In this document: positions 1-39,128 of the stretch, one piece after another
Layout: each line of letters begins with the position of its first letter
Numbering within the stretch: position 1 is the stretch's first letter
Made by a program: the position numbers and the translations under genes
Notes under the pieces: model-generated
The model's input: the letters and a program-made list of their open reading frames with translations, nothing else
What the model was told of the DNA's origin: nothing
Database searches by the model: none
NCBI GenBank assembly: GCA_030693415.1
Contig: JAUYAR010000162.1
Location: 1-39,128, forward strand
Origin: Candidatus Cloacimonadaceae bacterium
GTDB lineage: Bacteria > Cloacimonadota > Cloacimonadia > Cloacimonadales > Cloacimonadaceae
Reading direction: 5' to 3'
Length of the DNA stretch: 39,128 nt

Positions 1-21
1 GATTGCTATCTAATAGTATAA

Positions 22-117
22 GCCATACTGGCTCTGATCAGCGAATTGAGTGGCTCTATTTTCCGAGAGCATGGCTCTCATTAGGCGAAACACATGGCTC
101 AGTTACTCCGAAATATC
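22..117 (+). repeat. Degenerate ~22-bp direct repeat array (TGGCTC...CGAA)
   Basis: Four copies of TGGCTC start at 29, 51, 72 and 95, so the spacing is 22, 21 and 23 bp. In each copy a CGAA or CGAG tetramer follows 13-14 bp after the start (at 42, 64, 86 and 109). The first copy also forms an inverted repeat AGCCA-TAC-TGGCT at 22-33. The spacing is not a multiple of three throughout, so this is a DNA-level repeat and not a protein repeat, although it underlies the first codons of the next ORF. It could be an operator array or transposase/recombinase binding sites at an element end. The window edge prevents seeing more copies. Confidence 0.55.
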
Positions 118-424
118 CACTTTCAGCTTAACAGATACTCACAAGCTGTTAGACATCCTGGAACAAGGTAAATACAAGTCCATCCGAGAGATTGCACAAG
201 CAATAGGCAAATCTAGGCAGTGGGTCTATATCTATCTGGAGGCAATGGCATCGATTGAAGTGGTTGATCTGAGAGGCTTCATATACGTGGTTATTTCCCG
301 GCAAAACGTGCCCAAAATCGGCCGAAATGTCCAGAAAGGTATATTGGGTCAACTCCGGAGTTTGAATAGGATTGGAGGATATAGGAGTTTAGTACCAACC
401 AATCTTACTACACGAAAGAGTTGA
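50..424 (+). CDS. Small winged-helix (HTH) protein
   Basis: This 124-aa ORF uses a GTG start at 50, or an in-frame ATG at 71; neither has a strong Shine-Dalgarno. Residues 30-80 look like a winged helix: KLLDILEQGKY, then a helix-turn-helix (IREIAQAIGKSRQWVYIYL) and a beta-wing (VVDLRGFIYVV). The Arg/Lys-rich tail (GRNVQKGILGQLRS) could contact DNA. A role as a transcription regulator or as an accessory factor of a mobile element is inferred from the fold alone. It converges on the leftward island genes, with 16 bp between its end and the 441 stop. The N-terminal 25 residues are encoded by the TGGCTC repeat array, so the true start is uncertain. Confidence 0.6.
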   Translation: MALFSESMALIRRNTWLSYSEISTFSLTDTHKLLDILEQGKYKSIREIAQAIGKSRQWVYIYLEAMASIEVVDLRGFIYVVISRQNVPKIGRNVQKGILGQLRSLNRIGGYRSLVPTNLTTRKS

Positions 425-440
425 AACAAACACTATTGAA

Positions 441-1724
441 CTAGCTTTGGTTTTTATATCGTTGCCAATTAGGTAACAGAGATTCCTCTTTGTACTCTAC
501 TCCAAAATCCTTAGTCTTTTGGTTTACAAAATAATCGTTGTTGAACGAATAGATAGTAATCTTATCGTCGAAGATCACATGAAGATGGTTTTCATAATTA
601 TGTGATCTTGGATAAACTCGCCATTTAGTGATTGGCCCTGGGATACTATAACTTTCGCCATTACTCAATAAAACGACTAGAGCGTTCTCACATTCAATAA
701 CTACCCCAAAATATGCACTCCCTGCTGCAATAACCTCGCCTTTCCATGATTGTAATACTATCTTAGGCTCTTCAAACAAATCAAACTTGTCTAAACCTCG
801 CATTGATCGATGCAATCTTACTATTCTGATTTCGTTATTCGATACCAAGTATAGTTTTCCTTGATTACCCCAACTTATATGATGTTGATTATTTGAATTG
901 AATATGTCTACATCATTAACATCTGTTAAGTACTTTCTTGTCTTCTTGGCTGTGTAGTTCTCATGCTCAATCCATTCGAACAAAGCCATATATGAAGCAT
1001 CTAACGATGACGAACTGTATATATTAGCATAATTATAGTTAGCAAAAGTAGAATGCTTCGTACTAATCTGAAATATCGGTGGAATGTCAGTCATGCGCTT
1101 ATTGCTTCCACTTAAACTCAAATCTTTTGATAAATTTACTGGCTTGTTCTCTAAGTATTCTGCATCATAATTATTTAATTCAAAGAGCCCCTCGTCTCCT
1201 GCACTTAAAGCTATCTGCCCAAAGCTGTTTGCCATCAGCGAAAAAAGAGGGCAGTCCCATAGTTTCTTATCATTCCGGAGTTGAGTTTTGTATTTCTTTG
1301 GAAAATGAACATCACATTCGAATAGACCACTGTCTGTTATATAATAAAGACTGTTTCTAAATATAGTAGTATCAATTGGTTCGAGATTTGAGGGAAAATC
1401 TTGGTTGCATAATAGTGCCTGATCAATTTCTAAGCAAGAAAGCTGGTGTTCATATTCTGATAATGACTCTAATTTAGTTTTAGCTAAACTCAAAAAATCA
1501 ATATCATCTAATAGATCACTAACCCCCGATTTGTAAAGAAGATTACCTTCTAAAAACCCAATTCTCATCATCAATTTATTATTCTGGTATGCATTTGTTA
1601 GCGATATGAGTTTATCCCAATCATAAACCTTAACACATCCATTACTAGTCCAGAGATACAAGCGACCTCGATAAATTTGGCAATCTATGAAATCACCAGG
1701 AATTGAGACCTTTAGAGGATGCAT
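441..1724 (-). CDS. Beta-propeller-like orphan protein
   Basis: A 427-aa protein with no recognised family. It contains recurring beta-strand segments of the kind G-x-L-Y-L or I-x-I-Y (GRLYLWTSNG, GNLLYKSG, GQIALSAGDEGLF, GKLYLVSNNEIRI, DDKITIYSF). These suggest a WD/Kelch-like propeller with about 5-7 blades. No signal peptide or membrane segment is visible. The start is well supported: a strong AAAGGAGG lies 7 nt before the ATG. It overlaps the 142-aa gene upstream by 13 bp, so the two are probably translationally coupled and act together. A propeller beside nuclease and ATPase genes could be a sensor or scaffold, but that is inference from context. Its base composition is AT-rich, like the neighbouring OLD gene and unlike the peptidase region. 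Confidence 0.75.
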   Translation of the reverse strand: MHPLKVSIPGDFIDCQIYRGRLYLWTSNGCVKVYDWDKLISLTNAYQNNKLMMRIGFLEGNLLYKSGVSDLLDDIDFLSLAKTKLESLSEYEHQLSCLEIDQALLCNQDFPSNLEPIDTTIFRNSLYYITDSGLFECDVHFPKKYKTQLRNDKKLWDCPLFSLMANSFGQIALSAGDEGLFELNNYDAEYLENKPVNLSKDLSLSGSNKRMTDIPPIFQISTKHSTFANYNYANIYSSSSLDASYMALFEWIEHENYTAKKTRKYLTDVNDVDIFNSNNQHHISWGNQGKLYLVSNNEIRIVRLHRSMRGLDKFDLFEEPKIVLQSWKGEVIAAGSAYFGVVIECENALVVLLSNGESYSIPGPITKWRVYPRSHNYENHLHVIFDDKITIYSFNNDYFVNQKTKDFGVEYKEESLLPNWQRYKNQS

Positions 1725-2140
1725 CTTTTGCCTCCTTTAATTTTAGATTTATCGCTTTTAGATATTATTCCAGATTGTTGCCAAAGGTTGAGGACTGCCG
1801 AAGATGGTATATCCCCAGGATGTCTTTGAATATTAGCAGGATATCCATGCCAACAGTCATTGCTTGAGCCATCTACAAATTTGGCGATTTGTAAAACTTG
1901 ATTTTCGTAGTTTGTGCCTAGCTGGATTACAACGCCGTCGATAATGCTTATACCCCAATAGTATTTATCACACTTCCACTGAGATACAACGGAGTTTGTG
2001 AAACAAGTTATTTCCGCTTGATTACTTACTGTCCATACGGATTTGTGTTCTGTTGGTGAACCTCTATGCTGGGGGACCATCATATATCTCGATGAAATTG
2101 TTGGAGTTAAGTCAATCGGTTCATTAAAGCAGTAATTCAT
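1712..2140 (-). CDS. 142-aa orphan coupled to the propeller gene
   Basis: A 142-aa protein, not recognised. GGAG stands 8 nt upstream of the ATG. The N-terminal two thirds looks like a small beta-rich domain. The C-terminal part has a striking compact motif around residues 95-125: CWHGYPANI, RHPGDIPSSAVLNLW, then a basic tail KSDKSKIKGGKRC. The W-H-G-Y-P and P-x-D-I-P pattern looks conserved rather than random, so this is likely a real small domain. Its 3' end overlaps the propeller gene by 13 bp. It starts 97 bp after the OLD gene ends, so it may be the fourth gene of the island transcript. No function can be assigned. Confidence 0.7.
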   Translation of the reverse strand: MNYCFNEPIDLTPTISSRYMMVPQHRGSPTEHKSVWTVSNQAEITCFTNSVVSQWKCDKYYWGISIIDGVVIQLGTNYENQVLQIAKFVDGSSNDCWHGYPANIQRHPGDIPSSAVLNLWQQSGIISKSDKSKIKGGKRCIL

Positions 2141-2237
2141 ATAAGCTCCATAATCTATAATTGTGAAATCGACTCATTGCTACCACCATTTGTGTTAATC
2201 TCACTCAGTATCATTGTGGATGCGATGAAAAAAACAG

Positions 2238-4238
2238 TCACTTCTTTAATACGGCTTTTAAAAACCGCTTAAGCGGTACAACATCAATTATCTGTTCTAT
2301 TGATTTGCTATCAAGCATCGAATTTATGCGATAAATAGCTTCAAGATCAAGTTTACGAAAGGAGTTGCCTTTTGTTTTCTTTGAAGAAAGAGCGCTCTGA
2401 TCAATGAACAAATCTTCAATTTCTCCCGACAAAATACATAATCCGTGACGTTGTAAGTAGCTAAGATTCTTGGATAATGAGTACTGAGAAGGAATCCCCC
2501 TAATTTGTCGCGACCTCTTTGCTGTGAAAAAAGTTTCTTCTCTATTTGTTTTTATCCAATTACGAATATCTACGATCAGTTTTTTTACGGTTTTCCCTTT
2601 TTCTTGGAAAGTACAACTTTGTTCAAAAAATTGATCCTGAACAGAAGCGATCGAACTATGGGTTCTTAATTCCGGATTTATTTTGAGGTATTTCTTATGG
2701 TCTCCAGATAAATCACGTAACATAAAGTCAAAATCAGAAATTATATAGCAGCGAGTCTTTGTTTTTAAGACAAGTTCTACCATTGCTTTAATATTATCTT
2801 TCCCGCCCACAGCAATTATTGAAACGTTTTGTTTATCTAATTCCCCGGGATATACTTGATCAGCCACCATTCTAAGTAAGTATCCATCATTACCCTCGCA
2901 TACAATGACCTTTTCTGCAAAGAACAACTCATTTTGGTTGTTATCAAGAAGTAACCTCTTATACTGAGAAATCTGAATTGGAACTGCTTCAGTAGTATGA
3001 TTATCTTTATGAACCATAATGATATTCAGGTCTTTTGTAGTTGTTCTAATGAACTCAGAGCAATGAGTTGTTATAATCACCTGATTTCTGTAATTGTCCA
3101 AAAAATCGTCTAATCTATCGCTAATTACTCTCCTAGCATGAGGATGAAGATAGATCTCTGGTTCTTCAACACACAGTAAAGCAGCGCTTGCGGTATTAAC
3201 ATTCTTAGTATAGTAGTTAAACAATCCAATTACTGCGGCACTTTGAATCCCTGATCCTTTGTCTGTTAACGGAGTATTTATACCGTCGTCTACAAACAAC
3301 TGGCAGCTCTTATATAGATCAGTTTTGCTATCAGCACTAAATCTAATCTGTAGCTGGGTTCCGGGAAAAGCAATGTCTAAGGATGTGTTCTTTATCTCTG
3401 TAGTGACTCCAGCGAATATTTTATTTGCAACGAGTTGTACACGTTCAAGCGCTTTATTCATTTGCGGTGTGATTTTATTTTCCAACAAATGTTTCATTAA
3501 CTTACCAAACCATGTATACGAGGTTAGTCGTAACTGGTTTTGGGGATCACGAAAAGAAGGGATTATAGCACTTTGCATTAACTCATTTCTCACCTGAGCT
3601 TTATAACCCATAACCCAATCATGAGATGAATCCTCTCTAAAAAGAAAACGAATGTCCTTATTAATCTTACCTGATTCGTTGCGTTTAGCCTTAAATAGGT
3701 AAGCAAAATTAGATGTTTCCTTAAATACTTCCTCAAATCGCTTTTGATTATTCAATTTGCTATCAACCCATATTTTACCAGAGCAATCATCTTCAATGTT
3801 GTCGAAAATATTTAGCAAATTGCTAGGGTCTAATCTATAGCGAATAGGTTCCTTTATAGGTTTTTTTTCCTCCCATCGTATTATCTCACCACAGATATTG
3901 AACCCAAAACACTTATTAATACTTGCATAATCTAAATCCTCTAGTTTGTCATCATTCCATTCACTGTCGTGAACTGTTTCTCTAATCAGAATGCAGAATA
4001 TTAGGAGTTCATCTGCAACAGAATCTTTGGATTTATCATAATAGAAATCTCCTTCCGTAACGTTTTCGACCTTGTCCCATGCAGGTGCAGTTTCACTAAG
4101 AACAATATTAAGTGCTTTAATTATATTGCTTTTACCAGCATTGTTTCTACCAATAATTACGTTTTTACCTTTCTCAAACCTTAAATCAAGTTCCTTAATT
4201 GATCTGTAATTTCTAATGTATAGTCTTGATAAGTACAT
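2238..4238 (-). CDS. OLD-family ATPase with TOPRIM nuclease domain
   Basis: This 666-aa protein has the OLD layout. An ABC/SMC-like ATPase has Walker A at residues 30-37 (GRNNAGKS), Walker B around 357 (VEEPEIYLHP) and a switch-like TTHCSEF. A TOPRIM domain follows, with the catalytic Glu at 448 (VCEGNDG), the GGKDNI loop, and the acidic pair D502/D504 (ISDFDF). OLD proteins are ATP-regulated, metal-dependent nucleases used in phage defence (P2 OLD, GajA of Gabija, retron effectors). The start is supported by GAGAGG 7 nt before the ATG. It lies 23 bp after the SF2 helicase stop, so they are probably cotranscribed. The usual class 2 partner, a UvrD-like helicase, is absent; the adjacent helicase is of type III Res type, which makes the pairing unusual. 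Full length with no visible defect. Confidence 0.88.
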   Translation of the reverse strand: MYLSRLYIRNYRSIKELDLRFEKGKNVIIGRNNAGKSNIIKALNIVLSETAPAWDKVENVTEGDFYYDKSKDSVADELLIFCILIRETVHDSEWNDDKLEDLDYASINKCFGFNICGEIIRWEEKKPIKEPIRYRLDPSNLLNIFDNIEDDCSGKIWVDSKLNNQKRFEEVFKETSNFAYLFKAKRNESGKINKDIRFLFREDSSHDWVMGYKAQVRNELMQSAIIPSFRDPQNQLRLTSYTWFGKLMKHLLENKITPQMNKALERVQLVANKIFAGVTTEIKNTSLDIAFPGTQLQIRFSADSKTDLYKSCQLFVDDGINTPLTDKGSGIQSAAVIGLFNYYTKNVNTASAALLCVEEPEIYLHPHARRVISDRLDDFLDNYRNQVIITTHCSEFIRTTTKDLNIIMVHKDNHTTEAVPIQISQYKRLLLDNNQNELFFAEKVIVCEGNDGYLLRMVADQVYPGELDKQNVSIIAVGGKDNIKAMVELVLKTKTRCYIISDFDFMLRDLSGDHKKYLKINPELRTHSSIASVQDQFFEQSCTFQEKGKTVKKLIVDIRNWIKTNREETFFTAKRSRQIRGIPSQYSLSKNLSYLQRHGLCILSGEIEDLFIDQSALSSKKTKGNSFRKLDLEAIYRINSMLDSKSIEQIIDVVPLKRFLKAVLKK

Positions 4239-4261
4239 GCAAAGCCTCTCTGTAAGATAGA

Positions 4262-7200
4262 TTATACTATCAATCTAGTCACACTGTCTATGTAATTATC
4301 ATCTTCCATAAACACTACGTTATTCTTCTGATACTCGTCTGGATCATGCCCGTGGAGTTTAAGCTCTTGTTTGGGAGTCCAGGACAATATCCAGCTACTT
4401 AGAATTACATTTGGATCGGCAAGCCTTGTCTCGATCTCTTTGATGCGCTTGTGGAACTGGATTTTCTCACTATTTACCCCTTCGTGCATCAGACCATGAG
4501 GTTCAATGAAGTGGACATTCTGCTTGCCCTCTGAGAGAACCCAGAGGATAAAATCAGGATGGAAGTTGCCTGCTTCAAAGAAGCCAACTCCCTTACCCCT
4601 GCTAAGATTGCGGAGAAGATATAGCTCCTGTCCCTTATCCTTCATATCTTTCTGATTCTTTTCGCACCATTCTTTAAGGTCAGTAATAAACTGGTATTCG
4701 CTTTCGCCTAAGGAGACTGGCAGGATTGTAATATTCCCACCATGACGTACATGAAACAAGGGTTGGAAAAGATGATTGCCAAAGTTACAGGCTTTGAGAT
4801 CGCCCACATGCAAAAGCTGGTCTTTCTTAGCGATGATCTCATCTTTGAGCTTCTTTATTCCTTCGATTACCTGGATATCATCGCCATCTACAATCAACTG
4901 ATATTCTCGGTCTGAAGGCAGATTGTCGTCATCTGCTGTCAGCTCTCTCAATTCTAACCGAGGTTCTATATAGGACTTTTTGCAGAAGTTATAGTACTTT
5001 TCACTGAAACGCTTTACCAGTTCCGTAGCGATTTGCTGGAGGATAAGCACTTCATCATAGTTCTGGGGAGTGAGTCTCGTTTCCGGTAGAAAGAGCCGAT
5101 ACCAAGACGTATCTGACAACAAGCTGATAATCCCCTGCTTACTGAGATTTAGATTGTGCCAGCTTCGTTCACGTTTGAATCGTTCCAGTTCGAAATACAA
5201 GCGTTCCATGTCCAAAAGACTGATTTGCTTGTTTCTGAGCTTTACCTCGTCTTTTTGTCCATCCTGAAGAGTACCACGTGATTTAATAGTCTGTATCCTG
5301 GGGTACCAGTCTGAAACTACCGGATTGTTTTGCAGGTACTGTGGTATACTGCCAAGGGTAGGTACTGGTCCGTCCTTCTTAAAATCATACTCAGTGCCAT
5401 CTTTCTTCTTTTTCGGTCGTATTATCTTCAGCTTCTTGCCAAAATCAGCGGTTACATTCATTGGGATAGTAATAACCAGCCTTTTCTCGTTGCCAGGCAA
5501 GCCTTCATCACGTAAGAATTGTCTGAACTTATCCATGAAGTCAGCTTCGATGCCAAAGACATTCAGGGTTTCTATATCTTCAATGAATCCGGGCTTCGTG
5601 GTGGCATAAGTATGCCCACTGCGCTTCAGACTCCATTCATAACCTTTTAAGCGCACACCGCGCCCAAATAGCTGGATAATTTGCGTTCCTTCGCTCTTGC
5701 CGACATGCATCAAACCCATGGTACTAACACGCCAGCAATCCCATCCTTCTACGAACTTCTTGGAACCGATCAATAGGTTGATAGGAGATGAGGAATCCTT
5801 TACTGAGGCAAACATCGCTTCTGTGAAGTCGCTGTCGTCCACAGTTAGCTGAACATCATTGTGCTTGGCATATTCTTCTACGTGGTCACAGAGTCCTTTG
5901 GCATCCCCGACATTGATCAAACCAAAGGGTGTGTCGCTATTACCAAGATACAAAGCTACCTCGCCTGAATCTCCTTTGATTCTATCCAATCTTAGCTGAC
6001 CACTGGCAGGATTATTGAACAAGGTTCTCAAGATATCTTGATAAATCTCGGAAGTTCCATTCGTAGCATTAACCGTCTTGAGTAGGTAATTGAAGGAATT
6101 GGCGAAGATATCATTACCATCATAATCCAGCAAACCTGTACTGCTTCCACTTCCGTAAAGAATTTGCTCGATACTACGTTGGAAGACAGGTGCATTGGAA
6201 AGGAATTTAGCGATAAAGACAATAATCTGACCAACATCAGCCAATAACTCCTCACTGGGAAGTTCAACCTCTTGTTTACCCTTTTTCTTGGTAACAGTGC
6301 TACCCACAAAGACCCACAGGGGTTTTTCCAGGTTAAAGGGGACAATATCCAGTTTCTTATCTTCATAAACTTTAAGTTGCTGATAGTATTTGAGCAGACA
6401 TGCAGTCAGATAGACATCCTGCACCTGCTGATAGGTTTTGGGCAGATTCAAGATCTGGTAGTCTTTGCCAAACCCATCTTCGTAAAACCAGCGATAAGAA
6501 TAATCAAAGATCACAGTTTTGGCATAGCTATCCTCAAAAGCTCTGTTATTGGCAGCAGCAACAGCTTGGGCAAAAGTGGCAGAATATTCAAAAGTAAAGC
6601 CCTTGGCACATAGCTCCGACCGTCTGGTGAACCATACACCTTCATCTTTTCCGCTCATCCCCCGGTGACCTTCATCCACCAAAAGCAGGTTTTGATCTCC
6701 CAGGCTTCGGGTGGCGATTGTATTAGGACCTTCGGTATCGCCGAGCTTGGTAATCTCGATCACATCGACCATATCAATACTGCCGTCTTGTTTGGTCTTT
6801 AGTCTTTGGGCTGAATAGAAACCGCTAATCTTAAGCTCTTCCAAATGCTGCTCACTAAGCCGTTCATTGGGGCTAAGCAAGATAACTCTGGAAATCTCGC
6901 TGCCCTCACGAGTCTTTTTGGCATAATGCCGGAACTGCAAGAGGTTCACATGCATCAAGAGGGTCTTACCGCTTCCCGTAGCATTTTGCAGACAGAGCTT
7001 ATTTAGATCATCAAATGAGTATGGCTCAAGGTTCTGAAAGCCAGTCCACTTTTCATTAAACCGCTTAAGATAGACATTCAAATCTTCCAGCAGCTTTGCT
7101 TTATCGGTAAAATAGCGATCCAGATAGATTTCCACAAACAGCAGGGTTAGCCATTGAAAGTACTTCCAGACAATAGGACGACTGCGTAAGTAGTTAATCG

Positions 7201-7495
7201 TTCTGGTATGCGAGACGATGTTTTCCTCATAGATGCGTAGCTGCTCTTTGCTGATGGGATGGAACTGATTGTAAAAGAGTTCACTGTTCACCAGTTCATG
7301 GTAAAAACGGTGTAAACCGTCAGCATCATAACCCTCCAGACGGCTATCCCTGATCGGTGCTGCCAGCTTGTGAAAGGGTTTAGTATTATCCTTATACTCC
7401 AAGAGCGGATCAATCCCAAATTGACTCATCAGCCACTGGTTAAGGAGCAGTTTATTGGTGAATTTATGGTTATGCAATGTAGCTTTACGAGCCAT
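4262..7495 (-). CDS. SF2 helicase / type III Res-like restriction subunit
   Basis: This 1077-aa DEAD/DEAH-box (type III restriction Res-like) protein carries Walker A ATGSGKT with K177, a DEGH box at 274, and motif VI QLFGRGVRL at 608. The C-terminal 130 residues look like a PD-(D/E)XK nuclease: PDFILW with D981, then FIEPHGL with E998, where the canonical Lys is His1000. I start it at the ATG at 7495, because GGGAG precedes it by about 9 nt and it shares one base with the TAA of the upstream GTPase gene (TAATG). A longer in-frame start at 7510 lacks such support. No Mod methyltransferase lies nearby, so it is not a complete type III restriction system. Probable role: ATP-driven DNA translocation or cleavage in defence. 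Confidence 0.85.
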   Translation of the reverse strand: MARKATLHNHKFTNKLLLNQWLMSQFGIDPLLEYKDNTKPFHKLAAPIRDSRLEGYDADGLHRFYHELVNSELFYNQFHPISKEQLRIYEENIVSHTRTINYLRSRPIVWKYFQWLTLLFVEIYLDRYFTDKAKLLEDLNVYLKRFNEKWTGFQNLEPYSFDDLNKLCLQNATGSGKTLLMHVNLLQFRHYAKKTREGSEISRVILLSPNERLSEQHLEELKISGFYSAQRLKTKQDGSIDMVDVIEITKLGDTEGPNTIATRSLGDQNLLLVDEGHRGMSGKDEGVWFTRRSELCAKGFTFEYSATFAQAVAAANNRAFEDSYAKTVIFDYSYRWFYEDGFGKDYQILNLPKTYQQVQDVYLTACLLKYYQQLKVYEDKKLDIVPFNLEKPLWVFVGSTVTKKKGKQEVELPSEELLADVGQIIVFIAKFLSNAPVFQRSIEQILYGSGSSTGLLDYDGNDIFANSFNYLLKTVNATNGTSEIYQDILRTLFNNPASGQLRLDRIKGDSGEVALYLGNSDTPFGLINVGDAKGLCDHVEEYAKHNDVQLTVDDSDFTEAMFASVKDSSSPINLLIGSKKFVEGWDCWRVSTMGLMHVGKSEGTQIIQLFGRGVRLKGYEWSLKRSGHTYATTKPGFIEDIETLNVFGIEADFMDKFRQFLRDEGLPGNEKRLVITIPMNVTADFGKKLKIIRPKKKKDGTEYDFKKDGPVPTLGSIPQYLQNNPVVSDWYPRIQTIKSRGTLQDGQKDEVKLRNKQISLLDMERLYFELERFKRERSWHNLNLSKQGIISLLSDTSWYRLFLPETRLTPQNYDEVLILQQIATELVKRFSEKYYNFCKKSYIEPRLELRELTADDDNLPSDREYQLIVDGDDIQVIEGIKKLKDEIIAKKDQLLHVGDLKACNFGNHLFQPLFHVRHGGNITILPVSLGESEYQFITDLKEWCEKNQKDMKDKGQELYLLRNLSRGKGVGFFEAGNFHPDFILWVLSEGKQNVHFIEPHGLMHEGVNSEKIQFHKRIKEIETRLADPNVILSSWILSWTPKQELKLHGHDPDEYQKNNVVFMEDDNYIDSVTRLIV

Positions 7496-8235
7496 TAGTT
7501 TTGCTCCCACATCCGTTTCATAAACTCCCGATGCCTTGGATTGGATACACCAAGACCTGGCAAATCCACAAGTACAATTCTGGGATCAATGCTTTCTTTG
7601 ACATGTTGAACGTTAATATCTACCTTGTCCACGAATAGAATATCGTCATTATCCTCAGCGACGTAATTACCTAACTCATCGATGGGTATAAACACATCAG
7701 GTCTTTTGTTCTCCCAGCCATTTAACAACTTTTTGAACTCATCAAATAACTTCGTATCTGATTTACTCAACTCGGTAGCTTTTTTCTTTTGCCTATCTAA
7801 CTCTGCGACTTGTTCATCCAATGATTTGCCTTCTAATGATTCCTTGAGCTTCTTCAGACCATATTGTTTTGTTATCTCATCGATGTACAGATCCCTTAAT
7901 TGATTCTTGGCTGCGACATTCAGGAATGAGACCTTAGCAGCCTTATCTGCTTCGACATTATCTCTGAACCTGATAAACGTGGGGACTGCTGTTGTTGCTT
8001 TCGCGGATTCTGGTAGTAACTCCATTTCAAGCAGAGCATTAATCAGCGTTGATTTTCCGGAAGAGAAAGAACCCAAGAAAACGATGTTGAACTCAGGATT
8101 CTTCAGCTTGTTAACGAGAGCTTTTTTCCCGAAGACAAAAGTAGCTAAATCTTCATCTACATTTACGTACCTTTGTAAATTGCGGACTGACGAAAGCAAT
8201 TCGTCTAGTCGTTTTGCCATGTTCTCAGTTTTCAT
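7495..8235 (-). CDS. Truncated dynamin-like GTPase
   Basis: This 246-aa protein keeps the N-terminal half of a bacterial dynamin-family GTPase. It has the P-loop at residues 55-63 (GSFSSGKST), a G2 threonine in KATTAVPT, and the G3 box DLPGLG at 224. It stops 19 residues after G3, at WEQN. The G4 (N/TKxD) motif and the membrane-binding and GED-like helices that normally follow for several hundred residues are missing. Residues 110-180 are helical and charged. The start has AGGAG 7 nt before the ATG. The TAA overlaps the helicase ATG, so the truncation ends exactly at the helicase translation signal. It is either a deletion remnant or a deliberately short form; hydrolysis by this fragment alone seems doubtful. 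Confidence 0.75.
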   Translation of the reverse strand: MKTENMAKRLDELLSSVRNLQRYVNVDEDLATFVFGKKALVNKLKNPEFNIVFLGSFSSGKSTLINALLEMELLPESAKATTAVPTFIRFRDNVEADKAAKVSFLNVAAKNQLRDLYIDEITKQYGLKKLKESLEGKSLDEQVAELDRQKKKATELSKSDTKLFDEFKKLLNGWENKRPDVFIPIDELGNYVAEDNDDILFVDKVDINVQHVKESIDPRIVLVDLPGLGVSNPRHREFMKRMWEQN

Positions 8236-8295
8236 ACATACTCCTAAATGTATCGTTTCGTTATATAATGCTACCTTATTTCTTTGTTTGATTCC

Positions 8296-8322
8296 AGTTT
8301 ATAATGATAGCTCGCTTGTCAA
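8296..8322 (-). promoter_or_regulatory. Possible promoter of the GTPase/helicase/OLD island
   Basis: On the minus strand a perfect TTGACA lies at 8322-8317. It is followed after about 15 bp by TAAACT (overlapping TATAAA), some 80 bp upstream of the GTPase start. The spacing is short for a sigma-70 promoter, so this is tentative. It is the only good -35 candidate between the palindromic element and the GTPase gene. Confidence 0.35.
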
Positions 8323-8453
8323 TACAAATCTGGTTTTGATTGAAGATGCATATTAGGAGACTGTTCAATATCTCCAACGATACGTCCCTGCATTTGTAGG
8401 CTCATCGAGAAATAGTGGTCTGAGTATTGGCATTTATTGTGTTCACTGTGGCG

Positions 8454-8557
8454 CAGCATGCCGATGCTGACGGGACATCTTCCCCCTTTGCATTACGGAA
8501 TCAATACGGAGTCATTACGGACTAAGTCCGTATTGACTCCGTAATGCTAAGGGGAAG
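8454..8557. repeat. Palindromic element with five TACGGA boxes at 11-bp spacing
   Basis: Three direct TACGGA hexamers are followed by two inverted TCCGTA hexamers, each 11 bp from the next. The outer boxes form two 21-nt arms (8490-8510 and 8527-8547) that are complementary at 20 of 21 positions, around a 16-nt loop. A further 7-bp pair, CTTCCCC (8479-8485) with GGGGAAG (8551-8557), extends the stem. A separate 6-bp hairpin sits just upstream (8454-8469). No U-tract follows, so it is not a standard terminator. Possible identities: an intergenic mobile repeat (REP/MITE-like), a protein-binding array, or a structured RNA. Confidence 0.7.
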
Positions 8558-8694
8558 GACGCCCTCCGATAGCTTTTGGCAGGTGACAATGATTTGATCT
8601 ATGTCGTTGGTCTGGTTTGCTTTACGCGAGCATGACGGGTAAGAATCCCACGGAATTACAAAAATAGAAAAGGCGGCGCATAATGCATTCTGGG

Positions 8695-8731
8695 CAAACG
8701 AAAAGGCGATCTCAGATTGAAACCGCCTTTG
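8695..8731 (-). terminator. Rho-independent terminator of the M14 peptidase gene
   Basis: On the minus strand AAAGGCG (8730-8724) pairs with CGCCTTT (8708-8702) across a 15-nt loop, followed by a T-rich tract (TTTTCGTTT). It lies 23 bp after the M14 stop codon and would end the peptidase transcript. Confidence 0.7.
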
Positions 8732-8753
8732 ATATCGAAATATGATCCTGTGT

Positions 8754-10619
8754 CTATGGATAGATGAGTGTGCAGGATAGGGAAACCTTCACCCAATATG
8801 CTTTGCCGGGTTCCATCTGCGAAAGCGTGCCGCCTGTGGGAGTCCAGCTTTGCTGCAAATAGCGGACTTCCTGCAGATTGCCGAGGATGGATGCCAGAGC
8901 GCCGCTCACCGAAAGGGAATTTTCCGGCAGATAGGAAACGAGATTCCAGCCGGAGTTGAGAGCGATCGGCGTTACTGCAGGATTGACGTGATTTCCCTGT
9001 ATGTTGAGAGTGGCGGGGGCATCAAGCTTGATCCAGTATCCCTTGCCGGATTCGACATTGGTGAGAGAATTGAACCATCCGTTCATCTGGGGAGAATAGC
9101 TTTTGGCATTGGTTTTCACTTGTCTCAAAGCGGAAAGACCGCCAAACACATCCTGAACGCCCCAAGAAGCTGGAACTACGTTTAGGCTCACCAGATTCCA
9201 GCCACTGACAAGGGTGATCTGTTGAGCGTGCGGAAGCTCTCCGAGGACGGTATTGAGGATGGTTTTCTGGTTTGCCGTGAGGGTCACGTTGTTGATCGTT
9301 GCGGAGGGAAAACCGCTTGCCTCGATCAATAGCGAATAAGTTCCGTGGCTGAGATAGCGATAGAAATCCCCATGCGCGGGATCGGTGCTTACGATCGAAT
9401 AGCTGTTGTCGTGCCCGGTGACCGTGATCGTGGCGTTGAGCGGATTTCCATAGGGATCGGAGACCGTGCCGTGAATGCCATAGAGCGCTTGTTCGAGGTA
9501 GGAAAGCATGGCGTCGTAGTTGTAATCCCAATAGGCTGGCAAAGTGGAAGCGGCGGGATTCTTGGTATTCGAGATCTCCAATGTGACCTCTCTGCCTTTG
9601 GCTGTATAACCCATCCAGTCCTGTCTGCCGCCGGTGATGACATACCAGGCGGCGCCGTTGGTGATGCCGTTTGAGGAGATACCGGTGAAGTATCCCGCGG
9701 GACTGTTTGCCTGCGCGCTGTTGGCATAGATCAACGAAGTGGAGACATACCAGTTGTTGTCCGGATGAAGGGTATAGATATGATCCCAAGGGTAATTTAC
9801 CACTTCCGCGCCGCCATGAAAATTGGCGGAAAGAACGAAGCGGCGAGAGTTTGCCAGATTCATGGCGAGAGTGGTTTCTACCTGACGGGGCTGGCTGGCA
9901 TATTGACTTCCATTGGGAGCGGGAAAGTTTCGGTTGAGGTCATAGCCGTTGGCATTCGCGCGGCGGGCTCCGCTGACGGAGCTGTTTCCGCCATAGTAAG
10001 TTCCGTCCGGATTGGCGTTTGGATTGATCCAGATATCCAGATTATTGACCAGATTGGTGAGCCGCGGGTTGCTGCCATAGCCGCTCAAAAGGGTGTCGAT
10101 CAATCTCAGCATGAGCACATAGCCGGTGGTTTCGTCGCCGTGAAGAGTGCTGACATAAGCCACTTCCGGTTCTGCTTCGTGGAGATGCACGTTGTCCGAG
10201 ATGCGGGCATAGAGTATCTTTCTACCATTGACGGTGGTGCCGGCATCGATAATCTGGCAGAGATTTGGATAGGAGGTAGCGAAGGCATACATCATCGAGA
10301 CGTAGGCTTCGTAGGTGGGATAGCTGTCCCAAACACGCAATTGGGATTGACTGGAACTCATTATGGGATCGATGAGGTCACCCGGGTTGGGCAAAATCTG
10401 GGCGCGGTAGCCCAATTTGCCAAAGGCTTCCCATTCCCAATCGTTGGCATAGGCATAGACCCAGTTGCCGCGGATGTTATCGATGGAAATGACGTTCGTC
10501 AGGTTTTGCAGCTCGGATTTATCCAGCAATTCAAACCGGAAATAATACTGAGTCCACTCTCCCGCCGCAAGCGGAAGGGAGAGCAGAATCAGGATGATGA
10601 TAGTGAGGGTAAATTTCAA
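8754..10619 (-). CDS. Secreted M14-family zinc carboxypeptidase
   Basis: This 621-aa exported metallocarboxypeptidase has a signal peptide at about 1-19 (hydrophobic core LTIIILILLSLPLA). The M14 domain (about 90-375) keeps the zinc ligands H160 and E163 (HGDE) and H268 (NFHGG), the substrate-binding stretch YDLNRNFP, and the catalytic Glu348 (TLEIS). A carboxypeptidase regulatory-like beta-sandwich follows (about 380-460). Then come two copies of a module opening with GWNLVS and closing with GKGYWIKL or GKAYWVKV (about 470-545 and 550-621). The start is TTG at 10619, sharing TGA with the stop of the C25 gene (TTGA), with AAGGA about 10 nt upstream, so translation is coupled. It probably trims C-terminal residues from peptides released by its C25 neighbours. 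Confidence 0.92.
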   Translation of the reverse strand: MKFTLTIIILILLSLPLAAGEWTQYYFRFELLDKSELQNLTNVISIDNIRGNWVYAYANDWEWEAFGKLGYRAQILPNPGDLIDPIMSSSQSQLRVWDSYPTYEAYVSMMYAFATSYPNLCQIIDAGTTVNGRKILYARISDNVHLHEAEPEVAYVSTLHGDETTGYVLMLRLIDTLLSGYGSNPRLTNLVNNLDIWINPNANPDGTYYGGNSSVSGARRANANGYDLNRNFPAPNGSQYASQPRQVETTLAMNLANSRRFVLSANFHGGAEVVNYPWDHIYTLHPDNNWYVSTSLIYANSAQANSPAGYFTGISSNGITNGAAWYVITGGRQDWMGYTAKGREVTLEISNTKNPAASTLPAYWDYNYDAMLSYLEQALYGIHGTVSDPYGNPLNATITVTGHDNSYSIVSTDPAHGDFYRYLSHGTYSLLIEASGFPSATINNVTLTANQKTILNTVLGELPHAQQITLVSGWNLVSLNVVPASWGVQDVFGGLSALRQVKTNAKSYSPQMNGWFNSLTNVESGKGYWIKLDAPATLNIQGNHVNPAVTPIALNSGWNLVSYLPENSLSVSGALASILGNLQEVRYLQQSWTPTGGTLSQMEPGKAYWVKVSLSCTLIYP

Positions 10620-13600
10620 TCTATTGTTTCCTTGCGGGATGAGGGCATCACGGCTTTCACTTGGAAGAAGGCGCTAACGTTTCTGGCGTTATGAACGAAC
10701 TGCAATCCAGAGACGGTTCCTATCAGCGTGTAGGGACCTTCAGGAAGTTCAGCATGCCAGATTTCATAGAAATCGGCGTGCGGAACCGGGTTCCATTCAA
10801 GCACAAAGCCGCTGGGGGACATGAAACCGTTTACAACGGGAGTGTCCAAAACGGTGATCATCGATCCGTTGATCGGCAGAGGATCAAGCTCACCCAAGAC
10901 ATCGCCAAAGCCGAGGTTATAGGTTCCCGCGACTGGATAGACCAGATCCTGAGCATAGGAATACACCCTGAGCGTGATCGTTTCCCGCGCTCCGGAAAGA
11001 TTGACGAGAATGGTCACATAGGCGATTCCGGCATTGGTGACGACCTCTCCGATGCCTCGACATTCATCTGTGCTGAAAGCTCCAACAAGATCGCCGGGGA
11101 TGGCGGGAATGCCTTCGATCGTAACTGTTCCATAGATCGTGGCAGGATTGTTTGGATACGTGACTGGTGTCCATGAAGGCATGTTGACAGGGTTGACGGT
11201 AACGCTTGCGATGTCGCTTGCCATGGCGATGCCGTCGCTGACTGTGAAAGTGATGTTTTCGTTGCCGATCCAGTTTTGGACTGCACTGAAAGTGACTACG
11301 AGACCGTTGATCTCCACGAACACGTTGGTGTTTCCGCTATAGTTCAACACCAGCGGATCGCCATCGGGATCATTGACGTATGGTGTGAAATTCACTGCAA
11401 GGCTGCCGTTTTTATCAAACTCGAAGGAGGCTGGAATGTCGATCGTGGGAGCGTGGTTGATAGATCCGGTTACTTCCATCATCACGTTGACCGTCCTCTC
11501 CGGATTAAGCGGATCGTTTGAGTAAACGGTGATCAATGCTTCATAGATTCCGGTTTCCATGCCCTGCGCGGAAAAGTATCCGGTGATGGTTTGATTCAGT
11601 CCGGGTTGGATCGTTCCGCTCATCGGAACCGCGCTGAACCATTCAACGGGTGGAATTGATTGCGGCAGAACGATTACGCCGTTGAGGATGTGAGGCTCGG
11701 CGCCATAGATATCTCCATTTAACTGATAAGCAAGCGTGAGCGCACCGGCGAATCCTGATGGGATGGTGACATTTACCGTCGCGGTAGCCGTCTCAGCACC
11801 GTAAATGACTCCCCAACCGCTGGCGGTTTCTCCGTGCCAGTTGATAGTGATGCCGTTTCCGCTGCTGGGGTTTGGAGTCATTACTCCGCCGGAGCCGCCG
11901 ATGAAATTTGTGGCGCTATTGACTATAACTCCAAGCGGGAAAGATAGATAGATGTCTTTCAGCCATTCGGTGTCCGTGCTGGCGTTATAGACCGTGAAAG
12001 TCCAATTGAGTGTGGTTCCCGGTGTGTAATCATTGGCATTGAGGGAAAACGTGCTGCCGGCTATGCTGCGATCCTTCACTGCCTTGTGAGATGTATTCAG
12101 GGGTTGCGCTCCACGATGGCGAAGCTCCTGCAAGGCAAGATTGAAACTCAAGGGCTGGCTGCCGAGATTGCTGATGGTGAAAGAATCTGTGCTTTCGTCT
12201 CCGGTGAGCAAAACCGCGCCGAGGAAATCGTTGTCGATGTAAATAGTGGGAGGAATATAGCCGCTGCCGGTGACGGAAATATTGACCGTTGGGTTGTTCA
12301 CCGCGTTGCTTGAAACAACCACGTTTCCGCTGTAAGAAATCGCAGCCGTGGGAGCGAAGCTGAGATTGTAGGTTCTGGTCTGTCCGGCTATGATGCTGAA
12401 CGAGAGAGTGTTGCGAATGTCTGTTTTTTGCAGTGATGATCCGATCGCGCTTTCACGCCCTGCCAAAGCAACGGTGTAACCCGCGGGAGTTGTAATCGTT
12501 CCCGTAAGTGTCTGATCTCCGCTGTTTTGCAGAGTGAATTGCTGCACTTGGTTTGATCCGACGGAGATTGTGCCATAAACAAGTGACGCGGGATTGGCAA
12601 CGATCATCGGACCAGTTGCGACGGGCTGTAAGGACAGTTTCAGGTTCGGACGGCTGGTGATGACCGAACCGCCGGAGAAAACGTCGGTCTGATTGACGGT
12701 ATCGTTTCGCGTGGATAGGTATCCGTTTGCGACGGTGGTAAATTGCACTGTCCCGGTGGAAGTATAGCTTCCGATCAGTCCAAATGCCGTGTCGATCACG
12801 ATATTGCCGGTGCCGTTCCAGAGGAAGGGCGTGGATAAGGTCAGCATCTGATATCCACCTGCCACCGGCATATAAGAGGCATTCGTATAGACGGTCATCA
12901 TGTCCGTGGCAGTCTGCCAGCTCGCTGCGTCTGTGGCGGTTGTGTGTTTCATGCGGATCACGAAGTTTGGCAGTGCCAAAGATGGCGCGGTTGCGACAAA
13001 GAAACCGACCTGGGTGATATTGATGGGAACAAACACACCCGCGGCATTGAGATCCGCGGCAGTATATACCGATTGCCCGTGAAGGCTTTGATAATAGATG
13101 TTGATCGGAGCGGCGGTGGTGGTAGAAGTGATCCCGGTTCCGGCTCCAATTATTGCTGAGCTGGGAACGACCGCAGTGGGCATAGCCTGCACTGTGTTCG
13201 AGGCTGCTGATTCTCCGGCGGGATTGCTGTAAACAGTTGCTACATAATAGCTATAGGTGGTTTCGTTTATCACGCTCGTATCGTTATAGGTGGTAGTGGT
13301 CACTGTTGCCAGCACCGCTGAGTTGCGGTAGACTTTGTAGCCGCTGATGGCTCTTTCTGAAGTGCTAAACTCTTCCAACTCCCCGCGTCCCGTGGCACCA
13401 GTCCAGGAGAGATTGACAAATCCGTTTCCGGCGGCCGCTGCAAGGTTGGTCGGCGCGATGGCGTTCGGAGTAGCGTTCACGGTGGCGGTGGCATCGGATT
13501 CTCCACCGCTGTAAACGGCTTTCAGATAGTAGGCATAGCTTGTGCCGTTGGTGACTGCGAGATCGGTGTATGTCAAAGCTGTAATGGTAGTCAGCAGCAC

Positions 13601-16600
13601 ACTATTTTTGAATATCTTGTAGCCGGTTGGAGTCCCTGAAGCGGGAGCCTGCCAATCCAGCTTGATGGATTGGTGACTGGGGCTTGCCGTCAGGTTCTGC
13701 GGAGGATTGAACACGCCGGATGATGTCGAAGCAGGGAAGACGATGTTGTCTATCCATGCACAGTCGTCACCAGTGGAAACAGAACCGTCCTTCATGTATT
13801 CCCATCTCAGGACGCGTGTCCCGGCAGCCAATGTGTATGATGCCTGAGTCCAGCCAATAGTTCCCGCCCAACCGGGAGTATTCTGTATTGCTCCGTCAAC
13901 GTAGAACTTGAGGTAGTCATAGCCCGCTTCCGAAGTAACCTTATACCAGAATGTCAAAGTCCCTGATGCCGCCAGAACTCTCGTTGTTTGCATCGAACTG
14001 GTCTGGCTGTGGGTGATCGTCCCGCTTTTGGCAGCGTAGATTCCCGCATAGGCACCGGTGCCTGTGATCGTCCAGGGAAGGTTTCCGCTGAAAGTCCAGG
14101 GGAAGGAATTGAAGTTTCCGCTTTCGAAATCTTCGATGATTAGTCCAATCGCGGTGTTTTCAGTCTTACTTGCAGTATATGCGCCCGCAGTGGCGTTGAA
14201 ATTGAAGGTTGCAAGGGTGCCGACAGTCATTCCCGCTGCCGCTGAAACCGTGAAACTGAGGTTAACCGAGCCGGTTGCAGGGATAGAGCCAAAATTGGCT
14301 GTAGGGCTGCCGATAGTGATTCCGGTGGTGGGGCTGGATAGAGTGGCGCTTCCGGTTGGAGAAGCCGCTCCGCCTGTGTTGTTCAAAGGAATGGTGATGG
14401 TAACCGTTTCTCCTGGATCGAGCCGTCCGTTGTTGTTTGCCGGAGTGGGATCGGAGATAATCATGCTGCCGAAAGCAAGCGCGGGAGCGTTGATAGCAAG
14501 CGTGAAGTTATGCACCCAGGTGTCGGCTCCGCTGACCATGGTGATGGTGAACTGGGCACTGGTTCCATGAGCGATGTTGTTGGCGATATTGAAAGTATAG
14601 GCGTCGGTTCTGGTAACCGAGGCGCCTGCGGCGAGGGAGGCGATGCTTTCGGTGTTGTCTGTGATCGAGATGCCGGTCGTGGAGCAGGTGAGAGTGGCGG
14701 TGATGTTTGAGGCGGCTGTCGATCCGCTGTTGGTGAAAGTGGTGGTGAATCTTCCGGTTTCGTTGTAGTCGGGGAGATTGTTGTTGGTGTCGCCATAAAC
14801 ATTATTTCCAACTGCCAAATAGGGTCCGGTATTGGCAATGACCGATACATTCGCCATGATAGTAGTCTTGTTTTGGCGGGTGATCACCATTTTGGCGGTT
14901 CCGGTGCTGCTGAAGGGGGTGATCGTCAAAGCAAGCGTTCCGTTTACTGGAATGATCCCCGTACCATAAAGAACCCCGTTCATGGTGATCGCCACCCTGG
15001 AATAAGGCGTGGCGGTCACATTGACGGTAGTGGCACCGATCAGTATCTGGCTGGGATAGGTGGCGGTGTTTACCGTAGGGACTCCATAATATGGCATCAG
15101 CGAGGGATCGCCCATGATGGAATATATCTCCCAGTAATAATTTGTGAGACTGCTGCCTCCTTGAACCACTGCCAGATTTCCCATATAGACGGTCTCACCG
15201 GTGGTTTGTGCCCAATCCGCAAAAGCCTCCCCGTGGGTGTGGAACATGGCGTCATAGGCGCCGAGAGCAGCGGCATTGTATGCCGGTGCGGTGCCGTTGG
15301 CAGTACCCTTTGCTCCAACTGCCCACCAATAATCTTCGTCCCAATAGGTGTTGTTGTTACCGCCGATGTATGCGGCTCCGCCTTTGTTTGCCGCGCGGAT
15401 GATCGCTTCGCCGAAACAGGGACCGCCGGTAAAATTGAACTTGTTTGTGATACAGCAGTTTCCGACCGCTACGAAATACTTGTTCGTGTTGGTCATGGCA
15501 TTCACATCCGTGACCGTAAACGTGGGGTCTGCCCAACTGGTCTCGCTTCCGTGAGCCGTGTAGTTTATGAAACCCCTGCCTTCATTGGCGTTGGCGATGA
15601 TTTGCGCATCGCTGGTGCCGGAGGCGGGATAGAGATAATTGTTTGAAACAATGCCGTTGGACGCATTGAAATACTGGGTCGATCCATAATTAATGGCACC
15701 ATTCCCGTGGGTGGTGGCAAAAGTGGCATCTACTCCTGCGATAAGCACGGTCTTACCCAGGTAGCTGGGATCCGGCATGGTCGTCTGTTGAAACATCAGT
15801 GTTTTGTTGATAATATTGGTCAATTCTGTAGCGGATGAAACGGAAAACCGTCCGTAGTACATTTCGGGGACATAGTCTGTTCCTTGCAGCCGCACATAGG
15901 TGAGGTCGGTTACATGTGCTGTACTGGTGACCCCTGTATTGGAGATGATGTTGTTGCCGCTGGTGGAGGTATCGCCCACGATCAATAGATAGGTGGGAGC
16001 TGGGTCCTGAGGTGTCGCGGCACTCCACAATCCGTTCATATAAGTCTGAACAGCAGCGGTTGTGTTGGCGATCGTTCCTCCAGTTCCGACGGTGGTGACG
16101 ATCACGTTCAATCCCTGCTGCTTTTTCCAGTCAACAAATGGTTCCAGGGTGCTTAAATAAGCCGCGGGAGTCAAAATAACCATCTTGGTGGGGTATCGAA
16201 CCAAGCTGGGGCGATCAATACGCTGCCAGTTGAAGATACTCTTTTGATAGAGGTTGTCAAATTCCCATGATGCAGTTTTGGCAAGCAGTTGCGCCGTCGC
16301 GATCAGATCGGGGTTGAGGAATTCCACCTGCACTCTGAGGTCTTTGATTACGCGGATTGAGTTCTGCCCGGGATTATAACGCACCGGATGAAAATCAAGC
16401 GCAAAAATCCGCACTCCGCGCATGAAACCGATCTCGAATACGCTGATCACATCGAGATCGCCATATCCGCGGATGCCATAGCTTTTATCGTTGACGACGA
16501 AGGGGAGGGTTTCGGGATCATCCGATTTGGAGACCGGTTCTTGAGCTGGGATGATGCGGTGGCGCAGTTGGCTGTCGGCGGCGATCAATTCTTGCTCACT

Positions 16601-16933
16601 GCGGCTGAGAATATTCAAGCGCACTTCCGCTCCAATTGGAACGGCGATGATCTGTCGCATCATGGGTAGCTTGGGATCACCCACTTTGTTTGTATAGCCA
16701 TAGGAACCAAACGAAAGCTCATCAAAGAGTCCCCTCTTGGTGTTGATTTCTCGGACAGTCAGGTTTCCCACCTGATAACGAACCTCGAAGCCGAGGTCGG
16801 TGTTGTTCTGCAAAGCCACGCTGTTCGGCGTCCCTAAAAGAGCAATCTGCCTGCTTTGTGCAGGCAACAATATTACGACAGCAAGAGCTATCACGCACAG
16901 CAACAGCCACTTGCTCATACTAAAAGTGTTCAT
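10616..16933 (-). CDS. Giant C25 (gingipain-like) cysteine peptidase, intact dyad
   Basis: This 2105-aa exported protein starts at the ATG at 16933, preceded by AAGGAG; a longer reading upstream lacks this site. The signal peptide (about 1-28) is followed by a C25 propeptide-like region and a C25 caspase-fold domain (about 245-600). The domain has the His in TAHGSETSW (H461) and a Cys pair, NCC at 493-494, of which C494 aligns best with the gingipain nucleophile. The downstream modules are CARDB-like segments, a MAM/jelly-roll module from about 930, two FN3 domains (about 1077 and 1158), a second jelly-roll (about 1260), an ASH-type domain (about 1443), a DUF11-like domain (about 1630), a cadherin-like domain (about 1827) and a C-terminal FN3 (about 2030). 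No type IX sorting domain is seen. Its stop overlaps the M14 start. Confidence 0.9.
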   Translation of the reverse strand: MNTFSMSKWLLLCVIALAVVILLPAQSRQIALLGTPNSVALQNNTDLGFEVRYQVGNLTVREINTKRGLFDELSFGSYGYTNKVGDPKLPMMRQIIAVPIGAEVRLNILSRSEQELIAADSQLRHRIIPAQEPVSKSDDPETLPFVVNDKSYGIRGYGDLDVISVFEIGFMRGVRIFALDFHPVRYNPGQNSIRVIKDLRVQVEFLNPDLIATAQLLAKTASWEFDNLYQKSIFNWQRIDRPSLVRYPTKMVILTPAAYLSTLEPFVDWKKQQGLNVIVTTVGTGGTIANTTAAVQTYMNGLWSAATPQDPAPTYLLIVGDTSTSGNNIISNTGVTSTAHVTDLTYVRLQGTDYVPEMYYGRFSVSSATELTNIINKTLMFQQTTMPDPSYLGKTVLIAGVDATFATTHGNGAINYGSTQYFNASNGIVSNNYLYPASGTSDAQIIANANEGRGFINYTAHGSETSWADPTFTVTDVNAMTNTNKYFVAVGNCCITNKFNFTGGPCFGEAIIRAANKGGAAYIGGNNNTYWDEDYWWAVGAKGTANGTAPAYNAAALGAYDAMFHTHGEAFADWAQTTGETVYMGNLAVVQGGSSLTNYYWEIYSIMGDPSLMPYYGVPTVNTATYPSQILIGATTVNVTATPYSRVAITMNGVLYGTGIIPVNGTLALTITPFSSTGTAKMVITRQNKTTIMANVSVIANTGPYLAVGNNVYGDTNNNLPDYNETGRFTTTFTNSGSTAASNITATLTCSTTGISITDNTESIASLAAGASVTRTDAYTFNIANNIAHGTSAQFTITMVSGADTWVHNFTLAINAPALAFGSMIISDPTPANNNGRLDPGETVTITIPLNNTGGAASPTGSATLSSPTTGITIGSPTANFGSIPATGSVNLSFTVSAAAGMTVGTLATFNFNATAGAYTASKTENTAIGLIIEDFESGNFNSFPWTFSGNLPWTITGTGAYAGIYAAKSGTITHSQTSSMQTTRVLAASGTLTFWYKVTSEAGYDYLKFYVDGAIQNTPGWAGTIGWTQASYTLAAGTRVLRWEYMKDGSVSTGDDCAWIDNIVFPASTSSGVFNPPQNLTASPSHQSIKLDWQAPASGTPTGYKIFKNSVLLTTITALTYTDLAVTNGTSYAYYLKAVYSGGESDATATVNATPNAIAPTNLAAAAGNGFVNLSWTGATGRGELEEFSTSERAISGYKVYRNSAVLATVTTTTYNDTSVINETTYSYYVATVYSNPAGESAASNTVQAMPTAVVPSSAIIGAGTGITSTTTAAPINIYYQSLHGQSVYTAADLNAAGVFVPINITQVGFFVATAPSLALPNFVIRMKHTTATDAASWQTATDMMTVYTNASYMPVAGGYQMLTLSTPFLWNGTGNIVIDTAFGLIGSYTSTGTVQFTTVANGYLSTRNDTVNQTDVFSGGSVITSRPNLKLSLQPVATGPMIVANPASLVYGTISVGSNQVQQFTLQNSGDQTLTGTITTPAGYTVALAGRESAIGSSLQKTDIRNTLSFSIIAGQTRTYNLSFAPTAAISYSGNVVVSSNAVNNPTVNISVTGSGYIPPTIYIDNDFLGAVLLTGDESTDSFTISNLGSQPLSFNLALQELRHRGAQPLNTSHKAVKDRSIAGSTFSLNANDYTPGTTLNWTFTVYNASTDTEWLKDIYLSFPLGVIVNSATNFIGGSGGVMTPNPSSGNGITINWHGETASGWGVIYGAETATATVNVTIPSGFAGALTLAYQLNGDIYGAEPHILNGVIVLPQSIPPVEWFSAVPMSGTIQPGLNQTITGYFSAQGMETGIYEALITVYSNDPLNPERTVNVMMEVTGSINHAPTIDIPASFEFDKNGSLAVNFTPYVNDPDGDPLVLNYSGNTNVFVEINGLVVTFSAVQNWIGNENITFTVSDGIAMASDIASVTVNPVNMPSWTPVTYPNNPATIYGTVTIEGIPAIPGDLVGAFSTDECRGIGEVVTNAGIAYVTILVNLSGARETITLRVYSYAQDLVYPVAGTYNLGFGDVLGELDPLPINGSMITVLDTPVVNGFMSPSGFVLEWNPVPHADFYEIWHAELPEGPYTLIGTVSGLQFVHNARNVSAFFQVKAVMPSSRKETID
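13501..14110 (-). repeat. Module shared with paralog (copy 1)
   Basis: About 610 bp encoding the MAM/jelly-roll module and first FN3 domain. It aligns without gaps to 19134-19743 at a constant offset of 5633 bp. By eye, stretches I compared agree at roughly nine bases in ten, much more than the flanking C25 domains. This points to recent duplication or gene conversion of the module. Confidence 0.8.
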
Positions 16934-16979
16934 GGGGTTCTCCTTGGAGTGTATCTTTTGACAATGTATCAAAAACGAT

Positions 16980-17026
16980 GCAAAAACGATTCCCAAAACA
17001 CCAATAAGTGCCTCGGGAATCGTTAT
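16980..17026 (-). terminator. Terminator between the two C25 genes
   Basis: On the minus strand a 10-bp stem AACGATTCCC (17024-17015) / GGGAATCGTT (16994-16985) encloses a 20-nt loop and is followed by TTTTTGC. It lies about 50 bp after the 2263-aa gene and before the 2105-aa gene. At least part of the transcription should stop here, so the second C25 gene probably has its own promoter in the 16934-16980 interval. Confidence 0.75.
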
Positions 17027-17070
17027 GCTTATATTTATTTCAAGTTATGGCTTTCCTGCAAGGGAGTAAA

Positions 17071-20000
17071 TTACCTTGCCGGTGCCGTGTTCACCGCTTT
17101 CACATAGTAGAACGCTCTGGCGGTGGGAAACGTATCGATGTAGCTCAGGTTGGACGTGGAGCCGATATAGGAGAAAATCCCGTTCGGCTCAGGGCTGCGA
17201 TAGATGTGATACTGGGTGGCATGCAGAATGGCATTCCACTGTAGCACTATTCCCTGAGCATTGTTTGTGACGCTGAGAACAGGCGCGGCGAGGTTATTGA
17301 GCAAAACCGATACGGGGACGTTTGCAAAGGTGCTCACAAAACCATCGTTGACACCAAAGGTTATCGTTTCAGTTCCGATCCAATTCTGCGCTGCGGAGAA
17401 GGTGACGACCCTGCCATTCACGACAATATTGACGTTGCTGTTGCCGGAGTATGAAAGGACGAGAGGATCTCCATCGGGATCGCTGACATAAGGGTTGAAA
17501 TCCACCACCAGGCTTGAATTCATGGCAAACTCGAAGCGTGCGGGCAAGGTGATAATCGGTGATGAATTCACCACCGAAAGCCTTACGTTCACTACCCTGC
17601 TGGGGTTGACGGGATCGTTGGACGCGATGCTCAGAACCGCTTCATAGATTCCGGAAACTAATCCCTGAGCTGAAAAACTCGCCGTGATGACACTTAACTG
17701 TCCGGCAGCGATCGATCCGGATAAGGGAGATACGCCAAGCCACAGAGGATTGGACGGCGTCATGCCAATGCTGTAGTTCAAAGCCTGACTGCCGCTGTTG
17801 CTGATCTCGAATGTAGTGGAGCCGCTTTGTCCCGGTCTCAGGTTGAGAGATATCTCAGTATGGGAGACCGAAATCGTGGGTGGAACGAATCCGTTGCCGG
17901 TGAGTCCGATATTCACGGTGGGAAGATTGACTGCATTGCTGCTGATCACCACGTTTCCATTGTAGGCGGCAACCGCGGTGGGGGCAAAGCTGAGGTTATA
18001 GGCCCTGCTCTGTCCCGCAGGAATGGAGAAACTGATCGTGTTGCGGGTGGCTCCTTGGCTTCCGGTATTTGTGGAAAGCGAGCTATTCTCGCGCGCGGTG
18101 GCGGAAACAGTATAACCCCCGGGCGTAGTAACTGAGCCGGAGAGGTCTTGGTCGCCAGTGTTTTGAATACTGAATTGCTGAACGGCACTGCTTCCGACAG
18201 CCACCGCTCCATAAGCAAGAGAGGCGGGGCTGGTGGCAATCATCGGTCCAACGGGAATTGGCTGCAACGCCAGCCTTACGTTGGGTCGGACGTTCGCGTT
18301 GGAACCACCACTGAAGACGTTGGTCTGATCCGCCGTGTCGCTAAACGCCCTGCGATAGCTGTTGACCTCGATCGACGTGAATTGCCAGGTTCCGGAATTT
18401 GACCATTCCGCCGCAAGCCCAAAGGCGGTGTCGATCACGATGTTGTCCGTTCCGTTCCATCGGAAAGGAGTGGCTAAGCTCAACATCTGGTATGCGCCGG
18501 TGGTGGGTATGAATGAAGGATTGGTATAGACGGTCGTCATACCGGCTGCCGTCTGCCAACTTGCCACGTTCGTAGCCGTAGTGTGTTTCATGCGGATAAT
18601 GAAATTCGGCAAAGGCAGATTTGGCGGAGAAACGGCATAAAATCCGACCTGAGTGATGTCGATTGGGCCGACAACGCCTGCCGCACTGAGCTCTGTTGCT
18701 GTATAAACCGCTTGACCATGGACGCTCTTGTAGCCGAGGTTGATCAACCCAATAACGTTGGTTGCAGTGACCGAGGTTCCAGCTCCCAAGGTTGTGAAAG
18801 AGACCTGCGTCGGAGTGGCGTTCACGGTGTTCGAAGGTGCCGATTCACCTGCCGGATTAGTATAAACCGTTGTCACATAATATGAATAGGACACACCGTT
18901 GGTAAGTCCGGTATCCTGATAACTGGTTGCGGTGACGGTAGTCAGTGCCACCCCGTTACGATAGACCCGATAGCCGCTGATGGCGCGGTTGGAGTTTCCG
19001 GATAGTTCTAATTCACCGCGACCTGAAGCGCTGGTCCAGGTGAGATTGACAATTCCACTTCCGGTGGTCGCTGCTAGGTTGGAAGGCGCAACGGCGTTGG
19101 GAGTGGCGTTCACGGTGGCAGTGACATCAGAATCTCCCCCGCTGTAAACGGCTTTCAGATAGTAGGCATAGCTTGTGCCGTTGGTGACTGCCAGATCAGT
19201 GTATGTCAAAGCTGTCACTGAGGTCAGTAGCGTGCCGTTTTTGAAGATTTTGTAGCCGGTCGGAGTGCCTGCAGCGGGAGCCTGCCAGTCCAGCTTGACG
19301 GATTGGTGACTGGGGCTGGCGCTCAGGTCTTGCGGAGGATTGAACACGCCGGATGATGTCGAAGCGGGGAAGACGATGTTGTCGATCCAGGCACAGTCGT
19401 CACCTGTGGAAACAGAACCGTCCTTCATGTATTCCCATCTCAGGGCGCGTGTCCCGGCAGCTAAGGTGTATGATGCCTGAGTCCAACCAATGGTACCTGC
19501 CCAGCCGGGAGAGTTCTGCAACACTTCATCGACATAGAACCTGAGGTAGTCATAGTTCCCTTCCGAAGTAACCTTATACCAAAATGTCAAAGTCCCTGAT
19601 GCCGCCAGAACTCTGGTCGTTTGCATCGAGCTGGTCTGGCTGTGGGTGATCGTTCCGCTTTTGGCAGCGTAGGTTCCCGCATAAGCGCCGGTGCCTGTGA
19701 TCGTCCAGGGCAGGTTTCCGCTAAATGTCCAGGGGAAAGCAGTGAAGGTTCCGGATTCGAAATCCTCCATGATCAGCCCGATAGAGATGTTTTCCGTTTT
19801 GGTAGCGGTATAGGCAGCAGCCGTAGCGTTGAAGTTGAAGGTGGCGAGCGTGCCGACACTCATTCCAGCGGACGCTGATATAGTGTAGTTTAGATAAACC
19901 GAGCCACCGGTAGCGATAGAGCCAAAACTGGCTGGTGAGCCGCTGATGCTAATTCCGATGGTGGGACTTGTCAATGTGGCGCTTCCGGATTGGGAAGCCG

Positions 20001-23000
20001 TTCCGCCTGTGTTGTTCAAAGGCATGCTGATAGTGACCGTTTCACCCGGATCAAGACGTCCGTTGTTGTTTCCGGGAGCGGGATCGGAGATGATCATGGT
20101 TCCAAATGCGAGCGCAGGGGCGTGCAATGGCAACGTGAAATCGTTGTTCCAAGTGCCTTGGCTGCTGGTGATCGCAAGGGCGAACGATGCCAGGTGCCCG
20201 TTGGGGCAGTTGTTGGCGACCGTGATAGCGAAGTTGCTCAAGGGATCACCATTTGCGGAGGCGGCGATGGTTCCATAGTTCGCATTTGCAGTGGTGACCG
20301 TCACAAATGGACTGGTGGTACTGAGAATGGCGGAGACGTTCGTTGCCGGCTGGGTACCGAGGTTGGTCAATCTGATCGAAAGGTTGGCGTTTTCGCCGCT
20401 GTCCAGATTACCGTTGCCGTTGGCGTCCAGGATATTGATTTGTCCGATAGCGAGATAGGGATTGTTTAGCAGGATCGGTCTGGTCGTTACAAAAAGCGCA
20501 CTAAGGTTGCTCAAGGGAGCAGCGGCAGCCGGATATTGGTTATTGAAGGTATATTCCAAGCCCACTGTTCCGTTGTGATCCTTGATCCCGATGGTCGCGT
20601 AATTTCCGTGGGGGTTCGTGTCTCCAGAGCCTGTATCGATGTTGTTAAATACTTTGTATTGCAGCTTGATCTGTCCGTCTCCGGTCTGGGTGGGATAATA
20701 AACAGGATCATATAGGATCGCCTGGAAGGTTAGGGGCGTCACTCGGTCAAAGCCGCTGATCACGTTATACCATTCCACCACATAATAACGTTGGGAGGCG
20801 TTGTAAAAGGTATAGACGTAGCTTCCGGCATTCAATTGCAGATCATCCCAGAAGGCGGCAATCATCGGATTGGGACCCCCTGCTCCGGGCAGGCGCCAGT
20901 TGCGCCAGTCGGAATCGGTCGTGCTGCCGAAAGCGATGAATCCATTTGCAGAGATCGACGCCTGGGTATAGGAGCGTCCATAAAACTTGAAGGGGAAGGG
21001 CAGATTCACTGTGGTGATCGAAACTGCGCCAACCTGGTCGCCTTCGTCAGAGACCGCTCCCGGATCTGTGAGGGTAAGCGCAGTTCCTGTGCCTCCCTCC
21101 GCCGGTGCAATGCCGATCCAGTTATAGGTGGGGCGTTGGGGATATCCGGCATCGCCCATGTCGAAGATAAAGTATCCATAGGCATCCTGACCGAGAGGGT
21201 GGTTGACCGTGGTCTGTCCGATAGTGAGGGTCAGGCTCTTGGATTCGCTGTAGCCTTGAGAGTTATAGAGATAGAGTTCCAGCGGGACGGTCATGCCAAC
21301 CACGCTCTGCCCGGAGGCAAAGACTTGGAAGGTGTTTAAAGCGTTGTTTGCGCTTGCACCTGAGGCGATGTTGCCAAAATACCCAAGCGAATCCGGTATG
21401 GTGAACAACCCGTCGTAGGAACGCAGGATTCCGCTTACGCCGGCAAGGTCAGCCAAGCCGGTATTGTTCAGAGTGAAGGTCATTGGATATTGGTTTCCGG
21501 GGTTGATCACATTGCCCGGAGCGCCTACTATCGAATAGGATTGGATATTGAGTTTTCCATTGCGGATGATGATCGGAATTCCTACCGTCCATGGTCCGGA
21601 GGGTGTGGTTCCGCTGAGGTTGAACACAACCCTGCGGTTATCCGGACAGTTGGCAGCCACAAGGAAAAAGAGAGCTTCAGTATTCATTGCGGTTCCCCCT
21701 GCGGAGATATTACCAAAAGATATCCTATTGTCTGGGATGGTAATATAGGGATCCGTGCAACTAACCGTTCCGGAGACACTGAGCGCGGCTGTACTGCTAT
21801 TTCTGAGCGTGACCCAAAGCTCGATGTTTTCTCCGCCGTTGACGATGCCATCGCCGTTGCCGGTGGAGTTTCCGGAATTGCCATCATCAGCCCAAACTTC
21901 TTCAAACACGATCCCGCCGGTGGTCGATATGGAAATCGTGTTGACCAGGGGCTTGAAATCATCCTTGGAGATGGTTACAACAAGTGATCCCGTGAGGCTG
22001 GGAGGCAAATCGAGCACCACATATCCCTGGACATTGGAAGATCCCAGAGCTTGCAAAGTTCCGGCAGCATTGGTGATTGTCACGGAAGCGCCGCTCACGA
22101 TCTGATTGGACGAATTGCGAACAGTTAGCTCCACCAGATTCGTTCCCGCGGGGATCGTGGATGGAGTGCTGGCAATGAAACTATTGGGAATGCCCACATA
22201 GACAGCCGCGGTGGGATCGCCGACGAGATTACAATAAGCAGCGAAGTTTGTTGCCTGCGTGGGTTTGCTGACGCCGTAAATTGCATTCAAATAGAGTTTT
22301 CCATAGAGCATTGCCGCGCCCATGTTGCGCATGCCGAGAGGATAGATAGCATGGAAAATACCCACGTCCAGACAGTTGTTCATTGGTGTCGAGGTGAGGG
22401 AAGTCGCCATGCCGATGGCGGTGAAGGCTCCCCGGACTTGGGCTTCGGTGCCCAGCCTCACGATGGTTTCCGTCGTGGCAGTGTTGTTTATGTCTCCGGT
22501 GGAGCAGGTTATGATCACCGCATGAAACGGTTTGTTATTATTCAGAAGAAGGGCATCATGATTCTGACCACCCCAACCGCTCATACCAATATAACCTCTG
22601 TAATTGAAGAAACTCACTCCCTGATTTATAGCAGTATTCATGTTTGCCGGCGAAGGATTTGCCCCGTATAACTTGGTGTATGTGTAATCGGAATTGACAT
22701 GCGAAGAGACATCATAGATATATTCGTTTGTATAAATGGTGGAAATCCCTGAGCTTGCGGTATCTCCCACCAATAGCATGCTGTTCATCCAGGATACGTT
22801 AGCGGGATTTATATCTCTTTCCATCATATACATCTTGGCTACGTAGCTGACCAGTTGCGAGGAGTTTTCCACGGAGATTCTGCCGATGAAGACGTCGCCG
22901 AGACCATCGCCGCCAGCTAACCAAGTGTAATGATAATCTTTGTAGGTCTCAAAAGTCGGCACGATCATGCTGCCGGTGATATCCCCGATCAAAACGATGT

Positions 23001-23862
23001 GTTCCGGTTTGTCCGTCCATGTGTTATAAGCGTTTTGGATATAGGTCTTGATCGCCGTATTGGTAGTGCCGGTGGTAGATGTGCTGGCGGAATAGACTTT
23101 GTAGCCCTTCTGCTTTTTCCAGTTGATATATTCGTTTACCTTGCCCTGATAGATCGTATCCGAATTGAAACCCCAGATCACTAACATCACAGGGTTTTGA
23201 TAGACTGTATTCCGGGTGATCATCTCGTAATAATTTAGGATCAGCCCGCGGTAGATACTCTCAAAGCTGCGGGATATCTGAGTAGGAGGCTCGATCTCAT
23301 TGATGGAGGGATTGCGGTCAAAACTGATCTGGATGTCCATGCTCTCATTGACGATGAGCTGTTTACTACTTTGATCGTATTGAAAGGGATAGATGTTGAT
23401 GCTGACCACGCGAAAATCGCGGATCACCTTGGGCTCTGAAATCACAGACGAAGACGCGGGATAAAGCGCATCCGAATATCTGCCGGCGGTTCTTTCCCGC
23501 GAAAGCAGATCGTCAAAATCCAGCGTGACGCGGCTCCGGTTTGGGTTTGCGGTGCCCAAGGGGCTTAGGCTCGCTCCACCGCTATAGGGAATCGCGATCG
23601 TCGTCGTGAAAACCGGCAGGGTCTCCTCTTCGTCGATGAAGATATAATGAGCGTCTTTGACGCTGATCTTATGACGTGTTTCTCCGTTCTGGACGGTACT
23701 TTCCAATTTCCATTGGGGAAGCTCGAAACGCAGTTGGATCGAATCCGTCGAACTGCGTAAAATACTAAACTGTGTCTCTGACGGGATAGCTTGGGAAAAC
23801 AGCGACAGTGATGTCGTCATCAACAAGACCACTAACAGGCCTATTGATCTGAGTACTTTCAT
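17071..23862 (-). CDS. Giant C25-like surface protein with altered catalytic His
   Basis: This 2263-aa exported paralog starts at an ATG with GAGG 7 nt upstream; a weak -10 (TATACA, 23906-23901) and -35 (AGTTTG) lie 17 bp apart further up. Signal peptide at about 1-24, propeptide-like region to about 200, C25-like domain at about 205-560. The putative nucleophile is C453 (IITCSTGD). The position of the catalytic His in the neighbour is Tyr424 here (NYRGYIGMSGW). Then follow a regulatory-like sandwich (about 570-650), CARDB-like segments, a nidogen-like region (about 885-1140), a MAM/jelly-roll module (about 1365), two FN3 domains (about 1510 and 1590), a jelly-roll (about 1690), ASH (about 1875), cadherin-like (about 2100) and a C-terminal FN3. 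It may be a non-catalytic adhesin/scaffold or a variant peptidase. Confidence 0.87.
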   Translation of the reverse strand: MKVLRSIGLLVVLLMTTSLSLFSQAIPSETQFSILRSSTDSIQLRFELPQWKLESTVQNGETRHKISVKDAHYIFIDEEETLPVFTTTIAIPYSGGASLSPLGTANPNRSRVTLDFDDLLSRERTAGRYSDALYPASSSVISEPKVIRDFRVVSINIYPFQYDQSSKQLIVNESMDIQISFDRNPSINEIEPPTQISRSFESIYRGLILNYYEMITRNTVYQNPVMLVIWGFNSDTIYQGKVNEYINWKKQKGYKVYSASTSTTGTTNTAIKTYIQNAYNTWTDKPEHIVLIGDITGSMIVPTFETYKDYHYTWLAGGDGLGDVFIGRISVENSSQLVSYVAKMYMMERDINPANVSWMNSMLLVGDTASSGISTIYTNEYIYDVSSHVNSDYTYTKLYGANPSPANMNTAINQGVSFFNYRGYIGMSGWGGQNHDALLLNNNKPFHAVIITCSTGDINNTATTETIVRLGTEAQVRGAFTAIGMATSLTSTPMNNCLDVGIFHAIYPLGMRNMGAAMLYGKLYLNAIYGVSKPTQATNFAAYCNLVGDPTAAVYVGIPNSFIASTPSTIPAGTNLVELTVRNSSNQIVSGASVTITNAAGTLQALGSSNVQGYVVLDLPPSLTGSLVVTISKDDFKPLVNTISISTTGGIVFEEVWADDGNSGNSTGNGDGIVNGGENIELWVTLRNSSTAALSVSGTVSCTDPYITIPDNRISFGNISAGGTAMNTEALFFLVAANCPDNRRVVFNLSGTTPSGPWTVGIPIIIRNGKLNIQSYSIVGAPGNVINPGNQYPMTFTLNNTGLADLAGVSGILRSYDGLFTIPDSLGYFGNIASGASANNALNTFQVFASGQSVVGMTVPLELYLYNSQGYSESKSLTLTIGQTTVNHPLGQDAYGYFIFDMGDAGYPQRPTYNWIGIAPAEGGTGTALTLTDPGAVSDEGDQVGAVSITTVNLPFPFKFYGRSYTQASISANGFIAFGSTTDSDWRNWRLPGAGGPNPMIAAFWDDLQLNAGSYVYTFYNASQRYYVVEWYNVISGFDRVTPLTFQAILYDPVYYPTQTGDGQIKLQYKVFNNIDTGSGDTNPHGNYATIGIKDHNGTVGLEYTFNNQYPAAAAPLSNLSALFVTTRPILLNNPYLAIGQINILDANGNGNLDSGENANLSIRLTNLGTQPATNVSAILSTTSPFVTVTTANANYGTIAASANGDPLSNFAITVANNCPNGHLASFALAITSSQGTWNNDFTLPLHAPALAFGTMIISDPAPGNNNGRLDPGETVTISMPLNNTGGTASQSGSATLTSPTIGISISGSPASFGSIATGGSVYLNYTISASAGMSVGTLATFNFNATAAAYTATKTENISIGLIMEDFESGTFTAFPWTFSGNLPWTITGTGAYAGTYAAKSGTITHSQTSSMQTTRVLAASGTLTFWYKVTSEGNYDYLRFYVDEVLQNSPGWAGTIGWTQASYTLAAGTRALRWEYMKDGSVSTGDDCAWIDNIVFPASTSSGVFNPPQDLSASPSHQSVKLDWQAPAAGTPTGYKIFKNGTLLTSVTALTYTDLAVTNGTSYAYYLKAVYSGGDSDVTATVNATPNAVAPSNLAATTGSGIVNLTWTSASGRGELELSGNSNRAISGYRVYRNGVALTTVTATSYQDTGLTNGVSYSYYVTTVYTNPAGESAPSNTVNATPTQVSFTTLGAGTSVTATNVIGLINLGYKSVHGQAVYTATELSAAGVVGPIDITQVGFYAVSPPNLPLPNFIIRMKHTTATNVASWQTAAGMTTVYTNPSFIPTTGAYQMLSLATPFRWNGTDNIVIDTAFGLAAEWSNSGTWQFTSIEVNSYRRAFSDTADQTNVFSGGSNANVRPNVRLALQPIPVGPMIATSPASLAYGAVAVGSSAVQQFSIQNTGDQDLSGSVTTPGGYTVSATARENSSLSTNTGSQGATRNTISFSIPAGQSRAYNLSFAPTAVAAYNGNVVISSNAVNLPTVNIGLTGNGFVPPTISVSHTEISLNLRPGQSGSTTFEISNSGSQALNYSIGMTPSNPLWLGVSPLSGSIAAGQLSVITASFSAQGLVSGIYEAVLSIASNDPVNPSRVVNVRLSVVNSSPIITLPARFEFAMNSSLVVDFNPYVSDPDGDPLVLSYSGNSNVNIVVNGRVVTFSAAQNWIGTETITFGVNDGFVSTFANVPVSVLLNNLAAPVLSVTNNAQGIVLQWNAILHATQYHIYRSPEPNGIFSYIGSTSNLSYIDTFPTARAFYYVKAVNTAPAR
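19134..19743 (-). repeat. Module shared with paralog (copy 2)
   Basis: Partner of 13501-14110, collinear with no indel. It covers the FN3 and MAM/jelly-roll coding region of the 2263-aa protein. Confidence 0.8.
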
Positions 23863-24000
23863 TTAGGAACCTCGTAATCGTAAGGAATATTTGCTTTGTC
23901 TGTATATCATGCAATTTGCGGTGCAAACTTCTGATAAAGAGAGGGTGCTCATGCAATTTCAGAAATATTTCACACGTGGCAATGTTATTCGCACCGTCCA

Positions 24001-24033
24001 AAAGCAGGTCAAGAAAGACCTGAAGCCTTTTTC
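24001..24033 (-). terminator. Probable terminator after feoA
   Basis: CAGGTC (24006-24011) and GACCTG (24018-24023) form a 6-bp stem with a 6-nt loop. On the minus strand it is followed by CTTTTGG, a few bases past the feoA stop. The stem is short, so this is moderate evidence. The 173-bp interval up to the next gene otherwise holds only the promoter region of the 2263-aa gene. Confidence 0.5.
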
Positions 24034-24035
24034 CT

Positions 24036-24338
24036 CTACGACACTCTCACTCTCACGGAATCTGCAATCCTCCGGTCCAGCACATAGCGCGCATCACCCA
24101 CGGCAATAACGATATTCGGCTGCCCCGGATCGTTGCGTAACATGGATACGGACACTCCCATATACAAACCGCGCTCGATGATCCTGATGTCGTTGTTGCA
24201 GGTTACCATGGCGCTGCGCCCTTCGCCCAGTTCGCTCAAGCTTATGCAATCTCCGCGTTTGCATTTGCAATGACGGTGAGAATAGAGAAAGCGTCTGCCA
24301 AGCCGACGCAAACGGACGCGGTTACGACTTGAGAACAT
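24036..24338 (-). CDS. feoA: FeoA-like ferrous iron transport accessory protein
   Basis: A 100-aa protein with a FeoA (SH3-like) domain at about 30-100: LSELGEGRSAMV, then IIERGLYMGVSVSML, ending in a strand VGDARYVLDRRIADSVRV that matches the usual FeoA pattern of glycine-turn strands. FeoA is a small cytoplasmic protein thought to bind FeoB and support Fe(II) uptake. The first 30 residues are unusually basic and Cys/His-containing (SHRHCKCKRGD), longer than in compact FeoA proteins. AAGGAAC stands 7 nt before the ATG, which lies inside the feoB 3' end (17-bp overlap), indicating translational coupling. Here feoA is last, whereas many operons have it before feoB. Confidence 0.85.
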   Translation of the reverse strand: MFSSRNRVRLRRLGRRFLYSHRHCKCKRGDCISLSELGEGRSAMVTCNNDIRIIERGLYMGVSVSMLRNDPGQPNIVIAVGDARYVLDRRIADSVRVRVS

Positions 24339-26526
24339 GATGATGTTCCTTGATGCCGAAATATTTGAGGCTCAGATAGAAGCCGGATCCAAGCAGCAAG
24401 CAGAAGCCAAGCCAGATGAACGACTGCGAGCTGAAACTGAGAATCTGATAGACGAGCGTTGCCAATATCCAGGCAAACACGGTCAGATACCCAAAAGCGA
24501 AGCTCATCCAGCGCCAGCCGTGTTCTTTTAAAAGCATTGCCAGAGTGGCGGCGCAGGGCGCATAGAGAAGCACGAAGACAAGATATGCAAGCACGGAAGG
24601 AATCCCGCCAAAACTTGATCGCATATTGTCCTGCGGCGATCCCTCTGCCCCACCGGAGCCTTCTTCCTGATATAGACCCTGCAAGGTGCCGACGATGGCT
24701 TCCTTGGCAAAGACCCCGCTGATCAATGCCACCGACGCCTGCCAGTTATCCGCTTTGATTCCCATGGGTTGCAGCAGCGGAGTGATGATCTTTCCTCCCA
24801 ATTCGAGGACGTTGATATTTTTCTGACCGTCTTTCAAAGGATTGGGAATATAGATCCCCTGCAGGATCGTGACCGCCATGATCACGATCAGGATCGTCTT
24901 CCCCGCCCGGAGGATAAAATCCTTGAGCCGGTGCCAAGTGTGGAGCAGAATGGCGTTAAAAGTAGGAAAGTGATAGGGTGGCAGCTCCATGACAAAATTA
25001 CCCGGTTGGGTTTTGAAGATCGTCTTTTTGAGCAGCAAACCAAAGACCATCGCCATCACCACTCCGAAAAGATAGAGCCCGAAGACCACGATGTCCGCGC
25101 GCCTGGGAAAGAACATCATCGCCAGAAACGTATAAACCGGCAGTTTCGCGCCGCAGGACATGAATGGCGTGAGCAGCGAGGCAAAGACGCGGTCGCGTTT
25201 GCTTTCCAGAGTTCGCGTCGCCATGATCGCCGGCACCGTGCATCCGAAACCCACCAAAAGCGGAATGAATGCCTTACCCGGCAAACCGATGCGGCGCATA
25301 AACTTATCTGCGATAAACGCCGCGCGTGCCATATATCCGCTATCCTCCAAAATGGACAGGCTTACGAAGATAAAAAAGATCGGCGGGATGAAGGTTCCGA
25401 TCGTGGCTATCCCTCCCCCAAGAGCGTCGCTAAACAGGTATACCAGCCACTCCGGAATGATCGTCTGCCGCAGTAAAGCTCCCATTTGCTCCACAAATAT
25501 CCAGCTCAAACCGCGATCAATCCATCCGATCAGTGGCTCGCTGAATCGCACCGCTAACAGAAAAACCAGATACATCACACCAAAGAATATCGGCATACCC
25601 CAGATCCCGCTGAGGGCAAGCTTGTCGATCCTATCCGAAAACGTATAGGTGTGCGTGCCCTGCCGCTTGACCACGTCTTTGACAAGTCCGCGGATAAATC
25701 CGTATCGGTCGTCCGCGATCACTGCCCCAGACGCTTGTCCGCGGTGTTTGGCGATAGACCGGATTTCTTTTTGTACAAGTTCCGTCATATTTTCAGGGAT
25801 GTGTATTCCGATCTCGGGATCCTCTTCCACCAGCTTGAGTGCCAGCCAGCGTTTATGCAAAGGGCTGATCATATCTTCCGCCGAGTCTGGTGATATTCCG
25901 GATCTCGGAACAAAGACCTTGTCCAGAAGCTCTCGATCAAGCGTCTCGCCTTCCAAAGCGCTGATGATTTGGTTGAGATGAATCTCCACGACTTCGTCAT
26001 AGCTAATTTTAGCGGGGAGTGTGGGATTCTGCAGATTCGCCTCGATTCTTTCCAAAAGATCATTTCCGTCAAAGCGTTTGTTCAGAATCAGGGGCATCAC
26101 TTCAAAACCGAGATGGCTTATCAGGTGTTCCAGCTCAATCCCGATGCCATTCATTGCCGCGATATCCGTCATACTGAGCACCATCAGCATCGGCAAACCG
26201 AGCTCCATGAGCTGCACGCTGAGGTAAAGATTCCGCTCCAGATTGGAGGCATCGACGATGTTGATTACCAGATCGGGACTTTTTTGCAGGATGTAATGAC
26301 GCGCCGCCTGCTCGTCCGGACTGTTGGCAGAAAGGGAATAAATGCCCGGAAGGTCGATCACTTCATAGCGTTTTCCCTGATAGAGATAGTAGCCCTGTTT
26401 GTGTTCGACCGTCACCCCCGGCCAGTTTCCCACCGTTTGCCGTGAGCTGGTCAAAGCGTTGAAAAGAGTAGTCTTGCCCACGTTTGGATTGCCGGCAAGG
26501 GCAATGATCGGATTCTGTTTGCTCAT
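24322..26526 (-). CDS. feoB: FeoB ferrous iron transporter
   Basis: This 734-aa protein is an inner-membrane Fe(II) permease with an N-terminal G domain. G1 is GNPNVGKT at 12-19, G2 lies in NWPGVTVE, and G3 is DLPG at 58-61. The G4 position reads SMTD (118-121) where FeoB normally has NxxD, so the base-recognition Asn is Ser here. A helical spacer (about 165-280) follows, then a Gate-rich membrane core with the typical segments GFGCTVPAIMATRTL, the MSCGAKLPVYTF loop and GVFAKEAIVGTL. The C-terminus is His-containing (KEHHHV). It starts 3 bp after the fur stop and overlaps feoA by 17 bp. A Fur-box-like 15-mer sits immediately before the start, inside the fur 3' end. Confidence 0.95.
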   Translation of the reverse strand: MSKQNPIIALAGNPNVGKTTLFNALTSSRQTVGNWPGVTVEHKQGYYLYQGKRYEVIDLPGIYSLSANSPDEQAARHYILQKSPDLVINIVDASNLERNLYLSVQLMELGLPMLMVLSMTDIAAMNGIGIELEHLISHLGFEVMPLILNKRFDGNDLLERIEANLQNPTLPAKISYDEVVEIHLNQIISALEGETLDRELLDKVFVPRSGISPDSAEDMISPLHKRWLALKLVEEDPEIGIHIPENMTELVQKEIRSIAKHRGQASGAVIADDRYGFIRGLVKDVVKRQGTHTYTFSDRIDKLALSGIWGMPIFFGVMYLVFLLAVRFSEPLIGWIDRGLSWIFVEQMGALLRQTIIPEWLVYLFSDALGGGIATIGTFIPPIFFIFVSLSILEDSGYMARAAFIADKFMRRIGLPGKAFIPLLVGFGCTVPAIMATRTLESKRDRVFASLLTPFMSCGAKLPVYTFLAMMFFPRRADIVVFGLYLFGVVMAMVFGLLLKKTIFKTQPGNFVMELPPYHFPTFNAILLHTWHRLKDFILRAGKTILIVIMAVTILQGIYIPNPLKDGQKNINVLELGGKIITPLLQPMGIKADNWQASVALISGVFAKEAIVGTLQGLYQEEGSGGAEGSPQDNMRSSFGGIPSVLAYLVFVLLYAPCAATLAMLLKEHGWRWMSFAFGYLTVFAWILATLVYQILSFSSQSFIWLGFCLLLGSGFYLSLKYFGIKEHHHVLKS

Positions 26527-26529
26527 GTT

Positions 26530-26976
26530 CTATTGATTCTCATTCTCACTTGAGCGGCACTTCCAGCAAAGTCCGCTGATTTGCAGATTCAGATCTCCGA
26601 TGGAAAAATGGATCGCCGCCGCGGATTGTTTCAAAGCGGGCATCACTTCCTGCAGATCTGTTTCCAAAACGGAGCCGCAGGAGGAACAAACCCAATGCAC
26701 GTGACGCGGATGCCCAAAGATGTGTTCAAACATATCCCGCGCCTGGCTGCGCATGGAATGCTGGATCAAACCGGATTCCAAAAGCAGGGGCAGAGTGCGA
26801 TAAACGGTCGCCCTCGATACATCCTGTGAAAGCTTTCTGATCCTTTCATACAAGCCCTCTGCATCGAAATGCCCATGCAGGGCAAAAACACTTTCCAGGA
26901 TCAGCTTCCTGGTGCTGGTGAGTTTCAAACCCTTACGGCTGAGAAACCCGCTGAAAATAAGCTCATAATCTTGCAT
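26530..26976 (-). CDS. fur: Fur-family metal-responsive repressor
   Basis: A 148-aa Fur-family regulator. The N-terminal winged helix (about 1-80) includes the recognition helix SRATVYRTLPLL and the HGHFDAEGLY signature. The dimerisation domain has the metal-site cluster GHPRHVHW and two CxxC pairs (C97/C100 and C137/C140) for structural zinc. I choose the ATG at 26976 because AGGATAGGATA precedes it; an upstream in-frame ATG at 27033 would overlap the promoter and operator. It is the first gene of the fur-feoB-feoA operon, so it probably controls its own iron-uptake genes. Zur, PerR or Mur cannot be excluded from sequence alone, but linkage to feoB favours iron. Confidence 0.9.
   Translation of the reverse strand: MQDYELIFSGFLSRKGLKLTSTRKLILESVFALHGHFDAEGLYERIRKLSQDVSRATVYRTLPLLLESGLIQHSMRSQARDMFEHIFGHPRHVHWVCSSCGSVLETDLQEVMPALKQSAAAIHFSIGDLNLQISGLCWKCRSSENENQ
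26534..26548 (-). promoter_or_regulatory. Fur-box-like site before feoB
   Basis: TGATTCTCATTCTCA (plus strand) matches the 7-1-7 Fur consensus TGATAATNATTATCA in most positions when read on the minus strand. It lies within the last codons of fur, 8 bp upstream of the feoB ATG. It could give internal control of feoB, or be a coincidence of the Asn/Glu-rich Fur C-terminus. Confidence 0.35.
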
Positions 26977-26990
26977 TATCCTATCCTTGA

Positions 26991-27033
26991 TGAGAATGAG
27001 ACGCAATTTTGTAGGAGTAGCCATTTCTGTCAA
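26991..27033 (-). promoter_or_regulatory. Promoter and putative Fur operator of fur-feoBA
   Basis: A perfect -35 TTGACA (27033-27028, minus strand) is followed by TACAAAAT (27013-27006) as a poor -10. Directly downstream, at 26991-27000, lies GAGAATGAG, the same half-site word found before feoB but in the opposite orientation. Its position between the -10 and the start codon fits repression by Fur (autoregulation). Confidence 0.45.
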
Positions 27034-27093
27034 GAGAGAAATCGCGGGAGAGTGAGCTTGTCCGGGTGAACAGGTGAATATAAACCCTCAAGT

Positions 27094-27300
27094 AAAACTT
27101 CAAATTTGATCACCAAAACTTCAAATGGAGGGAAAGTGGGAATTATTATAGGCTGTTGCTGACGAGTTTTAATCACCAATTCTTCAAATTTAATCACCGT
27201 TTCTTCAAATTTGATCACCAAAACTTCAAGCTTTTATCACCGAAAGCTTCAAGCTTTTATCACCAATTCTTCAAATTTAATCACCAAAACTTCAAATAGG
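27094..27300. repeat. Iteron array, 21-23-bp units (CTTCAAATTT-ATCACC)
   Basis: CTTCAA starts at 27098, 27119, 27182, 27203, 27224, 27247, 27269 and 27290. The 63-bp gap after 27119 is exactly three 21-bp periods and includes a decayed unit near 27161 (TTTTAATCACC kept). Consensus is CTTCAA(AT/GC)TT(T/A)(G/A/T)ATCACC plus 4 variable bases. There are no unique spacers of CRISPR length. The array lies between the chromosomal fur operon and the phage genes. It resembles protein-binding iterons such as transposase-end, partition or replication sites. Confidence 0.8.
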
Positions 27301-27315
27301 CTTTTTGTAAGCTAT

Positions 27316-27352
27316 AAAAAAACCGTGGGGAGCACCGGGCGGTGTCCCCACG
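27316..27352 (-). terminator. Strong terminator of the phage late operon
   Basis: On the minus strand CGTGGGGACACC pairs with GGTGCTCCCCACG (one bulge, 12-bp stem, tetraloop-size loop; 27352-27324), followed directly by GGTTTTTTT. It is the first good leftward terminator after the tail genes, so it likely ends the late transcript before the iteron array. Confidence 0.8.
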
Positions 27353-27536
27353 TCTCGGAGGGCATTCTATGTAGGGTCTGTAGGCTAATGAACATATACT
27401 TGAAGCCATTATTTATGTCAAGAAACATAATCGTATCTTTCTTATCATATTGTGCAGAAAGGACTTGACCACGGTTGCGATAGTTGTTGTGTAGAAACCA
27501 TAAATCAACAGTCGGGTAACCGAGAAGGAGATCAAG

Positions 27537-27866
27537 ATGACCAAGCAAAATCAGAAAGGCAAAGGCAAGGCAACGCTGGAGGAGATGGTGCAATCAGGCG
27601 GTCAGATCGTACTATTGAGAGAGGATGGCACTGAACAGGCAATCGAAGAGATTATCGATAATCAAACACCTACAACAGATGATCCATTCGCTAATGAGTT
27701 CCACTACAAGAGCTGGTGGAATCAGTTCCGGGGACCCTGGCTGCAGTCCGAGAAGATGACTATTGAAGAGATCAAGATCAAAGCCGATGATGCCTGGGAA
27801 TGCAGTGATTACAAAGAAGTCATTAATCTGATGGCTGAGCTGATCTGCAGACTCGAACAGAAGTAG
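27537..27866 (+). CDS. Small acidic protein, opposite-strand phage accessory gene
   Basis: A 109-aa protein, not recognised. The start is clear: GAGAAGGAG lies 6 nt before the ATG. It has a basic N-terminal tail (about 1-12), a segment QSGGQIVLLREDGTEQAIEE that resembles a small beta-hairpin, then an acidic helical C-terminal half (TIEEIKIKADDAWE). No membrane segment. It is transcribed against the phage late operon and has its own perfect terminator, like a moron cassette. A TTGACC (27465-27470) could be the -35, but no convincing -10 follows. It may be expressed in the lysogen. Confidence 0.75.
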   Translation: MTKQNQKGKGKATLEEMVQSGGQIVLLREDGTEQAIEEIIDNQTPTTDDPFANEFHYKSWWNQFRGPWLQSEKMTIEEIKIKADDAWECSDYKEVINLMAELICRLEQK

Positions 27867-27881
27867 GTTCTTTATCTGACA

Positions 27882-27910
27882 AGATACCCGGTTCTGCCGG
27901 GTATCTTTCT
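27882..27910 (+). terminator. Terminator of the 27537-27866 gene
   Basis: A perfect 10-bp inverted repeat AGATACCCGG (27882-27891) / CCGGGTATCT (27897-27906) with loop TTCTG, followed by TTCTT on the plus strand. It lies 15 bp after the plus-strand stop. The minus-strand side lacks a T-run, so it should not stop the tail operon. Confidence 0.85.
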
Positions 27911-27927
27911 TGGGCTGGTTTGGGTGA

Positions 27928-28584
27928 TTAGTAGGGTAATGCCAGCAATTGATATTTAGCTGCGGGTGCACCGAAAAACTGTCCTATGCCTAAGGTAACG
28001 ATTGTCTGAGTTCCCTCAAATTTGATGTCTGAGACAAACAGAAAACAGTTGCACTGGTTGGTCAGGATGATGTGTGGAATGGTCTCGTAGTCCTTATCCA
28101 GCCTGTGCGAGATAAGCGTATCTGATCTGAGATCGGCAGGGCTGCTCTGTGTTCTGTCACCCACTCCTCTATTCTGATCTTGAAGCTCATGAGCTATATT
28201 GGATAGTGTGAATGTGCTGAAACCTAAGTGTTGAGCCAAGACTGAACCGTTAGCAAGCTTATTTCCGGTTACTACTCCATTGAGAATGTGATTACCATAG
28301 ATACAATCATTTTGCAGACCTCTGGCATCGAGTTTACCAACCGTGCAAGTTTTACCTGAGAATGAGCCATTGGGATCAACCTTGTTGTCCCAGATCTCAT
28401 AGAAACCCCAGTCACGTTCTAAGAGGGTATCCGTTTCATAATAGCCTGAGCCGGATGGGTTCTCAAGAACCTTGATGCCGTTAGCAAAGGTGCCGCCGGG
28501 TCTGACCAGTCTGATGGTCACTCCGGTTAAGGGGATGCGGTTAGCTGCGCTCATGATGTAGTAGCTGATTCCAAATCTATACAT
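27928..28584 (-). CDS. Phage tail-tip / fibre-like protein
   Basis: This 218-aa protein is probably the last structural protein of the late operon. AAGGAG is 7 nt before the ATG. Residues 1-85 form a beta-rich domain with PLTGVTIRLVRPGG and GSGYYETDTL, similar in style to baseplate-attachment domains. A linker NGVVTGNKLANGSVLAQHL follows, as often found before fibre trimer stalks. The C-terminal domain (about 160-218: TIPHIILTN, FLFVSDIKFEGT) looks like a beta-sandwich receptor-binding head. Assignment as receptor-binding or tail tip protein rests on position and sequence style, not on a named family. Confidence 0.6.
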   Translation of the reverse strand: MYRFGISYYIMSAANRIPLTGVTIRLVRPGGTFANGIKVLENPSGSGYYETDTLLERDWGFYEIWDNKVDPNGSFSGKTCTVGKLDARGLQNDCIYGNHILNGVVTGNKLANGSVLAQHLGFSTFTLSNIAHELQDQNRGVGDRTQSSPADLRSDTLISHRLDKDYETIPHIILTNQCNCFLFVSDIKFEGTQTIVTLGIGQFFGAPAAKYQLLALPY

Positions 28585-28616
28585 GTCTGCTCCTTGTATT
28601 TATGGTGTTTATTATG

Positions 28617-29054
28617 TTATAGAAAGACGCTTTCGTTTTCGTCTAAGGTATGGATGTAATCAAAGCTGATGGTGGTGAGTTCGCCGGTGTATCTTGATTC
28701 CAGAGATACCTTAATCTTCTCGGGATACTCATGCAGATCATCAGGCATCTTAGGCAGTTGAGTGATGGTTACGGGAAACTGCCTGATTAATGTACCGAAC
28801 ATAGTGAACTCGATATAGAACTTGCCGGGAACAGTCAGGAAGTATAGAAAAGCGCTGTACTCTTCCGGTCTAAGCACCGCTTCGATGTTGATGGCATCTT
28901 CCCGATACGGTTCTCTTTGGTGTATATATGTGGGATCATAGGCATTCTTCTTCTCGATGCGGTATTTGAGTTTGGGAACATATTCCACCTGCCCGTTCTC
29001 GCAGGTATAGAAGCTATTGCCACTGCCGGTTCTGATCATGCGAAAGCCTTTCAT
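28617..29054 (-). CDS. Phage tail/baseplate component
   Basis: A 145-aa protein, family not recognised. I start it at the ATG at 29054, which overlaps the upstream stop as ATGA; a GTG at 29063 is possible. The content is mainly beta strands (FRMIRTGSGNSFYT; YSAFLYFLTVPGKFYIEFTMFG; KIKVSLESRYTG). No membrane segment. Its place between the large baseplate-like gene and the fibre-like gene suggests a distal tail role. Confidence 0.6.
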   Translation of the reverse strand: MKGFRMIRTGSGNSFYTCENGQVEYVPKLKYRIEKKNAYDPTYIHQREPYREDAINIEAVLRPEEYSAFLYFLTVPGKFYIEFTMFGTLIRQFPVTITQLPKMPDDLHEYPEKIKVSLESRYTGELTTISFDYIHTLDENESVFL

Positions 29055-30532
29055 ATCAACCACGCCTTTACTTTGTATTCATCATTTGCATAGTTACGCT
29101 CCAGTTCGGTAATGGCATAGACCTTGGTCTTGATCCTGATCTTGGATTGGAGACTAAGGCTGTATTTGGACAATTGGTCTATTACGGCTTCAATGCTCCA
29201 CTTGGAGTCATAGAAGTCCATCAGATAGGGCTGGATGATGCCTTGCAGTTGAGTGGTGTCTCCTGCCAGGATGTCGATGGTTTTGATATCCGGCTTTTCC
29301 TGATTGCCACGTTTTGAAAGAAAGGCTACGACATCGGTGTCCGCTATATCTATAATAGAAGTGGAGTAGGCATCCTTGTTCTTGAGAATGATTGAACCGG
29401 ATGTATTGGTGAATACAGTGGCATTTAAGAGTATCAACATGGCCTGCAGAGCTTTCAAGTTATCGGTCTGCTCAGCCTGGTTGGTCTCGTAAGACTTGCC
29501 GGGCTGCAGTTTGGTAGGCATGATATTGCCATGAAAATGAGCTTCCACCCAGAGATTAACCGCGTGGCTGCTGCCATAGTTGCATTGACCCAAAGTGCCG
29601 GTACTGGTAAGTGTATTCAATTGGGCTTCTGAGATACCGTTATCATTAAAGAAGCTGAGCAGTTCATTATAGGCATTATCCAAAGAAGTGAGACTGTCCT
29701 CCCAGCCGGTCTTTTCGTCATACTCCTCTATCACGGGACAGATGTTGTTATAGAACTTGTATATCCTGCCCCGATAGCGACCCTGATATCTGGTGGTGGC
29801 AGGATTGGGATAGGTAGCTTGGATAATCTTTTTATAGGCAAAGATAAAAGTGATTTTGTTACTTGGCGTATCGACCCGGTAACCGTATTTCGGTGCCAGC
29901 CACCCGGAGCTATGATAGCTGTAAGTCCAACCACCGGGAGGATTAGGAAAGGCAAGCAAGTCGTCAAAGCCGACGTGGGCTATGGTTAGCATATTACCCG
30001 TGCTGATGTTAAGAGTGGGAATGGAGAACTGATTATTGTAAGGGATGGATATCGGAATAGTCTGCTGGATGTCCTGCAGAAAGTAACCGAGTAACCAGAT
30101 GGGCTGATAACCTGCAGTCAGGCTGTAATAATGCGTCAGGTCGGAATAGACAGATAACAGCTTGATCTTATCATAACAGGTCAGTTTCAGGATACCAGTG
30201 CTGACGTCAAAGCTCAATTGCGAGGTATCGATTATCCCCGTAAAAAACAGAGCATTATCCCGATATACTTTCACTTCATAGTGGGAGATATACCGCTCAT
30301 GCTCGTTGCTCCCGGACAGGATGTTGGCACTTAACCAAGTAGTCGGGAAACACTCAAAGATGAGTCGTTTAGGTTCCCGGCTGTAGTTGGATACGGTCTG
30401 CAGCTTATCAGCAGAGACCGACAGACTGATGATGGCTCGACTTGCAGCGGTATCAGTCAGACTGTGCTTTACCTGATTATAGTCAGAAGCATTGGTCTTA
30501 CCTTGAATGAAGTCTATCCTAAATATGTTCAT
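29051..30532 (-). CDS. Phage baseplate hub / tail-associated protein
   Basis: This 493-aa protein starts at the ATG at 30532 (GTG at 30541 also in frame); no clear ribosome site precedes it, perhaps because the opposite-strand gene was inserted just upstream. Residues 85-135 hold a pattern common in phage baseplate-hub/protein-D-like proteins: HYEVKVYRDNALFFTGIID followed by LKLTCYDKIKLLS. The C-terminal 100 residues return to short beta strands (SIEAVIDQLSKYSLSLQSKIRIKTK). It probably forms the tail hub through which DNA and the tape measure pass. Specific family assignment is uncertain. Confidence 0.65.
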   Translation of the reverse strand: MNIFRIDFIQGKTNASDYNQVKHSLTDTAASRAIISLSVSADKLQTVSNYSREPKRLIFECFPTTWLSANILSGSNEHERYISHYEVKVYRDNALFFTGIIDTSQLSFDVSTGILKLTCYDKIKLLSVYSDLTHYYSLTAGYQPIWLLGYFLQDIQQTIPISIPYNNQFSIPTLNISTGNMLTIAHVGFDDLLAFPNPPGGWTYSYHSSGWLAPKYGYRVDTPSNKITFIFAYKKIIQATYPNPATTRYQGRYRGRIYKFYNNICPVIEEYDEKTGWEDSLTSLDNAYNELLSFFNDNGISEAQLNTLTSTGTLGQCNYGSSHAVNLWVEAHFHGNIMPTKLQPGKSYETNQAEQTDNLKALQAMLILLNATVFTNTSGSIILKNKDAYSTSIIDIADTDVVAFLSKRGNQEKPDIKTIDILAGDTTQLQGIIQPYLMDFYDSKWSIEAVIDQLSKYSLSLQSKIRIKTKVYAITELERNYANDEYKVKAWLI

Positions 30533-30578
30533 GCTTGACACAATCGGCTTAATATCAAGATTGAGTTACGAGGTAAAA

Positions 30579-31118
30579 ATGAGCAGAAAAACCATTTATA
30601 GTGAGATCGAAAGTCCTTTGTCCTACGATGATTGGCAACCGGTATGTCCAATTGGGGAATATCGAATAATTTATCCAAATGAATATCCTCCATTGAGCCA
30701 GAGTAAATTATTAGCAAAAGCTCCCTGTGCCGTGGTTGCTTGTTCAGGTAGTTTAGGTTTTGTTTCGTATATTTTTCAATTGTACCGACCTGATCGTGAA
30801 AAGGGTAAGTATGTGATAGATGAGCACCAGTATGTTTGCTGTTATAACACAACAACTCGTGAGTCAGCATCTGGGTATATTCATCATGCTGATTATGCTG
30901 AACGCACCTATAGTATTGATCAGAAGATGGTAAGTTATTTAACGGGAAGTAGTAGCCTTCCAGTAATATTTCCAACCAAAGTTCCACCAACAAGTGGATC
31001 ATTAGATGAGTTGAGGCAGTTAGGAAGAATAGACGGTCTCGATTTCTGTTATGAGTATGGGTATTCGCAATCAGTAAAAAAAGGAATTGTTGAGCCATTA
31101 CCTATACCTCAGACCTGA
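30579..31118 (+). CDS. Opposite-strand accessory gene in the tail module (179 aa)
   Basis: A 179-aa protein, not recognised. GAGG 5-6 nt before the ATG at 30579 supports this start over an upstream in-frame ATG. A TTGACA lies at 30535-30540, without a clear -10. It contains several Cys and Tyr clusters (APCAVVACSGSLG; HQYVCCYNT) and a C-terminal YEYGYSQSVKKG; no membrane segment or signal peptide. It sits alone on the plus strand between the tape measure and baseplate genes, and its end overlaps the tape measure stop by 17 bp. It is more AT-rich than the structural genes. This is the classic placement of a moron, often defence, exclusion or anti-defence, but the function is unknown. Confidence 0.7.
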   Translation: MSRKTIYSEIESPLSYDDWQPVCPIGEYRIIYPNEYPPLSQSKLLAKAPCAVVACSGSLGFVSYIFQLYRPDREKGKYVIDEHQYVCCYNTTTRESASGYIHHADYAERTYSIDQKMVSYLTGSSSLPVIFPTKVPPTSGSLDELRQLGRIDGLDFCYEYGYSQSVKKGIVEPLPIPQT

Positions 31119-33723
31119 TCTGCTTACCGGTATCGGCAATCTCACTGACCCGCACAGGATCGTTAGACAGCGGATCGACATTGATCTCAATAATGGACTT
31201 GCTGTCTTTGATATTCTGCTTCATCTCAACAACCTGATCCCGCAAATCGCCCATAATATCCAAGAGCGCATTTATACTGCCATTGCTACTAATACTGCCA
31301 CCTGAGCCGTAATATGAGCCGACACTGGCAGGCAGTGGGACACTCGGCATCTGCAGTCCGGCAAAGGCAAGCTTCACCTGACTAAGCGGTGCGAAGTTGA
31401 GGAAGTCGAATATGCCTCTGCCCAAGGTTTTTACTCTGTCCTTGGCAGTGATGTACTCGTCACCTTCGGCTTCGATGATGATCCCACCATTTTTATGGGA
31501 ATTACCGATTAAGAGACCTCCGGTTGCTGCCTTGGGCGGTTCAGTGGATTGGATAACGGCGATATTGGCAAGTCCGGCGCCTATTGCTGCGGCTGCTGCA
31601 GTTACTGCCAGTCCGGGTCCTACTACGGGAATACCCACCATAGACTTATAGGCAGCGGTGGCAGAGGCGTATGTATCGATCATTGCTTGTCCGATTGCCA
31701 GGGTTTTCCAGAGCGCAAAGCCTTTCTTGCCGAAGATCTCGGATGCTTTGGCAAGGTCTCGCATGATCTGTTGAGCACCCTGCAGGTTCCGCATCTCATA
31801 GTCATTTCTAATCCGAGCCTTGGCTGCTTCACTCTGAACCGTGATCTGCTGCTCGGTAAGACCTGCTGCGATGAGTTTATCCTTCTTCTTGGCATAGTAG
31901 TTGTCAATGGCATCCAGCTCGGCTTGATAGGTATTGCCTGCTAAATCCAGACTCCTCTGAGCAAACTCATAGCGTGTATCTTCCAATTCCTGAGCCTTGC
32001 GTTTCTCTTCCTCGGCAATCCGCTGCTTTTCCTTCTGCTCAATCTCAGCCTGACGAACTCTTTGAGCAGAAGCATCAGCCTCCACCTTAGTAATCTCTTT
32101 GGCATAGTAACTGCTGATATTGGTAAGAACAGTCTCAGATGCATTGAGTGATCTGGCTTTCTCCAACTCGGCATCCCGCTGGATTGACAGTTCCCGTTGC
32201 CTGCGAGCCACCGCATCATCTATGGACAGGGTGTCATACTTCTGTTGAAGTGATTGCAGAGCATCGAGGTCTCTTTGCTTGGCTTGGACAAGCTGCTGTT
32301 CAAATCCCTTGATACGTTCCAGAGTGGATATCTGCTCATCGGCATTCAGGGCAGTTACGGCTCCCAGTGCTTTATAATGCTGTTTGGTGTATTCGAGTTT
32401 ATACTCAAGCAGTGCTATACCGGTTAAGGTAGCCTCGGTCTCGATCCTCACCTTTTCTTTGTTGAACTCGGCTCTGGCTTTGCTGTCCTCAACCGCTATC
32501 TTTTTAGCTAACTCAGCCGCTTCAATGGTGCGCTCTTTCTGCCTGTCGAAGTAATCGGAACTGACGATAACCAGACCGGTCTGCATCTTCTTGACCGTAT
32601 CCTCATAGTCAGCCATCTCCTTCTTGATCTCACCCAATCTTCGTTTAGCTTCTGCATAGTCGATGCTAAAGGCGATCTCCCGATGCTTGGCGACTAAGGA
32701 CTCCACACTTACCGCTGTCTTATCCACCGAATCCTTATACTCATCTTGCGTTTCCATTGCTGCTTGATTGGCTAATTGTGTGGAAGCATAGGCAAAGCCG
32801 AGTCCGGCAACCGCTCCCACCGCCAGACCGATAATCCCGGCAACGGGATTGATGGCTATCTTCAAAGCATGATAAGCAGCAGTCAGAGTGATCACTGCTG
32901 TGGTCACAGTTCCTATCACAGGTATGGCAATTAGCAGACCGGTAACAAAGCCTTTCATAATGGGAGATAGGTTCTGATAGCCTTCCATCAACCAGCGCAG
33001 ACCCTGAAGCAGAGGAGTGATCAGAACATTGAGCATATCACCGATCGTCTCTTTGATATCTCCCCAGGCATTGGCATTCTGCAAACGCAGATCAGCCAGA
33101 GCGATAGCTGTACCGCCATAGTCCTCGCCAAGTTTCTCCACCAGATAGGATACACCTTCAGTCTTGAGCCGGGTATCATCAAGCTCAATGCCATAGCGAC
33201 CAAGCATTTCAGTATGTCCATTCAGAGCCCGACCCATGAGATCAAAGGCACTCTCCACACTCATCCCGGTGGCTTTATTGGCTTCGGTAAAGTCCAGCAG
33301 CAGTGGCACAAGCTGTTGTATCTCATCCTTGTTCAGTTTGAAGGTCTGCGAGAGTTTGGACATCAGAGCCAGCAGTTGATCATCTTCGAAGTTGGTCAAT
33401 GACTGCATGGCAGAGGCAAACTCTCCCATCACAGCAGCAGCTTCACCGAAGGCTATCTTAGCCAAAGTAACCGCTTGTCTCTGAGCCAGTGATGCATCCA
33501 ACAATCCATTCATAGAACGCACCAGACCACCGACCACCTGGATCACTCCATCGACTGCAATCTTCACATCACGAATGGTAGCCAGAGCCTGTTCTGCCGA
33601 TATCTTAACCGCAGCAGGTTTCTCCACCACAGACTGGGTGGACTCCGCCTCCTGCTTGATTTCAGCAAGCTTGAGATTGGCATCGTCAGTGACGAGGATG
33701 AGTTTGAAAGTTAGGTCAGGCAT
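31102..33723 (-). CDS. Phage tail tape measure protein
   Basis: This 873-aa protein starts with TAGGAG 5-6 nt before the ATG. Layout: an N-terminal helical region, a conserved-looking block about 130-240 (MGRALNGHTEMLGRYGIELDD, typical of tape measure proteins), a hydrophobic membrane-active stretch about 250-330 (GLLIAIPVIGTVTTAVITL; GIIGLAVGAVAGLGF), then long charged coiled coils about 350-640. A second Gly/Ala hydrophobic region (about 690-730) and a glycine-rich turn (GGLLIGNSHKNGG) follow. The protein sets tail length and helps DNA injection. It follows the tail chaperone and methyltransferase genes, and its length suggests a tail of moderate size. Confidence 0.9.
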   Translation of the reverse strand: MPDLTFKLILVTDDANLKLAEIKQEAESTQSVVEKPAAVKISAEQALATIRDVKIAVDGVIQVVGGLVRSMNGLLDASLAQRQAVTLAKIAFGEAAAVMGEFASAMQSLTNFEDDQLLALMSKLSQTFKLNKDEIQQLVPLLLDFTEANKATGMSVESAFDLMGRALNGHTEMLGRYGIELDDTRLKTEGVSYLVEKLGEDYGGTAIALADLRLQNANAWGDIKETIGDMLNVLITPLLQGLRWLMEGYQNLSPIMKGFVTGLLIAIPVIGTVTTAVITLTAAYHALKIAINPVAGIIGLAVGAVAGLGFAYASTQLANQAAMETQDEYKDSVDKTAVSVESLVAKHREIAFSIDYAEAKRRLGEIKKEMADYEDTVKKMQTGLVIVSSDYFDRQKERTIEAAELAKKIAVEDSKARAEFNKEKVRIETEATLTGIALLEYKLEYTKQHYKALGAVTALNADEQISTLERIKGFEQQLVQAKQRDLDALQSLQQKYDTLSIDDAVARRQRELSIQRDAELEKARSLNASETVLTNISSYYAKEITKVEADASAQRVRQAEIEQKEKQRIAEEEKRKAQELEDTRYEFAQRSLDLAGNTYQAELDAIDNYYAKKKDKLIAAGLTEQQITVQSEAAKARIRNDYEMRNLQGAQQIMRDLAKASEIFGKKGFALWKTLAIGQAMIDTYASATAAYKSMVGIPVVGPGLAVTAAAAAIGAGLANIAVIQSTEPPKAATGGLLIGNSHKNGGIIIEAEGDEYITAKDRVKTLGRGIFDFLNFAPLSQVKLAFAGLQMPSVPLPASVGSYYGSGGSISSNGSINALLDIMGDLRDQVVEMKQNIKDSKSIIEINVDPLSNDPVRVSEIADTGKQIRSEV

Positions 33724-33799
33724 AAACTCCTATTGAAAAATCAATTGACAATTTGTGATACTTCAAAAAGTAAGTTCAAAAAAATCACATGGAGATTAC

Positions 33800-34096
33800 A
33801 TGCTTAAAAAAGGTGACCAAATGGACTACTTCATTATTGAAGTAGGTGGAATTCGTTATGACATTAGTGGATATTGTTGGCTCGATGATTCTGATTCTGA
33901 TACTGTTGTTGAACATGATATGTGGGTTCATCAAAATGGTAGACCGGTTAATCCGATTATTCCGGTTTTCAAGATGGATGACCTTGCTTTGATGAACTTG
34001 CAAGTGGCAAGCAACAGTGTAAAAATAAGTATGCTGCAAGACTTAGTTGATAAGGCTTTTGGGACTACTAATACGCAGTTCATAGTAATTCAATAA
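33800..34096 (+). CDS. Opposite-strand accessory gene (98 aa)
   Basis: A 98-aa protein, not recognised. GGAG 5 nt before the ATG at 33800 selects this start. A TTGACA at 33745-33750 is followed 20 bp later by TAAGTT, a weak promoter candidate. The protein is acidic and compact, with VGGIRYDISGYCWLDDSDSD and a C-terminal helix MLQDLVDKAFG. It lies on the plus strand between the tape measure and the methyltransferases, and its stop overlaps the methyltransferase stop by 7 bp. AT-rich compared with its neighbours. Likely a moron expressed in the prophage state; an immunity or anti-restriction role is only a guess. Confidence 0.7.
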   Translation: MLKKGDQMDYFIIEVGGIRYDISGYCWLDDSDSDTVVEHDMWVHQNGRPVNPIIPVFKMDDLALMNLQVASNSVKISMLQDLVDKAFGTTNTQFIVIQ

Positions 34097-34866
34097 TTCC
34101 TAATCAGCAGCTCAGTCTCAGTCTGGAACGCACCGGAGACGGTGTATTGCGCTTCGACTTCATCAATGGTGAAGCCTTGGTAGAGTGTGCGGATGTAAGG
34201 GTCGTTGTTGTAGGATAGCAGGAACTTCCCATTGATGTTCTTAAGTGCGGCTGCAAGCTCTTCATGCTTAGTGAAGGCATCTGCGTCTTCTCTATCGTAT
34301 AAATGCTCCTTTGTATAGTAGGGTGGATCGAGGTAAAAGAAGGTGTTGGGTGTATCAAAGCGGGCGATGATCTTCTCAAAGTCCTGCTTTTCGATAATCA
34401 CCTGCTTGAGCCGTTCCGAGGCTGCTTTCACCTTCTCCAGATTACGCAGAGGCATATACTTGTAACCCTGCATGATGCAGAAGTTCTTTGATCTTGAGCC
34501 GTAGGAACAGGACAACTGGAAGTAGAAACGGATGGCTCGTTCCAGTTCCGTTTTAGGTGGGTGTGCTGCGAAACTGTCGAACATCTCTCTGGATACGAGG
34601 TATTGATTAAGTTCGGTCACAAACGCTTCAGGGTGCTGTTTGACATACTTCCAGAAGTTCACCAGATCACCATTGATATCGTTAAAGACTTCTGTGTATC
34701 TGCTCTTAGGGTTGGTCTGCCAGTCTTCCTTCTTAGGTGACTTCCCGAATAGTATCCAGGCAGCGCCGCCAAAGACTTCACAGTAGATGTCATGTTTGGG
34801 GATGAGCGGCAGTATCTTCTTTCGTAAGAGACGCTTGCCACCCACCCAGGAGATAATGCTGTTCAC
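34090..34866 (-). CDS. D12-class (Dam-type) DNA adenine methyltransferase 2
   Basis: This 258-aa N6-adenine methyltransferase has the SAM-binding motif I CEVFGGAAW (about 29-37), an N-terminal WVGGKRLLRKKI and the catalytic motif IV LDPPYY. The helical target-recognition region (about 95-165) is intact in length. Enzymes of this class modify GATC or related sites; the specificity is not predictable here. It starts with GTG, sharing TGA with the stop of the first methyltransferase (GTGA), with GGGGGA upstream. It is a diverged paralog of that neighbour. It sits inside the tail module, before the tape measure, an unusual position for a phage methyltransferase. Confidence 0.92.
   Translation of the reverse strand: MNSIISWVGGKRLLRKKILPLIPKHDIYCEVFGGAAWILFGKSPKKEDWQTNPKSRYTEVFNDINGDLVNFWKYVKQHPEAFVTELNQYLVSREMFDSFAAHPPKTELERAIRFYFQLSCSYGSRSKNFCIMQGYKYMPLRNLEKVKAASERLKQVIIEKQDFEKIIARFDTPNTFFYLDPPYYTKEHLYDREDADAFTKHEELAAALKNINGKFLLSYNNDPYIRTLYQGFTIDEVEAQYTVSGAFQTETELLIRNY

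Positions 34867-39128: not shown

Follow-up and report, generated by a model that had tools for sequence, protein, structure and literature searches.

The window analysed here, a contig of 39,128 nucleotides (C162) of the 2.8-Mb genome of a Candidatus Cloacimonadaceae bacterium, carries an array of ~21-bp repeats between the host gene fur and a block of phage late genes (Table 1). This raises the question of whether the array belongs to the host or to a mobile element, and of how it came to lie directly in front of an intact fur gene.

In the array, the core CTTCAA occurs eight times (27098, 27119, 27182, 27203, 27224, 27247, 27269, 27290) and the core ATCACC seven times (27109, 27172, 27193, 27214, 27236, 27259, 27280), together spanning 27098–27295. 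The steps between successive CTTCAA cores are 21, 63, 21, 21, 23, 22 and 21 bp, which matches the description in an earlier note on this DNA of a 21-bp phase held across a 63-bp gap and followed by steps of 22–23 bp. With the exact pattern TCACC-N4-YTTCAA, we have found six units inside 190 bp and, with both strands counted, no others in the window, while first-order Markov shuffles of the window give a mean of 0.03 units in total and clusters of never more than one unit. The same array is detected independently by TRF. Thus the array of the earlier note is real, but its start at 27094 has to be moved, as the feature begins at the phage terminus at 27079, with 5'-TATAAACCC followed by a divergent terminal unit. 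The gap, which was called decayed, is evidently a conserved spacing on a ~21-bp lattice, since the sister phages G008:C8 and G046:C95 likewise have a step of 63–64 bp between units 2 and 3. Actually, this step is 41–42 bp in most classes and 63–64 bp in the class of the window, which is found in three genera.

Table 1 Features of the window and of related loci in the same genome and in relatives.
Feature	Position or locus	Strand	Remark
Host genes with resemblance, by eye, to OLD-type ATPase/nuclease, helicase/restriction-like protein and dynamin-like GTPase	2238–8235		Possibly a defence cluster
Host fur gene	26530–26976	-
TTGACA, probable -35 box of the fur promoter	27028–27033	-	Points away from the prophage
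Target duplication, 5 bp, GTGAA	27074–27078	.	TTCAC at the C11 left end
Prophage right end: terminal TATAAACCC and array of ~21-bp TCAC-N6-TTCAAA units	27079–27297	+	Putative transposase-binding sites
Terminus and terminal unit R1, TATAAACCCTCAAGTAAAACTTCAAA	27079–27104	+	Partner: C11 left terminus TATAAACCGTCACCCCAAACTTCAAG
Intra-array spacer	27126–27167	.	21-bp phase kept (63-bp step); length conserved in sister phages
Putative phage small RNA gene (~70 nt): conserved AGCCTACAGACCCTACATAGAATGCCCTCCGA followed by a terminator hairpin with T-run	27316–27386	-	Upstream TTGACA at 27421–27416
109-aa gene	27537–27866	+	In related prophages, marker gene adjoining the right end
Phage late genes (tape measure protein, two D12 methylases and protease/capsid protein among them)	27928–39096	-
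Mini-elements, own genome	L016 (C48), L017 (C38), L018 (C93), L019 (C71)		MITE-like
Mini-elements, relatives	L106–L135		MITE-like
Second-motif clusters (TGTCCAAG or GTCACAGTG) between repressor and transposase	L038:3382–3590, L039:5048–5224, L163:2504–2728
Transposases, own genome	C11, C79, C171, C73, C19, C163, C156, C140
Right ends, own genome	C162, C16, C43, C41, C76, C148, C99, C98, C111, C169

Further copies of the first 49 bp of the array region exist in the same genome, and these led us to the terminus, where GTGAA is followed at 27079 by TATAAACCCTCAAGTAAAACTTCAAATTTGATCACC. On contig C11, the order is a host Na/Pi-cotransporter gene, a left end, a divergent S24-type repressor gene, a transposase gene and a MuB-like ATPase gene. 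The left end reads AATTCAC followed by TATAAACCGTCACCCCAAACTTCAAGC, and its terminus, in inverted orientation, matches that of the window. GTGAA on C162 and TTCAC on C11 are the same 5 bp on opposite strands, as a Mu-type duplication requires. The C11 transposase is a DDE enzyme matching PF09299 and PF00665 (Mu-transpos_C and rve; E = 1.7e-20 and 1.6e-8) and PHROG 310 (E = 4e-88), and D, D and E are invariant across 20 transposases at positions fitting the DDE triad. The neighbouring ATPase matches AAA_22, TniB and PHROG 296 (‘DNA transposition protein’). As the only CTTCAA-class phage ends found in this genome are the left end on C11 and the right end on C162, we have taken them as one prophage; the two contigs are separate, with none spanning the prophage. 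An empty site was sought in relatives and none was found, fur and the Na/Pi-cotransporter gene not being adjacent there. Overall, we judge from sequence, with a probability of roughly 0.93, that a Mu-like transposable prophage lies between the Na/Pi-cotransporter gene and fur and that the array forms its right end. The support comes from the terminus, the 5-bp duplication, the genes for transposase and ATPase and the recurrence of this end plan in relatives. The main guess of the earlier note, a transposable (Mu/Tn7-type) prophage end, is thereby borne out, and the other end, for which it proposed to search, has been located on C11 with the matching inverted terminus, the TTCAC duplication, the DDE transposase and the MuB-like ATPase.

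To cover relatives, 125 genomes of the phylum were searched with the 109-aa gene as bait and were also mapped for Mu-transpos_C. The common form of the unit in ~28 related right ends is TCAC-N6-T(T/G)CAAA at a spacing of 21–25 bp, some classes having one more base in the spacer; the unit pattern misses such 7-base-spacer units, so that some phages show few units. The left ends have a single terminal unit and a few dispersed units, and each end therefore carries several related putative sites of the transposase type, as an array on the right and dispersed on the left. Exact 5-bp duplications are present in all six related prophages delimited on single contigs (TCCAG, CCGGA, GTGAA, AGAGA and TTTTG, and AGCAT in the sixth), as well as in the C79/C41 pair of the own genome (ATCAC). 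In another single-contig candidate, G058:C24, the left end was found and a right-end array was not, leaving the duplication unreadable. The unit class, TTCAA or TGCAA, agrees between both ends of the pairs compared, and on the transposase tree the site class is weakly clustered. Each ~21-bp unit may represent one transposase-binding site, in which case the phasing of 21, 42 or 63 bp would align the bound subunits along one side of the helix, where they could serve assembly with the sparser left end.

In addition, there is a second, phage-dependent motif class (TGTCCAAG, GTCACAGTG or TGTGACA), which clusters in the left end and between the repressor and the transposase. In phage Mu, the operator/enhancer lies between these two genes, and the clusters are candidate operator/enhancer sites by this analogy. 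Just inside the array of the window, the putative small RNA has a conserved 5' part containing CCCUCC and a hairpin with compensatory changes; it is present in 17–18 related prophages, and no match was found in Rfam. The own genome, with at least eight Mu-type transposases and at least ten right ends, bears a heavy load of Mu-like prophages.

The location of the array ~100 bp upstream of fur, together with related sequence upstream of fur in four relatives (G002, G019, G020, G021), could suggest that the array serves the host in regulation or replication (as fur control region, iterons or partition site), with no mobile element involved. However, the sequence in these four relatives is a related phage end, a mini-element or the remnant of one, and the remaining loci among the 20 fur loci of relatives examined have no array, so that at none of the 20 does the array stand beside fur without a mobile element, the finding that the earlier note had named as fatal to its view. 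Moreover, the same array plan precedes the phage 109-aa gene in many relatives, at many unrelated loci, and is bounded by exact 5-bp duplications. We regard a host element as hardly credible. The iteron/partition and host-regulatory readings have been rejected, as the fur-adjacent copies in relatives all belong to elements, and the alternatives offered in the earlier note, a plasmid-like prophage or partition/replication iterons, find no support.

A further candidate is a Tn7-like or CRISPR-associated transposon with the array as its end. In these transposons the two ends differ, the right one having ~22-bp sites in close succession; the ends here are likewise asymmetric, and the transposase shows a weak, distant similarity to TnsB of known structures (E ~6e-8). 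On the other hand, the best viral family match of the transposase is the phage family PHROG 310, and the phage gene content of the element, with repressor, tape measure and head protease genes, contradicts such an origin, which appears very unlikely.

The likeness of the prophage to Mu and Mu-like phages (saltoviruses, e.g., the D3112-like phages of Pseudomonas) extends to the DDE transposase with Mu-transpos_C, the MuB-like ATPase, the repressor at the left end, the 5-bp duplication and the several ~22-bp sites per end. The Pseudomonas Mu-like group has three sites per end (PMC4378225), whereas the right end of the window has six to nine units. Further, 5'-TGT has been reported as conserved at the ends of Mu-like phages (PMC4378225), while the termini of the window and C11 are TATAAACC, beginning with 5'-TA, and those of the relatives begin with TA in most cases and TG in a few. 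Since the other Mu-like features tested are present, the element is, as far as its sequence tells, a Mu-like transposable phage of a variant kind.

In five genera or species (L136, L137, L185, L189 and position 27079 of the window), the site directly upstream of fur is taken by a member of this group, be it a phage end, a mini-element or a remnant, and the right-type end always faces fur. For this reason we have tested generally how the right ends lie relative to host promoters. An outward TTGACA is found within 150 bp of 33 of the 43 phage right ends in a de-duplicated site list derived from a pattern search; 24 of the 43 have it at 36–60 bp and none at 6–35 bp, and none of 12 left ends has it at 36–60 bp. 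Against an intergenic background of 2.4% for the 36–60-bp band, the nominal p is ~4e-28, which should not be taken at face value, as the band was chosen post hoc and the sites may share ancestry. Among six right ends fetched later, after two further pattern hits had been excluded by inspection (one array-internal and one abutting the end of another element), five have the box, at 44, 47, 47, 62 and 63 bp, so that three of the six fall in the preset band and two narrowly miss it. The median distance from the terminus to the start of the outward ORFs is ~105 bp. As -10 boxes are only weakly enriched at the expected spacing, the promoter claim rests on TTGACA, the outward genes and the distance. 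The window fits the band, with the box 51 bp from the terminus and the start of fur ~100 bp away. The listed ORF of fur begins at a TTG at 27033, and the ATG at 26976 is the likelier start, since homologues align from about residue 15–20.

Ends of both types are also found on small elements without genes. Mini-elements of ~340 bp have matches in 37 of the 125 genomes of the phylum; most measure 330–342 bp, with a range of 155–342 bp across 12 pairs. One of their ends is like the phage right end, with two units, the other is like the phage left end, and the interior carries TGTCCAAG motifs, which in the C11 phage make up the second motif class. They resemble natural mini-Mus and were presumably moved by the transposase of this phage group. 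Unlike the phages, they show the 5-bp duplication in none of the 12 pairs, possibly as a result of intramolecular replicative events.

Two explanations of the oriented position can be weighed. With target capture, the prophage would come to lie ~30–55 bp upstream of the -35 box belonging to a host promoter and turn its array end toward that promoter, and this would explain why a prophage lies directly upstream of an intact fur. Alternatively, insertion may be random, and those insertions may persist that spare the promoter and turn the right end with its terminator toward the gene. The terminator-like hairpin carried by the right end is in line with such survivorship, and so is the lack of right ends at 6–35 bp from the box, a distance at which an insertion would sever upstream promoter elements. 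Yet survivorship sets no upper limit on the distance, although most boxes lie within 60 bp, and the gene-free mini-elements share the tendency, if more weakly (8 of 23). On account of this upper limit and of the mini-elements, we lean towards targeting rather than the survival of harmless insertions, the latter being a tentative explanation with clearly less than an even chance of being right. For the broader proposal, that this Mu-like phage family of Cloacimonadota combines a target choice that is directed to promoters and specific in orientation (with ~45 bp between the -35 box and the array end upstream of it) with ~340-bp natural mini-Mu elements (left end, enhancer-like motifs, right end) spreading via the same ends, we consider the odds about even.

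Such a position differs from what is known of the transposable Pseudomonas phage Ab30, for which high-resolution data have revealed no orientation bias (PMC5977238), while insertion here tends to be oriented and upstream of promoters. A closer likeness is seen in the Mutator superfamily, where TnGBS, ISLre2 and some ISKra4 elements insert upstream of housekeeping promoters; insertion of TnGBS and ISLre2 is oriented, for which the asymmetry of the end repeats is held responsible, and takes place 15–17 bp upstream of the -35 box (PMC3942029). Here, in contrast, the distance is ~30–55 bp, the transposase is of the Mu type rather than of the Mutator superfamily, and the element is a phage. In the open-licence literature, we have found no report of promoter-directed insertion or of natural mini-elements for Mu-like phages.

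In this work, the two ends have been defined for a Mu-like phage group that is abundant in a largely uncultured phylum, and with them the target duplications, the classes of sites and the lattice of their spacing. The mini-elements, for their part, would be natural mini-Mus exploiting the transposase of a phage. If targeting is true, this would be, as far as the open-licence literature goes, the first safe-harbour strategy of the Mu type, with the Mutator-family elements as bacterial precedent, and the sensing of promoters by a MuB-type ATPase or by the transposase would become testable.

What the first reader, a model, noticed from the sequence alone, without database searches (positions are those of the whole stretch)
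27465..34096. Three opposite-strand moron-like genes in the tail module
Genes at 27537-27866, 30579-31118 and 33800-34096 face against the late operon and have good ribosome sites. Each follows a TTGACA/TTGACC about 45-75 bp upstream, and all encode unrecognised small soluble proteins. Two are squeezed between structural genes with tail-to-tail overlaps of 17 and 7 bp, and one has its own terminator. Such sites are where prophages keep superinfection-exclusion, defence or anti-defence genes.
Basis: partly seen in the sequence, partly recalled or inferred. Interest (0 to 1): 0.62.

Follow-up and report, generated by a model that had tools for sequence, protein, structure and literature searches.

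The report
Swappable single-gene slot in Mu-like prophages
A Mu-like prophage in an uncultured Cloacimonadota-type bacterium carries three genes facing against its late genes; one sits at a spot where closely related phages swap in one unrelated small gene after another, each with its own promoter, while the other two are a rare insert and an old, widely kept gene at the phage's end.

Summary
In detail: three opposite-strand genes with ribosome sites, -35-like hexamers and the stated 17/7-bp overlaps. The element is the right part of a Mu-like transposable prophage. The three genes are not equivalent.

ORF3 (33800-34096) occupies a real moron slot between a D12 methyltransferase and the tape-measure gene (TMP). 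It is 2 bp when empty (5 phages). Otherwise it holds one gene: 37 distinct cassettes fall into about 28 unrelated families, and 35 face against the late genes. Of 172 phage pairs with near-identical flanks, 157 carry unrelated cassettes. TTGAC precedes 31 of 34 cassettes (2.0 expected) and is absent when the slot is empty. In the window's own genome, six related prophages show four different genes, one broken copy and one empty slot.

ORF2 (30579-31118) fills a slot that is almost always empty (3 of 125 genomes).

ORF1 (27537-27866) is not a swapped moron: it is conserved (22 of 50 genomes, dN/dS 0.15) and lies at the phage's right end, divergent from a small-RNA-like gene. It can be lost.

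Lysogenic-conversion or defence genes remain the best reading for ORF2/ORF3, by precedent (Tab in Mu-like phage JBD26). Function is untested. Known kind, unusually clear case.

The parts
33800..34096 (+). ORF3, 98 aa, acidic (pI 4.4), no detectable homologue; occupant of the hypervariable slot 3
   Evidence: Only 1 of 125 phylum genomes has it; no family hit; GC 0.367 against 0.45-0.52 in late genes; weak, not significant likeness to the 91-aa cassette of sister prophage C91 (z 2.8)
33745..33750 (+). -35 box TTGACA of ORF3; 49 bp between it and the ATG. The -10 is weak; an alternative is TTGAAA 33733 with extended GATACT
   Evidence: Sequence; same element in 31 of 34 slot-3 cassettes; scan
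30579..31118 (+). ORF2, 179 aa; occupant of slot 2 (between TMP and T496)
   Evidence: Homologues at 31-36% identity in the same slot in G014:C20 and G039:C309 only; GC 0.391; pS saturated with pN about 0.45
30535..30540 (+). -35 box TTGACA of ORF2, 2 bp beyond the T496 start codon
   Evidence: Sequence; the homologous cassettes have TTGACT (L113) and TTGCCA (L075) at the same place
27537..27866 (+). ORF1, 109 aa; conserved right-end gene, convergent with the last tail gene
   Evidence: 22 of 50 family genomes, 16 matched stretches in the own genome; 27-sequence alignment with invariant YxxWWNxxRxxWLxS...DDAWExxDYKExINxMAExICRL; median dN/dS 0.15; lost in both G001 copies
27438..27536 (+). conserved about 100-bp promoter/5'UTR block of ORF1 (TTGACC 27465-27470; TCGG-GTAA-CCGA mini-hairpin before the RBS)
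   Evidence: 87-92% identical in most of the own-genome copies, 84% in one
27881..27907 (.). hairpin terminator between convergent ORF1 and T218
   Evidence: Sequence
27312..27386 (-). small-RNA-like unit divergent from ORF1: invariant 32-nt 5' part plus terminator hairpin; its -35 TTGACA is 27421-27416
   Evidence: 14-sequence alignment, 6 of 13 pairs with changes on both sides; no Rfam match
27098..27297 (.). six 21/22-bp repeats, likely transposase binding sites of the phage right end; phage end at about 27080
   Evidence: lineage-specific versions end other copies
31102..33723 (-). tape measure protein (TMP), flank of slots 2 and 3
   Evidence: PHROG tape measure 1.8e-10
34090..34866 (-). 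MT1, D12-class N6-adenine methyltransferase, flank of slot 3
   Evidence: Pfam PF02086 5.4e-27
29051..30532 (-). T496, late protein of the tail region, no family match; flank of slot 2
   Evidence: Conserved in synteny in relatives
27928..28584 (-). T218, last late gene, flank of slot 1
   Evidence: Conserved in synteny

Best explanation
The window's right part is the right half of a Mu-like transposable prophage whose late genes run on the minus strand and are presumably silent in the lysogen. ORF3 is the current occupant of a dedicated single-gene moron slot between the D12 methyltransferase and TMP. Cassettes at this slot consist of a sigma70-type promoter whose -35 usually abuts the TMP start codon, an RBS and one ORF whose 3' end usually reaches or slightly overlaps the methyltransferase stop. 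[Shown:] cassettes of about 28 unrelated families replace one another between phages with near-identical flanks, and the slot can be empty. [Inferred:] exchange is by homologous recombination in the conserved flanking genes between co-resident or superinfecting Mu-like phages. [Inferred from promoter and orientation:] the genes are transcribed from the repressed prophage, antisense to the late operon, and act as lysogenic-conversion genes. For ORF2 and ORF3 the likeliest job is to block competing phages (superinfection exclusion or defence; about 50%), otherwise anti-host-defence or another host benefit. ORF2 is the same kind of insert at a slot rarely used. ORF1 belongs to the phage's own right-end module (ORF1 and a divergent small-RNA-like unit next to the transposase-site repeats), kept by purifying selection but dispensable; most likely a small phage regulatory or lysogeny-maintenance protein rather than swapped cargo.
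For: Mu-like identity in relative G046: Mu transposase C domain, MuB/TniB-like ATPase, Phage_Mu_F, terminase and portal. Slot 3 is 2 bp when empty and 221-975 bp when filled; single opposite-strand ORF in 35 of 37 distinct fillings. Swapping: 157 of 172 pairs with MT1 >=90% and TMP N-terminus >=85% have unrelated cassettes. Promoter: TTGAC in 31 of 34 (2.0 expected, maximum 8 in 2000 shuffles). TTGAC antisense to the 30 bp before TMP: 30 of 38 with a cassette, 0 of 5 empty, 0 of 2 with a same-strand cassette, 2 of about 280 before other late genes. The -35 tracks the cassette's ATG (sd 4.7 bp), not TMP's ATG (sd 14.3), and TATAATG-like -10 scores exceed all 3000 shuffles. Lower GC of ORF2/ORF3. 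ORF1 conservation. Precedent in Mu-like phage JBD26: Tab, 83 aa, minus strand in the late region, own promoter, expressed from the prophage (PMC10884400). Other cargo of these phages includes type I and type IIG restriction-modification.
Against: No expression data. ORF3's own -10 is poor, and -10 hexamers alone do not beat shuffles (p=0.08). ORF3 has no homologue, so its coding nature rests on RBS, position and analogy. No terminator is visible for ORF2 or ORF3. No family or structure match links any of the three genes to defence. The slot also carries CrcB with a fluoride riboswitch, so cargo is not only defence.
Confidence: 0.8

Rival explanations
1. The slot-3 and slot-2 genes are anti-host-defence or lytic-phase accessory genes (anti-restriction, anti-CRISPR, takeover), made on infection rather than in the lysogen.
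For: Anti-CRISPR genes occupy variable loci of Pseudomonas Mu-like phages (PMC4378225); many cassettes are small acidic proteins; these phages also carry two D12 methyltransferases.
Against: A dedicated sigma70-type promoter facing against the late operon suits expression in the silent prophage; no anti-defence family matched; the CrcB/fluoride-riboswitch cassette is a host-benefit gene.
Confidence: 0.25
2. The upstream TTGACA is a signal of the late gene (TMP/T496), for example for its translation or transcription, and the opposite ORFs are by-products.
For: In about 26 cassettes the motif lies 5-9 bp from the TMP start codon.
Against: Absent from empty slots (0 of 5), from slots with a same-strand cassette (0 of 2) and from other late genes (2 of about 280); when the distances diverge, the motif keeps its distance to the cassette ATG, not to TMP.
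Confidence: 0.03
3. All three are ordinary fixed phage genes.
For: True in large part for ORF1: conserved, purifying selection.
Against: Slots 2 and 3 are empty or filled differently in nearly all relatives.
Confidence: 0.05
4. ORF1 and the divergent small RNA act together as an addiction or immunity module of the right end (protein plus RNA).
For: Divergent promoters in one short interval in at least 13 copies; invariant RNA core; clean loss of ORF1 in G001.
Against: The RNA unit occurs without ORF1 (L086; host locus L158 in front of a peptidase gene) and ORF1 without it (L131, L135, L136).
Confidence: 0.12

Closest known systems
Tab of Pseudomonas Mu-like phage JBD26 (PMC10884400)
   Same: Small gene on the minus strand, wedged between late genes of a Mu-like phage, own promoter, absent from close relatives with >90% identical flanking genes
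   Different: Tab sits between small and large terminase and comes with anti-Tab on the late strand; proteins not shown to be related; host is Pseudomonas; function shown for Tab, not here
Regions of genomic plasticity in Pseudomonas aeruginosa Mu-like phages (PMC4378225)
   Same: Fixed loci holding mostly one variable small ORF, lower GC, core flanks; some encode anti-CRISPRs
   Different: Here one site shows about 28 families with an almost fixed promoter layout; different host phylum
Lambdoid morons, e.g. HK97 gp15 (cited in PMC10884400)
   Same: Single gene with own promoter between two genes adjacent in relatives; prophage-expressed superinfection exclusion
   Different: Classic morons have their own terminator; slot 2/3 cassettes show none and run into the antisense of the neighbouring gene
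CrcB fluoride channel with crcB riboswitch (Pfam PF02537, RF01734)
   Same: Actual occupants of slot 3 in L054 and L086
   Different: On the late strand; unrelated to ORF3

Membership tests
Moron (ORF3) | Inserted between two genes that are adjacent in related phages | tested here: met
   Empty slot is 2 bp in 5 phages, including own-genome copy C118
Moron (ORF3) | Own promoter | tested here: met
   TTGACA conserved across unrelated cassettes and absent from controls; ORF3's own -10 is weak
Moron (ORF3) | Own terminator | tested here: not met
   ORF3 stop overlaps the MT1 stop; no terminator-like hairpin at its 3' end. So 'moron-like cassette' is the exact claim
Moron (ORF3) | Nucleotide composition unlike neighbours | tested here: met
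   GC 0.367 against 0.476-0.500 for its flanks
[quoted passage not shown]
   Needs RNA-seq and phenotype tests
Moron (ORF2) | Inserted between adjacent genes | tested here: met
   Usual TMP/T496 junction is a 4-bp overlap or up to 38 bp; filled only in window, L144/L075 and L113
Moron (ORF2) | Own terminator | tested here: not met
   Stop overlaps TMP by 17 bp; no terminator seen
Moron / swapped accessory gene (ORF1) | Variable content at the site among relatives | tested here: not met
   One family only, with occasional loss
Mu-like transposable phage | DDE transposase with Mu C domain plus MuB-like ATPase, Mu-type head genes | tested here: met
   In syntenic relative G046; the window is cut at its right edge and lacks these genes itself
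Superinfection exclusion / known defence system | Match to a known family | tested here: not met
   PADLOC, Pfam, NCBIfam negative; Foldseek E>0.04 throughout
Superinfection exclusion / known defence system | Blocks other phages when expressed | not testable with these tools
   Needs phage challenge

The most novel reading that the evidence does not exclude
The methyltransferase-TMP slot is a dedicated, rapidly traded phage-warfare slot of Mu-like phages in this bacterial family, and most of its about 28 families, ORF3 included, are undescribed superinfection-exclusion or defence genes. Several related prophages in one cell would give the host a combined arsenal.
Probability: 0.4. Interest if true: 0.75.

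Novelty: new member of a known kind. Interest (0 to 1): 0.5.

Why it matters
A short, exactly bounded slot with a recognisable promoter lets one harvest candidate lysogen-benefit genes mechanically: take whatever lies between the D12 methyltransferase stop and the TMP start. About 28 families, nearly all without annotation, come from a bacterial group for which a search of the held papers turned up no dedicated study of its phages (titles and abstract starts only). If several block other phages, the slot is a ready source of new exclusion or defence genes, and the polylysogenic host becomes a natural test of combined prophage immunity.

Tried and rejected
Plain promoter/terminator consensus scan: no more hits than shuffles, so the case rests on comparison. 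ORF2 in IMG/VR by single sequence: none; by profile: one, L162, the same contig as L075; in phage records: none. AlphaFold of ORF1 (pLDDT 63) and ORF2 (pLDDT 71) gave no significant fold match. Relation of ORF3 to other small cassettes (L133, L051): not significant. The cyclase-like reading of the ~250-310-aa slot-3 family (conserved MLDxLG, SDT, RGAIS.G) rests on motif resemblance only; no Pfam, PADLOC or PDB hit. I first took the ~27320-27390 repeat to be host DNA next to the phage end; repeats further out show it lies inside the phage's right end in most copies.
Full report
What is there. The window is one whole contig (C162) of a 2.8-Mb draft genome; related records are titled Cloacimonetes/Cloacimonadota. 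Bases up to about 27080 are host (FeoB, FeoA, Fur and others); from there to the right edge lies the right part of a prophage with late genes on the minus strand: major capsid/protease fusion, small proteins, two D12 methyltransferases (MT2, MT1), tape measure protein (TMP), T496, T148, T218. The three genes of the finding are at the stated places on the plus strand, with ribosome sites, -35-like hexamers and the stated overlaps. None matches a known family at E<=0.001.

What the element is. Capsid and tail proteins led to 44 related viral contigs and to prophages in 21 of 50 family genomes, many in the window's own genome. In a complete relative (G046) the left part encodes a Mu transposase C-terminal domain, a MuB/TniB-like ATPase and a Mu F-like protein, with terminase, portal and endolysin. 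It is a Mu-like transposable phage.

Slot 3 (ORF3). I measured the gap between MT1 stop and TMP start in all relatives. It is 2 bp in five phages, including own-genome copy C118, and 221-975 bp in the rest. By my count the fillings comprise 37 distinct cassettes: 35 are a single gene facing against the late operon; two are CrcB fluoride channels on the late strand with a fluoride riboswitch above the gathering score. All-against-all BLAST gives about 28 families. Among 172 pairs of phages with MT1 at least 90% and the TMP N-terminus at least 85% identical, 157 carry unrelated cassettes, 10 are filled against empty, 5 share a cassette. In the window's genome six copies can be read: ORF3 (C162), a 91-aa gene (C91), a membrane protein (C27), a cyclase-like gene (C43), a broken cyclase-like gene (C16) and empty (C118).

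The promoter. TTGAC stands upstream of 31 of 34 slot-3 cassettes (25 as TTGACA); shuffles give 2.0, at most 8. The antisense of the 30 bp before TMP holds it in 30 of 38 slots with a cassette, 0 of 5 empty, 0 of 2 CrcB slots, and in 2 of about 280 upstream regions of other late genes. Its distance to the cassette's ATG is tight (median 49, sd 4.7 bp), that to TMP's ATG is not (sd 14.3). A TATAATG-like -10 at 15-18 bp exceeds all 3000 shuffles, with G at one column in 19 of 32; this heptamer was chosen after looking at the same sequences, so it is descriptive. The bare hexamer alone was not significant (p=0.08), and ORF3's own -10 is poor.

Slot 2 (ORF2). TMP and T496 normally overlap by 4 bp or lie up to 38 bp apart. 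Only the window, G014:C20 (with viral contig L075) and G039:C309 have an insert, always the same family at 31-36% identity, with TTGACA, TTGCCA or TTGACT directly beyond the T496 start codon. ORF2 is therefore a rare insert of the same build. Its predicted fold (pLDDT 71) matches nothing significantly.

Slot 1 (ORF1). ORF1 is found in 22 of 50 family genomes, with 16 matched stretches in the own genome, is under purifying selection (median dN/dS 0.15), and has 30 invariant positions across 27 sequences. It faces the last tail gene where that is present. No other gene was seen to replace it: copies without it either show a deletion between RBS and terminator (both G001 prophages) or run from T218 straight into the end repeats or the RNA unit. 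ORF1 is a near-core, dispensable gene of the right end and not a swapped moron. Its upstream 100 bp are conserved, and a small-RNA-like unit is transcribed divergently from it.

How it most likely works. Shown: positions, orientation, promoter conservation, swapping, conservation of ORF1. Inferred: expression from the silent prophage, exchange by homologous recombination in the conserved flanks, benefit to lysogen and phage. For ORF2 and ORF3 I put exclusion or defence against other phages at about 50%, anti-host-defence at about 25%, other host benefit for the rest. The closest precedent is Tab of Mu-like phage JBD26, a minus-strand gene with its own promoter inside the late region that blocks tail assembly of invaders (PMC10884400); variable single-gene loci are known in Pseudomonas Mu-like phages (PMC4378225). 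Relatives of this phage carry type I and type IIG restriction-modification genes in another slot.

Membership and novelty. ORF3 meets the moron criteria of insertion between adjacent genes, own promoter and different composition; it does not meet 'own terminator'; expression could not be tested. I therefore call it a moron-like cassette: a new member of a known kind. What stands out is the number of families at one short site and their presence side by side in one genome.

In passing. The right ends of these phages lie at a near-constant distance upstream of outward host promoters: 18 of 25 copies have TTGACA within 110 bp beyond the last end repeat, 17 of them at 36-60 bp, against 0.77 expected in that stretch by shuffling. 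Near-identical phages L049 and L067 sit at different sites yet both precede a TTGACA. A fixed-distance target (55-61 bp from a REP-like motif) is reported for Pseudomonas phage Ab30 (PMC5977238), where the word promoter does not occur. This may deserve its own study.

Noticed in passing
window 27033-27100 and right ends of 25 related copies: Mu-like prophage right ends sit about 36-60 bp upstream of outward-facing host TTGACA promoters in 17 of 25 copies (18 of 25 within 110 bp, 0.77 expected by shuffling), including near-identical phages at different sites: possible insertion targeted to a fixed distance upstream of promoters.
   Followed up: partly
window 27312-27421, minus strand: Small-RNA-like unit: TTGACA promoter at fixed spacing, invariant 32-nt core AGCCTACAGACCCTACATAGAATGCCCTCCGA, terminator hairpin with compensatory changes; in many phage right ends and once in the host in front of an M14-type peptidase gene (L158). 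No Rfam match.
   Followed up: partly
window 27098-27297: Six 21/22-bp repeats (TTTGAAGNNNNNGTGATNAAA type) with lineage-specific versions at the ends of relatives: likely transposase binding sites.
   Followed up: partly
L153 9046-12946; L155 3488-11371: A second cargo slot of these phages (between the endolysin gene and the Mu F-like/terminase genes) holds a type IIG restriction-methyltransferase with an HNH protein, or a complete type I restriction-modification system.
   Followed up: partly
slot 3 of L032, L048, L112, L115, L135; broken in L136: Recurrent ~250-310-aa cassette family with class III nucleotide cyclase-like motifs (MLDxLG, SDT, RGAISxG), weak match to phrog_23933, no Pfam or PADLOC hit; could be tested as a signalling or defence cyclase.
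   Followed up: partly
L054 15334-15879, L086 1297-1798: Phage-borne CrcB fluoride channel with a fluoride riboswitch in the moron slot.
   Followed up: yes
window 2238-8235, minus strand: Host cluster of an OLD/GajA-like ATPase, a type III restriction enzyme-like helicase and a LeoA-like dynamin fragment: probable defence island.
   Followed up: partly
L036 after 20875: The T218/right-end region is followed by what looks like a group II intron with maturase.
   Followed up: no
L138 1627-1977: A truncated ORF1 runs directly into a Mu gp30-like gene: internal deletion or assembly join in one own-genome copy.
   Followed up: no
TMP positions about 343-480 in relatives: The middle of the tape measure protein is highly variable between phages whose ends are conserved, as expected if TMP is a target of exclusion proteins such as Tab.
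   Followed up: no
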